64,000 bases of DNA. It comes from Candidatus Poribacteria bacterium (GTDB taxonomy: Bacteria > Poribacteria > WGA-4E > UBA9662). Below, piece by piece: positions 1-64,000 of the stretch (position 1 is the first letter of the stretch; each line of letters begins with the position of its first letter). The position numbers were made by a program, and so were the translations under genes. Under the pieces are notes generated by a model. That model searched no databases. It worked only from the letters and a program-made list of their open reading frames with translations, and was not told the DNA's origin. The DNA lies in the NCBI GenBank assembly GCA_002709695.1, contig PAQF01000059.1, positions 1-64,000 on the forward strand, given 5' to 3'.

Positions 1-3000
1 CTGTCTTCTCAACTGCTTTGATCGTTGCTGTAGCCGTAACTGTCGGTGAACCCGAAGCAGTATCTTTATAATAGAAATCAGCTGTTGTCTGATCAGCACC
101 CACGGTCACCGAAGTAACAACGGTAGCGAAAGCTGCATCGGAAGCGAAAGTACCTGTTTCCGAACTAGACGTCAACCCAACACTAACAGCCTGGGCAGCA
201 GCAGATTCAACACCAGCATCATCAATCAGCTTTACAGTAATTGCCTGAGACGCTTCACCTTTGAATGCGGTTCGAGCAACACTGGAAATCTTCAGGTCAG
301 TTGCACCCTCGGTAGTGGTTACAGCTACACCAGCTGCCAAGGAAACATAAGCACCACTGAAATCGCGCGTAGCACCAGCAAAGGTGTGGCTGCCGACCTC
401 TGTTGGTGACGTGGCATTAGAGTAGACGATGTTAATAGAATTATTAGCACCTAGAGAATTGATAGGCACAATAATGTCCGATCCTGCAGCACCAAAATTG
501 CTAGTAACACTAGCAGCTGAAATGGATCCAGTGGAACCGGAAGCCAAAGACGCCGTTACGCCACCAGCAGAGCCGATGACAGCACTAGGCGCTGTCCAGC
601 CAGTAGGCACTGACAACTTAACAAACCCATTAGCAATATCGCCAACAGTCGTATAAGTAAAGGTAAGCGTCTTGGTACTTCCACCGATAACTGACGTTGG
701 GCTAACCGCTAAACTTCCCGAACCGGCAGAGGCATTAGCCACTGTAACCTCGAGCGTACCAGCAACTGAAGCCGCAACTGAAGCCAGAACACCGGTAGCT
801 GTACCTGTTGATTGAACACCAAAAGTATAACTATTAGCTGCTCCTGGTGCTGTTACATTAGCATAGGTAAAGGTAACCGTTTGGCCAGCTGCCAAGACAG
901 CACCTGTAACTTTAGCTTGTCCAGCAGCATCTTCGACAGCTAGTCCATCAGCATCTACAACAACTGGGAAACTGAGCGTACCAGCTACACCAGTGGAAGC
1001 GACCGTTGTATTAGTTGCATTCGGTGCCGGCCACGCAATTGAAGGAACACTAAACAGAACCGCACCACCATCAACTGGTCCAACAGCAGTATAAACAATA
1101 CTGAAGGAATTACCTGTACTACCAGCAGTAACTGTACCTGTAGTGGAAGAAACAGCAGCTGTTCCTGATCCATCAGCAGCTGAGGTAACCGTAACCGACG
1201 GCTGCGTCAAAATACTGACTAAGCTACCAGTACTGGATCCTTTACTGCTAAAGGCAAAGGAATAGCTTCCCAACTGACTTGGTACCGTTATAGCACTACC
1301 ACCACCATAATTGATAGCTACTGTTTGTCCAGCAGTTAACGATGATACAGGCACTTCAATGGTAGATCCATCACTAGCGATAGTCGCTGTACCAACGGAA
1401 GCACCAGCACCTGCCGTAGCGGTTGTATTAGCCGAAGTAATAACCGGCCAGGCACTACCTGTCGGCAACGCCATCTTGATAGCACCACCATCAATTGTTC
1501 CAGCAGCGGTATAAGTAAAGGTTAAACTAGTTGCATCACCGGCAGCAACACTTGCAGTCTCTGCAGCTACAGTACCAGTACCACTAGCAGCGTTAATTAT
1601 CTCAATAGCCAGAAATCCAGCGACTCCATAATCAGCATCATCTGCTTTCCCCTTAGTGTGAAACTCGAAGGAGGAATAACCGATAGTACCTTGTGCCGTG
1701 GCACCTGAACTACCACTAGCTGCTCCATAACGAACACGGAGAACCTGATCCTTAGCCAAAGAAACAATTGGCACTGTAATAGTATGCCCATCAACGGCTA
1801 CGACTCCTGCAGTACCACCACTAGGCGTTTGCGCTAGCACGTAACCCGCTTGACCAGCATTCAACTGCGGAGCAGTCCAAGGATTAGTTTTATCCGTTGT
1901 CGGAACAATAACCTTCAAGGAACCACCATCCATAGTACCGTCAGCGACCAGTTCAAAGACCAGTTCATTACCAGCCGTAGCAGAAGCAACAGTTGTCAAT
2001 GCACCTGACATAAAGCGCAGCGCCTGCTTACGTCCAGGAGCAACGTTAGTCAAAGTAACCGTCGGTGACAAACCAGTCGGAATACTGGCCAAATCACCCG
2101 TAGCACTAACTTTGGATTGCGGATTAAAGTAAATGGAACCCGCATTAGCTTGAGCTGTACCAGTATAAGTGAAGGTCCTTGTGGCATCTGCAGCCAGAGA
2201 CGCAATAGTCGCAGTTATGGTTCGCCCAGAAACAGCAACAGTGACTCCTGTGCCGCCTGCAATGTTGGCTTCAATAGCCTCTGTTGTAGTGTCTTCCACC
2301 GCTGGTGCAGTCCAACCATCCGGAATAGTTACCGTTACTGCACCTTCAGTAACAACTTCTGAAGCAGTATAGGTAAAGGTATAAGTACCCGCGGTATTGA
2401 CCTCTTTTGTAGCCGGGTCAATAGCCAGCTTACCAGAACCTCCACCAGCCTGAGCTACCGTAATCGACGGTGAGCCGGAAACGATATCAGCCGCAGCAGG
2501 TGAACCAGTAATGGAAGAACGAACATTAAACACAGCAGCTCCCGCAGTTGCTTGAGCTGTTGGTGTCTTATAGGTAAAGACCACTTCATCATCTTCGTCA
2601 ATACCATTGGCCCCAACCGTACCGACATAAGTCTGACCATCAGCACCAATAGCTTCAGCGAAATCCGTCCCAGTATTACTAATACCAGTAATCAAGAGAT
2701 TTCTATCATCATCAGCTGTATCAGGATCATTGACAATCACTGGCGCTGTCCAACCCGCTGGAATCTCCAATGTAACCTGTGCTCCAGCTGCCATAGCTGC
2801 GGCCGGGGTATAGGTTACAACAATATTGGTAGTGAACACCTCACCCACCTTGGTAATAGTGGGACCAGTTGTCAACACAGCTGCACCAGAACCATTCTTG
2901 GCACCGATAACCACAACTTTGGGCGAAACAGCAACACCATCCGCATCCTGAATCGCAAGAAGGTTTGTATCATGACCAGTAGCACTAACAGTAAATTCCA

Positions 3001-6000
3001 AACCGTCGCTGGTATCTGTCGGCGCTATCAGTTCATTGATGGTAAAAGTCACCGTTCCTCCTACTGGCAAAGTATCGATGTAGGCCGTGACAGTACCAGG
3101 TTGTGTCCGTACAAACGGAACCGTGACAGGAGTGGTAGTATCATCCGCAGCCTTCAAGGTCCCACTGGTAACAACCGAAACCTTTATAGGAATGACAGCA
3201 TCAGCCGCATCCTTCAAGACACCATCAGCAGTCCAATTAGCATTTTTAATGGCAAGTGTGTCCCCTGCCATTGTAAAGGTACCAGGCTTAACCAGAGAAA
3301 CGGAACCACCATTCATGGTAGAAGTAGCAGTATAAGTCACAGTATAGTTCACTGTTTCTCCAGCATTTACCTCAGCTGGACTAATCACTGCCGTACCAGT
3401 TCCTCTTCTAGCACTAACAATATCAACGGGTATTCCCGTACCAACTGACGTCCACGCTGTACCATCCGAACTGGTCTGAACCTGGAATAGCGGTGCACTA
3501 TCTCCCAAAGCAGCGGTATTGGGTACCACCGCACCTTTAGTGCTGTCAGTAGCCCCATAATAGAGATTAACAGTCGCACCGTAAGCTAAGCTAACAATGG
3601 GGAAAGAAACCGTCTGCCCAGAATAGCTTGGGTAACCAACAGTTACACCAATATTATTAGCTGACGTATACCCTGGCAACGATGGGTTCCCTTGTGGAGC
3701 AGACCAACCATCTGGCACTATTAGACGAATATACTGACCATCCATCTTACCAGCGGAAGTGTAGTTAAGGGTAACTTTAACCCCAGTATCGCCTGCATGT
3801 ACCTGTTGACGGGTGACTTGTGTGACTGAATTATCAGCATTAGTAATGTCATAATCCGTATCGTTATCTCCTGGATCAGCACGTGTAGCGCCAGTTGTAT
3901 AGTCCACAGCTAAGGTTAACGCACCAGTACCAGTTTCTGGTGCTGCTAATGTGGTTACAAATACCCCCGTATTATCAGTAGGCAAATGACTGGTTTCATC
4001 AGCACTAGCATCCGTTGCAGTACCAGCAGCTTTATCTGTAAAATCAGCACCATTAATAGTCAGAGCAAACACCTGACCCGTTGTTCTGGGAACAGCATCT
4101 GTTGCTGCAGTGACATATTCGTCATCCGCTACGCTCGGCGCAGTCGCATTGTTGTAAGTAATGGTAAGACTCCCACCAGCCTTTAAGGTACCAGTATTGA
4201 CGGAAACCAAAGCGTCAGCTACAGTAACCTCCCCTGCTTCGTTGATTGCAGTGGTGGCATCATCCACAGGCAACGTGGACGTGGTGATTTCACCAACATT
4301 AACTGTAGCATCATCGGTAAATCCTGCCGCTGCCGACCAACGTTTGTCAGCATCACCACTAACAACAGGGATCCTCAAGTACAAATCAGTGGTAGGACTA
4401 ATCTCAACCGGCGTCGTATAAGTAAAGCTAAAGGTATGACCTGTTGAACCAGCGGACACCGAAGCAAGATGGTTAGAACTGGTAACTGTTCCCGCCAGTG
4501 GATCACCATAAGTAGTTTTCAATATAACAGCAGAACCACTTATGTACGCAGCATTGTCAGCATCCCGCTTGCGGTTAAGGGCAGTATCAGTCCGACCAGT
4601 CAGATTACCAGATCTCTGTAAAACAGTAACCGAAGACTCTGCAATGTTATTCGGAGCTGTTCCTTTATAACTGACCTGCAGCACATCATTTGCCGCACCA
4701 ATGGAAGTCATAGCATCAATGGCCACAATAATGGACCGGCCATTGACCGTTATTTTGCTCCCCCAATCTTCTTCAGAGAAAGCCGCATTATTAAGTTTCA
4801 CTTCAATTGTGCGTTCAGCGGCAGTTCCCTTGACAGGCACTGTCCAATCCGAAGGTATTACCAATTCCAGATCACCACTACTAATGTATCGATCAGTAAC
4901 CAAACGATAGTAGAAATCAATGGTTGCCTCACTACCAGCTTGTGTACCAGCACCGTTCATCACCACTTGACGTTCACTATTATTAGCCGGTGTGGTATCA
5001 CCAGTACTAGTAGTGACGATACCAACACCATCGTCACTGACAAAATGAACTGTCGGTACAGAGTCAGGTGCCAGAGCTGTTGTAAAACCAGGACTCGCTG
5101 ATGTATCAGAGGTGGAATTCGCATTAAAGGTCATAGCACCAACACCATTGGCATTCCCAGCCCCAGCAAAAGTCGCTTGATAATATCCCACAGTAACCGA
5201 CTGACCAGCAAGCAAAGACAATTCTTGAACAACAATAGTTCGAGCATCTTCATCAACTACTAACGTACCACCACCTTGCTCAATCCGAACAAAACCGGCA
5301 TCAGAAATCGACTTCGGCGCCTCAGTTGTTGAAACAACCGGTTTCGTGATATCACTATTTAAATTGATTCGGAACGCACCAGTTGCTGCCGCAGCCGTAA
5401 ATTGGAACTGAAAATTATTGACTGTACCATTACGCAAAATGGTCGAAGGTGTGACTGCTAACGTCCCTTTACCTTCTACAGACTGCACATTAACCTCTAA
5501 CGGCAGATTTTCTTTATTGACACCAGCCCTAACCAAACCAGTTGTGGTGTTATTGAGATCAAAACCTGTATAATATGCGGCCAAGGTATCACTCTCTTGA
5601 TCACTTCCTGTTGCCCATGAGTCAGTAGCACCATATCGCATATAAGTTGGGAAATTATACGTTGCAGTTTCAGGGAAACTCAGGTTAGCCAAAGTCACCT
5701 CAATACTCTGTCCAGCAGATAAGGTCACTCCTGTCAATTGCAAATACTTTGCTTGTATAGGTGACAAATCAAGCGCAGTGTAACTGCCTGCCGGTGCAGA
5801 AGTTACGCTGGCATATGCAACACCAGTAGGGCTCGTTGTCTGAGGATTACTACCTAAAGCAGTCACGTAATCAGAATCAATTGCAAACTTTATATCAGCT
5901 CCAGACATAGGGCCAACAGCTTCAAAAGAAAACACGAGTCTTTCATTTGTCGCACCTTTTAAGAACTCGCGTTTAAAAACATCGTCCGTCGTGACATCAG

Positions 6001-8510
6001 CAGTATCCGCACCCGCAGACTGTGTCAGGGGATAAAGAATCGAAGCTTTACCACGCCCTTTAACAACATTGGTTACGTTAACAGCCACCGAACCAGCGGC
6101 AGCAAGTGCACGACCTTCAGCATCCGACCCCTGAGAAGTCGCACTAAAAGTTGACACTCCACCAGCCGGTGGAGCTTTAGCTCCATCATAAGAGATCACG
6201 ATAGTAGCGTCCGCAGCGAGATCAACATCGGTAACGGTGATTGTCCCAGCAGTCGCATCAACGCTCCACTTATCGTTGGCCACAGTAGCGATACTAACGT
6301 TAGTACCTTTCACAAGTTCTGACCAACCAGTCGGAATCTGCACCACAACCTGCCCATTATTCATTTGAGCAAAAGCCGTATAGACAATATCCAAATCTTC
6401 ACTCTCTAAAGAAGCCTGAGTTTCCACTGCTGTAGCAGTACCATCTGTAATAGAAAGCGTACCCGACCCATCAGCAGCATAGTCGACCTCTATCCCTTTA
6501 GTGGCGTCGTTGGGACGAAGCGAAACTGGTTCTACTTGTGGATCAACGACCGGACTCAAATCAACAGTGACATCAGCATAAGCATCCGTATCATCATCAA
6601 AGTTGGTAACCTGGAACCCAATGACATTATTAGCCTTACGAGTTTTCGGCACCTCTACACCGCTATAAGTAAAGACAACCTGCTGGTCTTTACCCAAGGT
6701 GGTGATTTTGTAAATAGCTTGACTTTCAGTTGAAGCATCCGCATCCAAGACTACATTGGCGCTATTGACACTGATGTTAGCTTCAAGGTCCGTGGTCCAA
6801 CCAGTTGGTCGGATAATCTTAATTTTTCCACCGTCCAACTGACCAACAGCTTTATAAGTAATGTTAAAGATATTCCCAGTACTCCCTGCCGTCACAGTAG
6901 TAGTATCCACACCTACCGATCCGGAACCGTTAGCTGCTTTTGTAACTGCCATCGGATAATAATTCAGTACGGGATCAACACCTTTGTTTGTGATAACAGC
7001 CAAACTTCCACTTGCAGTACCACGGGATTTAAAGGTGAATTGGGATCCATCAGCAGAAGCTGTAGATGGTGCTGTAGCAACATATTCGACAGTAATAGAC
7101 TTGGCAGCCTGAATAAAGGTAATAGGAATAGTTAGTTCACGACCCACCAAACTTTCTGTCCCTCGGGTAGCACCATCATCCGTAATTTTCACTCTACCAT
7201 CACCTTCAGTGGCAACCACAGGTACCGGCCAGTTGGCAGGAAACTTGATATGGAAAGCTCCATCACTTATCAACCCAGCCACTGTGTATTTAATGGTAAC
7301 AGTGGTTAAAGCACTAGCAGTTGTAGTCGTGGGAGTCAGCGATATGGTACCGGAACCGTCACCAGCCTGAACAGAAACTTTGGGCTGACTGCCAGTGCCA
7401 AACTTGGTAGCAGGATCAGCTAAACTATCATCATCAGTACCACCATCTGCAATAAGACCATCATCCAACGATGCGTTCGGTGTAGCATAAACTACAAAAC
7501 GCGAGAAACCAGTGGAGGAAGTAGCTGTCGCGCCAGAAGCTGTACCTGTATAACCATAAATAACCGTTAAAGCCTGATTCAATTCCAAAGTACCAACTTT
7601 GATACCAACACCATTACCAGAAAACCCATCAGCGGTACTGACGTCAAAAAGAACTTCTGAAGTGGCATACTGCGCACCATCAGGACCACGAACAATGGTA
7701 TAACCCACCCGACCAGGTTCACCTTGCGGCTCAGTCCAACCAGTTGGCGGAACAATTTCAATTCGACCACCGGTCATAGTACCAGATGCAGTATAAGTAA
7801 AAGTGATAGTATTTCCAGTACTTCCAGCCGAGTAAGGACCTCCAGTAGCTACAACTGTACCGGTACCAACACCTGCACCTTCCACGGTGACTGTCAAATC
7901 GCTAACCTTGAACGGCACACCAAAAGCCGGGCTGGAACTGGCAATACTAATTGCAAAATTGTAAGTCGCTTTAGCAGGAATAGTCACATTAGAATAAGCA
8001 ATTTTCAGTTGATCACCACCACTTAAAGTGGTCAGAGGAACAGTGACCTTGTTACCAGCGTAAGTAATAGTACCAATATCAGCTGCTGTCCCATCACCTT
8101 TGGTAATTTTCAAGTTAGTAGCAGTCGGGGCTGCAAAAGCGGCAGGAATATCCAACACGAGTGAACCACCACTCAACACACCAGTGGCAGAACCAACAGC
8201 AGTATAATACATATCGATCGTCTGTTCAGTTTGACCAGCTGTTTGGGTCTTGGCAGCTACAACAGTATCTTTTTCAAAACTGAGAATACCGGACCCATCT
8301 GCTACCACATCAACATCCATGTTAGCTAAATTTGTTGCATCTTCAGTCACGGTAAAACCCACCAGCCCAACAGTAGTACCAGCTTTAGCAGTATAAACAA
8401 TAGTAATATCTCCATTAGCCGTCGGTGTAACGGTTATGGCTGCTGTTCCCACACCACCACCAACATTAGCACTACCAGAACTTTTCGTAACACCAGCTCC
8501 TACCCAACCA
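1..8510 (-). repeat. Degenerate tandem protein repeat, about 140-160 aa per unit
   Basis: Measured between conserved GW codons, spacing in the C-terminal part is 435, 417, 429, 435 and 438 bp (139-146 aa). It becomes 483, 471, 633 and 507 bp further up, then 1,479 bp with no clear GW, then 474, 432, 507 and 768 bp near the N-terminus. All intervals are multiples of three. The DNA is strongly diverged between units, so the repeats are old and kept at protein level rather than recently amplified. Confidence 0.75.
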
Positions 8511-8719
8511 GCCGGCGGAGTAATAACGATATCGTCGCCACCAGTTGCACCAGTAATATTGATAGTAACACTGTTACCTGAAGAACCAGCAATAAATATG
8601 CTACTGGCAGGAGACACAGTAGCCGCGCCATAGGCCAAGCTGGAAAACAGAGACAACATCACGATCAAGGAAAACACACCAAAAAAGTTTAACTTGCTTG
8701 GAAATGTGTTCGAATTCAT
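1..8719 (-). CDS. Giant secreted repeat protein, C-terminus beyond window
   Basis: One frame stays open from an ATG at 8719 (GGAGG at 8731-8735) to the left edge, giving at least 2,906 codons without a stop. The N-terminus (MNSNTFPSKLNFFGVFSLIV...) is a typical signal peptide with probable cleavage after AYGA near residue 32. The rest is low in aromatic residues and rich in Gly, Ser, Thr, Ala, Val and Asp; I saw no Cys in the roughly 600 residues I read. It is a string of diverged beta-sandwich-like units with the pattern 'V.AGSTGN..TFTYTA' followed by 'P.GW'. The GW tryptophans fall at 8504, 7736, 7229, 6797, 6323, 4844, 4337, 3704, 3233, 2750, 2312, 1877, 1448, 1031 and 596, all in one frame. 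After the last one the sequence changes to a bacterial Ig-like unit containing FYYKD. It is likely an exported surface, matrix or adhesion protein; no catalytic domain was seen. The family name is not recognised. Confidence 0.9.
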   Translation of the reverse strand, partial: MNSNTFPSKLNFFGVFSLIVMLSLFSSLAYGAATVSPASSIFIAGSSGNSVTINITGATGGDDIVITPPAGWVGAGVTKSSGSANVGGGVGTAAITVTPTANGDITIVYTAKAGTTVGLVGFTVTEDATNLANMDVDVVADGSGILSFEKDTVVAAKTQTAGQTEQTIDMYYTAVGSATGVLSGGSLVLDIPAAFAAPTATNLKITKGDGTAADIGTITYAGNKVTVPLTTLSGGDQLKIAYSNVTIPAKATYNFAISIASSSPAFGVPFKVSDLTVTVEGAGVGTGTVVATGGPYSAGSTGNTITFTYTASGTMTGGRIEIVPPTGWTEPQGEPGRVGYTIVRGPDGAQYATSEVLFDVSTADGFSGNGVGIKVGTLELNQALTVIYGYTGTASGATATSSTGFSRFVVYATPNASLDDGLIADGGTDDDSLADPATKFGTGSQPKVSVQAGDGSGTISLTPTTTTASALTTVTIKYTVAGLISDGAFHIKFPANWPVPVVATEGDGRVKITDDGATRGTESLVGRELTIPITFIQAAKSITVEYVATAPSTASADGSQFTFKSRGTASGSLAVITNKGVDPVLNYYPMAVTKAANGSGSVGVDTTTVTAGSTGNIFNITYKAVGQLDGGKIKIIRPTGWTTDLEANISVNSANVVLDADASTESQAIYKITTLGKDQQVVFTYSGVEVPKTRKANNVIGFQVTNFDDDTDAYADVTVDLSPVVDPQVEPVSLRPNDATKGIEVDYAADGSGTLSITDGTATAVETQASLESEDLDIVYTAFAQMNNGQVVVQIPTGWSELVKGTNVSIATVANDKWSVDATAGTITVTDVDLAADATIVISYDGAKAPPAGGVSTFSATSQGSDAEGRALAAAGSVAVNVTNVVKGRGKASILYPLTQSAGADTADVTTDDVFKREFLKGATNERLVFSFEAVGPMSGADIKFAIDSDYVTALGSNPQTTSPTGVAYASVTSAPAGSYTALDLSPIQAKYLQLTGVTLSAGQSIEVTLANLSFPETATYNFPTYMRYGATDSWATGSDQESDTLAAYYTGFDLNNTTTGLVRAGVNKENLPLEVNVQSVEGKGTLAVTPSTILRNGTVNNFQFQFTAAAATGAFRINLNSDITKPVVSTTEAPKSISDAGFVRIEQGGGTLVVDEDARTIVVQELSLLAGQSVTVGYYQATFAGAGNANGVGAMTFNANSTSDTSASPGFTTALAPDSVPTVHFVSDDGVGIVTTSTGDTTPANNSERQVVMNGAGTQAGSEATIDFYYRLVTDRYISSGDLELVIPSDWTVPVKGTAAERTIEVKLNNAAFSEEDWGSKITVNGRSIIVAIDAMTSIGAANDVLQVSYKGTAPNNIAESSVTVLQRSGNLTGRTDTALNRKRDADNAAYISGSAVILKTTYGDPLAGTVTSSNHLASVSAGSTGHTFSFTYTTPVEISPTTDLYLRIPVVSGDADKRWSAAAGFTDDATVNVGEITTSTLPVDDATTAINEAGEVTVADALVSVNTGTLKAGGSLTITYNNATAPSVADDEYVTAATDAVPRTTGQVFALTINGADFTDKAAGTATDASADETSHLPTDNTGVFVTTLAAPETGTGALTLAVDYTTGATRADPGDNDTDYDITNADNSVTQVTRQQVHAGDTGVKVTLNYTSAGKMDGQYIRLIVPDGWSAPQGNPSLPGYTSANNIGVTVGYPSYSGQTVSFPIVSLAYGATVNLYYGATDSTKGAVVPNTAALGDSAPLFQVQTSSDGTAWTSVGTGIPVDIVSARRGTGTAVISPAEVNAGETVNYTVTYTATSTMNGGSVSLVKPGTFTMAGDTLAIKNANWTADGVLKDAADAVIPIKVSVVTSGTLKAADDTTTPVTVPFVRTQPGTVTAYIDTLPVGGTVTFTINELIAPTDTSDGLEFTVSATGHDTNLLAIQDADGVAVSPKVVVIGAKNGSGAAVLTTGPTITKVGEVFTTNIVVTYTPAAAMAAGAQVTLEIPAGWTAPVIVNDPDTADDDRNLLITGISNTGTDFAEAIGADGQTYVGTVGANGIDEDDEVVFTYKTPTAQATAGAAVFNVRSSITGSPAAADIVSGSPSITVAQAGGGSGKLAIDPATKEVNTAGTYTFTYTASEVVTEGAVTVTIPDGWTAPAVEDTTTEAIEANIAGGTGVTVAVSGRTITATIASLAADATRTFTYTGTAQANAGSIYFNPQSKVSATGDLASIPTGLSPTVTLTNVAPGRKQALRFMSGALTTVASATAGNELVFELVADGTMDGGSLKVIVPTTDKTNPWTAPQLNAGQAGYVLAQTPSGGTAGVVAVDGHTITVPIVSLAKDQVLRVRYGAASGSSGATAQGTIGYSSFEFHTKGKADDADYGVAGFLAIEIINAASGTGTVAAETASVAAGDATSLTFTYTAAGTIDGGAIKMALPTGSAWPVITSANTTATAGAGASVGTATIASDGSTIEVPVSSLTAGQTVAINYGGGSAITVPSQLGSYSFAFSSKGSSTGSLVSILTQPSVTVTSAADGSGTAAVSSTTGTVTAGSTGNSFSIVYTAVGPVDGGAVLFSVPSIAWPAPNATNTTVASTGVAGTLSFPVVVDADGLAVEDAAGQAKVTGAVLAAGQTVTFTYANVTAPGAANSYTFGVQSTGTATGVLASVAASVAGTLEVTVANASAGSGSLAVSPTSVIGGSTKTLTFTYTTVGDIANGFVKLSVPTGWTAPSAVIGSAGGVTASLASGSTGSISAASVTSNFGAAGSDIIVPINSLGANNSINIVYSNATSPTEVGSHTFAGATRDFSGAYVSLAAGVAVTTTEGATDLKISSVARTAFKGEASQAITVKLIDDAGVESAAAQAVSVGLTSSSETGTFASDAAFATVVTSVTVGADQTTADFYYKDTASGSPTVTATATIKAVEKT

Positions 8720-8789
8720 AAAGGATTTTTCCTCCATATTGGAATTGTAAAAGTTTGTTTCTCTTCTTTTTTTTCGAGTTTTAACATTC

Positions 8790-8818
8790 AAATTATGATG
8801 TAAAAATGATGGCACCAA
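8790..8818 (-). promoter_or_regulatory. Possible promoter of the giant repeat gene
   Basis: On the minus strand TTGGTG (8818-8813) and TAATTT (8795-8790) are separated by 17 bp, about 70 bp upstream of the ATG. Both boxes are imperfect, so this is only a candidate sigma-70-type promoter. Confidence 0.3.
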
Positions 8819-8888
8819 AACCTACCCCTAATAAACACAAAATCAAGTAATAATAGTATGAATTATTTCAACTAACTTCAAAACCAAC

Positions 8889-8921
8889 AAAAAACCTCAA
8901 GTCCTATAGACGGACTAAAGG
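8889..8921 (-). terminator. Rho-independent terminator of the nfo-HMA gene group
   Basis: On the minus strand a 10-position stem (CCTTTAGTCC / GGACTTGAGG, with a wobble and a mismatch) encloses a 7-nt loop and is followed directly by TTTTTT. It lies about 200 bp downstream of the metal-chaperone stop and upstream of the giant gene, so it would separate the two transcription units. Confidence 0.6.
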
Positions 8922-9038
8922 CTATCTAAACTCTAAAACCTATTCCTACAAACAAAAGACGACATTAACCTTCTTCTTCACTTGGGCCGATCCAACTCAA
9001 GCCCTGACTAACAAAAAACCGGTCATATATATATGGAC

Positions 9039-9053
9039 GTTGTATAATACAAC
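9039..9053. promoter_or_regulatory. Perfect 15-bp palindrome GTTGTATAATACAAC
   Basis: The two 7-bp arms are perfectly complementary around a central A, and the plus strand contains TATAAT. It sits in the 400-bp gap between the giant gene and the metal chaperone. It could be an operator or part of a promoter; nothing else supports a specific role. Confidence 0.3.
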
Positions 9054-9119
9054 AGATACAAAACAATGTCAATACCCTAAACGAAAAAAAGGCCACAAAA
9101 AAACAACTGATTGTTAATT

Positions 9120-9344
9120 CTATTTAAACCAAACAAATTCAAAACCAGCCGTTACAATCGCCGTTTTAAGTTGTTCAAGATCCAAGCGACCCTTCTCAAA
9201 CTTTATCTTGGCTTCACCTTTCTTCAGGTTGACTTTTACCTGCGAAACACCGTCAAGATCTGACACAGCATCCGTGACAGTTTTGACACAATGTTGACAA
9301 GACATACCGTCAATCTTGATCTTCGCTCTTTTCAACATTATCAT
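9120..9344 (-). CDS. HMA-domain metal chaperone (CopZ/MerP-like)
   Basis: A 74-aa protein consisting of one heavy-metal-associated domain. It carries the metal-binding loop GMSCQHC (Cys16 and Cys19) followed by the helix VKTVTDAVSDLDGV, and an otherwise standard beta-alpha-beta-beta-alpha-beta layout. Such proteins bind Cu(I) or a similar soft metal in the cytoplasm and pass it to a P-type ATPase; no such ATPase is in this window. It is the last gene of a minus-strand group, starting 2 nt after the preceding metallo-hydrolase stop, with AAGG upstream of the ATG. An alternative in-frame ATG lies two codons further in. The metal cannot be decided from the sequence alone. Confidence 0.88.
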   Translation of the reverse strand: MIMLKRAKIKIDGMSCQHCVKTVTDAVSDLDGVSQVKVNLKKGEAKIKFEKGRLDLEQLKTAIVTAGFEFVWFK

Positions 9345-9346
9345 AA

Positions 9347-10108
9347 CTAGACCTTCACAACCAAACCATCATAGGCTAGTTGAACATTTTCGGGTAATTT
9401 CCGATTGGTTTCAGTATGCTCCACCGTATGCATCATATGCGTTAAATACGTCTTTCCAGGCCGCAACTCAGCTACAACATCCAACGATTCTGGAATGGTC
9501 ATGTGGATCCAATGTTCCGGTTCCCAACGCAATGCTCCAAGAACCAAGACATCCAAATCCTCTAACATAGCCATCGATGTGACCGGTATTTCTTTGCAAT
9601 CCGTAATGTAAGCAAACTTACCGATACGAAACCCAAAAACCTCAGTCTTGCCGTGAATAACGTGGACAGGTACAATTTCGTTACCAAAAACATCGAATGG
9701 TCCCGTAAACTCGATCAATTGGATCTGCGGAATACCAAACCCCAGATGCTGTAGTTGAAAAACATAATCAAAAACATGGCGAATACGAGCGGAGGTTTTC
9801 GGACTACAGTAACAGGGAATCGAACTTTGTTGACGTGAAGAAAACGCCCGTAAATCATCCAACCCAAACAAATGATCAGCATGGGTATGCGTATACAGAA
9901 CAGCATCTACCCGATCAACATCCCAGCGAATAGCCTGATGCCGCAAATCCGGCCCAGTATCAACCAAGACATTCTTATCACCCATCTGAATCAAGACAGA
10001 CGCGCGATCACGCTTATTTTTAGAGTCAGTTGAAGTACAAACTTCACATTTGCACGCAATCTTAGGAATACCATGCGATGTACCAGTACCCAGAAACAAG
10101 ACTTCCAT
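9347..10108 (-). CDS. MBL-fold metallo-hydrolase (PhnP / RNase Z-like)
   Basis: A 253-aa metallo-beta-lactamase-fold protein. The N-terminus FLGTGTSHGIPKIACKC resembles PhnP-type phosphodiesterases, including a Cys pair (CKCEVC) that can bind a structural zinc. The catalytic HxHxDH motif is THTHADHLFGLDD around residues 75-85, and later His and Asp positions (ITDCKE, THMMHT) are present. Members hydrolyse cyclic phosphodiesters or act as tRNase Z-like nucleases; there is no phn cluster here, so a phosphonate role is not supported. It starts just downstream of the 54-aa zinc-ribbon gene and runs into the HMA gene, so the four genes probably form one transcript with nfo. Confidence 0.85.
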   Translation of the reverse strand: MEVLFLGTGTSHGIPKIACKCEVCTSTDSKNKRDRASVLIQMGDKNVLVDTGPDLRHQAIRWDVDRVDAVLYTHTHADHLFGLDDLRAFSSRQQSSIPCYCSPKTSARIRHVFDYVFQLQHLGFGIPQIQLIEFTGPFDVFGNEIVPVHVIHGKTEVFGFRIGKFAYITDCKEIPVTSMAMLEDLDVLVLGALRWEPEHWIHMTIPESLDVVAELRPGKTYLTHMMHTVEHTETNRKLPENVQLAYDGLVVKV

Positions 10109-10123
10109 AAACCTAACTTGGAA

Positions 10124-10288
10124 CTAACCGTTTTTTGGAAACACAAAATGACATTCAGGACATTGATGACTATAAGCCCGAATCATAAAACCACACTTAG
10201 GACAAATCCGTTTGGCCTGATTTCGAAAAAAGAGAATAAAACAAAAAAAAACCAGCAGCAGCGCCAAAATCTCCCAAGGACCAATCAT
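10124..10288 (-). CDS. Small membrane zinc-ribbon protein (54 aa)
   Basis: The ATG at 10288 is preceded by AAGGTGA lying inside the end of nfo, and the stop is TAG at 10124-10126. The protein has one hydrophobic helix (about residues 6-21, WEILALLLVFFCFILFF) and then a compact zinc ribbon with two knuckles, CPKC and CPEC (Cys29, Cys32, Cys43, Cys46). The start is 3 nt after the nfo stop and the stop is 15 nt before the metallo-hydrolase start, which argues for a real translated gene in the operon. Function is unknown; such single-helix zinc ribbons are often assembly or regulatory partners. Confidence 0.75.
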   Translation of the reverse strand: MIGPWEILALLLVFFCFILFFRNQAKRICPKCGFMIRAYSHQCPECHFVFPKNG

Positions 10289-10291
10289 GAA

Positions 10292-11131
10292 TCACCTTCT
10301 CAACTCCTGGAGAACTTGCAAGTTTTGACCGTGCATTTCGTCCATCTGAGGCGTTTCAATAATCATCGGAACTGCGGAAAAACGTGGATCATTGACCAAA
10401 AGTTGGAAAGGAGTGATCCCGATATTTCCCTGACCAATATGTTCATGACGATCAACTCGGCTGTTAAACTCTGATTTGGCATCGTTGAGATGAAACGCCC
10501 GCAACCGATCTAAACCAACAACCTGGTCAAATCTATCAAATGTCCGCTGATAATCGTCTTCGGTCCGCAAATCGTAACCAGCCGCGAAAACATGGCAGGT
10601 ATCAAAACACACCCCCAACCGTTCAGGATACTTGGAATCATCAATCATCTGGCGGATATGCTCAAAGACATACCCCAAATTAGCTCCTTGACCAGCAGTA
10701 GTCTCCAGTAAAAGCATCACATCCGTCTGTTGGGTCGCCTCTAACAGGAAATCCAAACTCTGACTTAAATTCTCCAAGCCTGCAGGTTCACCAGCACCGG
10801 TGTGAGAACCTAAATGTTTAACCAAATACTTAATACCCAGCTGACAAACTAAGTCAATTTGCGCTTGAAAATGCTGACGGGACTTCTCCAAGATATCAGG
10901 TTTAGGTGACGCCAAATTGGTCAAATGAATGTCGTGGACAATAACCTCTTTAATTTGGTCAGAAGATGTCCACGCTTGACAGAAACGATCAATTTCTTCC
11001 TGAGTAAATGATTTACTTTGCCATCGGTTGGGGTTTTTGACAAAAATCTGGATAGCTGAACAGCCGAATTTTTCGCCGTTGCTGATGCTATTATGCAAAC
11101 CACCGGAAATTGAGACATGCGCACCGAGCAC
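10292..11131 (-). CDS. nfo: Endonuclease IV (AP endonuclease)
   Basis: A 279-aa protein of normal length for the family, with a TIM-barrel xylose-isomerase-like fold. It cleaves DNA 5' of abasic sites and removes 3' blocking groups in base excision repair, using three zinc ions. Family motifs are present in order: GAHVSISGGL at the N-terminus, QIFVKNPNRW, HLGSHTGAG near residue 110, FDTCHVFAAGYD near 180, and FHLNDAKSEFNSRVDRHEHIGQG near 215-235, which supply the zinc His, Asp and Glu ligands. Translation starts at GTG 11131. It is the first gene of a minus-strand group with the zinc-ribbon, MBL-fold and HMA genes. Confidence 0.96.
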   Translation of the reverse strand: MLGAHVSISGGLHNSISNGEKFGCSAIQIFVKNPNRWQSKSFTQEEIDRFCQAWTSSDQIKEVIVHDIHLTNLASPKPDILEKSRQHFQAQIDLVCQLGIKYLVKHLGSHTGAGEPAGLENLSQSLDFLLEATQQTDVMLLLETTAGQGANLGYVFEHIRQMIDDSKYPERLGVCFDTCHVFAAGYDLRTEDDYQRTFDRFDQVVGLDRLRAFHLNDAKSEFNSRVDRHEHIGQGNIGITPFQLLVNDPRFSAVPMIIETPQMDEMHGQNLQVLQELRR

Positions 11132-11239
11132 TTGAAGAATTGACCATCCTTTCTAAAACTAAAACCGAACCTCTAATGTATCACATATAAGAAACAAATT
11201 CCAACTGAATCTACCACCAAACAGAAAGACGAAAAATTA

Positions 11240-12208
11240 TCAAGTTGACATCAAATAACAAGCAACCTGATGATCTGAATCATCAACCTGATAAAGAGGC
11301 GGTTGCTGCTGAAGACATTGATCCAACCGTTGGGAACAACGCGAATAAAAGCGACAGCCACTGGCAACAGAGCTACGCATCTCTTCCTCCGGAGGAAAGA
11401 CAACTTCACCCTCCCACTTAACATCAGGATCCGGAACAGGCACAGAATCAACTAACAATTGTACATAAGGATGACGAGGCCGGTCTATTACACTGAAGGT
11501 AGCACCTTTTTCTGCTACCGACCCCTGATAGAGAACGTAAATCTGGTCACCAACCTGATAGGCCGTACTAAGATCGTGCGTAATATAAAGGAAAGAAATC
11601 CCTTTTTCCTCCTTCAGACGAAGCATGACATCCAAAATCGACGCTCTCAAGGAAGCATCTACCATTGAGACAGGTTCGTCGGCTACAATCAACCGAGGTT
11701 CAATCATGTAGGCCCTGGCCATCATAATCCGTTGGCGCTGCCCACCACTGAGTTGATGAGGATACTTCCGTAGAACATCTTGACCACGCAACCCAACAGC
11801 GTTTAAAGCTTCTTCTATCATCTGCTGCCATTCAGCCCGATTGTGATTGAGACCAAAATTTCTGATAACCTGATAAAACACATGTTGTACACGATAGAAG
11901 GGGTTATAGACGCCAAACGGATCCTGAAACACGGCCTGTACATCCCGGCGGTAATCTTTCATTTGTGCCCGAGCAGCGTGAGCGATATCCTGGCCATCAT
12001 AGATCACTTGACCAGAAGTCAGTTTGACAAAACCAAGAATTGCATTAGCTAAGGTTGTCTTTCCACTACCACTTTCTCCAGCAATAGCAGTAATAGAAGC
12101 CGGACTCTTGGGGATTTTCAGGTTAAAATCCTGCAAGGCGACAACTTCATCTTTACTTCCCCCAGATGACCCATAAATCTTGGTCGCATCACGAATTTCC
12201 AATAACAT
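11240..12208 (-). CDS. Peptide-type ABC transporter ATPase (OppF/DppF-like)
   Basis: A 322-aa ATPase. Walker A is GESGSGKTT, the signature is LSGGQRQR and Walker B ends in ADEPVSMVD; the C-terminal oligopeptide-transporter domain with clustered Cys (CRFYSRCSQRLDQC) is present. This Cys-rich tail is typical of OppD/OppF proteins and can bind an Fe-S cluster. I place the start at ATG 12208, whose A is shared with the TAA of the upstream ATPase (TAATG), so the two are translationally coupled; a longer open frame exists but reads through the neighbour. It energises uptake together with its partner ATPase. Confidence 0.93.
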   Translation of the reverse strand: MLLEIRDATKIYGSSGGSKDEVVALQDFNLKIPKSPASITAIAGESGSGKTTLANAILGFVKLTSGQVIYDGQDIAHAARAQMKDYRRDVQAVFQDPFGVYNPFYRVQHVFYQVIRNFGLNHNRAEWQQMIEEALNAVGLRGQDVLRKYPHQLSGGQRQRIMMARAYMIEPRLIVADEPVSMVDASLRASILDVMLRLKEEKGISFLYITHDLSTAYQVGDQIYVLYQGSVAEKGATFSVIDRPRHPYVQLLVDSVPVPDPDVKWEGEVVFPPEEEMRSSVASGCRFYSRCSQRLDQCLQQQPPLYQVDDSDHQVACYLMST

Positions 12209-13200
12209 TATTGATCCGCCTCGCTGGATTGATAGGCATGACATGCAACCCACTGTCCCGGTCGAACCTCTTGGGAAACCGGTTCCTGTTGGCGGCATTG
12301 ATCCATCACCAACGGACAACGCAACTGAAAAATACAACCTGGGGGAGGATGACGGGGATCATGAGTAATACCTTCGGTAACCTTGAGTGGTTTGTGCTCT
12401 TTAAGTGAGGGAACCGATTCAATCAACAACTGGGAATATGGATGAGCAGGCTGATCAAAAATATCTTTTACCAAAGCAATTTCCACAATCTTACCTGCAT
12501 ACATAACAGCAATACGATCAACCATCTGTGCCATCAACCCCATATCATGCCCAATCATAATCATTGACACACCAAGTGCTTCTTTGACTCGCAATAGCGT
12601 CTGGGCTACCACCCGCTGAACGACTACATCCAAAGCACTGGTCGATTCATCAGCAATAATAACCTGCGGACTAAGAGCAATAGCCATAGCAATACACACA
12701 CGCTGTTTCATACCACCGCTGAGTTGATGCGGATACATATGGTACACACGTTCTGGCAGACCAACCATCTGCAAAAGTTCCAGAATCCGATCTCGGATTT
12801 CTTGCTTAGAAGTTCTATCAAGATGCGCATTAATCACATCTTGAATCTGACGGTTGACCTTCATGGTCGGGTTTAAGGAATTCATGGCACCTTGCGGGAT
12901 CAGAGATAATTTTGCCCAGCGTAACTTACGCAATTCCCTTTCACTCAAATCCAACAGATTCTGACCGTCCAGCAACACCTGGCCAGACACAATGCGTCCC
13001 GGAGGAACAACCAGCTGTAAAACCCCCATAGCCGCCGTCGATTTACCACAACCAGACTCACCAACCAAACCCAACGTCTCACCTTGATACAACTGAAAAT
13101 CAACACCGTTTACAGCCAAGACATCACCAGCCGGTGTTTCGTAGTAAACACGTAAACCTTCAACTTCCAATACGACTGGCTTCTGGTTCTGATCCAACAA
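12208..13200 (-). CDS. Peptide-type ABC transporter ATPase (OppD/DppD-like)
   Basis: A 330-aa cytoplasmic ATPase. Walker A is GESGCGKST (about residue 45), the Q-loop contains IPQGAMNSLNP, the signature is LSGGMKQR, Walker B is IIADESTSALD and the switch His is IGHDM. The C-terminal OppC-type domain contains PPGCIFQLRCPLVMDQC. The start codon is TTG with a G-rich stretch (AGGGGGG) upstream, just after the permease stop at 13213. It ends in the TAATG overlap with the second ATPase. In this family D and F subunits form a heterodimer on the two permeases. Confidence 0.93.
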   Translation of the reverse strand: MLDQNQKPVVLEVEGLRVYYETPAGDVLAVNGVDFQLYQGETLGLVGESGCGKSTAAMGVLQLVVPPGRIVSGQVLLDGQNLLDLSERELRKLRWAKLSLIPQGAMNSLNPTMKVNRQIQDVINAHLDRTSKQEIRDRILELLQMVGLPERVYHMYPHQLSGGMKQRVCIAMAIALSPQVIIADESTSALDVVVQRVVAQTLLRVKEALGVSMIMIGHDMGLMAQMVDRIAVMYAGKIVEIALVKDIFDQPAHPYSQLLIESVPSLKEHKPLKVTEGITHDPRHPPPGCIFQLRCPLVMDQCRQQEPVSQEVRPGQWVACHAYQSSEADQ

Positions 13201-13212
13201 AAATCTGCCCCC

Positions 13213-14160
13213 CTACCCTGATGCTCGACGCAACCGAGGATTAGCAATTTCATCTAAACCAAGATTAATCAGGAACAAACCAATGAAGATGATTGCCAGA
13301 ACCAGCGTCGGCAACCCCCACCACCACCACATATTGCGCAACAAGGCAGAAGACTCCAAAGCCAAATATATTGTCCGCCCCAAAGTCGGCACACGCTGCG
13401 GCCCTAAACCAAGACCTTCCAAACCAACAGCCGCCAGTATAGCACCAGCGGAACTGCCAATAAAACTGGCAGCCAAATAGGGCAACAGATTGGGCATAAT
13501 TTCACCGAACATTAGACGAAAGACGGAGGCTCCGGATAAACGTGCCATCTGCACATACCCGCTTTCACGCATGCTCAAAACCTGTGCACGAATCAAACGG
13601 GTCGGAGCCGGCCAAGCAAACAAAGCCAATAAACAGGCCATCAAAGTCAAACTCACCTGAGGTATCAAAGCCTGGATGATAATTAAAACCAATAAAGAAG
13701 GTATTGTCATGGTCGTATCAGATATTAAACGAATCAGGTCATCCACCCAATTGCCAATAAAACCGGCCATAAAACCAAAGATAACACCAACACTAAGACC
13801 AAGACTGGCTGCTAAAATACCAACATATAATGAATTCGGGGCGCCAATAACCATCAAGGCCAACATATCGCAACCCCTATTTTCCGTTCCCAACGGATGT
13901 TCCCAAGTTCCCTCCTGTCCCCGTCGATTTTCAAAACCTACAGGAGGTAAATTCAGCGGAGAACTGGCTACGTAAACCAAATCCATATTCCAAAACAAAC
14001 GCCCACAAATCCCAATCAGCACAATCAAGCCAATGATTGACATCCCCGAAAGGAACTTCCAATTCAGCCAAGGAGTATCCCATCGGTTCAATCGCCCCAT
14101 TTTGGGTGTCGAAGGTCCCGGTTCCAGTGACGGACTCAAACTCACATCTATCTCGGACAA
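13213..14160 (-). CDS. ABC transporter permease, OppC/DppC-like
   Basis: A 315-aa inner-membrane permease. An N-terminal hydrophobic helix (about residues 38-55) is followed by a periplasmic loop and five further helices. The OppC hallmark HPLGTENRGCDM and the cytoplasmic EAA-type loop (YVQMARLSGASVFRLMFGEIMPN) that contacts the ATPases are both visible. The start codon is TTG, 3 nt after the DppB-like stop. With the neighbouring permease it forms the channel of the importer. Confidence 0.92.
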   Translation of the reverse strand: MSEIDVSLSPSLEPGPSTPKMGRLNRWDTPWLNWKFLSGMSIIGLIVLIGICGRLFWNMDLVYVASSPLNLPPVGFENRRGQEGTWEHPLGTENRGCDMLALMVIGAPNSLYVGILAASLGLSVGVIFGFMAGFIGNWVDDLIRLISDTTMTIPSLLVLIIIQALIPQVSLTLMACLLALFAWPAPTRLIRAQVLSMRESGYVQMARLSGASVFRLMFGEIMPNLLPYLAASFIGSSAGAILAAVGLEGLGLGPQRVPTLGRTIYLALESSALLRNMWWWWGLPTLVLAIIFIGLFLINLGLDEIANPRLRRASG

Positions 14161-14163
14161 CAG

Positions 14164-15192
14164 CTAATGGCCTTTCTCAATCGAACTGTTTGCGTAAGAA
14201 ATACGGGGATCAATGAACGGATAAATCAGATCTATAACCAAAACGGCGGTAGCAGTGGTAACAATCAAAATAAATGAAGTTCCTTGAATAACATTAAAAT
14301 CCTGATTACGAATGGCAGTGAAGATTAAAGTCCCCATACCAGGGTAGGAAAAGATATACTCAACCAAAATCTGTCCACCAACCATGGTGCCCAAGGAGAT
14401 AGCCAAGGCAGTAACCTGAGGCAAAATAGCATTACGTACCATGTAACGATACAAGGTGTAAAACGGGTTTAATCCCTTAGCTTGTGCCAAGTGCATGTAA
14501 TCCTCTCCCTCAACCGTAATCATCATGCCACGCATGCCTAAGGCCCAGTAACCGAAACTAACCAAGACAATAGAGGAAACAGGCAGAATACCATGGTAAA
14601 TAACGCTGGAGATGAACTCCCAGCTCAATTCGGGTTGCAAACCACGTCCGTAAGCCCCCCTGAGAGGAAACAGATGTAATCGAAAAGCAAAAACGTATAA
14701 CAAAAAAATAGCAGCCAAAAAACTTGGAATGGAGGTAAAAATCATGGTTACAGGAATAGTCATTTTAACAACAGACGGTGTTCTCCGCCAAGCCAACAAC
14801 GCGCCCAGAAAATTACCCAGTAGAAAGGTCACAATAATAGATACAAACAGCAACCCCAACGTCCAAGGCAATGCCCGCTTGACCATGGAACTGACGGTGG
14901 TGGGAAAAAAGGCCATCGAATACCCCATATCGAAACGCAACAAATTCCGCAAATAACGGACATATTGCGTCATCGGAGTATCATCCAGGCCAAAACGTTT
15001 CCGCCATCCTTCGATGATCTTGTCGGAGTTTTCGACGTAACCCGCTTGCTGTGACATTCGCGAAATCATAGCAGCAATCGGATCACCAGGAGCCAACCGA
15101 GGAATACAAAAAATCACCGTAGCACTGACCCAAATAGTCAAGAAATAGATACACAAGCGCCGAACCAGAGCTTTAATACTCAAACTACCCAT
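14164..15192 (-). CDS. ABC transporter permease, OppB/DppB-like
   Basis: A 342-aa permease with six predicted helices. The first is at about residues 10-30, followed by a periplasmic loop with RFGLDDTPMTQYVRYLRNLLRFDMGYSM (shown here in two parts of the motif, GLDDTP and FDMGYS). The EAA loop reads EDYMHLAQAKGLNPFYTLYR. The C-terminal region (FSYPGMGTLIFTAIRNQD) is characteristic of OppB/DppB. It lies between the binding protein and the second permease. The ligand class (peptide, nickel or oligosaccharide) cannot be assigned from the permease alone. Confidence 0.92.
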   Translation of the reverse strand: MGSLSIKALVRRLCIYFLTIWVSATVIFCIPRLAPGDPIAAMISRMSQQAGYVENSDKIIEGWRKRFGLDDTPMTQYVRYLRNLLRFDMGYSMAFFPTTVSSMVKRALPWTLGLLFVSIIVTFLLGNFLGALLAWRRTPSVVKMTIPVTMIFTSIPSFLAAIFLLYVFAFRLHLFPLRGAYGRGLQPELSWEFISSVIYHGILPVSSIVLVSFGYWALGMRGMMITVEGEDYMHLAQAKGLNPFYTLYRYMVRNAILPQVTALAISLGTMVGGQILVEYIFSYPGMGTLIFTAIRNQDFNVIQGTSFILIVTTATAVLVIDLIYPFIDPRISYANSSIEKGH

Positions 15193-15266
15193 CCCTTTAT
15201 ACTTATAGAATCACTACAAGGTAAAATTGCGATAGGCTCAAGGCTCAAGAACATGCACACAGACAA

Positions 15267-17018
15267 TCACCCATCGGTCTTTTTCAATCGATGAATAATC
15301 TGATGCGTGCTATTCCACCAAGTACAGGGATGATTATAGTTGTTCTTTTGTGTCGGCCAACCAATCCAGTAGGTAGTGTCAAAAGGCACCAGTTTTCGAG
15401 CTTGTGTAATCGGAATCACAACCTGCTCAGCTATAAAAATCTCCATAGCTTCAGAGAACAAAGGATTAATGGCTGCATCCCCCAGCGGCAGAACTCCTAT
15501 CTGTGCCACCAGCTGGCTGTATGCCTCAGCAGCTTCTCCACTCCAACGAACAAAATTATTATGGCCTGGCGACCGCTGATCAATGGGACGGAGAAACTGT
15601 TGCGTATAACGGTTCATTGAAACCCATGGTTCATTGACTGACCCACAAGCGCTCCAATCCATAACAGCTTCAAAATTACCAAACGCTTGATTTTCAGTCC
15701 AAGTAGAACCAGCAACCGAACGTGCGGTTGTCATAACCCCAGCTGTCCGAAGTTGCTCAACCACCACCTCGGCAATCCGGCGTTTCTCAATAAACCCTTC
15801 ATGTGTTTGAATATCCAAAGACAATTCCTGACCATCTTTTTGGTAAAAGCCACTGGCGTTCTTTGACCAGCCATTGGCTTCAATTAAAGCTTGTCCAGCA
15901 GCCAGATCAGCCGTCGGACTAGCCCATAAATCTTTGATGCTATCAATATAAGGCTCCATTTCTGCATACTGAACAAATATGGTTTTGGATGGCAAAGATG
16001 TACCTTCATAAGCGATTTCAACCACTTGTTGCCGGTTAATCATTAAGCTCAAGGCTCGACGCATATCAGGATTGTCCCATGGCTCAATCGTGTGGTTGAT
16101 AGATAGCTGACGCGGACACGGATCCAACCAAACATAAGGAAGTTTATCTTGCCAGGCAATGACATTCGGATTCATATCCTGAATAGCTTCAAAAGCACCC
16201 AAAGTAATATCCATAATACTGTCCAACTGACCATCAGCAGCTAGAAAAGCCCTGTTCTCTTCTGCCCCGCTGACAATCCAAACTAACCGTTTGGGAACAG
16301 GCATCTCCATAAAACCAGTCTCACTACCCCACCAGGTATCACGTCTGTCATACACAAACTCATTCTCAGTTGCCTGCACCAGCTTATAAGCTCCAGTGCC
16401 AAACGGCCACCCTTTTTCCTCATCATAAAAAGTAAAAGTAGAAGGATCTTTACCTTGCCAGACATGTTGCGGCAGCATAATGGCACTGCCACCAACCTTC
16501 ACTGAAAAGTAATCCAGCTGAAATCGAGGGTTGGGCGATTTCAGGTTGAACTGAACCGTCAGATCATCAACTTTTTCTACACTTCCAACCCATTGCTGCA
16601 TGTTAGCGGCTTCGCTAAGAGACTGTGTCTCGTCATCCAATAAGGTCTGAATGGTGAAAACAATGTCATCAGCATCAAAAACTTCACCGTCTGCCCAAGT
16701 CACACCATTACGAATCTTCAAAGTCCAGATTTTCAGACTTTGATCAGCCATAAAGCTTTCACCCAGCCAAGGCTCTATTTCACCAGTCTCATAATTCAGG
16801 ATAAAAAGCGGTTCCCATACACATTGGTGCATTCCTTGATTACGATTTGTCCCCGGAACCATCCAGTTGAAATTGAAAGGATCCGCAATGGCACTACCAT
16901 CCACATCAAAAATGACAGTATCTTCGCGCGGCACTTTGCCTGCAGCATAACCAGAAATACTACTTAACGCGACCACAACCAAAATAACGACTGCGCACAT
17001 CATGATCTTAATTTTCAT
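15267..17018 (-). CDS. ABC transporter substrate-binding protein (SBP_bac_5 family)
   Basis: A 583-aa periplasmic binding protein. I chose ATG 17018 because GGAG lies 7-10 nt upstream; a start 21 nt earlier is possible but has no ribosome site. The N-terminus MKIKIMMCAVVILVVVALSS is a Sec signal peptide with likely cleavage after GYA; no lipobox is seen. Cluster-5 features are present: WTLKIRNGVTWADGEVFDADDI, FGTGAYKL, and DPCPRQLSINHTIEPWDNPDMRRALSLMINRQ (core: MRRALSLMINR). It is first in the operon and supplies ligand to the two permeases and two ATPases downstream. The ligand is probably a peptide or oligosaccharide. Confidence 0.93.
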   Translation of the reverse strand: MKIKIMMCAVVILVVVALSSISGYAAGKVPREDTVIFDVDGSAIADPFNFNWMVPGTNRNQGMHQCVWEPLFILNYETGEIEPWLGESFMADQSLKIWTLKIRNGVTWADGEVFDADDIVFTIQTLLDDETQSLSEAANMQQWVGSVEKVDDLTVQFNLKSPNPRFQLDYFSVKVGGSAIMLPQHVWQGKDPSTFTFYDEEKGWPFGTGAYKLVQATENEFVYDRRDTWWGSETGFMEMPVPKRLVWIVSGAEENRAFLAADGQLDSIMDITLGAFEAIQDMNPNVIAWQDKLPYVWLDPCPRQLSINHTIEPWDNPDMRRALSLMINRQQVVEIAYEGTSLPSKTIFVQYAEMEPYIDSIKDLWASPTADLAAGQALIEANGWSKNASGFYQKDGQELSLDIQTHEGFIEKRRIAEVVVEQLRTAGVMTTARSVAGSTWTENQAFGNFEAVMDWSACGSVNEPWVSMNRYTQQFLRPIDQRSPGHNNFVRWSGEAAEAYSQLVAQIGVLPLGDAAINPLFSEAMEIFIAEQVVIPITQARKLVPFDTTYWIGWPTQKNNYNHPCTWWNSTHQIIHRLKKTDG

Positions 17019-17155
17019 CAGTAATAACTCCAAAAACAAATTCCCAGAAAAACATAATACACTAGCACAATAACTTTTACATTATATCAAAATAAATTCA
17101 TAATAGTCGACGAAAAGCCAAGACCATTGCCTACAAATAACATATCATACTCACA

Positions 17156-17184
17156 TTGACTATAACGAACCACTAGATTAAAAT
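17156..17184 (+). promoter_or_regulatory. Promoter of the DUF4234 gene, almost no leader
   Basis: TTGACT (17156-17161) and TAAAAT (17179-17184) are separated by 17 bp. Transcription would start about 17190-17192, only 2-4 nt before the ATG at 17194. No Shine-Dalgarno sequence is present, so the mRNA may be leaderless. Confidence 0.6.
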
Positions 17185-17193
17185 CTAAGTGTT

Positions 17194-17628
17194 ATGATAA
17201 AACGCAATCTTTTTCTCGTATGGCTACTAGCTTATGTAACCCAAGGACTATATACCTTGTTCTGGTACGTCAAAACAAAACAAGAGATGACCAATCTGGG
17301 AGAAAACATACGCCCTGCATGGATGTTAATTATTCCTATCGTCAACTGGTATTGGTTATGGGGCTATTCACAAGCAGCTTCCAAGGTCATGAATCAAAAG
17401 CTACAACCCATGACTGTCTACAAAATACTTATCAGTATCCCTATCCTTACTAACATCCTCGTCACAGGGGTGCTGCTGGCACGATCCGGCATTATTTCCA
17501 CAACACCAGACCCATCCAGAGTAAAACTCGTTTTCACCATCCTTACTTCACTCCAAGCGACAGCAATAACTATTATCCAAGCACACTTTAACCAAACAAT
17601 AGACCAGAATACAATCTCCGAAAACTAA
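17194..17628 (+). CDS. DUF4234-like small membrane protein
   Basis: A 144-aa integral membrane protein with about four hydrophobic segments. The first helix and following loop (VWLLAYVTQGLYTLFWYVKTKQEM) match the 'GIY.lyW.y' signature of DUF4234. A second repeat-like motif, PIVNWYWLWGYSQA, follows. The biochemical role of the family is not known. The gene stands alone, divergent from the ABC importer and 78 bp before the Gfo/Idh gene, and seems to be expressed from its own nearly leaderless promoter. Confidence 0.7.
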   Translation: MIKRNLFLVWLLAYVTQGLYTLFWYVKTKQEMTNLGENIRPAWMLIIPIVNWYWLWGYSQAASKVMNQKLQPMTVYKILISIPILTNILVTGVLLARSGIISTTPDPSRVKLVFTILTSLQATAITIIQAHFNQTIDQNTISEN

Positions 17629-17706
17629 ATAATAAACGAGATCAAGCCCCTTTCAAAATAGCAATAACTCTACAATTATAGACAAGTACATACAGGAGCT
17701 TAATAG

Positions 17707-18795
17707 ATGACCAAGACTTATCGTGTCGGTTTGGTTGGATGTGGCGGCATGGGACGCCATCACCTCAGAATACTCAAGGACCTACCCGAATTTGAAATTG
17801 TTGCCCTGTGCGATATTTCCCAGGAAGTTGTCGATCAAGCAGGAGACGAATATGCCGTCAAAACACGATATACCGATTTTGACCACATGTATCAGTATAG
17901 CAGTCTGGATTTGGTAACCGTAGCCACCCAAACACGCGGCCATCACGCACCAACGGTTGCAGCTTTAGAACAAGGGATTTCCGTCCTTTGTGAGAAACCA
18001 ATAGCCATAGATCTAACCGAAGCAGACCAGATGATTACAGCTGCAAAAAAATCGGGTGCCAAGTTAGCCATCAATCAACAAAACCATGTTAACCCTGGAA
18101 TCCAACAGGCAAAAACCATGGTAGCAGAAGGCGCTATTGGTAACGTGATCATGGTCCGAGGAAGAAACAAAGCTGGACGTAAAAGTGGGAACGAATTTAT
18201 GGAAATGGGTACACATGTGACAGACATGATGCTCTGTTTTGGAGGCGTCCCAACATGGTGTTCCGGCACAATCTATAACGGTAATCAACTGGCTGGTCCC
18301 AAAGATATCATGCAAGCCAAGGAGATGTCTCCAGGAGATCGCGATTCAGGGTTAGTCATGGGTACAAAAGCAATCGCCCATTACGGGTTTGACACAGGAA
18401 TCATAGGTGAGATCCACTTTATTGACTATCAACCCGGTATGAACGATAACTACGGCATAGATATTCTGGGGAGCCAAGGACAATTGGCTGTTCGAACTGC
18501 AGGTTCAGCCGGCCAAAATCTCTGGCACCTACCTCGACCAATGGAGGGAACACCAACACAACTATCAGATTGGCAACCGGTAGACCTTCCAGACAATCTA
18601 GAGAAAGAACCTGTTATTACCATGTATCAACGAATGACCCAAGCCATCGAAACAAATACTGAGCCACCAAGCAGTGGTACAGAAGGACGCTGGGCTTTCG
18701 AAATGATAATGGGGATCTACCAATCCCACCGAGAAGGACGACGCATTGAACTTCCCTTGACAAACCGCCACCATCCCTTAGAAAAATGGCATTAA
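17707..18795 (+). CDS. Gfo/Idh/MocA family NAD(P)-dependent oxidoreductase
   Basis: A 362-aa two-domain dehydrogenase. The Rossmann motif VGLVGCGGMGRHH is at residues 7-19, the family Lys motif is CEKPIAIDL near residue 98, and the catalytic region contains MEMGTHVTDMM near 170. The C-terminal alpha/beta domain is complete. AGGAG precedes the ATG. Members oxidise or reduce sugars, inositols and sugar acids, or open glycosidic bonds; the substrate here cannot be assigned. It is followed by an unrelated hydrolase gene, so no sugar operon helps to define the substrate. It is unlike the three minus-strand paralogues at 28.4-31.7 kb. Confidence 0.9.
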   Translation: MTKTYRVGLVGCGGMGRHHLRILKDLPEFEIVALCDISQEVVDQAGDEYAVKTRYTDFDHMYQYSSLDLVTVATQTRGHHAPTVAALEQGISVLCEKPIAIDLTEADQMITAAKKSGAKLAINQQNHVNPGIQQAKTMVAEGAIGNVIMVRGRNKAGRKSGNEFMEMGTHVTDMMLCFGGVPTWCSGTIYNGNQLAGPKDIMQAKEMSPGDRDSGLVMGTKAIAHYGFDTGIIGEIHFIDYQPGMNDNYGIDILGSQGQLAVRTAGSAGQNLWHLPRPMEGTPTQLSDWQPVDLPDNLEKEPVITMYQRMTQAIETNTEPPSSGTEGRWAFEMIMGIYQSHREGRRIELPLTNRHHPLEKWH

Positions 18796-18878
18796 TTAAG
18801 AATCACTCACTATTTTGTCGCACCTAAACCAAAGTAGATCTCCGAGTTCAAACTGAATTGGAAAGAAAAAACATAACC

Positions 18879-21323
18879 ATGAAAATTAAAGAAAAACAAC
18901 TATATACACCTAACAACAGATACAGCCTGACATTTTTTTGTCTACTGATAATGCTGACAATTTCGACAGGTATTTTCGAAGCAAAAATTGCAGCGCAAAA
19001 TGATATTGAGGTAACAGAGAATCCTATCTATCGGGACCCACAACCAAACCAATTCTTCAAGAAATGGCTTGTGTTGGGACCAATCCCGGTCTCTGCTGAG
19101 GAAACGATTCCAGAAAAAGACAAGCAAAAAAAGATTTTCGAAGCTGAACCTCCTTTCCCAATCAAAGACCTTTACCCAGCCAAATCAAGCCATCAAATCG
19201 GTGACAAGGAATATCAGTGGCAACTGTTTGCCTCAGAGGATGAGACTATAGATCTAAACCAAATCTATGGAACAACAGAGTTTGCTGAAGCTTATGTCTG
19301 GGCGGAAATCCACCTGTCAGAACCCAAGAACGTTTTACTTGGTATTGGCAGTGATGACAGCGTAAAGGTATGGCTCAATGGGCAAACCATCCACCAAAAC
19401 TGGAGTGACCGTCCAATCTCGAAAGATCAGGATCTGGTACCTGTGACCTTTAAAAAAGGTCAAAACCAACTACTACTCAAAATTCAGAACGGAAGATCAA
19501 ATTGGGGGTTTTGCTGCCGGATACTCGGTTCCGACACACTACCCAGAAAACTGCTAGAGACGGCGGGGTTGGGAGATTTAGATACCCTTGAAATGCTGTT
19601 ATCGAACGGAGCAGATATCAATGCCACCAACTATGGCCTGACAGCCCTGCATTACGCCAAAATCCGTGGGCGAGATGACGTAATTACATTCCTACGCAAA
19701 AAAGGAATAAACGCCAAAATTCCGATGCCCGCCCCAGAAACAGTTATAGACGCTCTGTTCCAAGACATCATCAAAGAAGATTCACCGGGAGCAGCAGTTC
19801 TCATCGCTCAAAACGGGGAGATCCTTTACCAGAAAGGATTTGGATATGCCAACCTTAAAAATCAGATTCCAATCACGCCACAAACCAAGTTCCGCATCGG
19901 CTCCATCACCAAACAATTCACGGCATCTGCCATCCTGAAACTAAAAGAAGAAAACTTACTAAAAGTCACAGACCGTCTCTCCAAGTTTCTGCCCGATTAC
20001 CCTCGCGGTGATGAGGTTACCATCCATCATCTACTGACCCACACTTCAGGAATCCTCAATTACACCAATTATCCAGAATTCGCGGCAGCAGTGGAAACCT
20101 ATGTTGAAGAAGAAGAGATGATCGAGCTTTTCAAAGCAGATAAGTTTGACTTTGACCCGGGAGAAAAATGGTCCTATAGCAACTCAGGTTATTTCCTACT
20201 TGGACATATCATCGAAAAAGTTTCCGGCCAATCCTTGAAAAATTACCTCAAACGCCATTTTTCCGATCCGACTGGCATGAAAAATACTGAAGCCCATGAC
20301 TCGAACCACCCTCCACAAAATGAAGCCACCGGGTATTCCTATGTTACAGACAAACCTGAAAAAGCAATTAACTGGGATATGTCCCGTGCAGGAGGAGCAG
20401 GAAATCTCTACTCCACAATCCAAGATCTTTACCATTGGAATGAAGCAATTTTTAATAACAAACTACTAAACCAAAACACACTCAAATTAGCTTTCACACC
20501 AGTGAAAATTAATGATGGCAGTTCAGGTAATGCCTTTGGAGGCCAATACGGTTACGGCTGGATGCTGATGGAGAAACGCGGACTGAAAGAGATTGGACAT
20601 GGTGGTAGTTTACCAGGATGGGCGTCTTATCTGACACGTTATCCCCAGCAAAACCTGACAATTGCCATCCTGGCAAACGCTTCGCCAGCAGTTCCAAATC
20701 TAGTTCCATCAGCTCTAGCAGATACAATTGCCGAGATTTACCTGTGGCAACAAATGAAACCCATGGAATCTTTTGCTACAGACAAAACCGTAAACATTAG
20801 TGATGACTATATCGGCCAATACGACTACGTAGGAGGCATAATGACCATCACTCGGGAAGGAAACCAACTATTTGCTCAACTGACCGGGCAACCAAAGCTG
20901 AAAATCTTCCCCAAGTCCCAAACGGAGTTCTTCTGGAAAGTTGTCGACGCCCAAATCACTTTCGTTCGTAACAAGAAAGGTGAAATTGCCCATGTTATCC
21001 ACCATCAAGGAGGACAAACCCTCACAGCTCCCAGATTAGAACAGAAAAGTGTTGCGCAAATAAACACAGCCACTTATAGCCATTACGTAGGAGAATACGA
21101 TTATGGTCATGGTGCTATTCTGACCATAACCAAGGAAGGAGGCCAGTTGCTAGCACAAATGACAGGACAGCCAAAATTCGAAATCTTTCCGCAATCCAAG
21201 ACAAAGTTCTTCTGGAAGGTGGTCAATGCCCAAGTAACGTTTGTCAAAAACGACAAGGGCAACGTTAGTAAGATAATACATCATCAAGCTGGTGCTGAAA
21301 TCCAAGCCCCAAAAATCAAGTAA
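18879..21323 (+). CDS. Exported serine hydrolase: lectin-like + ankyrin + class C beta-lactamase-like domains
   Basis: An 814-aa protein. I start at ATG 18879 (GGAAAG 13 nt upstream). An N-terminal hydrophobic segment acts as signal or anchor. Next comes a galactose-binding-like beta domain (WLVLGPIPVS ... SDDSVKVWLNGQ, about residues 55-220), then two ankyrin units (DLDTLEMLLSNGADINATN...LTALHYAKIRG core motifs, about 225-285). The beta-lactamase/penicillin-binding-like domain has SITK (Ser342, Lys345), YSN (about 433) and HGG (about 574). The C-terminus has two about 75-aa repeats (YIGQYDYVGGIMTITREGNQ and a copy). Such enzymes are esterases, D-amino-peptidases or beta-lactamase relatives; the substrate is unknown. 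Confidence 0.88.
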   Translation: MKIKEKQLYTPNNRYSLTFFCLLIMLTISTGIFEAKIAAQNDIEVTENPIYRDPQPNQFFKKWLVLGPIPVSAEETIPEKDKQKKIFEAEPPFPIKDLYPAKSSHQIGDKEYQWQLFASEDETIDLNQIYGTTEFAEAYVWAEIHLSEPKNVLLGIGSDDSVKVWLNGQTIHQNWSDRPISKDQDLVPVTFKKGQNQLLLKIQNGRSNWGFCCRILGSDTLPRKLLETAGLGDLDTLEMLLSNGADINATNYGLTALHYAKIRGRDDVITFLRKKGINAKIPMPAPETVIDALFQDIIKEDSPGAAVLIAQNGEILYQKGFGYANLKNQIPITPQTKFRIGSITKQFTASAILKLKEENLLKVTDRLSKFLPDYPRGDEVTIHHLLTHTSGILNYTNYPEFAAAVETYVEEEEMIELFKADKFDFDPGEKWSYSNSGYFLLGHIIEKVSGQSLKNYLKRHFSDPTGMKNTEAHDSNHPPQNEATGYSYVTDKPEKAINWDMSRAGGAGNLYSTIQDLYHWNEAIFNNKLLNQNTLKLAFTPVKINDGSSGNAFGGQYGYGWMLMEKRGLKEIGHGGSLPGWASYLTRYPQQNLTIAILANASPAVPNLVPSALADTIAEIYLWQQMKPMESFATDKTVNISDDYIGQYDYVGGIMTITREGNQLFAQLTGQPKLKIFPKSQTEFFWKVVDAQITFVRNKKGEIAHVIHHQGGQTLTAPRLEQKSVAQINTATYSHYVGEYDYGHGAILTITKEGGQLLAQMTGQPKFEIFPQSKTKFFWKVVNAQVTFVKNDKGNVSKIIHHQAGAEIQAPKIK

Positions 21324-21399
21324 GACAAGGAATTAAGAGCTTCTCCCAGATAATTTTATCAGGAAAGATTTATCTTCACCATATTTCAAGGAGATCAAT

Positions 21400-21452
21400 A
21401 TGAAATTCCGAGTTGGTATCATCACTATATAATTGGTATCATCACTATATAA
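21400..21452 (+). repeat. 20-bp tandem duplication after a possible Gfo/Idh start remnant
   Basis: TTGGTATCATCACTATATAA occurs twice, at 21413-21432 and 21433-21452, with no gap. The first copy is inside a 10-codon frame (ATG 21400, AAGGAG just upstream) encoding MKFRVGIITI. That peptide looks like the first residues of a Gfo/Idh/MocA protein (MKFRVGIIG...) followed by stops. Confidence 0.55.
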
Positions 21453-21597
21453 AAGGTCTAGGCGTGAGAGATTGATCCTTCCCTGTCGCATAAGGGTGAC
21501 ATAGAAATTTAAAATCAAACGATTTATAAATAGCCAACAAACGAAAGCCACCATCTATTTCAAAAAGTCTGCTACGAGAAAAAGCAAAAGGTTATAA

Positions 21598-22356
21598 ATG
21601 ATCACAGTTGAAATTTGCTTAGAAGACATTGAATCAGCGATAGCCGCCCAGCAAGGCGGTGCTAACCGCATTGAGCTCTGCGACAACTTAACAGTTGGAG
21701 GAACCACACCAAGTATTGGACTGATAAGTCAAATCCGAAAACAACTGGAGATTGAATTACAAGTCATCATTCGCCCCAGAGGTGGAAATTTCTGTTATTC
21801 AGATATTGAATTCAACGTCATGAAGGAAGATATCGAAGCCGCCAAGTCAGTTGGGGTTGACGGAATTGTGACTGGAATTTTAAATACTGATGGAACAATA
21901 GATACATCACGAACAAACAGCTTGGTTCAAATTGCCAACCCAATTCCAGTAACTTTTCATCGTGCTTTTGATCATACCAAAGACCCTTTTGACTCCCTAG
22001 AGTTGCTGGTAGATATTGGTGTTTCCAGAATTTTATCTTCAGGCAAAGCCCCGTCAGCTATTGAAGGATTGTCATTGCTTAGACAACTACAAGAAAAAGC
22101 AAAAAACAGGATTTCAATCATGGCAGGTGGTGGTATCAACCACGAAAATGTACAGTTGATTATCAATCAAACTCAGATCCAAGAAATCCATGCAGGTTCT
22201 AGTTGTACACAACCAGACTATACAAAAACATATTTTCAATCTTCAGATGTTATCATTGACCACAAGAACAAAAACAACGCGTATCAGCAAGTTTCCGCCG
22301 CACTGGTCAGCCAACTGGTAACAGCCACAGGCCAAACAAAGAACTTCTTAAAATAG
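21598..22356 (+). CDS. cutC: CutC family protein
   Basis: A 252-aa TIM-barrel protein covering the whole CutC family. It has the N-terminal VEICLEDIESAIAAQQGGA, GANRIELCDNL, IIRPRGGNFCYSD and the C-terminal GGGINHENV and EIHAGS motifs. CutC was linked to copper tolerance in E. coli, but its reaction is not established. AAGG lies 8 nt before the ATG. It is between the serine hydrolase and the glycosylasparaginase, with 240 bp before it, and probably has its own promoter. No other copper gene is adjacent; the CopZ-like gene is 12 kb away. Confidence 0.93.
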   Translation: MITVEICLEDIESAIAAQQGGANRIELCDNLTVGGTTPSIGLISQIRKQLEIELQVIIRPRGGNFCYSDIEFNVMKEDIEAAKSVGVDGIVTGILNTDGTIDTSRTNSLVQIANPIPVTFHRAFDHTKDPFDSLELLVDIGVSRILSSGKAPSAIEGLSLLRQLQEKAKNRISIMAGGGINHENVQLIINQTQIQEIHAGSSCTQPDYTKTYFQSSDVIIDHKNKNNAYQQVSAALVSQLVTATGQTKNFLK

Positions 22357-22490
22357 AGATGCCTATAGCCCTACTGTTAAACGAAAAAACCACATCTAAT
22401 CAGTAACATTAAATCACATAAATACAACCGAACCAAACCCATGAAATATCCAACACATTTTACCTGTTATATCAAAAAAGGATATTGTTG

Positions 22491-23510
22491 ATGATTCAGA
22501 TCAATCGAAAAGAATTTCTTACCAATCTAATGGTTGGAGCAGCAACCACCACAACACTCTTGGGAGGTAGAATGGCAGCAGCAGAAACCGAGAATCACAA
22601 CATCCAAACAAACAATTATCCATTGTTTGTCTCAACCTGGGCTTTTGGAAAAGCAACCAACGACGAAGCCCTGAAAACCTATCAGCGAACAGAATCCCTA
22701 TTAGATGCAGTAGAATCCGGCATTCGCGTTACAGAAGCTGATGTATCAAATGCTTCCGTTGGCATTGGCGGTATTCCCAATGCCGATGGAATTGTACAAC
22801 TCGATGCCTGTATTATGGATGGACCAGACCATCGAGTTGGCAGCGTCGCCGCCATCGAAGGTATTGCACATCCTATTTCCGTTGCACGTAAAGTTATGGA
22901 GAAAACACCACATGTCATGCTAGCAGGTGAAGGAGCCCAGAAATTCGCGCTAGACCAAGGTTTTCAGCACACAAACCTGTTAACCAAAAACCGGGAAGAA
23001 GAATGGAAAAGTTGGCAAAAAGGAAAGGACAAAGAGGCACACAGTGATGCACACGACACGATTACACTACTAGCCTTAGACCAACATGGTGATATTGCAG
23101 GTGGTTGCTCAACCAGTGGTTGGGGTTACAAATTACCTGGTCGTGTCGGTGACTCTCCAATCATCGGTGGAGGTCTCTATGTTGACAATCAAGTAGGTGC
23201 AGCAGGTTGCACGGGAAAAGGCGAAAATTGTATGCGCTACTGTGCCTCCTTCATGGTCGTTGAGTTTATGCGTTCCGGTTTAGACCCGCAAAGCGCATGC
23301 ATAGCTGCCATCAAAAGAATTGCTTCTACTGATCCACTAGGTCTTAACTTGGAGATTTACTTCATTGCCTTAGATAAACATGGAAACCACGGTGCTGCTG
23401 GTGTTGGAAAAGGGTTTCAATATGTCATAACGACCCCAGAAAACAGCCAAGTGCTTCAAAGCGAGGCTATTGGAGAAGGATCCGTCGGAGCAGAAGGAGG
23501 AAATCGTTAA
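22491..23510 (+). CDS. N4-(beta-N-acetylglucosaminyl)-L-asparaginase (glycosylasparaginase)
   Basis: A 339-aa Ntn hydrolase of the asparaginase-2 family. I use ATG 22491, preceded by AAAAAGGA. A hydrophobic N-terminus with NRKEFL followed by MVGAATTTTLLGG suggests export, possibly through Tat (RK rather than RR). The autocatalytic cleavage site is HD-T (Thr190), which becomes the N-terminal nucleophile of the beta chain. GCSTSGWGYKLPGRVGDSPIIG and GAAGCTGKGE (binding-pocket motifs) follow. It would cleave the GlcNAc-Asn bond in glycopeptides, freeing aspartate and amino-sugar, which fits a bacterium feeding on host or matrix glycoproteins. Confidence 0.93.
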   Translation: MIQINRKEFLTNLMVGAATTTTLLGGRMAAAETENHNIQTNNYPLFVSTWAFGKATNDEALKTYQRTESLLDAVESGIRVTEADVSNASVGIGGIPNADGIVQLDACIMDGPDHRVGSVAAIEGIAHPISVARKVMEKTPHVMLAGEGAQKFALDQGFQHTNLLTKNREEEWKSWQKGKDKEAHSDAHDTITLLALDQHGDIAGGCSTSGWGYKLPGRVGDSPIIGGGLYVDNQVGAAGCTGKGENCMRYCASFMVVEFMRSGLDPQSACIAAIKRIASTDPLGLNLEIYFIALDKHGNHGAAGVGKGFQYVITTPENSQVLQSEAIGEGSVGAEGGNR

Positions 23511-23617
23511 TAACACCACTACAACCCCAAATCACCCAAAATTTAAAACGTGCACATTACGGCTAAAACTAACAATTATATTCCCAAACATAAAACCAAT
23601 CATGATCTACTAATTTA

Positions 23618-23626
23618 TGGTATAAT
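23618..23626 (+). promoter_or_regulatory. Extended -10 promoter before the aldo/keto reductase
   Basis: TGGTATAAT (TGn plus a perfect TATAAT at 23621-23626) lies 48 bp before the ATG at 23674. No good -35 box is seen, as is common for extended -10 promoters. Confidence 0.5.
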
Positions 23627-23673
23627 TATTCAGGTTTTTGACATAATCCAAGTATCATTGACGAGGTAATTCA

Positions 23674-24441
23674 ATGCAGACAGTAGATTTAGGAAAAAGT
23701 GGTATCCACACATCACGCCTAGCTATTGGAACAGGTTCCAATGGTTGGAATTATAAATCTGACCAGACAGCACTGGGACTAAAGGGATTAGCAGATTTGT
23801 TCATTTATGCGCATGACTGCGGTATCAGATTCTGGGATTCTGCCGATCAATACGGGAGTCATCCTCATATGAAAGAAGCATTAAAAAGCCTTGATCGCCA
23901 GTCCGTAACCATTACATCAAAAACAACATCACGTACCGCCGAAACCGTTGAAGAAGACGTCAAACGTTTTTTACAGGAAATTGGCACTGACTACGTCGAC
24001 ATAGTACTCCTGCATTGCCTCACAAACCGAGATTGGGTCGAACGCTATCCGGAAGCGATGGAAGCCCTCACACGTTGCAAAGAAAAAGGACTCATTCGTG
24101 CCCACGGTGTGTCATGCCATGATTTTGGAGCCTTCCAAACGGCAGCATTTTGCGAATGGGTAGAGATCGTGCTAGCTCGAATCAATTACGCTGGGGTTTC
24201 CATGGATGCCTCACCACCCGATGTCATTAGGGTAATGGAACACATGGCGCATACTGGCAAAGGAATCTATGGTATGAAAGTGTTAGGTATGGGAAAACTG
24301 ACACGAGAGGACAATGGCACTCGCCAAGCAATTGAATTTGTGATGGGACTTGATTGCGTCCATGCCATGACTATTGGTATGACAAGCCACCAACAAGTTG
24401 ACGAAAACCTGAAAATCATCAATGAGTATCTCCCAGCTTAA
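23674..24441 (+). CDS. Aldo/keto reductase
   Basis: A 255-aa NADPH-dependent reductase, shorter than the usual 310-330 aa. The catalytic tetrad is visible: Asp and Tyr in WDSADQYGSH (about residues 50-60), Lys in ITSKTTS and His in VLLHCLTNRD. The C-terminal cofactor loop is abbreviated (AMTIGMTSHQQVDENLKII). GAGG precedes the ATG. The 3' end overlaps or abuts the EnvC-like gene, so the two are probably co-transcribed. The carbonyl substrate is unknown. Confidence 0.9.
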   Translation: MQTVDLGKSGIHTSRLAIGTGSNGWNYKSDQTALGLKGLADLFIYAHDCGIRFWDSADQYGSHPHMKEALKSLDRQSVTITSKTTSRTAETVEEDVKRFLQEIGTDYVDIVLLHCLTNRDWVERYPEAMEALTRCKEKGLIRAHGVSCHDFGAFQTAAFCEWVEIVLARINYAGVSMDASPPDVIRVMEHMAHTGKGIYGMKVLGMGKLTREDNGTRQAIEFVMGLDCVHAMTIGMTSHQQVDENLKIINEYLPA

Positions 24442-25660
24442 ACTCCAAAGTATGCCCAAGCTTAAAAGAGTAATAGCCGCTACCTTAATAATTATAGCAA
24501 CACTCCCAGCAAAAGGGCAGTTGTATCCACTGGGAGACAGCGAAGTTTCCAATCAAATTGATCTACAAGTCCCAGAGGAAGAACTACTTGAAATCGAACG
24601 AAACGCGGAACTCGAACGAAAGCGAAATCAAAAACGGAAAACGCTACTAGAACGTAATCAACTTATCAAAAAGGAGAGCAGCCTACTAAAACAACTCCAA
24701 CAAATTGATATTAAGCTCTCTATCACCCAAAAAGAAATAATAGAATATAAACAAAAAATTCAAAATTACACTCTCAAAGCAGAGAAACTCCAATTAGAAT
24801 TACAAACATTAAAAACACAATACCAACAATATAAAAAACGTCTGGCCAAACGAATCAGAGCCATCTATAAAATGGGATATGGACGACAGACAAATCAGGT
24901 ATTAAAACTATTGATTAGTTCAGAAAACTTTGGAGACTTATTGAAACGGTACAAATATGCTAGTGCAACTGCTGCCACTGACCAGCAACTGCTACAAACG
25001 CTCGAAAACCAACAGACACAAATTATCGAAACCCACACAACATGGCAATCACAAATCAAACAAATTGAAACTGTTTCCAAGGCAACAGAAAAAAAACAAC
25101 TGGACATTATTCAGCAAAAAAAGGAACGAGAAACACTCCTTAAAACATATCGAAGCCAGCGTGTCGTACACGACCAAACGCTAACAGAGTTGAAAAACGC
25201 AGTCAGTGAACTGGAGGAACTTCTAGGCGTTATTTCCAACGAATCCATCGCAGAAAAAGCTGAAGAACTAACTGGTGTGACACGAAATCTATTAGGCAAC
25301 ATACAATGGCCAGTTATCGGTAATATCGTAGAAAACCAAAACCCACATGACCGAGGTCTCACCATTCAGGCAAAATCGGGGACCGAAGTTCGTTGTGTCG
25401 CCGAGGGTATAGTCGCCCGCACAATTCCGTCAGTTGTTGGATATGGAAACACTATACTCATTGCTCATGGAAACAATTATGCCACAGTATACACACACTT
25501 ATCTGAAACTTTAGTAACGACCGGAAACTCAATCACAAAAGGTCAAATTATCGGCAAAGTAGGTGAAACGGGATCCTTGATCGGCGCGAGTCTCTATTTT
25601 GAACTATGGCACAACTATGAAAGACTGAATACCAAGAAGTGGTTGACCAAAACCCCTTAA
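24422..25660 (+). CDS. EnvC-like murein hydrolase activator, degenerate LytM domain
   Basis: A protein of up to 412 aa. The first ATG (24422) overlaps the reductase gene by 20 nt; ATG 24452 gives a cleaner signal peptide (MPKLKRVIAATLIIIATLPA), so the start is uncertain. Residues about 50-260 form a long coiled coil rich in Gln, Lys and Glu. The C-terminal M23/LytM domain (about 290-405) keeps its glycines and hydrophobic core (GYGNTILIAHGNNYATVYTH) but lacks zinc ligands: the HxxxD motif reads HDRGLTI and HLHFE is replaced by SLYFELW. The same substitution is known in E. coli EnvC, which activates amidases at the division septum instead of cutting murein. I infer that role and a Gram-negative envelope. 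Confidence 0.87.
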   Translation: MSISQLKLQSMPKLKRVIAATLIIIATLPAKGQLYPLGDSEVSNQIDLQVPEEELLEIERNAELERKRNQKRKTLLERNQLIKKESSLLKQLQQIDIKLSITQKEIIEYKQKIQNYTLKAEKLQLELQTLKTQYQQYKKRLAKRIRAIYKMGYGRQTNQVLKLLISSENFGDLLKRYKYASATAATDQQLLQTLENQQTQIIETHTTWQSQIKQIETVSKATEKKQLDIIQQKKERETLLKTYRSQRVVHDQTLTELKNAVSELEELLGVISNESIAEKAEELTGVTRNLLGNIQWPVIGNIVENQNPHDRGLTIQAKSGTEVRCVAEGIVARTIPSVVGYGNTILIAHGNNYATVYTHLSETLVTTGNSITKGQIIGKVGETGSLIGASLYFELWHNYERLNTKKWLTKTP

Positions 25661-25781
25661 TCGACTATGATCTCTAACATTACAATCAGGTGATACCAAC
25701 ACACTCCATCAATCATCAGCAAAACGAGCTACAGTTATAAATCAAATTAACTGAAAAATTAATTTTTAGAGTGTCAAAAAC

Positions 25782-27230
25782 ATGGGAAACAGATACGAAA
25801 CTGTAATCGGTTTAGAAATCCACGCAGAATTATCAACGGCAAGCAAGCTTTTTTGTAATTCTGATGCTAGCTTTGGCGGAGACCCAAACACTAAAACTGG
25901 AGTCATCTCTACAGGCATGCCAGGGGTATTACCCGTCCTAAACAAACGAGCCTTGGAACTCTCGGTTCGTGCGGGTTTAGCAACCAATTGTCAGATTGCC
26001 AACTATAGTAAATTCGACCGGAAGAATTATTTTTACCCAGACCTGCCCAAAGGCTATCAAATCACACAATATGACCTGCCAATTTGTTATGACGGCCACG
26101 TTGACTTTGAACTTGAAGGAGAAACAAAACGAGTACGGATAAATCGTATACATTTAGAAGAAGACGCAGGCAAACTGGTACATGGTGATATAACAGGCAA
26201 CCCAAACCGAAGTTATGTCGATTTTAACCGCGCAGGTGTCCCTTTACTGGAGATTGTAACCGAACCTGATCTCCGTTCTCCCGAAGAAGCTATTGCTTTA
26301 TGGCGAGCCGTCAAGGAAATCTTGGAGTACATTGAGATCAGTGATTGTAATATGGAAGAAGGAAGTTTCCGTTGTGATGCTAATATTTCGATTAGACCTG
26401 TTGGCAGTAAAGAATTCGGAACTCGCACTGAACTGAAGAATAAAAACTCGTTTCAACACGTTTTGGCTGCACTTAAATACGAACAAAAACGTCAAGCACA
26501 GGTCTTGGACGAAGGCGGCAACATAAAGCAGGTAACGTTAAAATTTGATCCCAACACAGGGAAAACATCCCCCATGAGAAGCAAAGAGGAAGCACATGAC
26601 TACAGATACTTCCCAGAACCTGATCTTGTTCCGTTTGAAGTTAACGATGAAGAAATCAAACAAATACATGGCGAGCTACCGGAACTACCAGCAGAGTTTC
26701 GTAAACGATTCACTAAAGAATATGCAATCCCTACTTACGATGCCAGTGTCTTAACCAACACCAGACAAATGGCAGAATACTTTGATCAGGCAGTGAAACT
26801 GTCTGGTGACGCTAAAGCATGTAGTAATTGGATAATGGGCGACCTATCAGCCTTACTCAACGATTCAAATACCAGTATTGACAATTGCCAATTCACAACA
26901 CAACATTTAAGTGAATTAATCCAATTAATTGAAGATGGAACAATTAGCGGAAAGATAGCTAAATCCGTAATTGCTAACAGTTTTGAAAATGGACAAATGC
27001 CACGCCAAATTGTGGACGAGCAAGGGCTTTCTCAGATTTCAGACTCCTCAGAAATTGAAGGTATTGTTGATGAAGTGATTTCAGCCAACCAAGAATCTGC
27101 CCAAGACTACATTAACGGTAAAAAGAAAGCTTTGGGTTTTCTAGTTGGCCAAGTGATGAAAGCCACCAAAGGTAAAGCTAATCCCAAGCTGGTAAATCAA
27201 ATTCTAGCCCAGAAGCTCACAAGGGAATAG
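25782..27230 (+). CDS. gatB: Aspartyl/glutamyl-tRNA(Asn/Gln) amidotransferase subunit B
   Basis: A 482-aa protein of normal family length. It has YETVIGLEIHAELSTASKLFC at the N-terminus (core VIGLEIHAEL), PGVLPVLN, FDRKNYFYPDLPKGYQITQ and RFRVDYNRAG-like DFNRAGVPLLEIVTEPD (core GVPLLEIVTEPD), then a GatB/YqeY tail ending in ATKGKANPKLVNQIL. GatB is the kinase/tRNA-binding subunit that activates Glu-tRNA(Gln) or Asp-tRNA(Asn) for transamidation. gatA and gatC are not nearby, so the genes are dispersed. It is followed by a strong hairpin and rlmN. Confidence 0.97.
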   Translation: MGNRYETVIGLEIHAELSTASKLFCNSDASFGGDPNTKTGVISTGMPGVLPVLNKRALELSVRAGLATNCQIANYSKFDRKNYFYPDLPKGYQITQYDLPICYDGHVDFELEGETKRVRINRIHLEEDAGKLVHGDITGNPNRSYVDFNRAGVPLLEIVTEPDLRSPEEAIALWRAVKEILEYIEISDCNMEEGSFRCDANISIRPVGSKEFGTRTELKNKNSFQHVLAALKYEQKRQAQVLDEGGNIKQVTLKFDPNTGKTSPMRSKEEAHDYRYFPEPDLVPFEVNDEEIKQIHGELPELPAEFRKRFTKEYAIPTYDASVLTNTRQMAEYFDQAVKLSGDAKACSNWIMGDLSALLNDSNTSIDNCQFTTQHLSELIQLIEDGTISGKIAKSVIANSFENGQMPRQIVDEQGLSQISDSSEIEGIVDEVISANQESAQDYINGKKKALGFLVGQVMKATKGKANPKLVNQILAQKLTRE

Positions 27231-27250
27231 ATCAACAAACTTCTTGCACC

Positions 27251-27290
27251 AAAAAGGTACACGCACCTTCGTGTACAGGTGTGTGTTACC
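27251..27290. terminator. Strong hairpin between gatB and rlmN
   Basis: GGTACACGCACCT (27256-27268) pairs with AGGTGTGTGTTACC (27277-27290): 13 pairs, one bulged T and one G-T pair, around the loop TCGTGTAC. An alternative 7-bp hairpin (GTACACG / CGTGTAC) uses part of the same bases. AAAAA precedes it on the plus strand, so on the minus strand the stem is followed by TTTTT like an intrinsic terminator. On the plus strand there is no U-tract. Confidence 0.5.
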
Positions 27291-27321
27291 AATAACCACC
27301 TAGAAATAAGCTGCTATTCAA

Positions 27322-28392
27322 TTGAATTCCAACCATATCAACTTAAAGGGCCTTGATCGGATTGAACTGGAATCTTACGTCCAATCCTGGGGAGAACCAA
27401 AGTACCGCGCTAAACAGCTAATGTCATGGATTTACCAAAAAGGTATATCTGATTTTGAATCCATGACAAACTTACCAAAATCGTTTCGTCACACACTATC
27501 ATCTCAAGCCACAATCAGCCGAACTGAAATTGTCACTAGCTCCGTTTCAACTGATGATAAATCCATTAAATACCTGTTTCGGCTTTCGGACGGCAAACAA
27601 GTTGAAAGTGTACTAATGTTTGACCAACAACGAATAACTGCCTGCCTTTCATCTCAATTCGGTTGTGCTATGGGATGTCAGTTCTGCGCTACTGGAAAAA
27701 TGGGATTCTTCAAAAACCTAACCACTGCCGAGATTCTAGACCAGTTTATGGGTATTGAGCAGGAACTAGGCAGAGAAAAATCTATAACAAACGTCGTCTT
27801 CATGGGGATGGGAGAACCATTTGCTAACTACAAACCAACGATTAAAGCAATTCGGTTACTATGTAACCCCGAAACGATAGGAATGGCCGAACGAAGAATT
27901 ACTGTTTCCACAGTCGGACTAGCACCGCAAATCCGCAGATTCGCCAACGAGGGACTGAAATGCAAACTGGCGCTTTCTCTGAATGCAACAACCAACGCAG
28001 ACAGAAGCCAATTGATGCCAATTAACTTCCAATTTCCAATCGATGAAATCCTTTCCGCTACTAAACATTGGGCAAAAACAACAGGAGAATTAGCAACTTT
28101 GGAATATGTATTGATCCGAGGAATCAATGACCGAACTAAAGATGCCGAAAGATTGTGCCAACTGATGGCCAATCTACCCTGCAAACTCAACATAATCCCA
28201 TTTAATGAGATAGAAGATTCAAATTTCCAAAGGCCTGATGCAAACGCAATTGAAAATTTTCAAAAGATCATAACACAGAATCATTACGTGGCACCAATTC
28301 GATTCAGCAAAGGCAATGATATTACTGCCGCTTGCGGGCAACTTCGAACTATTTACCATCAAGCGGGAAAAACAATGACAGGCATGATCTAG
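27322..28392 (+). CDS. rlmN: Dual-specificity 23S rRNA/tRNA adenine-C2 methyltransferase RlmN
   Basis: A 356-aa radical-SAM enzyme. The CxxxCxxC cluster motif is CAMGCQFC, followed by ATGKMGF, the GMGEP motif and STVGLAP; the methyl-carrying C-terminal Cys is in ITAACGQL. It methylates C2 of A2503 in 23S rRNA and A37 in some tRNAs. Translation seems to begin at TTG 27322, because the upstream frame closes at TAA 27307 with no ATG, and the ribosome site is weak. It is separated from gatB by 91 bp containing the hairpin. Confidence 0.95.
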   Translation: MNSNHINLKGLDRIELESYVQSWGEPKYRAKQLMSWIYQKGISDFESMTNLPKSFRHTLSSQATISRTEIVTSSVSTDDKSIKYLFRLSDGKQVESVLMFDQQRITACLSSQFGCAMGCQFCATGKMGFFKNLTTAEILDQFMGIEQELGREKSITNVVFMGMGEPFANYKPTIKAIRLLCNPETIGMAERRITVSTVGLAPQIRRFANEGLKCKLALSLNATTNADRSQLMPINFQFPIDEILSATKHWAKTTGELATLEYVLIRGINDRTKDAERLCQLMANLPCKLNIIPFNEIEDSNFQRPDANAIENFQKIITQNHYVAPIRFSKGNDITAACGQLRTIYHQAGKTMTGMI

Positions 28393-28434
28393 GCCAAAGA
28401 CCTGCATCTTCAAAAATCCGACACATAAAAATAT

Positions 28435-29436
28435 TCAGTTGCCAAGTGACTCAATGCGTGAAGCCCGCAATACAGTTTCTTGAACAATAAACTCGTGTTC
28501 AAGCGAACGATCAGGTTCCTTCTCCCCACGAATATCAGCTACAAACGCACGTAGACTGTCGACATATCTCGGACGTTTCTCTATTGGAACAACCTGCCAT
28601 CCCTTCTCATAACCATCTCGATTTGTGTCCAAACACAACCTCAATTGGGGAGGTTCAAGTGGTTCCATAATAATGCTTCCCTGAGTCCCATAAACTTCTA
28701 TACGCCTTGAGGTCCCCGAAGCAACTTCTAATGCAGTTGACTCAAGAACAGCCATGGCATTCGAATACTCAAAGACAACAACATTATTATCTTTAAACCA
28801 CGGGAAATGATCCCCATCATGCCTAAGGTGTGATGTTACAGTATCAGGTCTACCCAACAAGGCAACAATGATATCAATTAAATGACATGCCAAGATAAAC
28901 AAAATGCCCCCATCACGTTCACCATGCGAATCCCAGCGATCCCAATGTGATTGATTCACCATACCGGACGAAATACGAGCACGAACAGAAAATATATGGC
29001 CCAGCCTACCAGACGCAACCCAATCTAAGAGAAATTGAAAGCCTGCATTGTATCGAAACATATAACCAAGTTGTACGAGCAAGCCTTTTTCGTTTGCCAC
29101 TGCAAGAACTTCCCGGAACGCTTGCAAACTGTCTCCAGCGGGTTTATCCAGCCAAACATGCTTATTATGACTCAAAGCCTCATCAGCAAAAGTAAGATTA
29201 TCTGACACTTTTCCTTGGATAGCAATACCATCGATAGTTTCATCATTTAACATATCCTCCTTGCACGAGAACCAATTAAGATCCCGATACGGATCAACAT
29301 TTCCCACTGCTTCCCGGGCTACGGAATCCGGCTCAAACACACCACAAAAATCTACTTCATCACTTTCCTTCATGACCCGAGCCTTACCAGAGGCATGATC
29401 ATGCAGAACACCATACTGTGCCAGTTTCACCTTCAT
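28435..29436 (-). CDS. Gfo/Idh/MocA family oxidoreductase
   Basis: A 333-aa member of the family with an unusual N-terminus: KLAQYGVLHDHASGKARVM replaces the classic GxGxxG, so nucleotide binding is atypical. The Lys motif is LDKPAGDS (near residue 97) and the second-domain His region is ILACHLIDIIVALLG. This resembles the subgroup often annotated only as 'Gfo/Idh/MocA family'. It is third in a run of three such minus-strand genes, 155 bp after the previous one, so it may have its own promoter. The substrate is not predictable. Confidence 0.85.
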   Translation of the reverse strand: MKVKLAQYGVLHDHASGKARVMKESDEVDFCGVFEPDSVAREAVGNVDPYRDLNWFSCKEDMLNDETIDGIAIQGKVSDNLTFADEALSHNKHVWLDKPAGDSLQAFREVLAVANEKGLLVQLGYMFRYNAGFQFLLDWVASGRLGHIFSVRARISSGMVNQSHWDRWDSHGERDGGILFILACHLIDIIVALLGRPDTVTSHLRHDGDHFPWFKDNNVVVFEYSNAMAVLESTALEVASGTSRRIEVYGTQGSIIMEPLEPPQLRLCLDTNRDGYEKGWQVVPIEKRPRYVDSLRAFVADIRGEKEPDRSLEHEFIVQETVLRASRIESLGN

Positions 29437-29591
29437 CTTAACTCCTCAAATTGTAATTACGAGTTTACAAACATAACAGACTATACCTACGGGAACAAAC
29501 CTAAGCCGTCAGGCAAAAATTCAATTTCTCTCACGACTCTAACAGTGTACTCCCTAAATCGACTTAACAAAACCTAGCGTAGGCACACCCC

Positions 29592-30650
29592 CTATTCGTT
29601 TCCCCAAGGAAATGATTCAATACGCAACAATCGATCACTTACCGGCAACTTAACCTTAGCCCCCAACTTTTTTGACGATTCATGAATGGCAAAACCAATC
29701 TCGGTTGCACGTCGTGCCTGATCGACATCGCATTTAGTTCGACCATTCGTCTGAATAGCTTGAACCAAATCTCTAACCATAGCTGGTCCTGCAAACCAAG
29801 CATTAGTATCTTGAGGCAACTCAACTAACTGAACTTGATCAGAACTATCTGATGTCCAAAAAAAACTTTGATGAGCATCATTCAAAACAAACAAACGCCC
29901 AGTATCACCAATCACTTCAAAACTCATTGGCAATCCACTCCCTGTATAAGCCCCATCTGGCGTGATGTAGAGAACTGTTCCGTTTGATAATCCAATCTGT
30001 GCACGGCCGGAAGGATCCATCCGGCGGCGGGAATCTTCCGGTTCAGTTGAAAAATCGTCCACAAACCCACTCGCCCACACTGGCTCAACATCACCAGCTA
30101 AGGCAAACAAAGCATCATACCAATGACAGCCATGATTTATCAGGTTCGGTAAACCATAGGCAATGATACTTTTAACCTCACCAATGATGCCATCTGATAT
30201 CTGATCACACAATGCAACATATCGCTCAAACCATCGACGATCAAGAGCCAAAAGAAGAGGTATGTTCTGACAAGCCAACATAAGGTCATCCATTTCCACT
30301 AAACTAGTGACTAGAGGTTTATCACACATAATACCCCGCACACCCAGCCCAGCGGCCAAGACAGATTGTTCAGCATGCATCGTCTGCCGAGTTGCAATAC
30401 AAATGATATCAGGTTGAATCTCCTCCAACATCTTTGGATAATCCCCATAAGTCGGTATATCCCCCCACACATCATGCCAACACGAAACAAATTCGGTCCG
30501 TGTATCCAAATCAAAATCAAAAACAGCCACCACCTCCGTTTCATCTACCTCACAAAAGGCAGTTGCAAAATTGTGACTTCCCGGTTTTCGATTTAACATA
30601 CGATGACAACCAGCAATTGCCACTGTCAGTTTCTCATTTCTTATACCCAT
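29592..30650 (-). CDS. Gfo/Idh/MocA family oxidoreductase
   Basis: A 352-aa protein; I use ATG 30650, which has an excellent AAGGAGG 5 nt upstream rather than a start 24 nt earlier. The N-terminus VAIAGCHRMLNRKPGSHNF departs from the canonical GxGxxG. The Lys motif is CDKPLVTSL (about residue 110) and the catalytic-helix region is INHGCHWYDALFALAG. It follows the upstream paralogue by 24 nt, so the two are an operon. It probably acts on a sugar or sugar acid with NAD(P), but this is family-level inference. Confidence 0.86.
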   Translation of the reverse strand: MGIRNEKLTVAIAGCHRMLNRKPGSHNFATAFCEVDETEVVAVFDFDLDTRTEFVSCWHDVWGDIPTYGDYPKMLEEIQPDIICIATRQTMHAEQSVLAAGLGVRGIMCDKPLVTSLVEMDDLMLACQNIPLLLALDRRWFERYVALCDQISDGIIGEVKSIIAYGLPNLINHGCHWYDALFALAGDVEPVWASGFVDDFSTEPEDSRRRMDPSGRAQIGLSNGTVLYITPDGAYTGSGLPMSFEVIGDTGRLFVLNDAHQSFFWTSDSSDQVQLVELPQDTNAWFAGPAMVRDLVQAIQTNGRTKCDVDQARRATEIGFAIHESSKKLGAKVKLPVSDRLLRIESFPWGNE

Positions 30651-30674
30651 AGTTTCCTCCTTAACAGAACCCAA

Positions 30675-31727
30675 CTACTCTGGGACAACATTGCTGACAA
30701 AATCTTCGTTTTGGACCAAAACACGAATATCACGGTTTTCCATAGGAAAATCCACGCGATTATTACCCAGCCGTTCCGACTCATGAAAAGAAAGAACCAT
30801 TTCCAATGCTGACCGTCCATCATGTCCAGTTGAAATAGAATCCTGATTCGAATCTAGACTGTCAACGATCTCCTCAACCGATAACGGAATAACACATCGT
30901 CCGGATCCAAAAGTATTAATCTTCTGATCTTCTGGTACATTAGGAAAAAATTCCTCTTTGTTACCAACATAAATTTTGAACTGGGGAGGTCGTGTATTAG
31001 TAACTAGGATCCGTCCTTTGGATCCTATCAGTTCGAACAGATTTTGCGCTCGCCCACCATAAACTCCATTAACAATACACTGCACATCATTTTGAAAGTG
31101 AAAATAACCACTTCCTTGGGGATCGAGGGAACCAGAACCAACTAAGCAACCAACCCCCCACTGAACATTTCCCGCAAAAAAGCGCAGCATATCGAAATAA
31201 TGAGTTCCATTATTAGCTAAACCCGCGCTGAAATGAAGCGTCATCGACTGCAATACACCAATAGACTCCTGAGCTATAAGTTCTTTGACTTTTCGATATT
31301 GCCAATCCCATCTACGCCCATGATTGATACTAAGTTTAACGTTGTTCTCCTGACAAATATCAATCATTTCATCAGCCTGACTTAAACTCACAGCCATAGC
31401 TTTTTCACAAAATATGGCTCTAGCACCCGACTGCGCAGCTGCAACAACCATATCTCGATGGGGAATCGGATAGGTACAAACACTAATAATATCTAAATCT
31501 TCAACGTCTAACATTTCCCGCCAATCTTCGTACAGGCAAGAAACACCCCATCTGGCACCGAAAGCCCGACGACGCTGATCAGACATATCAGCTGCTGCCA
31601 CGATACGAGTTCTATGACAATAATCGTAACATCCAGCATGTGTGTTCGGATTGCCACGATGTGTTTCTTGCTCCAACAAACTTGCAATTCGACCACAACC
31701 AATCACACCAACAGTGTAAACTGTCAT
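30675..31727 (-). CDS. Gfo/Idh/MocA family oxidoreductase with EKA in place of EKP
   Basis: A 350-aa protein with a good Rossmann motif (VGVIGCGRIASL) and the His region NNGTHYFDMLRFFAG. The usual EKP motif reads CEKAMAVSL, so the Pro that shapes the active-site loop is replaced while the Lys is kept. It is first in the minus-strand group; its stop at 30675 is 24 nt from the next start. A candidate promoter lies at 31764-31793. The substrate is unknown. Confidence 0.87.
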   Translation of the reverse strand: MTVYTVGVIGCGRIASLLEQETHRGNPNTHAGCYDYCHRTRIVAAADMSDQRRRAFGARWGVSCLYEDWREMLDVEDLDIISVCTYPIPHRDMVVAAAQSGARAIFCEKAMAVSLSQADEMIDICQENNVKLSINHGRRWDWQYRKVKELIAQESIGVLQSMTLHFSAGLANNGTHYFDMLRFFAGNVQWGVGCLVGSGSLDPQGSGYFHFQNDVQCIVNGVYGGRAQNLFELIGSKGRILVTNTRPPQFKIYVGNKEEFFPNVPEDQKINTFGSGRCVIPLSVEEIVDSLDSNQDSISTGHDGRSALEMVLSFHESERLGNNRVDFPMENRDIRVLVQNEDFVSNVVPE

Positions 31728-31763
31728 TTAAGAAATCCCCTTTGATCTCAAAACGTTAGCCCC

Positions 31764-31793
31764 ATCGTACCAAAAAGCAAACTTGGGTTGCAA
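31764..31793 (-). promoter_or_regulatory. Candidate promoter of the three-gene Gfo/Idh group
   Basis: On the minus strand TTGCAA (31793-31788) and TACGAT (31769-31764) are 18 bp apart, about 35 bp before the ATG at 31727. Each box matches the sigma-70 consensus at four of six positions. Confidence 0.35.
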
Positions 31794-32088
31794 GACAAAA
31801 CAAACAGGTTACAAAAACTGCCATCAATAACCAAGATTTAACAGAGAAAAAACCCTTAGAAACGGATACTAAGCCACCTGCTAAAAAGAGAACCAAACGA
31901 AGGAAAAATCACAGAATCAACAGACAGAAAAGAGTTCGAAATCAACCAAGGTGAACGATAAAGGCAAATACTGGCATGTACTCAGATTTCGACTTTGGAT
32001 TCTAACTTACACATAGCCAAAGTATACAACACCATCCCGGCCAAAATAACTCACGTATTTCAAATTAAAGGCGAGAAGAAAAAAGTAT
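31794..32088. other. Intergenic stretch between the TPR gene and Gfo/Idh group
   Basis: I found no convincing coding frame, RNA gene or clear terminator hairpin here; it is an A-rich spacer upstream of the candidate promoter and downstream of the TPR-gene stop. Confidence 0.4.
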
Positions 32089-34917
32089 TTACTGACCAAG
32101 ACCCCGCAGATGCTTATTTGCGTCTGCCTTCCATTCCGCCGGCGGGTTCAGCTTCAAAAACCGCTTCCACCGATCAATAGCTAAAGCCTTTTTATCACTA
32201 TATTCATACATTAAAGCTAAATTGTAATTCGCAGTCAAATCTCCAGGATCAATTTGCAATGCCATTTCAAACTGTTCTGCCGCACGACCAAGCTGATCCA
32301 TATTAAACAACGTATTACCATAATTTAGTAAAGAAGGCACATGGTTAGGGTCTAATTCCAAGGCTTTTTTGAGCATCTCTACGGCCTTTTCAAAATCCAT
32401 CTCATAACTACGATAAAGATCTCCCAAGCGCTGGTAAGCACGAACACATTTAGCATCAATAGCAATCTCTTTTTCATAGTACTTGACGGCTTTACGAAAG
32501 TCCTGCTCCCATTCAATAATAGCGCCTAGTTCAACATTGACCCCACTATAGCCTGACTGGATACTTAGAGTTTTTTCAAAAAACTCTTTGGCTTTGTAAC
32601 GATTATCCAAGTCAAGTTCAGTCATAGCAAGATAATAATGTGCATCTGCATTTTTGGGTTGCAGAGTAATCACTTGTTTAAAATCTTCCGCGATCTTGCT
32701 AGATCTATGAAGTGTTTTTCCAATCTGACGATATCGACGTGTAATTAATCCTCGAAAAAAAAACGCTGGCGCGTAAGTCGGTTCCAATCCGATGGTCTTG
32801 CCATATTCTTCTACGGCCATTTCCGCATATAAATGATAGTCTTCAACAGTTAGTACATGTCGATCAAGTAAACGCGCATAACGAAAATGCCAATCATAGT
32901 GGCTCGGATCATACTGATTGGCCAAACCAAAGTGCTTAATGGCTTTCTCACGTTGATCCCAATCTTCAAAGATCGCAGCCAGATCATACTGTTTTTGCGG
33001 GTGATTCGGTTCCAATTGTAATCCGGGCTCCCAAACACGAACAACATTGGTTTCATCCCCACGATCAAAATAAATTTGGCCAAGACGCAAGAATGGTTCA
33101 GCTTTGGATTGATCGAGCTCTATCGTTCGCTCATATCGACTTACCGCATTATCAAAATCCCCTTTCTGCTCGTAGAGAAGCCCAGCCTGAAAATGACCAT
33201 CAATATGATCAGGATCAAGCCTCGTCGTTTCTATAAACGAAACTAAAGCAGCATCATTATCTCTCAAATCTAAGTGGCATAACCCAGACAAATAATGCGC
33301 CTCTACATTCTTCGGATCAATTGCGATCAATCTAACTAACATGGCCAAAGCATTTTCTGGATCACTTTTCAGCCTGTAAATCCGAGCCGATCGAATCAAG
33401 GCATCTGTATGATTAGGGTCAAGCTCTATTGTCCGTGCATAGAAATGCAGAGCATTATCAAAATCTTCCGTTTCCTGATAACATTGACCAAGCAAGAAAG
33501 TTGCGCCCACATCCCCCGAGTCAATCATCAAATACTTATCAAGAGGAACTATTGCTGATTCAAATTGATTAGCTTCAAAATGAGTCTTCCCTAAATCCAA
33601 GAAATGAGGTTTTAAGTTTGGATCCAACTCGATGCCCTTTTGATACACTCGGGCAGCATTTTCCCGATCTCCTTGGTCATAATAGAGATCGCCCAGAGGA
33701 AAATATACATCAGCATAGCTAGGATCCAGCGAAACTGTCTTTTCATAATGCTTAATCGCCTCAATTGGATTTCCTTCATTAGCTTCAATCTGTGCATAAT
33801 AAAAATAAGCCAGTGGATCATCAGGTTTAACAATTAGCGACCGCTCAAGTAAAGACCGTGCTTCACCAGCACTAATCTGCGCTGAGTAATATTGCGGTAC
33901 TTGATCCAAAAAATAATTTTCTAGCGATGAATCAGCGGCCACTGCAGCCTTGTAGTGATCCATGGCCAAATCCGGTTCACCATTCTCATAGTAAAGACCA
34001 CCAAGCTGAAAGTGTGATAATGAATGTTGTGGATCAAGTAATATTGCACGTTCATATAAATCAATCGCACCATCGATTTTCTGTCGATCCTCAAAAATCA
34101 CAGCCAGTTCATACCAAAGCTCAGCTGTATAAGGTTGATACTTGGCTGCTTTTTCATATTCCTGTAACGCATCGTCATAAAGCCTATCTATTGCCAGCAC
34201 CTGTCCCAACTTATAACGTGCCGGAGCAAAATCTTTTTTCTGACCAAGAACTGACTCGAAAGATTCACGAGCCAGATTGTTTTCCCCACGTAGAAAATGG
34301 ATAACTCCAATCCCGTATTCTGCACGATGATGCCACTCTGTTTTCGCCTTAATCCCAAGTACCGCACGAATTCCAGCTGGTTTGATTTCCAAAACGGTCT
34401 GGAACGCTTGAAGTGCTTGATTAAGCTGTTTTTTCTCCAAAAAAATCTGGCCCCGCTTAAAGTGTGCACCATGATAATTGGAATCAATTCGAATACATTC
34501 ATTCATTTCCTGCAAAGCCAAATCAAATTTTTTCTGTTTCTGATAAAGTCTACCAAGAGCAAAATGAACCGGAAGTAAATCTGGATCAACAACAATCGCT
34601 TGTTGAAGCTGTTCAATCGCTAAACCTATATCTGTGTTCTGCAACGCATACGCATAGCCAAGCCCATAATGTATGTTTGCATCAGGCTCCTGTAGCATTA
34701 TATTTGTTTGGTAAATGGCAATCAGATCCACAAGATGTCCCTGACTGTGCCACTTTAACACCAAACTACGGTGGTTTTTCGCTTTTTCGGATTCCACCGC
34801 CTTTTTATAGTCTTTTTCTAAGTCCACTTTCCAATCAGTATCTGCAGACAAAAGCACAGAACTGACACAGATCATAAAAATCAGTACAGAAAAAACAATT
34901 ATATGTTTAGATTTCAT
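32089..34917 (-). CDS. Large exported TPR-repeat protein
   Basis: A 942-aa protein with a signal peptide (MKSKHIIVFSVLIFMICVSSVLLSA) and then tetratricopeptide repeats almost to the end, about two dozen 34-aa units by eye. Typical units read HFALGRLYQKQKKFDLALQ and HYLSGLCHLDLRDNDAALVS, with the recurring 'D P.....' turn. TPR arrays form superhelices that hold partner proteins or polymers. Export suggests a periplasmic or envelope scaffold, possibly for secretion, polysaccharide or cell-wall machinery. It stands alone on the minus strand, divergent from the ABC-2 gene, with a 360-bp gap after it. The partner is unknown. Confidence 0.88.
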   Translation of the reverse strand: MKSKHIIVFSVLIFMICVSSVLLSADTDWKVDLEKDYKKAVESEKAKNHRSLVLKWHSQGHLVDLIAIYQTNIMLQEPDANIHYGLGYAYALQNTDIGLAIEQLQQAIVVDPDLLPVHFALGRLYQKQKKFDLALQEMNECIRIDSNYHGAHFKRGQIFLEKKQLNQALQAFQTVLEIKPAGIRAVLGIKAKTEWHHRAEYGIGVIHFLRGENNLARESFESVLGQKKDFAPARYKLGQVLAIDRLYDDALQEYEKAAKYQPYTAELWYELAVIFEDRQKIDGAIDLYERAILLDPQHSLSHFQLGGLYYENGEPDLAMDHYKAAVAADSSLENYFLDQVPQYYSAQISAGEARSLLERSLIVKPDDPLAYFYYAQIEANEGNPIEAIKHYEKTVSLDPSYADVYFPLGDLYYDQGDRENAARVYQKGIELDPNLKPHFLDLGKTHFEANQFESAIVPLDKYLMIDSGDVGATFLLGQCYQETEDFDNALHFYARTIELDPNHTDALIRSARIYRLKSDPENALAMLVRLIAIDPKNVEAHYLSGLCHLDLRDNDAALVSFIETTRLDPDHIDGHFQAGLLYEQKGDFDNAVSRYERTIELDQSKAEPFLRLGQIYFDRGDETNVVRVWEPGLQLEPNHPQKQYDLAAIFEDWDQREKAIKHFGLANQYDPSHYDWHFRYARLLDRHVLTVEDYHLYAEMAVEEYGKTIGLEPTYAPAFFFRGLITRRYRQIGKTLHRSSKIAEDFKQVITLQPKNADAHYYLAMTELDLDNRYKAKEFFEKTLSIQSGYSGVNVELGAIIEWEQDFRKAVKYYEKEIAIDAKCVRAYQRLGDLYRSYEMDFEKAVEMLKKALELDPNHVPSLLNYGNTLFNMDQLGRAAEQFEMALQIDPGDLTANYNLALMYEYSDKKALAIDRWKRFLKLNPPAEWKADANKHLRGLGQ

Positions 34918-35051
34918 CCCAGCCGGTTCCTCTCACTACCTAATCAAAAACAATGATAGCTAATTGTAGACAAAAGTGTAAAGAAATTTTCTACTCAAAA
35001 AAAATTCAGGCTTACGCATGACAAGTGATTTCTGATAGAATATCACCAGCG

Positions 35052-35828
35052 ATGCAAAAACTAAAACCGTATTATGTCATCTTTAAACACACACTGCGAC
35101 ACATGTTAGCAAGTCGCAAATCAATTTTCATACTGGTAACAAGCCTGTCACCAATCTTAATTGCCATAATATTTCGATTAACGAAACACAATACCCGTCA
35201 AGTTATCAAATTCATCCCAGACATGACAATCACATTTTTTCTGATGGTAATTACAGTATTAGTGTCGCTATTTTACGCTTCTTCCATCATTGCCGATGAG
35301 ATTGAAGATCAGACTCTATCTTTCCTGCTCATGCGACCAATTCACAAACCAAAATTGCTGTTGAGTAAATTTCTAGCATACATAGTTGGATCAATCCTGT
35401 TCATTACACCTTCACACCTCATCTTTACGCTGATTATTGCCACACACCCAAAAATGCCAGAGAATATCATTTTCCATCTCAGTATGAGCGTAAAGTACCT
35501 AGCTGTTATCATCCTTGGGTTGCTCGCTTACGGCAGCATTTTTTTCGTTCTCAGCGTCAGTTCTAAACACCCAATACTATGGGGATTACTTATTGCCTTT
35601 GGCTGGGAGAAAATTACTATTGCCATACCAGGTAACATTAAAAAAATCTCAGTCATTCATTACCTACTATCAATTTCCCCCAAACAAAATCTCTCACATA
35701 GAACCCAATTTTTACTAGAAAAAGCGGAACTAACCACCAGTTGGATTGCGATTACAATACTTTTAATAATTACATTTGCTGCCCTCTACTGCAGCATACA
35801 ACTTTTCCACAGAAAAGAGTACCAATAA
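35052..35828 (+). CDS. ABC-2 type transporter permease without adjacent ATPase
   Basis: About 258 aa from ATG 35052 (a GTG nine codons upstream is the alternative; neither has a good ribosome site). There are six predicted helices and the ABC-2 hallmark motif DEIEDQTLSFLLMRPIHKPKLLLSKFLA (core LLMRPIHKPKLLLSK) between helices 2 and 3. Such permeases pair with an OppA-independent ATPase to export drugs, lipids or polymers, but no ATPase gene is near: its neighbours are the TPR protein and an esterase. The cognate ATPase must be encoded elsewhere or lost. Confidence 0.82.
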   Translation: MQKLKPYYVIFKHTLRHMLASRKSIFILVTSLSPILIAIIFRLTKHNTRQVIKFIPDMTITFFLMVITVLVSLFYASSIIADEIEDQTLSFLLMRPIHKPKLLLSKFLAYIVGSILFITPSHLIFTLIIATHPKMPENIIFHLSMSVKYLAVIILGLLAYGSIFFVLSVSSKHPILWGLLIAFGWEKITIAIPGNIKKISVIHYLLSISPKQNLSHRTQFLLEKAELTTSWIAITILLIITFAALYCSIQLFHRKEYQ

Positions 35829-35933
35829 AATCAAGCCAAACAAACCGGCAATATAACGGGCCATGAGAGAAATATAACGATACAAAATCCAACTCTAAAT
35901 AAAAACTAGGTTAACGTTTGAGGAAACAATAAC

Positions 35934-38315
35934 ATGATGGCCTTACTCACCTATCTAACACTAATTGCCATCCCCCAAAGACAGGAGATCGAACAACCAA
36001 AAACATGGCAAGTCACCAAACATCAAGCATCTGGCGGAAGACTATTACTGGTAAAAGATCCTGTACTACTTCAAATTTCGGAGAACCCCAATTTCACACC
36101 TAAATGGAAGGAAAAAGCAACCGCCAATAAAGATGGTTACGTCAATCACAATTTTTTTCGTGACGGATGGGCATATTGCGAATACGAATCAGAGCAATTC
36201 CAAACAGTGTTCCTCCAAGGACAAGGCTTCCATTCAATTTTTGTCAATGGAGATCGATTCTTTGGCGATTTCTATTCCGCAGGTCTTCTCCACCTAGTTA
36301 TCCCCTTAAACAAAGGAAAAAACAGGTTTCTTGTTCGAGTAGTACGAGGAGCATTTAAACTAAAACTCATCCGTGCTGCAGGAACCTGTTCGATTAGTCC
36401 ACGTGACATGCTTTTCCCAGATTTACGTCAGGACACGTTAATCGATAGTTACGGTGCGGTGGTAGTTTTGAACCACACTAACCGAGTCCTGAAAAAGGTC
36501 AAGCTTGAATTTGGTGATGACGAAGTATTTGAAAAAGCTGAAATTGAACTTAACCCATTGTTACCCTACGCACTAGCAAAACCAGCTTTCCCAATGAAAC
36601 AACTCCGCCAACCAATGAGAAATGAACTCAACAGTGCTGGACAATATAGCCTAGTCATCACCTTACTTCATCAAGACGAATCAGATAACAATTCTGTCAC
36701 AGCAATCAGTTCCACTTTACCCTTACGAACAACAGGACAGCAATATCGCGCCACAAAAAAATCGGAAATTGATGGTTCTGTTCAATACTTTGCTGTTGTG
36801 CCTCCTAGAAATTTCGATCCGAAAAAATCATATGCTCTTTACCTCTCCCTTCATGGAGCAGCCGTTGAAGCTACCAGTCAAGCAGCATGTTATCAAGCCA
36901 AGCCAGACGCGTTTTGTATTGCACCAACCAACCGCCGCCCCTATGGTTTTGACTGGCAAGAATGGGGTAGAGTAGACGCCCTTGAAACCCTTGATCTGGC
37001 AATGAACGAATATCAGATTGATCCCAAACGTATTTATCTAACAGGACACTCGATGGGAGGTCACGGAACCTGGTATATAGGAGCTCTATACCCATCAAAA
37101 TTTGCTGCCCTTGGCCCCGCAGCAGGCTGGATTACCTTCGCCTCTTACCGAGATACTATCTATGGTGACATAGATTTAAGCCACACTCCATTTGCTTCAT
37201 CTGACTTGGAAAATGATGTCTTCGGCATGGTCGAAAACTATACTCACCTACCTATCTACATCCTACACGGAGAAAAGGACAACAATGTTCCGCCGACAGA
37301 ATCCCGCAAAATTGTAGCTAAACTTAAAGAATTCCACCAAAATTTTATTTACCATGAACAACCAGACGCCGGCCATTGGTTTGGCAACGAATCAGTTGAC
37401 TGGCAACCAATGATAGAATTCTTTCGCCGCCACACAAATCCTATATCACCATTGTCCATTCAATTCAAGACACCAAACCCATCAATATCATCAACTTATG
37501 CCTGGACCACTATCTATTCACAAATCACACCAGAAGAATTCAGTAACCTCCAAGCAGATGCCTACCCACGACGCGGACAGATCGCAATCAAAACCGAAAA
37601 TATTGCACGCCTACAACTAAACATAAAACACATTATGCCGCAAAAAGAAGTGATACTAACCATTGATAACACGGAAATTACCATTCAGAAAGACCTAAAC
37701 ACCAACCTTGTTCGTACCACAGAAGAACAATGGATTCTGACTGGCGAACCAAATCAGTTCCTCAAAGGTGCACACAGGAATGGTCCTTTTAAACAAGCCT
37801 TCAACAAAAACATGGTCTGGGTTTATGGCACCAATGGTTCTGACAAAGAAAACCGTGCTTTAATAGCCAAAGTACGTTACGATCAACAAGCATGGTGGTA
37901 CCGTGGAAATGGCAACGTGCAAATCGTTTCAGACAAAAACTTCAATCTCGACCAATTCCCTAATCAGAACATAATATTGTACGGTCATGCTGATATCAAT
38001 TCTGCCTTTGACCAACTTCTAGCAGCATCTCCAATCCAAGTTAAACATAACATCATCAAGTTTGGCCAACTCCAATATGAAGGTGATTACGGTATATTTT
38101 TCACTTATCCTAGATTCGATACAGATGAAAACTTAGTAGGTGTAATCGGAATGACAACGGAGAAAATGATTCGAGCTAGTCAACAAGCCCGATATTTCAT
38201 TTCCGGAGTTTCGTGTCCGGATTATGCTATATTTGGAATAGATGTATTAACCGAAGGATTTTCTAGTATTGTTGAAGCCGGCTACTTCGACAACAATTGG
38301 GAATTGCCCTATTAA
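35934..38315 (+). CDS. Large alpha/beta-hydrolase (prolyl-oligopeptidase / PHB-depolymerase-like esterase)
   Basis: A 793-aa protein. A short hydrophobic N-terminus is followed by a beta-rich domain (about residues 20-260) with FHSIFVNGDRFFGDFY, similar to carbohydrate-binding jelly rolls. The alpha/beta-hydrolase domain (about 270-500) has the nucleophile elbow GHSMGG (Ser373), Asp449 in GEKDNNVPP and His481 in DAGHWFGN. A third beta-rich region follows. This layout occurs in exported esterases and peptidases of uncultured marine bacteria and planctomycetes. A GAGGAAA ribosome site precedes ATG 35934. The natural ester or peptide is unknown. Confidence 0.87.
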   Translation: MMALLTYLTLIAIPQRQEIEQPKTWQVTKHQASGGRLLLVKDPVLLQISENPNFTPKWKEKATANKDGYVNHNFFRDGWAYCEYESEQFQTVFLQGQGFHSIFVNGDRFFGDFYSAGLLHLVIPLNKGKNRFLVRVVRGAFKLKLIRAAGTCSISPRDMLFPDLRQDTLIDSYGAVVVLNHTNRVLKKVKLEFGDDEVFEKAEIELNPLLPYALAKPAFPMKQLRQPMRNELNSAGQYSLVITLLHQDESDNNSVTAISSTLPLRTTGQQYRATKKSEIDGSVQYFAVVPPRNFDPKKSYALYLSLHGAAVEATSQAACYQAKPDAFCIAPTNRRPYGFDWQEWGRVDALETLDLAMNEYQIDPKRIYLTGHSMGGHGTWYIGALYPSKFAALGPAAGWITFASYRDTIYGDIDLSHTPFASSDLENDVFGMVENYTHLPIYILHGEKDNNVPPTESRKIVAKLKEFHQNFIYHEQPDAGHWFGNESVDWQPMIEFFRRHTNPISPLSIQFKTPNPSISSTYAWTTIYSQITPEEFSNLQADAYPRRGQIAIKTENIARLQLNIKHIMPQKEVILTIDNTEITIQKDLNTNLVRTTEEQWILTGEPNQFLKGAHRNGPFKQAFNKNMVWVYGTNGSDKENRALIAKVRYDQQAWWYRGNGNVQIVSDKNFNLDQFPNQNIILYGHADINSAFDQLLAASPIQVKHNIIKFGQLQYEGDYGIFFTYPRFDTDENLVGVIGMTTEKMIRASQQARYFISGVSCPDYAIFGIDVLTEGFSSIVEAGYFDNNWELPY

Positions 38316-38321
38316 ATCATC

Positions 38322-38341
38322 CTAAATTAAACTTAATTTAG
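38322..38341. repeat. Perfect inverted repeat after the esterase
   Basis: CTAAATTAA-AC-TTAATTTAG forms a 9-bp AT-rich stem 6 bp after the esterase stop. It may act as a weak terminator or a protein-binding palindrome; there is no U-tract. Confidence 0.4.
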
Positions 38342-38419
38342 CTTCTGCTCCTTAAAATTTGACAAGACACAATCCAAGTTTCTAACACAAGAAACCATTC
38401 CCTTCCAACAGGGTTAGAA

Positions 38420-38448
38420 TTGACAGAAATTAACGAAAATTGTAAAAT
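38420..38448 (+). promoter_or_regulatory. Sigma-70-like promoter of glutamate dehydrogenase
   Basis: A perfect TTGACA (38420-38425) and TAAAAT (38443-38448) are separated by exactly 17 bp, about 55 bp before the gene's ATG at 38504. Confidence 0.75.
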
Positions 38449-38503
38449 TAATTTGTAATTATGCTTGTTTTCTATGTTAGGATAATTTCCATAAGGATTG
38501 TTT

Positions 38504-39754
38504 ATGCCAAGTGAACAAAAGAAAGAGTCTCCAACAGATACAGTAAGCCATTTTTTTGATGTGGCAGCCAAACAACTTGATTTATCTGAAGAAATCTGCC
38601 AAACGCTGATCAAACCTTACCGTGAAATTACGGTTGAAGTCCCTCTACGCCGAAACAACGGGCAACTCGACCTGTACACCGGTTACCGTGTTCAGCACAA
38701 TGGATCTCGTGGCCCATATAAAGGAGGCATGCGATTCCATCCTACTGCCGACATAGAAGACGTGCGGGCTCTTGCAGCCTTGATGACCTGGAAAACAGCG
38801 CTAGTCAATATACCATTCGGTGGAGCCAAAGGCGGTGTCACGTGCAATGCCCTGGAACTTGAGAGAAATGAGCTAGAAAGACTAACCAGAATTTTTACTA
38901 GCAAAATTTCGCTTATCCTAGGTCCACAGCGAGACATCCCCGCACCAGATATGGGGACTGACGCGCAAGTAATGGCTTGGATGATGGATGAATACGGCAA
39001 ACGACACGGCCATACTCCTGAAATCGTTACTGGAAAACCTATTGAATTGGGTGGTTCTATAGGTCGTAATGAAGCAACAGGTCATGGAACATCAGTAATC
39101 ATCACCGAAGCCATATCTGATTTCAATCTATCCTGTGATAAAGTGGTAATTCAGGGTTTCGGCAACGTTGGTTCCCACGCAGCATTGTACCTTGAAAAAA
39201 TGGGAGCTAAAATCATTGCTATTAGTGATTACTATGGTGCAATACATAATCCTAACGGGCTGCCAATACAAGAATTATTTCAATATGCTGCTGAACGCCG
39301 ACCACTGACAGATTACGACGATGCAGACCAAATATCCAACCAAGAAATACTTGAACTTGAATGTGATCTTCTAATACCAGCCGCCATCGGAGGAGTAATT
39401 ACTGGAGAAAATGCCAATCGCATTCAAGCCTCAGCAATATTCGAAGCAGCTAATTCCCCTACAACCATCTCAGGAGAACAAGTTCTAGCCAATAGAGGCA
39501 TACCAGTCTTTCCCGATATCTTAGTTAACGCCGGTGGTGTCATCGTTTCATATTTCGAATGGGTGCAAAATATTCAACAGTTCAGATGGGATGCTAACCG
39601 AGTTGAAAAAGAAATGAAAGAAATACTGGTTAAAGCTTACAAAAACGTCTCCGAAATACACAAAAGTAAGGGTATCTCACTACGCACAGCGGCATTTATG
39701 GTTGGTGTTAGTCGTGTGGCGAAATCGACTGAATTACGCGGGTACCTAACTTAA
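38504..39754 (+). CDS. gdhA: Glutamate dehydrogenase (Glu/Leu/Phe/Val dehydrogenase family)
   Basis: A 416-aa protein. I use ATG 38504 with AAGGA 7 nt upstream. Substrate-domain motifs GPYKGGMRFHP (substrate Lys), PFGGAKGGVTC (catalytic Lys), and DIPAPDMGTDAQVMAWMMDEY (core APDMGTD) are followed by the NAD(P) domain with IQGFGNVGSHAA near residue 220 and EAANSPTT. It reversibly deaminates glutamate to 2-oxoglutarate, linking nitrogen and carbon metabolism. It is monocistronic or leads into the CYTH gene 62 bp later. Confidence 0.95.
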   Translation: MPSEQKKESPTDTVSHFFDVAAKQLDLSEEICQTLIKPYREITVEVPLRRNNGQLDLYTGYRVQHNGSRGPYKGGMRFHPTADIEDVRALAALMTWKTALVNIPFGGAKGGVTCNALELERNELERLTRIFTSKISLILGPQRDIPAPDMGTDAQVMAWMMDEYGKRHGHTPEIVTGKPIELGGSIGRNEATGHGTSVIITEAISDFNLSCDKVVIQGFGNVGSHAALYLEKMGAKIIAISDYYGAIHNPNGLPIQELFQYAAERRPLTDYDDADQISNQEILELECDLLIPAAIGGVITGENANRIQASAIFEAANSPTTISGEQVLANRGIPVFPDILVNAGGVIVSYFEWVQNIQQFRWDANRVEKEMKEILVKAYKNVSEIHKSKGISLRTAAFMVGVSRVAKSTELRGYLT

Positions 39755-39816
39755 GAATATCAAAACTAAGTAATAGCTCTACTTTGACAAACTATACGTT
39801 ATATTACACCTAAAAC

Positions 39817-40317
39817 ATGAAAAATCTAGAGGTAAAAGCAAAATGTGTCTCCCGGGATCTCACAATCCAAAACTTAGTTGAACTCGGTGCAAAACATGAG
39901 AAGAAAATGCACCAAATTGACACCTATTTTAACGTCCCCGAAGGCAGATTAAAACTTCGTGAAGAGGGATTAGACTTCGCAAGTCTAATTTTTTATCATC
40001 GTTCTGATATGGCCGAATCTTGTTATAGCGACTACCACATTTGCCAAATTCAAGACTTAGATTCATTTAAATTAATTCTATCAAACGCTCTTGGTACAAA
40101 GGTTATCGTTGAAAAGACCCGAGACCTTTGGTATTTTGGCAATACACGAGTCCACCTAGATCACGTTTCCGGACTAGGTGATTTCATTGAATTGGAAACA
40201 GTCCTTCGAAATCAAACAGAAGCATCAGCTTGGTTAGAACACAATCACATCAAAGAAACCCTTAAGATTGTTGAAGAAACTCTGGTACCGGTTTCATATA
40301 GTGATCTTTTGGTTTGA
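39817..40317 (+). CDS. CYTH domain protein (class IV adenylate cyclase/triphosphatase family)
   Basis: A 166-aa single-domain protein with the CYTH fold: an N-terminal KNLEVKAKC strand (a variant ExKxK of the usual ExExK), QIDTYFNVPEGRLKLRE with alternating basic residues, VIVEKTRDLWYFGNTRVHLD, and an acidic end strand GDFIELETVL. Family members bind triphosphates and act as adenylate cyclases, thiamine triphosphatases or inorganic triphosphatases. No clear Shine-Dalgarno lies before the ATG. The exact activity cannot be chosen from sequence. Confidence 0.88.
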   Translation: MKNLEVKAKCVSRDLTIQNLVELGAKHEKKMHQIDTYFNVPEGRLKLREEGLDFASLIFYHRSDMAESCYSDYHICQIQDLDSFKLILSNALGTKVIVEKTRDLWYFGNTRVHLDHVSGLGDFIELETVLRNQTEASAWLEHNHIKETLKIVEETLVPVSYSDLLV

Positions 40318-40390
40318 CATATGATTAAATTCTCACTAAGATACAATCAACAAACAGAATTACACATTTAAACTATTAAGGAAAAGAACT

Positions 40391-41269
40391 GTGCAAGCTT
40401 TTGAATATGTTGCAGCAAAAAGTATCAGTGAAGCAATTGATCTACTTTCAGAAAGAGGAGATCAAGCTCGGATATTAAGCGGTGGCACAGACCTCATCGT
40501 TCAAGTCCGCGAAAAACGCCGAAGTTTAGAACTAATGGTTGATGTCAAGCAAATTCCCGAAGTCAACGAAATTTCACACAGTTCCGCTGATGGGCTGGTG
40601 CTTGGCGCGTCCACACCTTGTTATAAAATCTATAACGATCCTGATATCAAATCTGCATACCCCGGTTTAATCGATGCCGTCTCAATCATCGGTGGAATCC
40701 AAGTTCAAGGCCGAGCGAGCGTTGGTGGAAACTTATGTAACGCTTCACCGGCTGCCGATTCAACCCCCGCACTAATTGTACTAGATGCGACCTGTGTGAT
40801 TGCAGGACCAAGCGGAACCCGCGAAGTTGCAGCTAAGGATTTCTGTACTGCTCCCGGTCAAACTACAATGGAAAACGGTGAATTCTTAACCTCAATCAAA
40901 ATCCCAACACCAGATACAAACTCCAGTAGTTTTTATCTGAGATTTATCCCACGAAACGAAATGGATATTGCTGTTGTCGGTGCTGGCGCTTCGGTAGTTC
41001 TGGATGAAAGCCACAAATCTTTTGTATCGGCCCACGTCGCACTTGGTGCAGTTGCTCCAACACCTCTTTATGCGGAAGAAGCAAGTAATTTGCTATCCGG
41101 TCAAGAAATCTCCGACGAAATCATCAATCAAGCAGCAGAAGCCGCTCAAGCAATTGCTCGTCCCATCAGTGATATGCGAGGAACAGCAAACCAACGAAAA
41201 CATCTTGTGGGTGTACTTACACGTCGGGCACTGAACGGTGCTGTCAATAGAGTGAAGGAGACTAAATAA
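40391..41269 (+). CDS. Molybdenum hydroxylase FAD-binding (medium) subunit
   Basis: A 292-aa protein of the CoxM/XdhB type. It has FEYVAAKSISEAIDLLSE at the N-terminus, the FAD motifs ILSGGTDLIVQVR and IQVQGRASVGGNLCNASPAADSTP (core GGNLCNASPAAD), and a C-terminal CO-dehydrogenase flavoprotein domain. Translation starts at GTG 40391 after AAGGAAAAG. It passes electrons from the Fe-S subunit to FAD. Its stop overlaps the next gene's ATG by one base (TAATG), so the three subunits are coupled. Confidence 0.94.
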   Translation: MQAFEYVAAKSISEAIDLLSERGDQARILSGGTDLIVQVREKRRSLELMVDVKQIPEVNEISHSSADGLVLGASTPCYKIYNDPDIKSAYPGLIDAVSIIGGIQVQGRASVGGNLCNASPAADSTPALIVLDATCVIAGPSGTREVAAKDFCTAPGQTTMENGEFLTSIKIPTPDTNSSSFYLRFIPRNEMDIAVVGAGASVVLDESHKSFVSAHVALGAVAPTPLYAEEASNLLSGQEISDEIINQAAEAAQAIARPISDMRGTANQRKHLVGVLTRRALNGAVNRVKETK

Positions 41270-41763
41270 TGTCAAAGAAAACACACGTGCAAACCGAGAT
41301 TAATGGAGAAGGCATTGAATTCCTGTGTGAACCACGCCAAAGTCTGCTTGAGGTTCTCAGAGACGAACTCCACTTAACTGGTGCTAAAGAAGGTTGCAAC
41401 AACGGTAATTGTGGGGCCTGCACGGTTCTTATGGGTGATCGTATTGTGAACTCATGCATAGTACTTGGTGTTGAAGCAGAAGGAGAAAAAATTGAAACGA
41501 TTGAGGGAATCGCAACTTCTGAAGGCCTACATCCAATTCAACAGAAATTCTTAGAACACGCAGCACTTCAATGTGGAATTTGCACACCCGGGTTTATTGT
41601 GTCTTCCAAAGCGCTCCTCGAGCAAAACCCGACACCAAGCGAAGAAGACGTCAGGTTTTGGCTAGCAGGAAACTTGTGTCGATGCACAGGATACCATAAA
41701 ATCGTTGAAGCAGTGATGGACGCAGCCAAAGCCCTTAATACGGAGGTTGCTGATAATGCCTGA
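41269..41763 (+). CDS. Molybdenum hydroxylase [2Fe-2S] subunit
   Basis: A 164-aa ferredoxin-like small subunit. The plant-type cluster is CNNGNCGACT plus a downstream Cys (VNSC), and the second cluster is CGICTPGF with LCRCTGYHKI. It shuttles electrons between molybdenum cofactor and FAD. AAGGAG precedes the ATG. Its last codons overlap the large subunit start by 8 nt. Confidence 0.96.
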   Translation: MSKKTHVQTEINGEGIEFLCEPRQSLLEVLRDELHLTGAKEGCNNGNCGACTVLMGDRIVNSCIVLGVEAEGEKIETIEGIATSEGLHPIQQKFLEHAALQCGICTPGFIVSSKALLEQNPTPSEEDVRFWLAGNLCRCTGYHKIVEAVMDAAKALNTEVADNA

Positions 41764-44017
41764 AGACAAAGAATTTAAAGTAATTGGTACAAGACCAATT
41801 CGGCACGACGGCATTGATAAAGTAACTGGCCGTGCGGCCTATGGCGCTGACATCCATTTCCCTGATATGTTACACGGTAAAGTCTTACGAAGCCCCTACG
41901 CACACGCGCGAATTAAATCGATTGATATCAGTAAGGCATCCTCACACCCAGCAGTGAAATGCATAATCACTTCAGACGATTTACCATTGGTCGAAGATAC
42001 TATCACAGAATTGGGCGAAACAGTTATCAATCTCAAATATTTGAGCGATAATATTCTGGCCAGCGACAAAGCTCTATATAAAGGACACCCAGTGGCCGCG
42101 GTTGCCGCAACTGATCCTTATGCGGCAGAAGAAGCAATTAACATGATTGAAGTAGATTACGAAATCCTAGAACCTGTTCTTGATGTACGTCAGGCAATGG
42201 AGCCAGATGCTCCTGTCCTACACGAATCCCTAAAAACAGAATCAATGGGAAAAGGCGAAGACCAATCACAAAATGTTGCCAGCCATTCACAAAGGAAACA
42301 TGGTGATTTAGAAGCAGGTTTCGCTGCTGCAGACATCATTGTCGAACGAGATTTTTCTACAGCAACAATACACCAAGGCTACATTGAAACCCATAATGCT
42401 ACCGCTCAGTACAACGAAGATGGTGAATTGACAGTATGGTGCAGTACACAAGGCGCATTCGGGGTTCGCGATCAACTTTCCAAGATCCTCAAAATGCCAG
42501 TTTCAAAAATCAAAGTTGTACCGATGGAGATTGGCGGTGGTTTCGGGGGAAAAGTTCAAGTGTATATCAAACCCATTGCAGCACTCTTGGCCATGAAAAC
42601 TAGAAAACCGGTTAAGATGACAATGACGCGAACGGAAGTATTTGAGGGAACTGGACCAGCACCAGGCTCATATATTCGGGTAAAATTAGGTGCTGATAAA
42701 ACAGGGAAAATCACGGCCGCTGAAGCACATCTAATCTTTGAAGCAGGTGCTTATCCAGGATCCGCTGTTGGTGCGGGCTCACTCTGCATTTTCGCCCCTT
42801 ACAAAATCGATAATCTGCAGATTGATGGATATGATGTCGTATTAAATAAGCCAAAGTCTTCAGCCTACAGAGCACCAGGCGCACCAAATGCCTGCTTTGC
42901 CTCAGAATGTGTGATAGACGAAATCTGCCAAAAATTAGACATGGATCCAATTAAGTTTCGGCTGATCAATGGTGCTAAAGAAGGAGACCGTCGTTGTGAT
43001 GGACCAATTTACCCAAAGATTGGTTACCTGGAGACGGTTGAAGCAGCTCAACAACATGGCCACTACGCAGAATCAATTGACAAAACACCTAATGGTAAAC
43101 TAAGAGGAAGAGGAGTTGCCTCAGGTTTTTGGATGAATGGCGGTGGCAGGTCTAGTGTAACTATCAATGTCAATGCTGACGGAAGAATTAACTTAATCGA
43201 AGGATCCACTGATATTGGAGGAACACGAGCATCAATTGCTATGCAAGCAGCCGAAGTACTAGGCCTATCTTCAGAAGATATTATGCCAGCTGTGGTTGAT
43301 ACGGATTCGGTTGGTTATACAGGTGTCACTGGCGGAAGCCGTACAACTTTCGCTACAGGTATCGCCGCTATCAATGCAGCGGAGAATATCAGAGCCCAAA
43401 TGATCGGAGTTGTTGCCAATCACTGGGAACTTAAACCTTCTGATGTAAAGTTCAAAGATGGCACATTTCTAGCACAGAAAAATGGTGAAGAGCTACAAAT
43501 GACCTTCAAGGAAGTAGCAGCAGTTGCAGGAGGTCCGTTAGTAGGATCAGTAACTGCAAGTCCAGGTGGAGCGGGTAACGGTTTCGCAACTCATATCGTT
43601 GACCTTGAAGTTGATTCAGAAACAGGCAAAGTCGATATTTTGCGCTACACTGCCATTCAAGATGTTGGACGGGCAATCCACCCAAGTTATGCTGAAGGAC
43701 AAGTTGAAGGCGGAGTCGCCCAAGGAGTTGGTTGGGCTCTTAGTGAAGGATACTTATATAACGATGAAGGTCACATGACAAACGCGAGTTTTCTAGATTA
43801 CCGAATGCCAACTAGTTATGACCTGCCAAGTATTGAAACTGTACTGGTTGAAGTACCGAATCCAGGCCACCCATACGGTGTCAGAGGGGCAGGTGAAGTT
43901 CCTCTCGTTCCACCACTGGCGGCTATCGCCAATGCGGTCTCACGAGCTATAGGCGTTCGAATGACAGAATTACCCATGTCTCCTGACCGAGTACTCGAAG
44001 CCATGGGGAGTATCTAA
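41756..44017 (+). CDS. Molybdenum hydroxylase catalytic (large) subunit, xanthine dehydrogenase family
   Basis: A 753-aa protein; I use ATG 41756, with GGAGG 9 nt upstream, overlapping the Fe-S gene. It has the aldehyde oxidase/xanthine dehydrogenase a/b hammerhead domain (N-terminal 130 residues) and the molybdopterin-binding domain, with GGGFGGK near residue 259, the cofactor loop SSAYRAPGAPNA near 370 and the catalytic Glu in RGAGEVPL near 713. The loop lacks AYRCSFR, so it is not form-I CO dehydrogenase. It hydroxylates an aromatic, heterocyclic or aldehyde substrate using water. MoaD-like and UbiD genes follow directly. Confidence 0.93.
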   Translation: MPEDKEFKVIGTRPIRHDGIDKVTGRAAYGADIHFPDMLHGKVLRSPYAHARIKSIDISKASSHPAVKCIITSDDLPLVEDTITELGETVINLKYLSDNILASDKALYKGHPVAAVAATDPYAAEEAINMIEVDYEILEPVLDVRQAMEPDAPVLHESLKTESMGKGEDQSQNVASHSQRKHGDLEAGFAAADIIVERDFSTATIHQGYIETHNATAQYNEDGELTVWCSTQGAFGVRDQLSKILKMPVSKIKVVPMEIGGGFGGKVQVYIKPIAALLAMKTRKPVKMTMTRTEVFEGTGPAPGSYIRVKLGADKTGKITAAEAHLIFEAGAYPGSAVGAGSLCIFAPYKIDNLQIDGYDVVLNKPKSSAYRAPGAPNACFASECVIDEICQKLDMDPIKFRLINGAKEGDRRCDGPIYPKIGYLETVEAAQQHGHYAESIDKTPNGKLRGRGVASGFWMNGGGRSSVTINVNADGRINLIEGSTDIGGTRASIAMQAAEVLGLSSEDIMPAVVDTDSVGYTGVTGGSRTTFATGIAAINAAENIRAQMIGVVANHWELKPSDVKFKDGTFLAQKNGEELQMTFKEVAAVAGGPLVGSVTASPGGAGNGFATHIVDLEVDSETGKVDILRYTAIQDVGRAIHPSYAEGQVEGGVAQGVGWALSEGYLYNDEGHMTNASFLDYRMPTSYDLPSIETVLVEVPNPGHPYGVRGAGEVPLVPPLAAIANAVSRAIGVRMTELPMSPDRVLEAMGSI

Positions 44018-44020
44018 AAA

Positions 44021-44284
44021 ATGGCACTGGTATCTGTTCCTTCTCTTATGCAAGATCTAACCGCAGGCCAAGACCAAGTAAATATTGAAGGCGAAACGAT
44101 CCGAGAAATTATCCTCAATTTTGACAAAGTTTTTCCTGGCGTTAAAGATAGGCTTTGTGATGGGGATCGAATCAAACCATTTATCGCTGTTTACATCGGA
44201 AGTGAGCTTTCACAAGCAGGTATGCGTGAGCTAGTAAGCCCAGATTCAGAAATCCATTTTGTTCCAGCCATTAGCGGTGGCTAA
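44021..44284 (+). CDS. MoaD/ThiS-family sulfur-carrier protein
   Basis: An 87-aa ubiquitin-fold protein ending in the essential Gly-Gly (FVPAISGG) that is adenylated and thiocarboxylated. It starts 3 nt after the large-subunit stop with GGGGAG upstream. Proteins of this type give sulfur to molybdopterin (MoaD), thiazole (ThiS) or other pathways. Its position behind a molybdenum hydroxylase suggests a MoaD-like or dedicated sulfur-transfer role, but no moaE is adjacent, so that is inference. Confidence 0.88.
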   Translation: MALVSVPSLMQDLTAGQDQVNIEGETIREIILNFDKVFPGVKDRLCDGDRIKPFIAVYIGSELSQAGMRELVSPDSEIHFVPAISGG

Positions 44285-44340
44285 CGAACAAACGCTAAAC
44301 ACAAACTAAGCTCCAAAATACAACTTGCATAAGGGAATCA

Positions 44341-45804
44341 ATGGCCTACACCGGACTTGCTGATTTTGTTGAAACGTTGGATCAAGCAGGTGAGCTTCTT
44401 CGCATTAAACCAGAAGTCTCACCAGAACTAGAAGTCGCAGAAATAACTGATCGTGTTAGCAAAAGCAAAGATGGAGGCCCAGCGCTATTATTTGAAAACG
44501 TCGCTGGCAGTGAAATACCACTTCTGATCAATGCCTTCGGTTCTTACCAACGAATGTCAATGGCACTTGGAGTTAAAGATATACAAGAAGTTGCCGAAGA
44601 AATTGGCAACTTAATCAAAATTAAACCTCCCCAAACAATATTCGAAAAAGTTCAAATCCTCAGCACCCTATCCAAACTGACAAAATTCCCTCCCAAACAA
44701 ATCCGAAACGGCAGTTGCCAAGAAATCGTGTTAACTGAAGAGAGAATTGATCTAGATAAAATTCCAATCATCAAATGTTGGCCGGAAGACGGAGGTAAGT
44801 ATGTCACATTGCCACAAGTGATAACTAAAGGTCTCGAGCATGGAGACCGAAACATTGGCATGTACCGTATGCAAAAAATTGACCAGCGTACTTTTGCTAT
44901 GCACTGGCAGATCCACCACGATGGAGCCAAACATTGCCGTGAATATTCTCAGGCAGGAAAAAGAATGCCCGTTGCTGTAGCTATTGGTGGAGATCCCGTG
45001 ATGACCTATGCAGCGACTGCTCCACTCCCAACCGGCATTGAAGAATTCCTATTCGCTGGTTTCCTACGCAAATCCAACGTAACATTAGTTAAATGTAAAA
45101 CAATAGACCTTTCTGTTCCTGCTGACGCTGATATTGTTTTTGAAGGGTATATTGAACCAAATGAAACATGTCTTGAAGGCCCATTTGGAGACCATACAGG
45201 ATACTATTCCTTAGCCGACCAATATCCCGTTTTTCACTTGACAGCGATTACACATCGTCAGAACCCAGTTTACCAAACAATTATTGTGGGGAAACCACCA
45301 ATGGAAGATTACTATATGGGCAAAGCAACTGAACGTATTTTTCTCCCACTGCTTAAAACCCAATTCCCCGAATTAGTCGATATGAATCTTCCCATCTTTG
45401 GTATTTTTCACAATTTCGCTTTTATTTCAATCGACAAACGATACCCATTTCAAGCCAAAAAGATGATGCACAGTTTCTGGGGATTTGGTCAACTGATGTT
45501 CAGTAAAATCATTGTGGTCGTTGATAAAGATGTCAATGTTCAAGATACAGACGAAGTGTGGTTTCGTGTAGGTAGCAACGTCGATCCCAAACGTGATATT
45601 ACCTTTGTTGAAGGTCCCGTTGATGTTCTCGATCACGCAGCTCCACTCCTTGGTGCTGGATCGAAAATGGGGATTGACGCCACCAAGAAATGGCCCGAAG
45701 AGGGCTTCCAACGTGAGTGGCCTGAAGAACTACAGATGTCAAAAGAAATGAAAGAGTTCGTCGATAAACGCTGGAAAGACTATGGTTTTCCTAGTGAGCT
45801 CTAA
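44341..45804 (+). CDS. UbiD family decarboxylase
   Basis: A 487-aa prenylated-FMN-dependent (de)carboxylase. The family regions are clear: FVETLDQAGELLRI at the N-terminus, GMYRMQKIDQRTFAMHWQIHHDGAKH (core RMQKIDQRTFAMHW), EFLFAGFLR, ECYIEPNET-like FEGYIEPNETCLEGPFGDHTGYYS (core EGPFGDHTGYYS) and the Glu/Arg residues that bind the cofactor. Members decarboxylate aromatic or alpha,beta-unsaturated acids. A UbiX-type flavin prenyltransferase is needed and is not in this window. Adjacent to the Mo hydroxylase, it may act on the hydroxylated product. ATAAGGGAATC precedes the ATG. Confidence 0.93.
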   Translation: MAYTGLADFVETLDQAGELLRIKPEVSPELEVAEITDRVSKSKDGGPALLFENVAGSEIPLLINAFGSYQRMSMALGVKDIQEVAEEIGNLIKIKPPQTIFEKVQILSTLSKLTKFPPKQIRNGSCQEIVLTEERIDLDKIPIIKCWPEDGGKYVTLPQVITKGLEHGDRNIGMYRMQKIDQRTFAMHWQIHHDGAKHCREYSQAGKRMPVAVAIGGDPVMTYAATAPLPTGIEEFLFAGFLRKSNVTLVKCKTIDLSVPADADIVFEGYIEPNETCLEGPFGDHTGYYSLADQYPVFHLTAITHRQNPVYQTIIVGKPPMEDYYMGKATERIFLPLLKTQFPELVDMNLPIFGIFHNFAFISIDKRYPFQAKKMMHSFWGFGQLMFSKIIVVVDKDVNVQDTDEVWFRVGSNVDPKRDITFVEGPVDVLDHAAPLLGAGSKMGIDATKKWPEEGFQREWPEELQMSKEMKEFVDKRWKDYGFPSEL

Positions 45805-45964
45805 ATAGCATGACTCTAGAACCAACACAAATCTGAATTTTAGCAGAATAAGGATCCAACAACCTCCAACCCCCTACCTAACAACGGCTCTTCACCTAAA
45901 GATTCAAATTAAACCTTCTAAATAAAAACCGTTAAAAAAACTAATTTAAAATGGAATCAAGAAA

Positions 45965-47113
45965 ATGAGACCCTCAAAAACAGACATACAACCTTTAGTT
46001 AATCCAGACAATTTTGTGAATCTGAACAATGTCACACATCTTTGTACTGGAGGCGAAGCTCCATGGTTAAAAACTCAAGAAAAGGTTTTCACCGAGTTCG
46101 CACAACTGAAGGGATCTGGTTACAACGGCCGATCAAAAATTTATGCCATTGGTGAACAGTGCCGGCAAAAAATGGGACAACTATGGGGAGTGTCAGCACC
46201 TCGAATAGCATTTATGCCATCAGCCACCGAAGGCATGAACTGGCTAGCAAGAGGTTTAGACTGGCAAGAAGGAGATAATGTCGTAACGACCAATTTAGAA
46301 TTTCCATCTGTAGCCTACGCATGGAAAAATCTCAGGCCCCACGGTGTTGAGATACGATTAGTTCCTCACTCCAACTGGACAGTAAAAGAAACCGATCTAT
46401 TACAAGCTATCGACGAAAGAACCAGAGTCCTCGCCATAAGCCACGTTAGCTTTTATACTGGACAATGCCTGAATTTAGAACAATTATCGGCAGGCATTCG
46501 AAATTCCCAGACCCTCTTAGCTGTTGATGCTACACACTCTTCCGGAGTTATAGAAGTTAACGCAGAATTAACAGATCTAACAGTCAGTAGTAGCTACAAA
46601 TGGATGCTCGGTACACATGGAGTAGCGCCATGTTACTTTAGTGAACGGGCAGAAACCGAAACCAAAGTAACCTGTTTCGGTTGGCACAATCTCTCAGTTT
46701 GGCCAGAACAAGGCGCTGAACGACTAACAAATGTACCAGAAAAACCAATGCCAGATAAATTAGAACCAGGGAATCCTGCTATGCTGGTTGTCATGCACCT
46801 AAATCAAGCTCTTGCAATACTACTTTCTATTGGAATAACAAAAATTTCTGATCACGCACGTTCTTTATCAAAACAAGTCAGTGATGGACTAAAGGATATA
46901 GGATTCAAAGTGATCAGCCCACAGAACTACAATTCTCGTTCAGGAAATACCTGCTTTCAATCCTCAAGCGCCACAACAATACAAAATCAACTAGCAAAAC
47001 GAGGAATACTATGCTGGGGAGAATACGGTCGTGTACGAATTTCTACACATCTCCATAATGGAAGTAATGATGTGAGACGACTTCTTGGGAGGTTGGCAGA
47101 ACTACAACTGTAA
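45965..47113 (+). CDS. Class V PLP-dependent aminotransferase/lyase
   Basis: A 382-aa PLP enzyme of fold type I. The PLP Lys is in SSSYKWMLGTHGVA (about residue 211), the phosphate-binding and Asp region is LAVDATHSSGVIEV, and MPSATEGMNWLARG contacts the cofactor. It resembles the isopenicillin-N-epimerase/cysteine-desulfurase-like branch rather than a classical SufS. It lies 160 bp after ubiD on the same strand, so co-regulation is possible but not shown. The substrate is unknown. Confidence 0.88.
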   Translation: MRPSKTDIQPLVNPDNFVNLNNVTHLCTGGEAPWLKTQEKVFTEFAQLKGSGYNGRSKIYAIGEQCRQKMGQLWGVSAPRIAFMPSATEGMNWLARGLDWQEGDNVVTTNLEFPSVAYAWKNLRPHGVEIRLVPHSNWTVKETDLLQAIDERTRVLAISHVSFYTGQCLNLEQLSAGIRNSQTLLAVDATHSSGVIEVNAELTDLTVSSSYKWMLGTHGVAPCYFSERAETETKVTCFGWHNLSVWPEQGAERLTNVPEKPMPDKLEPGNPAMLVVMHLNQALAILLSIGITKISDHARSLSKQVSDGLKDIGFKVISPQNYNSRSGNTCFQSSSATTIQNQLAKRGILCWGEYGRVRISTHLHNGSNDVRRLLGRLAELQL

Positions 47114-47151
47114 AACACGTATTCCAGTTTAACAACAAGGAAGGAAATAAG

Positions 47152-47976
47152 TTAAAAAGGAGTATTTGTAGATGTATCGGAACTCCCCAGTTCCGCACTC
47201 AACTCGGGGTCTGGTGTCTCCGGAATTTCGCTAGCAACAGCAGCAGCTTCCAATTTTTTAATGCGGTCAAGCATCTCATTAAAAAGCTCTGGTGTCCGGT
47301 CAGCAGCAGTCAACTCTGCCGACAGCTGAGTCCAGTGCATTTCCGTCATATCGTTCCGCGTTTCGACACCATAACGACGTTTGACATAATTCCAAAAATC
47401 ACTTTGACTAACAGAATTCTGGTCAAACCTAGTTTTAAGCTTGTTCGCTAAAGAAAAAGCCGCTTTTTGCGCGTTTGTCACATTATCGTTTTGATTAGCG
47501 TTCGACTCAAGAGACTGATAAGGTGCTCCCCTCGATTTGCCATGTAAATAATAATTCAGAACTTCCTTAATTACTGGCACCGGCAACAACTGTTTGATCG
47601 CATTACGTTGGGCCTTATGAATTGCCTTAGTAAAAGCAAAAGGATCCGGACGACTACCAGCGCTTTTCGGCTGTTCGCAGGCACCATATCTTGAAGATCC
47701 CGTGATAGAATCAGTGGCCTTAGCTACTGCCAACCAAGATTGATCTCTTTCCGTATACTCAATCTCCGCAACTTCAATACCACCACGACGATTAGCCGCT
47801 TCATTAATTCCAGCAAGTGTCAGCCCTTCGACAACTTTTCCCCCCTGTTTAAATGAATAGACATAATCCTTTATTGCCTGACCTGTCATCATTTGTATGA
47901 TAGCCTGATCATCAACTTTTTCAAGGACCTCGTATTCAGAAACAGGAACGAGTTCATTGTTGGTTTCTTCTGCCAT
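47152..47976 (-). CDS. Uncharacterised protein with KAxxKAQRNA motif
   Basis: A 274-aa protein; I use ATG 47976 with GGAG 12 nt upstream, although a TTG 24 nt earlier is possible. A conserved-looking core spans about residues 30-140: VVEGLTLAGINEAANRRGG, RYGACEQPK and DPFAFTKAIHKAQRNAIKQLLPV. A linker and a helical C-terminal part (FWNYVKRRYGVETRNDMT) follow. I recall proteins with this 'GLT..GI...A...G' / 'KAQRNA' pattern from archaea, cyanobacteria and phages, but not a proven function. A DNA-annealing or recombination role is only a guess. The neighbours are an aminotransferase (convergent) and tRNA-Leu. Confidence 0.78.
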   Translation of the reverse strand: MAEETNNELVPVSEYEVLEKVDDQAIIQMMTGQAIKDYVYSFKQGGKVVEGLTLAGINEAANRRGGIEVAEIEYTERDQSWLAVAKATDSITGSSRYGACEQPKSAGSRPDPFAFTKAIHKAQRNAIKQLLPVPVIKEVLNYYLHGKSRGAPYQSLESNANQNDNVTNAQKAAFSLANKLKTRFDQNSVSQSDFWNYVKRRYGVETRNDMTEMHWTQLSAELTAADRTPELFNEMLDRIKKLEAAAVASEIPETPDPELSAELGSSDTSTNTPF

Positions 47977-48089
47977 AATTAATTTGAGCTCCAATCTCAA
48001 TTAAACCATATGATTTATTACTTAAAGCAATATAACAAGGAATACTAGAAATGTCAACGACAAACACATACCTATCAAAGCAAAAAAGC

Positions 48090-48119
48090 TTGACAATATT
48101 CGGCATTTTGGGCTACACT
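48090..48119 (+). promoter_or_regulatory. Promoter of tRNA-Leu
   Basis: TTGACA (48090-48095) and TACACT (48114-48119) are 18 bp apart, ending 15 bp before the mature tRNA 5' end. Confidence 0.65.
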
Positions 48120-48133
48120 CCAACGTGTATTTG

Positions 48134-48217
48134 GCCGAGGTGTTGGAATTGGTAGACAAGCTAGATTCAGGATCTAGTGGGCGTATGCCCGTAAGGGTTC
48201 GAGTCCCTTTCTCGGCA
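48134..48217 (+). tRNA. tRNA-Leu (anticodon CAG)
   Basis: An 84-nt class II tRNA. The acceptor stem GCCGAGG pairs with TCTCGGC (one G-T), the discriminator is A48217, the D-arm contains GGAATTGGTAGAC, the anticodon arm is CTAGA-TTCAGGA-TCTAG giving CAG, a long variable arm (TGGGCGTATGCCCGT) follows, and the T-arm is AGGGTTCGAGTCCCT. No CCA is encoded. It has its own promoter immediately upstream. Confidence 0.97.
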
Positions 48218-48250
48218 TCGAAAGTTTCTTCCCAACTTTACTAACTGTCT

Positions 48251-48784
48251 TCAGGCAATCAATCGTTGGTATTGTTTCAAATCGTCCACACTAAACAGGA
48301 CAAATCTTACCTCTTTGAATTCTTCATTCTCCTCTAAAAACAAAGTAACTGTTTCAATAGCAACAATTGCCGCCTTTTCCATGGGATATCCGTAAACCCC
48401 AGTACTAATTGAAGGAAAGGCAATCGTCTTAAGTTCATTTTCTACAGCTAATTTCAAACTTTGACGATAGCAACTTGCCAGTAGTTCTGGTTCACCAGAC
48501 ATGCCCCCTTCCCAGATGGGGCCAACTGTGTGAATGACATGATCAGCATAGAGATCTCCTCCAGTAGTAATAACAGCTTGCCCTGTCGGACAACCTCCCT
48601 GTTCCCGACGAATTTTGTCGCATTCAGCCATAATTGCTGGTCCTCCAGCACGATGGATTGCACCATCAACACCTCCTCCACCAGCCAATCTTGAGTTCGC
48701 AGCATTTGTAATTGCGGAAACACGCTGTTGGGTAATATCCCCTTGCACCAAAGTGATATCAGTTTGATTAACCTTCTTTTCCAC
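48251..48784 (-). CDS. Macrodomain protein (O-acetyl-ADP-ribose deacetylase-like)
   Basis: A 177-aa single macrodomain starting at GTG 48784 with AGGAG 7 nt upstream. ADP-ribose-binding motifs are clear: ITLVQGDIT, TNAANSRLAGGGGVDGAIH (core NAANSRLAGGGGV) and STGVYGYP (distal phosphate loop). YmdB-type macrodomains remove acetyl from O-acetyl-ADP-ribose or mono-ADP-ribose from proteins. It stands convergent with tRNA-Leu and divergent from the LeuB-like gene. Confidence 0.93.
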   Translation of the reverse strand: MEKKVNQTDITLVQGDITQQRVSAITNAANSRLAGGGGVDGAIHRAGGPAIMAECDKIRREQGGCPTGQAVITTGGDLYADHVIHTVGPIWEGGMSGEPELLASCYRQSLKLAVENELKTIAFPSISTGVYGYPMEKAAIVAIETVTLFLEENEEFKEVRFVLFSVDDLKQYQRLIA

Positions 48785-48916
48785 TTGTTAACTCCTAATT
48801 TTTGGTGGTTTATCATATCATACCTTAAAACCACGACAACTATAAAAAGGTTGTTCTAGCACCTAAAGAAATGGTAGAATCTGGTTTTTGACCCCAACCT
48901 GTGGAGGGCTTTTTTA

Positions 48917-49978
48917 ATGTACCAAATAGTAACTATCCCCGGCGACGGGATTGGACCTGAAGTAACCAACGAAGCGATCAAAGTTTTTGACGCGGCTTCA
49001 AAAAAAGTTGGTTTCACCTACCAACTTACTGAAACCGATTTTGGTGGTGATCGCTACTTGAAAACTGGTGAAATTTTGCCCGATGCAGCAATCGATGAAT
49101 TCCAATCAGCAGACGCCATATATCTAGGAGCTATCGGGCACCCCGACGTAAAACCAGGTATTTTGGAAAAAGGAATTCTACTAAAAGCTCGTTTCGAGTT
49201 AGACTTATACATCAACCTTCGACCAGTAAAACTATATCCAGGTGTAGAAACACCAATCAAAGATAAAGGTCCCAAAGATATTGATTTTGTTATCGTACGG
49301 GAGAACACGGAGGGACTCTACTCAGGAATAGGTGGATTCCTCAAACGCGGCACTCCTGATGAAGTTGCAATCCAACAAATGATTAACACACGCAAAGGCG
49401 TTGAACGTTGCATCCGTTATGCCTTTGAGTATACCAAAAAGAGAAATAAAGAAAACAAACTCACAATTTGCGACAAGCGGAATGTTCTAACTTACGCACA
49501 TGAACTGTGGCAAAGAACTTTTGATGAGGTCGGAGAAGAATACCCAGAGATTGAAAAAGACCACGCTCTTGTAGACGCAACCACCATGTGGATGGTTAAA
49601 AATCCAGAATGGTTTGATGTCATCGTAACCTGCAACATGTTCGGAGACATCATAACAGATCTTGGTGCAATGATCCAAGGAGGAATGGGAATAGCAGCTT
49701 CTGGCAATCTTCACCCTGGCAAAGTCGGAATGTTTGAACCTATTCACGGTTCCGCCCCCAAATATACTGGGGAAAACAAAATCAATCCAATCGCCGCAAT
49801 CGCAGCCTCGGGAATGATGCTCGACCATATTGGTGAGTCAGAAGCGGCTATATTAGTCGAGAACGCATTAATCGACTTACTAGCTAGCCAAAAGATTAAA
49901 GATTTTGGAGCTGGTAGAATGGGATACACAACCTCCGAAGTTGGCGACATGATAGCAGATGCAGTCGCAACAAGTTAG
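48917..49978 (+). CDS. Isopropylmalate/isocitrate dehydrogenase family (LeuB-like)
   Basis: A 353-aa NAD(P)-dependent beta-decarboxylating dehydrogenase. It carries [10 protein letters not shown] at the start, the substrate Arg region [12 protein letters not shown], and the signature [19 protein letters not shown] with metal-binding Asp residues. The length and the [20 protein letters not shown] segment (core [12 protein letters not shown]) fit 3-isopropylmalate dehydrogenase, but tartrate or homoisocitrate dehydrogenases are close, so leuB is not certain. GGAGGG precedes the ATG. It is 9 bp upstream of proS, so the two are probably one operon. No leuA, leuC or leuD is nearby. Confidence 0.93.
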
Positions 49979-49987
49979 GAAATTCTC

Positions 49988-51682
49988 ATGAGAATGTCAA
50001 AGCTTTTCATTCAAACATTGAAGGAAACACCATCTGAAGCCGAAATTCCAAGTCATCAACTTATGCTGAGAGCAGGGATGATTCGTCGTCTAGCCACTGG
50101 TATGTACACCCATCTTCCTCTAGCTCAACGCTCACTGCAAAAGATCGAGGGAATCATCCGTCAGGAAATGGACGCAATCGACGGTCAAGAAATCAATATG
50201 CCGCTAGTTCATCCAGCAGAATTGTGGGATGAAAGTGGCCGGCTTGAACCACTTGTTGGCAAAGAATTGGTGGGTTTCAACGACCGATTTGGACGACACT
50301 TAGTTCTGGCAATGACGCACGAAGAAGCAGTCACGGATCTAGTTCGAAATCAGGTAAATTCGTATCGGCAGCTTCCACTGATGCTATACCAGATTAAGCT
50401 AAAGTTCCGCGATGAACCCCGCCCTCGAGCAGGCTTAATACGTGTTCGTGAATTTGTGATGAAAGATGCTTACAGTTTTCATGTAGACCAAGCCGATCTT
50501 GACCAATATTACGACCAGATATACCAAGCCTATCTCAACATTTTCAACCGGACGGGCATCGAGGTTGTAGTCGTTGAATCAGACACTGGTATGATCGGAG
50601 GTTCCGCTGCACACGAATTCATGCTGATAACAGAATCAGGTGAAGACAACCTAATCATCAGCGAAAATGGCGAGTATACTGCCAACGCCGAAGTTGCAGT
50701 GCACAAAAAAGCCAACATTGATAACGGAATCCCTCTTCAGATAGAGGAAATTGAAACACCAGGCCAAAAGACAATTGAGGAAGTTTCCAATTTCCTGGGA
50801 ATTCATAAAAGCCAGACATTAAAAGCAGTCTTTTATGTCACAAACGACAGTCTTATTTTTGCTGCTATCCGCGGGGATTTTGAAGTCAACGAGACCAAAC
50901 TGGCCAATGCCCTCAACACCCCAATTCGGATTGCTTCCTCAGAGGAAGTCGAGCAGTACAATCTCGTAGCCGGTTATGCATCACCAATAGACCTTGAGAA
51001 CGTAACAGTGATTATAGATGACTCCGTTGCCAACACCACAAACCTAGTCGCTGGTGCAAATAAACCAGAATACCATCTTAAAAATGTCAACTATCCACGT
51101 GATTTTAAGGCAGATATTGTTACAGACATAGCCTTAGCACAAGATAACGACACCTGCTACTTCACTGGTGGAAAATTAATAGCTAAAAAAGGTATTGAGG
51201 TTGGAAATATCTTCAAACTTGGAACCAAATATAGTGACGCTATGAAGGCCTATTACCTTGATCAACATGGCAAAACGAAACCAATTGTCATGGGATGCTA
51301 CGGAATTGGAGTAGGAAGATTACTCGCTAGCGTGGTAGAAGCTAACCACGATGAAAATGGGATAGTCTTCCCAGTCTCAATCTGTCCATACGAAATTCAC
51401 CTAATGTCAATTGGCAAAGATAATCAAGTAATAGAAACAGCAGAAACCCTATATAAAAACCTACAAGAAAACGGATATGAAGTCCTCTACGATGATCGAA
51501 ACGAAAGTGCAGGATTTAAATTCAAGGAAGCAGATTTAATCGGGTTGCCTATTCGAATTGCTATCAGTAACCGTACACTCCAGAACAATGCTGTTGAAGT
51601 GAAACTTCGTAGTGAAGAAGATCGACAAATTATAGGATTGAATCAACTCGACCTGAAACCTTATTTCGATCGTATCACCTAA
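49988..51682 (+). CDS. proS: Prolyl-tRNA synthetase
   Basis: A 564-aa bacterial-type ProRS. The class II catalytic core begins at about residue 20 (GMIRRLATGMYTHLPLAQR, core LATGMYTHLPL), motif 2 includes KFRDEPRPRAGLIRVREF, an editing INS domain lies at about residues 225-400, motif 3 is GCYGIGVGRLLASVVE, and the C-terminal anticodon-binding domain (ICPYEIHLMSIG ... YDDRNESAGFKF) is complete. It charges tRNA-Pro. It follows the LeuB-like gene closely. After it the coding density drops sharply. Confidence 0.97.
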   Translation: MRMSKLFIQTLKETPSEAEIPSHQLMLRAGMIRRLATGMYTHLPLAQRSLQKIEGIIRQEMDAIDGQEINMPLVHPAELWDESGRLEPLVGKELVGFNDRFGRHLVLAMTHEEAVTDLVRNQVNSYRQLPLMLYQIKLKFRDEPRPRAGLIRVREFVMKDAYSFHVDQADLDQYYDQIYQAYLNIFNRTGIEVVVVESDTGMIGGSAAHEFMLITESGEDNLIISENGEYTANAEVAVHKKANIDNGIPLQIEEIETPGQKTIEEVSNFLGIHKSQTLKAVFYVTNDSLIFAAIRGDFEVNETKLANALNTPIRIASSEEVEQYNLVAGYASPIDLENVTVIIDDSVANTTNLVAGANKPEYHLKNVNYPRDFKADIVTDIALAQDNDTCYFTGGKLIAKKGIEVGNIFKLGTKYSDAMKAYYLDQHGKTKPIVMGCYGIGVGRLLASVVEANHDENGIVFPVSICPYEIHLMSIGKDNQVIETAETLYKNLQENGYEVLYDDRNESAGFKFKEADLIGLPIRIAISNRTLQNNAVEVKLRSEEDRQIIGLNQLDLKPYFDRIT

Positions 51683-51689
51683 GATTTCG

Positions 51690-52280
51690 TTTATTCCCAC
51701 CTAAAAACAAGTCATAGTAATACTAAGCAATCCCCAATCGTAGCTCACAATAAAATCTCACAACACCAAGCCCATAAACGTCGATAGTACCAGAGCTAAT
51801 TCAAGAATATACCCAGCGGGATAGAACGGAAACATAAAACTACATTCTTTGAAAGCTTCCTACTCGCGAGGCATAGGATCGCTTCGATTCAATCAATTAA
51901 ACCAATAGAACACCGAGAACATAGTTAAATTTTCGGCACCTAGTTTACGAATAGCAAACCCCGTTATCAAAACCATCTGCGGATTTACCAAGACAATTGC
52001 ATGTATACGGAGGCCCAACCTTATCCCACCATTAGTGTCATAACAAAAATATAGAGTCCAAGAACAATGACACTAACCACCAAGACATTCCTAAATACCC
52101 ACAGAAAATCACTAGAATAATCATTTCACCAAGATAAAGATAACACTGCCATTCGATAACTGACCGGTTTGTCTGTATCGTCAAGTGTAAAATCAAACCC
52201 AACTACCTTTTTAAAAACGTCCACTAAATGTGATCATCCCAAATAGACAGAGACAAAAAGCCTCAGTGTACACCAAAGCC
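51690..52280 (-). pseudogene. Decayed membrane-protein gene, DUF6785/DUF6784-like
   Basis: On the minus strand two frames join into one recognisable protein. Frame 1 (52280 to 52021) reads SHLVDVFKKVVGFDFTLDD, DKPVSYRMAVLSLSW and FLWVFRNVLVVSVIVLGLYI, with stops TGA at 52234-52236 and 52126-52128. After a frameshift near 52020, frame 2 reads VNPQMVLITGFAIRKLGAEN, NLTMFSVFYWFN, NRSDPMPRE and EAFKECSFMFPFYP, with stops at 51893, 51860, 51758 and 51701. The block LGAxNLTMxSxFYWFNRAYRS-PMP is, from memory, typical of large OPT-like DUF6785/6784 membrane proteins of about 650 aa. The N-terminal half is missing or unreadable. Gene identity rests on memory of the family, so it is moderately sure; the decay is clear. 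Confidence 0.7.
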
Positions 52281-52707
52281 ATTTCGTCCACTAAACAACT
52301 TAACTAACAGAATTCGAAAGGCATACCCCCTAATTCATTGAAAACCGGATACACTTACAACCCAAACGCCCAAAAATCTAACAAAGAGAAAAGATTACCT
52401 CCTTTAAACACCCTTCATCGAACCATACAACTAAAAACAGGAAAGTAGAGTTTCCACAGATTACCAAAGCTTAGCAAAAAAACTAAAACAAAACCATGCA
52501 GATTAACTTGTAATATAAAGTCAATTAAGGTAATATCAGTGTTTCTAGTTAAAAATTTGCACTTGTACTAAAATCAAAAATCCATTCTTCCTGAGTACCA
52601 CAATGTATCTCAACCAAACGAGTAGTCTTCCGTCTAATGGATTCTGAATTGAAAATAACAAGAATAAAACAAAAACCTAAAGTAGGAGATTAAAAGTACA
52701 GCATATT
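52281..52707. other. Stop-rich spacer upstream of the HTH gene
   Basis: No frame here reads as a continuous protein. It may contain the further decayed N-terminal half of the DUF6785-like gene (minus strand) but I cannot recognise it. AGTAGGAGA lies upstream of the next gene's ATG. Confidence 0.4.
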
Positions 52708-53310
52708 ATGATTCGAGTTGACAATATTGCATTAAAGGAAAGGCTTAGAAGCAAAAAGAAAAAAGTAGCTGAAGATCTAGGTATTAGCAGACAAGCCTTT
52801 GCACAGAAACTTGAGAACCCATTACGATTCCGTTTAACAGAAATTAACGCACTCATTGATTTAGGATATGGAGAATGCATCCGTATCGACCAAAGTTCAG
52901 TAGACCAATTAAGAACCCGGTCATCAAAGAAATTGTGGAGAATACAATATAAAATCTCATTTGTACCCGAGCATGTAGACGAAGCTCTAAACTTGTTTCA
53001 ACAATACATTGAGCCAGCCAATGCTACAACTGACATTTCCACATACAGGATCTTAGGCACAAAAAAATGGGATCTTATTTGTTTCATTGAAACCAAGGAT
53101 GTTCACCTCGAAGCATTAGAACACTTCGGCCCAGAATCAGCAAAACTCGAAAACTTCTGGGACATTCTACCAGCAGATGATATTGTAAACAGGTGGGTTC
53201 GGTCTTTTCTTGAGGTTTGCCAAAGCAAGGAAAAGGCCCAAGATATCTGGACTAAATGGCACCACCTAATACAAGATACCGAATATGAAATTTTCAGACC
53301 ACTTTTTTAA
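52708..53310 (+). CDS. Putative HTH-domain regulator, unknown C-terminal domain
   Basis: A 200-aa protein. Residues about 5-55 look like an XRE/phage-repressor-type helix-turn-helix (KKKVAEDLGISRQAFAQKLENPLRFRLTEINALIDLGYG; core AEDLGISRQAFAQKL). Residues 75-190 form a separate alpha/beta domain (WRIQYKISFVPEHVDEALNL ... KKWDLICFIETKDV) which I do not recognise. The gene is alone, with poor neighbours on both sides, and is followed by the frameshifted hydrolase. It is intact and has a plausible start. Probably a DNA-binding regulator, but its target is unknown. Confidence 0.72.
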   Translation: MIRVDNIALKERLRSKKKKVAEDLGISRQAFAQKLENPLRFRLTEINALIDLGYGECIRIDQSSVDQLRTRSSKKLWRIQYKISFVPEHVDEALNLFQQYIEPANATTDISTYRILGTKKWDLICFIETKDVHLEALEHFGPESAKLENFWDILPADDIVNRWVRSFLEVCQSKEKAQDIWTKWHHLIQDTEYEIFRPLF

Positions 53311-53377
53311 GGAATGTTAATACAAATACTATTACTAAAAAGATCGGCTCAACTAACAATTGCGAAATCTCATTGAT

Positions 53378-54434
53378 CTAAAGTTCCCAAGGCTCTGGGT
53401 CAAAGTTGAGTTGCTCTCCCAACCAACAATAAGCAATGCGCAATGACTCCTCTGTTGGATGATGACCAGCAGCATGATCAAAGAAACCTATAGATTCGTT
53501 CGAACTGTAAAGTTTATATACTTTTTGTGCCTCTAGGATATATTGCCAACTAGCTGGCCTATCTGCCTCTCCACCAATTAAGAAAAAAGAACGAGGGGCA
53601 CATAAAGCAAGTAAATGATGATGTGAAAGCGAAAAATCTGGTGATAATATTTTTCCACCCAAATACCAAGGTGCATTCCAATTGGAAAAATTGAATCCGA
53701 GCCCAAAATCCGACCCAACAACAGCCCTGACGCGTTGATCAAAAACAGCAGTGTAGAAAGCCATTTTTCCTCCAAGGGAGTGTCCCATCACTCCTATTTT
53801 CCCTAAATCGATGTTAGGTTGCTCTAAAAGCAAACCAATAGCTAAACTAGTATCCCACACCAACTTGGCAATTCCAGTCCAATTCGGATTTTCTATCAAC
53901 AGTTTGTTGGTTGCCTGCTCCCACCAAGCAAAACCAAAATTATTCTCTGCAGGCACCATATTGTAAGGAAAAGCTTGCGTACAAACAACAACATAGCCTT
54001 GCTGCACTAAATGATACCCAAACCGTATACAAGGATCATCAATAATAGGTTGATAGGTTTCCAGATCTAATCCTACCATTCGGTCGGGACCGTAAAATGG
54101 AACTACTACCCCAGGGCAGGGTGAAAACGTAACCAATTTCGGTTCCATCAACAACAAAGTTTGAAACGTATCAGGCCCCGTAGACTGCTTGAAGATAGTT
54201 CCCGTATAGGTTGGCTGTTCGCCCCCCCCAACAGGTTCCTGTTTCCGATCAAAACTGCCAAAAGACGGAGTTCCCAAAACAACCTTCCAACAACGAAGCA
54301 AATCGACACGCACACCCAGCCAATTTTCCATCGTTGGCATAACACCCAATGGGAATTGGTGTAATAACTTCATCAACGCCAAGATCACCATACTGTGGTT
54401 GACTGAATTGTCGTGAGATCCTATTATCTTCCAT
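53378..54434 (-). CDS. Dienelactone-hydrolase-like alpha/beta hydrolase, broken by a 1-base frameshift
   Basis: The long frame gives about 320 aa from ATG 54340 (PTMENWLGVRVDLL to EPWEL). It has GVVVPFYGPDRM, the nucleophile elbow GHSLGG, DFGLGFNFSNW, and an Asp/His end (GGEADRPAS, DHAAGHHP). Upstream in another frame ATG 54434 encodes MEDNRISRQFSQPQYGDLGV and VITPIPIG. Removing one base (plus-strand A 54344) joins them exactly as PIPIG-VMPTMENW, giving about 351 aa. So the gene carries a single-base insertion, a true mutation or a sequence error. If translated only from 54340 the catalytic domain would still be made. It is probably a serine esterase; the substrate is unknown. Confidence 0.8.
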
Positions 54435-55106
54435 GATTCTTTCAAAAAACCCAGAGAACTTAGGTCACACAATATCTATCAATCATATCCATCTCAATTG
54501 CAATACCAGCCCCTAGTTTTTCTAGCACCTTCAATTTTCCTGAAAAAATCCGTTAATGATTCTACCAATGGAGAATATTCCAAAAATTGAAAAATGAAAC
54601 ATAAACCAACAAGGAATTGGGAATTACAGAGGCGAAATATGCTATAAAAACTACCGAGATTCCTGCCTCCTCATCTGGAGCTCAAATGGCTTTTTAGAAG
54701 AAGATCTAACATTAGCATGAGGATACTAAATTGCCAACGGATCACCAAACGTATCCTTCAATCAACGATAGTCATCAAATTCTCTTGATCAACCGGTGAC
54801 TTTTCTCTATTGTTCAAATTAACCTTCATAAATGGCTACAACTGACAATAGATTTTAGAAACAATATCGGACTAGATACGTTTCATATAACACTACACAC
54901 CTACCCCTCAGAATTTCATACTTTTGATATCTAATAACTGACCCTTAACAGGAATAGCTACTTACTTCAACTGAATGATTCTTTGAAGAGAATTCATTCA
55001 TGGCCTAAACAGGAAAGTTCAGACATTAATCGGATTTCCAAAATTCAGGTTAACTCTATCAAAATAATCCCAGCAATCACGCAATGGTAACCAAGGAAAA
55101 TTTAAT
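54435..55106. other. Gene-poor stretch with weak coding remnants
   Basis: No intact gene. One plus-strand frame without stops (54800-54931, after a TGA) reads like protein: LFSIVQINLHKWLQLTIDF and GLDTFHITLHTYPSEFH, in the same frame as AKYAIKTTEIPASSSGAQMA further upstream, with several stops between. I cannot name a family. It may be another decayed gene. Confidence 0.35.
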
Positions 55107-55565
55107 ATGAACGATGAAAAATCCCAGGCCACTGATTCAGAAAAAGGGGCAGGACTTGTTGCTGAAGGACTACTTGATAATTTTGAGAACAATCGCGAAT
55201 TAATCAAGCAATGCTTAATAAGTTATATAGAAAGAAATGACGACCAACTTCTAGAAACTGGTGCTAACCTCGAGGTACTGAAAGGGGACCATAAGGAAAA
55301 ATATATAGCCGCGAAAGGAACAGCAGATTTAAGTCAACATCGAATGTACGAAGCAGGTGTTAACTTAATCGTACACGCGTACAGCCATGAATCCATTGAC
55401 TCAGAAGCAGTTAAAAACCATATCAAGAAAGAATTGGAGCAACGACTCCTCGGCAAACTTGAGCTCGATTTGGTAAAATCTGGCAAATATTATAACGCCA
55501 TTGTTTCATGGGATAATCCAATATCAGTTGAAGAATACAGCCTAATCAAAGCAACCAGAGTATAG
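55107..55565 (+). CDS. Hypothetical protein, 152 aa
   Basis: An intact acidic, mostly helical frame from ATG 55107 to the TAG at 55563-55565. AAGGAAA lies 9 nt before the start. No signal peptide, membrane segment, Cys pair or recognisable motif was found; the middle part (KGDHKEKYIAAKGTADLSQH) and the end (SGKYYNAIVSWDNPISVEEY) suggest a small alpha/beta fold. It stands between a gene-poor stretch and a convergent aldo/keto reductase. The codon pattern and ribosome site support it as a real gene. Confidence 0.6.
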   Translation: MNDEKSQATDSEKGAGLVAEGLLDNFENNRELIKQCLISYIERNDDQLLETGANLEVLKGDHKEKYIAAKGTADLSQHRMYEAGVNLIVHAYSHESIDSEAVKNHIKKELEQRLLGKLELDLVKSGKYYNAIVSWDNPISVEEYSLIKATRV

Positions 55566-55610
55566 CAAAAACATAAAACCAATAAATAGCAGTTACTAAT
55601 TATTACCAGC

Positions 55611-56540
55611 TCACAACGTTTTCAATCGAGCCGATTCATCATCAGACAACACAGATGCACCAGCTTTTGCATTCACCCTAACTTGACTAACTGACGTTGC
55701 TCCTGGAATTGCAACAGGTTCAACATCATGAGAAATTACATACTTAAGACCGGTTGCCACCAAATCGACGTCAGAACTAGCAAGAGACTTTACTCGATCC
55801 AGCTCAACCAACTTCTCCTCATACTCCATCCGACCTGACTCACCCTGATTCCACTTATTACGAACAACATCCGTAAACACAGTATCAGCATCGTATTTAT
55901 CGGCTAAAATGCCCATTGCCAAAGGACCACGTGCTAAAACTCCAATTTTATTTTTCTGACAGAATGACAGAAATTCCTTCTCAGCAACACGGTTAATCAA
56001 AGAATAATCTACTTCAACAACAGCGCATTTACCATCTGAAGTTGCGTGAAAATTCTTGAGAACCTGAAGATCATTTGTTGAAATACCATATTCACAAATA
56101 AAGCCCTCCATCCGAAGAGCCTCAAATCCAGCAATATATACAGAGGGATCTTGAATATCACCTTCATGACATAGCAAAACATCAATCCAGTCACTCCGTA
56201 ACCGCCCAAGACACGCATGCCCACACCCCCGAATCATATCTACCGTCGTTTTAGGAATACCTTGTCCAGTTCTTTTCCCCCAATTCCCCACCTTGCTGAC
56301 TATCCGCACTTGATCTCGAATTCCTTGAAGTGCCCGACCAAGTCTGATTTCACTGAGTCCATTAGGAATCCCATAAGATTCAGCAGTATCAAACAGGTTC
56401 ATTCCATGATCAAATGCTGTCCTAACAATATCATGTGCGGTAGAATCTTCCATTTCTCCCCACTGATTACCAATATTCCAAGTTCCAAGACCAATCACTG
56501 AAACCTGCCATCCAGTCCTACCAAATTCACGATATAACAT
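55611..56540 (-). CDS. Aldo/keto reductase
   Basis: A 309-aa NADPH-dependent reductase of normal length. I use ATG 56540 with AGGAG 5 nt upstream; a longer frame to 56573 lacks support. The catalytic residues lie in LFDTAESYGI (Asp, Tyr), RIVSKVGNW (Lys) and VLLCHEGD (His). The cofactor-binding end includes AIPGATSVSQVRVNAKAGA. It is the general family that also includes sugar and aldehyde reductases. It is not similar in length or motifs to the 255-aa reductase at 23.7 kb. It is convergent with the 152-aa gene. Confidence 0.93.
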   Translation of the reverse strand: MLYREFGRTGWQVSVIGLGTWNIGNQWGEMEDSTAHDIVRTAFDHGMNLFDTAESYGIPNGLSEIRLGRALQGIRDQVRIVSKVGNWGKRTGQGIPKTTVDMIRGCGHACLGRLRSDWIDVLLCHEGDIQDPSVYIAGFEALRMEGFICEYGISTNDLQVLKNFHATSDGKCAVVEVDYSLINRVAEKEFLSFCQKNKIGVLARGPLAMGILADKYDADTVFTDVVRNKWNQGESGRMEYEEKLVELDRVKSLASSDVDLVATGLKYVISHDVEPVAIPGATSVSQVRVNAKAGASVLSDDESARLKTL

Positions 56541-56914
56541 TTCTTCTCCTATACCGGAAATGCCTACATACAACTATAACAAACAACGTGTTTCGAATAA
56601 TATTAATCCCCCCTAATCATCTACACCTCAATTATACTTAAATAACACAGCCTTGTATAAACACAGAATAACCAATGGCCAAAAATCGAACGAAGAAAAC
56701 TGAGAAGACATTGATCTATACAATAAATGTAACCCTGAATAGGAAATAATCAGAAAATTCGAATAGGAAGAAGACTAATGCATTCAGAGAACGATTTTGT
56801 CATGTATACCCAGCAATTTCACAAGACAGCGAATACAACGATATTCAGAAAAGCGACTAAAGCATCACGGAAAGATATAGCCTAACAAACACATTACCAA
56901 AGTAACATGTTTGT
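56541..56914. other. Spacer with one possible tiny ORF
   Basis: Mostly unassignable AT-rich DNA. A 35-codon plus-strand frame, ATG 56778 to TAA 56883-56885 (MHSENDFVMYTQQFHKT...), has AGGAAG upstream but no recognisable domain and may be a gene fragment. Confidence 0.3.
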
Positions 56915-57439
56915 CTAAATTTTGAAAATATTCGATTTTAAGATCTGTTTCTGTTGCCGCGAGGTCATCTTATCAGGACTAATATAATCCAATTTAAGTT
57001 TCACCTGATCGATTTGTTCTTTCAATTCCAAGATAACTGTCTCGAATCTAGTTTGCACAATTCCTACCCTTTCCAACTGATCACGCAAACCGTCATTTTC
57101 CGCCTCAACCTGAGCAAGAAACCTTGCATTCTCTTCTTGCTGCTGCTTTTGCTGATTAATAAGTCTTGCTTTCTCATTCTGAAACTGTACAATTAGTTGC
57201 TGAGTTTCTTGCTGTAATTTTAAAATTGCATCAGTACTCACTTCATCAACACCCTGTGTAGAATTTCTGCCCCTCTGCTCTCCAGAACCCAGAGAGGAAT
57301 CGGGGGACTCAACTTCAACAATCCAACGACCTTTGACCTTTTTACCTAACAATTGCCCCGTGTTAATTCTACGGCGAACTGTCTGAGCGCTCACGTCGAA
57401 ATATTCAGCAGCTTGTTGAATCGACATTTCAATTGACAT
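56915..57439 (-). CDS. Helix-turn-helix (MerR/excisionase-like) protein with long coiled coil
   Basis: A 174-aa protein. Residues 1-45 form a helix-turn-helix of the DNA-binding/excisionase type (MSIQQAAEYFDVSAQTVRRRINTGQLLG then VKGRWIVEV; core AEYFDVSAQTVRRRI). Residues about 75-160 are a Gln/Glu-rich coiled coil (LQQETQQLIVQFQNEKARLI ...). There is no effector domain or recombinase beside it. Such HTH plus coiled-coil proteins often form oligomers on DNA in regulation, plasmid or chromosome partition. It lies alone next to decayed DNA and could be a remnant of a mobile or regulatory unit. Confidence 0.8.
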   Translation of the reverse strand: MSIEMSIQQAAEYFDVSAQTVRRRINTGQLLGKKVKGRWIVEVESPDSSLGSGEQRGRNSTQGVDEVSTDAILKLQQETQQLIVQFQNEKARLINQQKQQQEENARFLAQVEAENDGLRDQLERVGIVQTRFETVILELKEQIDQVKLKLDYISPDKMTSRQQKQILKSNIFKI

Positions 57440-57612
57440 AATAGAATACCGCCACCTAGTTTGAAATACAATAAGCTAACTCTTATCACCCAACTCGCAT
57501 TGTATCACATGCTAAATTGTTTTGGGAAGAGAGTATTTTCTCTTAGATCGAGAAATTGAATAGCATCCATCAGACACTTTTAAAAAAACTCCACAATCTC
57601 AAAAGGTACAAT

Positions 57613-58170
57613 ATGCAACTCAGAATGCTCCGTCCTAATTTAAAAAACCAGAGAATTACAAAATACGCACCTATCAAGAAGGCGGATACATTGGGCAAAA
57701 ATAATCAATGCCTCCTTTGGTGGAAACCGGATCGAAAAAGACACCCATAGCGAGATCATCGACCACCCCAATTTCTCCTCGAAGAACTAGTTCTTCATCA
57801 CTCAAAACAAATAACCTATCGGTACCACTTGTACATGGGAAAAAAACACCCGCGACACAGAAATCGGTTATCTGTATATGGTAAGTGTCAAACCACATCA
57901 TTCCGGTCACCGTCTCGGGAAATGGGTGTCTCCCGCAGTGATTCATTATTTTTGTAATCACAGTTTCAAGTGTGTTATCTTAGACATAGATGACTTTCAG
58001 TTGTAAAAACATACTTAAATCTCGGTTTCGTGCCAATTTTTGTAGATACTAACCATCCAAAACGGTGGAAGGCTCTATTTCATCAGTTAAAATTGCCTGT
58101 AGTACCAGACCAAACTTGCTTAATGCGAAATGAATTAAGCAACTCAATTCTCAAAAAAATATATACCTAA
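57613..58170 (+). pseudogene. Decayed GNAT-family N-acetyltransferase gene
   Basis: The plus strand encodes one GNAT protein cut by frameshifts and stops. A start-like frame (ATG 57613 or 57625, MLRPNLKNQ) passes to NYKIRTYQEGGYI (from 57654, frame 0) and then to frame 2 from 57692: WAKIINASFGGNRIEK, SEIIDHPNFSSKN-stop (TAG 57788), FFITQNK-stop (TAA 57812), PIGTTCTWEKNTRDTEIGYL, YMVSVKPHHSGHRLGKW (the acetyl-CoA pyrophosphate loop) and VILDIDDFQL. A frameshift near 58001-58003 leads into frame 1: VKTYLNLGFVPIFVDTNH and PKRWKALFHQL, to the final TAA 58168. The consensus order is complete, so this was a full acetyltransferase. The antisense open frame at 57674-57961 is only its shadow. Confidence 0.82.
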
Positions 58171-58270
58171 AACTATCTTTGCCACCAAAAAGCAAAAACA
58201 CAATCAGATAGCAAAAGTTACAACTACGGATAAAACCTTCTTGATCTCCAAAACAACAAGGACCAACAAC

Positions 58271-60643
58271 GTGACCGAAAAAAAACTCAGAAAAGACTTA
58301 ACCTTGCATTATCAGCAACCGGCACAAACTTGGAACGAAGCAATCCCTGTTGGTAATGGAAGGTTGGGAGGAATGGTATTTGGCCAAGTGAAATCCGAAC
58401 GCATTCAGCTCAATGAAGAGAGTCTTTGGTCAGGAGGTCCCCAAGATGCTGATAATCCTGAAGCTTTCCACAATCTTAATAAAGTCAGAGACCTTTTACT
58501 AACTGGCAAATTTTCCGAAGCTCAGAATCTAGCATTCCAAACGATGATTTGTCAAGGAGGAGGATCCGCAGATGAAACTTATGGTTCTTACCAAACACTT
58601 GGAGATATCCAACTTGAGTTTACCAATCATACATCCACACCCACTAATTACTACCGAGACCTAAATCTAGATACAGGTATCGCCAGTGTAAGGTACCATC
58701 TAGGAAACGACAAATTTAAACGTGAAATACTATCTAGTTGGCCAGACCAAGTCCTAATAATCCACCTTACCTGTAACAATCCAGGTAAAATCTCCTTTGA
58801 TGTTAGACTCTCAAGGGGCATAAGAAATTGGGAAACTAATCCCAGTCCTACCTCCCACTCAGCAGGACACAATCAGGAGGAATTTATTAAGGCTATTGTA
58901 ACTTCTGACCATTGCCTCATACTTAGCGGACGAACCTGGAAAAACAATGGAATGACATTTCAGGCGAATTTACAGATTATACACGAAGGTGGAACAATCA
59001 CAACCACAAACCAAGGCCTTTCAGTCCAACAAGCGGACAACGTCACCCTATTACTAGCAGCAGCAACTGATTACTGGAAAAAAGATCCGCAAACACTCTG
59101 CATAAAACATCTAGAACAAGCGTCAAAAAAACATTATTCGGAACTGCGCGACTCCCACACCAACGACTACCAAAAATTATTCCACCGGGTCTCTATTGAT
59201 CTCGGCTCCACTGAGATCAATAATCTACCAATCAATGAGAGACTAAAACTTATTAAAGAAGGACAAGATGATCCCCATCTGATATCCTTGTATTTTCAGT
59301 TCGGTCGCTATCTCTTAATTTCCAGTTCTCGACCGGGAACACTACCAACCAATCTACAAGGTATTTGGTGCGACGATTTCAAAGCCCCATGGAACAGTGA
59401 CTACCACCATAACATTAATGATCAAATGAACTACTGGCCAGCAGAAATCTGTAATTTACCAGAATGTCATCAACCTTTTCTGAAGTTCATTGACTCACTC
59501 CGAAAACCAGGCCGAAGAACAGCAAAAGTCCATTACGGAGCACCAGGTTGGGTTGTACATACCATTTCCAATATCTGGGGCTTCACTTCACCAGGCGAGC
59601 ATCCTTCTTGGGGACAATTTACCGCCGCTGGGGCATGGCTTTGCCAACACTTGTGGGAACACTACCATTTTAATGGTGACCACGATTTCCTCGCTTGGGC
59701 GTACCCTATTATTAAAGAGTCAGTCGAATTTTATCTTGACTTCCTCATAGAGGAACCAACACACAGATGGTTAGTCACCAGCCCATCTAATTCACCAGAA
59801 AACAGTTTCCGCACGAGTGACGGCCAAATTGCCAACATCTGTATGGGACCATCAATGGATATGCAAATTCTCTGGGATCTATTTTCAAATTGTATTGAGG
59901 CATCCAGCATATTAGACATAGACGATGAGTTTCGCTTAAAATTGGAAGATTATCGCGCACGACTAGCACCATTACAAATCGGCAAACACGGTCAACTACA
60001 AGAATGGCTGGAGGACTACGATGAACCAGAACCAGGACACAGACACATGTCACACCTATTCGCTTTACATCCTGGCAAACAAATCTCACTTCGCGGCACC
60101 CCCGAACTAGCTAGAGCTGCCCGTGTCTCACTCGAAAGGCGCTTAGCAGACGGTGGGGGTCACACAGGTTGGAGTAGAGCTTGGATTATCAACTTTTGGG
60201 CGAGGCTTGAGGATGGGGATAAAGCACATGAGAATATCCAAGCACTATTAGCAAACTCTACCTTAACAAATTTGTTCGATGATCACCCACCATTCCAAAT
60301 TGACGGAAATTTTGGTGGTACAGCAGGGATTACGGAGATGCTTTTGCAAAGTCATGCGGGAGAAATCAATCTGTTACCTGCACTACCATCAGCTTGGGCA
60401 AACGGCCACGTTAAAGGTCTAAAGGCCCGAGGAGGTTTTGAAGTAGACATCAACTGGAAAAACGGTCAACTTTCCCAAGCCACAATACATTCATGCTTAG
60501 GAAACCCATGTTTAGTCCGAACACAATCACCTATACAGCAAGTAAATATCAATGGCAATAGTACCGAAACAAAAGCCATTGAACCACTACTCATAGAATT
60601 CGCTACCACTGCGGGCGGAACATACTATTTGAATGTAGACTAA
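58271..60643 (+). CDS. GH95 family glycoside hydrolase (alpha-L-fucosidase type)
   Basis: A 790-aa protein. I prefer GTG 58271, with AAGGA 8 nt upstream, over a TTG ten codons earlier. It has the N-terminal GH95 beta-domain ([31 protein letters not shown]), [23 protein letters not shown]-type catalytic-barrel motifs (core [16 protein letters not shown]), [14 protein letters not shown], and the family end motif [19 protein letters not shown] with [10 protein letters not shown]95 inverts alpha-L-fucosides or alpha-L-galactosides. No signal peptide is seen, so it may act in the cytoplasm or be exported otherwise. It suggests use of fucose-containing glycans. Confidence 0.94.
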
Positions 60644-60829
60644 CAATTCACCTAACCTACCTATGTTAAACACAAAGTGTAACTTTTTACGCGCAACGCC
60701 AAATCGCTTCTTCAAGCCTACAACACACCATACATAATAATATAAAGATATAACTAATAAACACTCAATCGGATTTTCTATGATGAACAAACATCAAACT
60801 GCATGTTCAAATAAAACGTAAATCAGCTA

Positions 60830-62518
60830 ATGCAAAAAAACGACAAAAAAATAATATTTGGCTGGTGTATGTATGATTGGGCAAATTCTGCTTTTGCCAC
60901 AAGTGTTACCACAGCAATCCTCCCAGCCTATTTTGGCGCTCTGTTTCTTGCCAGCCATGGAGCAGCTGGATGGCGAGGCTGGTCAGGTGAATCACTGTGG
61001 GCATTCGGAGTAAGCTTTGCCACGGCAATTGTTGCCTTATCAAGCCCCGCACTAGGTGTAATAGCTGACCACTTATCATTAAAAATGAAATTCCTTAAGA
61101 TATATGCCTTTGCTGGATCTCTTTGCACGGTTCTCTTATTTGTGGCAACTTGGCTTCCGGGATACGACTGGATGTGGCTACTTGGTCTCTATATGTTAGC
61201 CAATATAGGATTCGCCGGTGGGAATGTATTCTATAACTCACTTCTACCATCGATTGTAGATGCAGACCAATACGATAATATAAGCAGCAAAGGGTTTGCT
61301 TACGGATACCTTGGCGGTGGTCTTTTGTTACTCATTCATCTCATTATTATTACTGCATCCGGAAACAATCCTTTGATAATCCGTCTCTCACTTGCTTCGG
61401 TAGGCATTTGGTGGTTTGGTTGGGGATTACTGACCTTCATACTGGTGCCTGAGCCAAATTCTACCAATACTGATAACAACATCCTCAGCACAAGCTCAAC
61501 TATTAAGATGGCCTTCAGTGAACTCTGGGAAACAGCACAAGCAATTCAGAAATTTAAAGTGCTTTTTACCTACCTGCTAGCTTTTCTGTTATTTAACGAT
61601 GGTATTCAAACCGTCCTCTCCGTCGCAGGGATTTATGCAGCCATAACATTGGGTGTGTCCTTAACTTTTCAGATGGCTACGATTCTAATATTACAGTTCG
61701 TCGGCGCACCAGGCGCAATTGTGTTCAGTAAAATTGCTAAAAAAATTGGAACCAAACCAGCATTATTCATCACTTTGTTTATCTGGACGTTGGTCGTTCT
61801 ACTTGCTATTGGGATGTCGGCACTACCTCCTATAACTCCAGCTGAACACGATTACCAACTAAAAGAGAACAAAACCGAAACCGAAATGCAAAGAGAAACA
61901 AGCTATATTGTTGTTAAAGTTCCGAACCTCAAAAACGAAGGAGCAGATGCAAATTGGCAAGTAAAAGCCGGCAAATGGAACGTAGATGATGTTCTGACAT
62001 TTAGCCATGCTCAACGGTTGAAAGAGTCTACTATACAATCACGATTTTCTATCCACATTACAAACGGCAAACTTGCAGGATCAACAATAGGCAAAGACCA
62101 CCCTAGCCAACTTGGAGATGGCCTAATCGACTTTATTCCATCCACTTTACGTACCTATATTTGGCAACCACTCCGACTTTCTTCTAGCTTCCAATTCCTG
62201 CTACTGGGTATATTTGTAGGGTTCGTAATGGGTGGCAGTCAAGCACTTTCTCGAAGTCTGTTTGCGACTATTATGCCCGAAACACGTAGCGGGGAATTCT
62301 TCGGGTTCTTTGGATTTATTGGTAAGGCAGCATCTGTTATCGGACCATTATTGTTCGGTTTCACAGCACGTATATTCGACCGACGGGTTGGTATCCTAGT
62401 CATCCTAGCAATTATTCTAGTAGGCATTCTGGTTTTAAAATTCGTAGATGTTAACGAAGGACGTCGAGTTGCCGAAGAAGAAGATAAACAACGTCGCCAA
62501 GGAAAAATAAAGACGTAA
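60830..62518 (+). CDS. UMF1/Atg22-type major facilitator transporter with large hydrophilic insert
   Basis: A 562-aa transporter. The N-terminal signature GWCMYDWANSAFATSVTTAI is typical of the UMF1 (DUF895/Atg22-like) group, and GGSQALSRSLFATIMPETRSG and EFFGFFGFIGKAASVIGPLLFG lie near the end. There are about 12 membrane segments. Between two helices, at about residues 337-440, lies an extra soluble region of about 100 aa (starting PPITPAEHDYQLKENKTETE) that normal UMF1 proteins lack. Its role is unknown. Transport of sugars or amino acids has been suggested for the group but is not established. Confidence 0.88.
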   Translation: MQKNDKKIIFGWCMYDWANSAFATSVTTAILPAYFGALFLASHGAAGWRGWSGESLWAFGVSFATAIVALSSPALGVIADHLSLKMKFLKIYAFAGSLCTVLLFVATWLPGYDWMWLLGLYMLANIGFAGGNVFYNSLLPSIVDADQYDNISSKGFAYGYLGGGLLLLIHLIIITASGNNPLIIRLSLASVGIWWFGWGLLTFILVPEPNSTNTDNNILSTSSTIKMAFSELWETAQAIQKFKVLFTYLLAFLLFNDGIQTVLSVAGIYAAITLGVSLTFQMATILILQFVGAPGAIVFSKIAKKIGTKPALFITLFIWTLVVLLAIGMSALPPITPAEHDYQLKENKTETEMQRETSYIVVKVPNLKNEGADANWQVKAGKWNVDDVLTFSHAQRLKESTIQSRFSIHITNGKLAGSTIGKDHPSQLGDGLIDFIPSTLRTYIWQPLRLSSSFQFLLLGIFVGFVMGGSQALSRSLFATIMPETRSGEFFGFFGFIGKAASVIGPLLFGFTARIFDRRVGILVILAIILVGILVLKFVDVNEGRRVAEEEDKQRRQGKIKT

Positions 62519-62559
62519 GACCCCAGAAGATAGATCTCTCTGTTTTATAATTATCAACT

Positions 62560-63504
62560 ATGGAAAAATCACGTCCATTTTTTTTCAAGTATAACGAGTT
62601 TTTTATCGCCCTAATAGCCCTAGTTTGCATTTTTTCTATTGCCACATATTTAGGGAAAAACGGATGGGGAAAGCAATCTACCAAAGGGATAGGGGAACCT
62701 TCTCGCTGGTGCGAGATGACTCAACCAGGATTAGTTAGAGAACCTATCAATACGTTTTCTAATCTTGGTTTCATTATTATTGGATTGTTAATATTAACTC
62801 AGATCGGTAGGGATAAAAATCAAACAACCCAACCAACAAATAACCCAATTATCGGCCGTGACTTATATGCACAGTTTTATGGTATTGCTACCATCTTCCT
62901 TGGCCCTGGCAGCATGGCTATGCATGCAACTCATACCAACTGGGGAGGTTGGATAGACCGTGTCAGCATGGTCTGCTACATCACATTTCCAGTGTGCTAC
63001 AATTTAGCCAGAGCTTTTAAATGGTCAAAGAAAACTTTTTCAATTGTGTACCTGATCACTAACATAGCAATTGCTACCAACATGGCAATGACGACTTTCT
63101 TCGACATTGGTTTCCGTCATGATTTTTTTGGAACCTTTATCGGATTCTGGATTGTAACTGAACTAGCGATCTGCTTTCCAAATTCACCTCGATTTTACAT
63201 GCTAATTCCTGCCTTGCTTGATATTTCATTAAGAGGAATAAGTCATACTCTCGTTTTATGGGTTTTCCTCGCTGCTGTCCCCATCTCCTGGAACAACCCA
63301 AACATAAAGAGAAGATACCTACCTTGGTTCTGGGTTGGCAATACGCTTTTTGTCGTAGCCTTCATTATATGGCATATTGGAGACCGAAGACATGCATGGT
63401 GCAACCCTGGAAGCCTAGTACAAGCACACGCCATATGGCACATCTTAACCGCTCTTTCAGCTGGGGCTTTCTACTTGTATTTCCGCACGGAAAACACAAC
63501 TTAG
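62560..63504 (+). CDS. Ceramidase-like integral membrane hydrolase (CREST/alkaline ceramidase family)
   Basis: A 314-aa protein with about seven hydrophobic segments. Conserved ceramidase motifs are present: GEPSRWCEMTQPGLVREPINTFSNL (core WCE and REPINTFSN), a central H...H region MAMHATHTNWGGWIDRVSM, and the final QAHAIWHILTALSAG with the metal His. Family members hydrolyse amide bonds in ceramides or related lipids using zinc. It starts 41 bp after the UMF1 gene on the same strand. The lipid substrate in bacteria is unknown. Confidence 0.85.
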   Translation: MEKSRPFFFKYNEFFIALIALVCIFSIATYLGKNGWGKQSTKGIGEPSRWCEMTQPGLVREPINTFSNLGFIIIGLLILTQIGRDKNQTTQPTNNPIIGRDLYAQFYGIATIFLGPGSMAMHATHTNWGGWIDRVSMVCYITFPVCYNLARAFKWSKKTFSIVYLITNIAIATNMAMTTFFDIGFRHDFFGTFIGFWIVTELAICFPNSPRFYMLIPALLDISLRGISHTLVLWVFLAAVPISWNNPNIKRRYLPWFWVGNTLFVVAFIIWHIGDRRHAWCNPGSLVQAHAIWHILTALSAGAFYLYFRTENTT

Positions 63505-63623
63505 TTGTTTCGTTTCCAAAAACCGCGAAGGATAATATATAACAAGAGTTTTCAATCACTACAGATCAACCAAATGGAACTCATAAAGACTATGAAACAG
63601 CAAAATTTTACTCATCTTACTAA

Positions 63624-64000
63624 CCACAACCAACTAGAACTCAGATTCCGCTTGCTGAAATCAACTATTTCCGTAAAAACGGATTTGCTGTTGTTGAAGA
63701 CGCATTGTCTGATAAAGAGGTTGAGCAACTTCGACAAGAAACTACTAAGATCTGTCGAGGGGACCTTGGACAGGTTGGACGAACATTATGCCTACATTTT
63801 CCTTACAAAATTTCGTAGATCATGTTCGACGTATTATTCCATCCTGGCATCGTAGATAATCTGACAAAAATCATTGGACCAAACGTCAAGTGAGGGATTA
63901 CAGTCGTAAGGTATCAGGCTTACATTAATACGGCCATGATAGCAGAATGCTATTTTAAAAATGTGTTTTTGGGGCAGCAACCCGAATCAGGCAAAAGCGA
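63624..64000 (+). pseudogene. Decayed phytanoyl-CoA dioxygenase-family gene, right end cut by window
   Basis: In one plus-strand frame opened by a TAA at 63621, the translation is IPLAEINYFRKNGFAVVEDA, LSDKEVEQLRQETTKICRG, LCLHFPYKIS, then TAG 63816, then IMFDVLFHPGIVDNLTKIIG, PNVK and TGA 63891. This is the N-terminal third of a PhyH-type 2-oxoglutarate/Fe(II) dioxygenase, with stops where a Pro and a Cys would be expected. No start codon with a ribosome site was found. After 63891 the frame loses the expected HxD motif. The remainder is outside the window. Confidence 0.75.

Follow-up and report, generated by a model that had tools for sequence, protein, structure and literature searches.

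The 64,000-nucleotide stretch of Candidatus Poribacteria DNA analysed here, hereafter the window, begins inside a gene that runs off the assembly, and the locus poses the question of what a secreted protein of such size, built almost entirely of repeats, is made of and does. On the minus strand, positions 2..8719 can be read as 2,906 consecutive codons, none of them a stop and none encoding cysteine. In DNA of 47% G+C, stops should fall approximately every 20 codons, which excludes a frame of this length arising by chance. Window base 1 is also base 1 of contig C59, and the 3′ end of the gene is missing because the contig ends there, at an assembly edge. An antisense frame of 298 amino acids at 2552–3448 (plus strand) was taken as a mechanical by-product of the giant frame, and a plasmid search with 1,033 residues gave no match.

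The start codon, an ATG at 8719, is preceded by a Shine–Dalgarno sequence 11 nt upstream and opens a Sec-type signal peptide, MNSNTFPSKLNFFGVFSLIVMLSLFSSLAYGA, that is clear by eye. A candidate promoter sits approximately 325 bases upstream of the gene, leaving a leader of approximately 320 nt, and its −35 and −10 elements are unchanged in the orthologous stretch of G001, a genome of the same genus. The absence of the giant gene from G001 is uninformative, because the G001 contig ends just upstream of it. Rfam matched no riboswitch and no other family in the leader; a terminator-like hairpin lies within it at 8900–8916 (minus strand).

9044..9072, minus strand: candidate sigma-70-type promoter, TTGACA-17 nt-TATTAT (consensus match 11/12)
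8731..8735, minus strand: Shine–Dalgarno GGAGG, read from the sequence
8627..8719, minus strand: signal peptide, residues 1–31, cleavage near AYGA/ATVS, read from the sequence
2..8719, minus strand: giant gene, 2,906 codons by translation, 3′ end past the contig edge

Beyond the signal peptide, a profile of the repeat unit delimits 18 contiguous units over residues 33–2805 (tiled span 30–2830). They average approximately 154 residues and range from 109 to 195, with unit 1 the shortest, and are 13–36% identical to one another in the alignments made; one overlapping three-unit alignment, A3, was left out as its register was wrong. At the DNA level the gene holds short repeats only, and none that are near-identical.

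8297..8623, minus strand: unit 1, residues 33–141, most diverged, N-terminal and probably outermost (unit profile 38.4 bits)
7868..8296, minus strand: unit 2, residues 142–284, best single BslA match (Pfam BslA 38.0 bits, E 5.6e-9; unit profile 94.2 bits)
7358..7867, minus strand: unit 3, residues 285–454 (unit profile 111.0 bits)
6929..7357, minus strand: unit 4, residues 455–597 (unit profile 114.1 bits)
6470..6928, minus strand: unit 5, residues 598–750 (unit profile 109.1 bits)
6059..6469, minus strand: unit 6, residues 751–887 (unit profile 95.2 bits)
5474..6058, minus strand: unit 7, residues 888–1082 (unit profile 92.1 bits)
5009..5473, minus strand: unit 8, residues 1083–1237 (unit profile 91.8 bits)
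4463..5008, minus strand: unit 9, residues 1238–1419 (unit profile 88.3 bits)
3932..4462, minus strand: unit 10, residues 1420–1596 (unit profile 74.6 bits)
3404..3931, minus strand: unit 11, residues 1597–1772 (unit profile 100.3 bits)
2894..3403, minus strand: unit 12, residues 1773–1942 (unit profile 89.7 bits)
2441..2893, minus strand: unit 13, residues 1943–2093 (unit profile 78.5 bits)
2015..2440, minus strand: unit 14, residues 2094–2235 (unit profile 111.9 bits)
1583..2014, minus strand: unit 15, residues 2236–2379 (unit profile 106.5 bits)
1172..1582, minus strand: unit 16, residues 2380–2516, the modelled unit (unit profile 113.3 bits; AlphaFold pLDDT 94, pTM 0.87)
725..1171, minus strand: unit 17, residues 2517–2665 (unit profile 108.7 bits)
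305..724, minus strand: unit 18, residues 2666–2805 (unit profile 109.3 bits)
2..304, minus strand: start of a different Ig-like domain, residues 2806–2906, by homology to complete relatives

A sequence-only reading of the locus had described a giant, uninterrupted, cysteine-poor secreted frame with a clean signal peptide and diverged beta-sandwich repeats, and with no enzyme domain in its visible part, all of which holds. It had also called the protein repeat-only; this is true of residues 33–2805, but the last 101 visible residues belong to a different Ig-like domain. That domain has a homologue in another protein of the same genome, C30 (E 3.6e-6). A 1,600-amino-acid protein of this genome (L020 2611–7413) also contains this Ig-like domain, together with repeated beta-helix-like segments and a FlgD_ig tail.

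The same reading did not recognise the repeat family. The unit is a BslA immunoglobulin-like domain, in both family and fold. BslA is a small bacterial hydrophobin of Bacillus. In hmmscan, the whole protein matches Pfam BslA (PF17735) over seven stretches with an E-value of 6.7e-33 and 113.7 bits, against a curated cutoff of 38.7; half of the units (9/18) match individually, the best of them at 38.0 bits, just below that cutoff. A profile built solely from the window units retrieves the BslA structure 4bhu at 2e-4, with the next entry at 0.03 and all others above 0.4. Modelling of a single unit, a check that the earlier reading had proposed, leads to the same fold: the AlphaFold model of unit 16 is confident (pLDDT 94, pTM 0.87), and in a Foldseek search of the PDB the top TM-scores, 0.69/0.72, go to 4bhu_C at approximately 20% identity, followed at lower scores by YcnI, integrin, cohesin, carbohydrate-binding folds and CLIPPER domains. 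Confidence is moderate for a model of three units (pLDDT 82.5, pTM 0.67), and a straight rod is for that reason more than it can support. The protein thus shares an Ig-like fold and a significant profile match with the B. subtilis biofilm surface layer protein BslA/YuaB, and differs from it in architecture. As opposed to BslA, which is secreted as a single domain, has a hydrophobic cap in three parts and bears a CxC tail, it carries 18 units per chain, has lost most of the alignable cap leucines and is free of cysteine.

BslA-like units are present in 12 of the 59 genomes searched, the own genome included, and in 6 of 11 genera (12/85 at the phylum level), which goes against the earlier suggestion of a protein specific to the organism. 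Complete homologues from the same order contain 6–14 units, followed by the Ig-like domain whose start is seen here at residue 2806, further Ig-like and pre-tail domains and, at the C terminus, a type IX sorting domain of the TIGR04183, PF18962 or FlgD_ig type; TIGR04183 scores 31.0 and 29.8 bits in two of them, above the cutoff of 23. The sequence-only reading had named such a tag among the anchors to look for, and the full-length homologues do end in one, the C terminus of the window protein itself lying past the contig. The NYPNPFNPETWIPY tail would tentatively point to Poribacteria. Since the homologues continue for approximately 600–820 residues after the array, the full length here would be approximately 3,500–3,650 residues. 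The own genome encodes PorV-family proteins above cutoff and an SprA-like frame of 2,170 amino acids, matched in four segments at best 64 bits, below the 200-bit family cutoff. The protein resembles type IX secretion cargo in the C-terminal Por_Secre_tail/FlgD_ig domain of its full-length homologues and in the PorV-family proteins of its genome, with the difference that the contig ends before any sorting domain of its own.

Three frames of the own genome that carry type IX tails and are open at their 5′ edge, L120 (contig C19), L118 (C80) and L119 (C39), were considered as the missing 3′ end. Their sequences show no overlap with the end of C59. C80 starts with cadherin-like repeats of its own and C39 and C19 start with different domains, and none was taken as the continuation. 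In G001 and G002, too, contig edges truncate the C19-type frame. The window gene is exceeded in size by a minus-strand frame of 4,762 amino acids in G002 (L079, contig C44), which has a few BslA-like units. Single units also occur outside arrays in several relatives, among them G012 and G014, whose frames L024 and L039 (832–878 amino acids) place one BslA-like unit between an esterase-like domain and a dockerin-like pair and end in a type IX tail.

G012, a genome in one contig, encodes 11 full-length paralogues of the giant BslA-array protein. Their mean pairwise identity is 0.32–0.66 over most of the first approximately 800 residues and 0.85–0.96 in the C-terminal half. Seven of the 11 carry 4–19 perfect copies of a 10-bp repeat, ACTCAAAGCC, between an ATG with a Shine–Dalgarno sequence and the signal peptide, and just one of the seven, with 11 copies, has this ATG in the reading frame of the giant protein. 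Nowhere else in G012, nor in any of 29 further genomes, does ACTCAAAGCC occur in three or more copies. Because 10 bp is not divisible by 3, changes in repeat count would turn the gene on or off, and a frame-shifting repeat after the start is a classic form of phase variation. The G012 paralogues are thus apparently phase-variable, as judged from one assembly. Phase variation of the window gene itself was rejected, with no repeat near its start.

L068, L069 and L072–L075 of G012: loci of the 10-bp ACTCAAAGCC repeat, for example L074 888–997, minus strand

Given its relationship to BslA, the protein might be a giant hydrophobin, each unit an interfacially active domain and the polymer a water-repellent coat on cells or colonies. 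The match of the units to BslA in sequence and fold speaks for this. The residues that we take to form the BslA cap follow in part PMC7615278 and PMC5532214; the cap is buried in solution and exposed at the interface (PMC7615278, PMC5532214). In an alignment of BslA with the 18 units, using the residue numbers of the 4bhu chain, the core columns (67, 69, 71, 82, 84, 86, 115, 117, 129, 131, 133 and 146) are 78–100% large hydrophobic. Of the seven cap leucines that could be aligned (cap 3 could not), three are retained, with large-hydrophobic fractions of 0.82 for L77, 0.67 for L119 and 0.94 for L123; the hydrophobic equivalents of L77 and L123 are a further point in favour of the coat. The other four are lost: L76 (0.11), L79 (0.00) and L124 (0.06) are almost always replaced by polar or small residues, and 17 of the 18 units have a deletion at L121. 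Likewise the C-terminal CxC motif of BslA, which its paralogue YweA also lacks, has no counterpart in the 2,906 visible residues, free as they are of cysteine. With the core kept and four of seven cap leucines gone, the units are not predicted to be hydrophobins; they probably have the BslA fold without that activity, and we regard a water-repellent coat as very improbable.

A second alternative, with the sheath already proposed in the sequence-only reading, is a surface-layer or sheath protein whose copies join side by side in a lattice enclosing the cell. Such a protein would also be very large, cysteine-free, secreted and multi-Ig, with a near-consensus candidate promoter, and the three-unit model has the S-layer protein 7ptp_A among its weak matches in structure. 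An essential lattice fits poorly with a patchy distribution (12/59 genomes), a variable number of units and apparently phase-variable paralogues in G012, and we consider it unlikely. Slightly less unlikely, though still doubtful, is a scaffold that binds polysaccharide or matrix, its units serving as accessory modules for carbohydrate binding as they would in the relatives' esterase fusions. The single unit between esterase and dockerin-like domain in those type IX-tailed proteins is consistent with it, as are the cohesin and carbohydrate-binding folds among the weaker matches of the unit model and a weak match of one unit to NPCBM_assoc. Outside the fold core, however, no aligned position is conserved as a binding site would be, and no known carbohydrate-binding family is matched strongly. 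Because the unit stands alone in secreted esterases, it could nonetheless bind polymer as well as act as a spacer.

The architecture resembles that of fibrillar adhesins and periscope proteins (PMC8286594, PMC9210967), likewise very long secreted chains composed mostly of tandem Ig-like stalk domains, of which the window protein has 18 in at least 2,906 residues. The main text of those surveys does not mention BslA (PMC8286594, PMC9210967). In the visible 2,906 residues Pfam and NCBIfam match no known adhesive domain, but unit 1 is diverged and the C-terminal part lies past the contig, as would any anchor region. It does not qualify as a periscope protein, whose tandem repeats are near-identical. 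CLIPPER/DUF11 domains (PMC12617251, 9ifr) also form beta-sandwich stalks in Gram-negative surface proteins, and match the unit weakly in structure (TM 0.53/0.58); DUF11 has no sequence match in the units at E up to 10, and the unit alignment has no conserved lysine column of the kind that isopeptide bonds would need.

A long stalk or adhesin at the cell surface is thus the most likely identity of the protein, in place of a member of an unknown repeat family, and we think it rather probable that the gene encodes a fibrillar surface protein exported by Sec and the type IX system. The surface or adhesin type of role proposed from the sequence gains support in this respect. The chain would enter the periplasm via Sec and cross the outer membrane through an SprA/PorV translocon, and its C terminus would then anchor or release it. 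By comparison with complete homologues, the missing end of approximately 600–750 residues would hold more Ig-like domains, as well as a conserved pre-tail domain and, at the C terminus, a type IX sorting domain. The units would form the stalk and present the diverged N-terminal unit outward, an orientation suggested by the G012 paralogues, in a relative rather than in the window gene, which vary most at their N termini and in seven cases carry apparent phase-variation repeats. The tip may bind other cells, a host or matrix, which would make the protein a spacer and adhesive fibre, not a water-repellent film.

More tentatively, cap-less tandem BslA-fold units may be a separate class of stalk module that, in this order, builds giant type IX surface fibres with varying N-terminal tips, whose expression a 10-bp repeat that shifts the frame would switch in one species or more, as a system for varying attachment or recognition. 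Phase variation in these apparently uncultured bacteria could be tested on the G012 family, with its variable N termini and frame-shifting repeats. That giant type IX-exported arrays are built from the BslA fold, with most of the cap leucines gone, suggests a more general Ig-like module of extracellular proteins, on which the film-forming cap is a specialisation.
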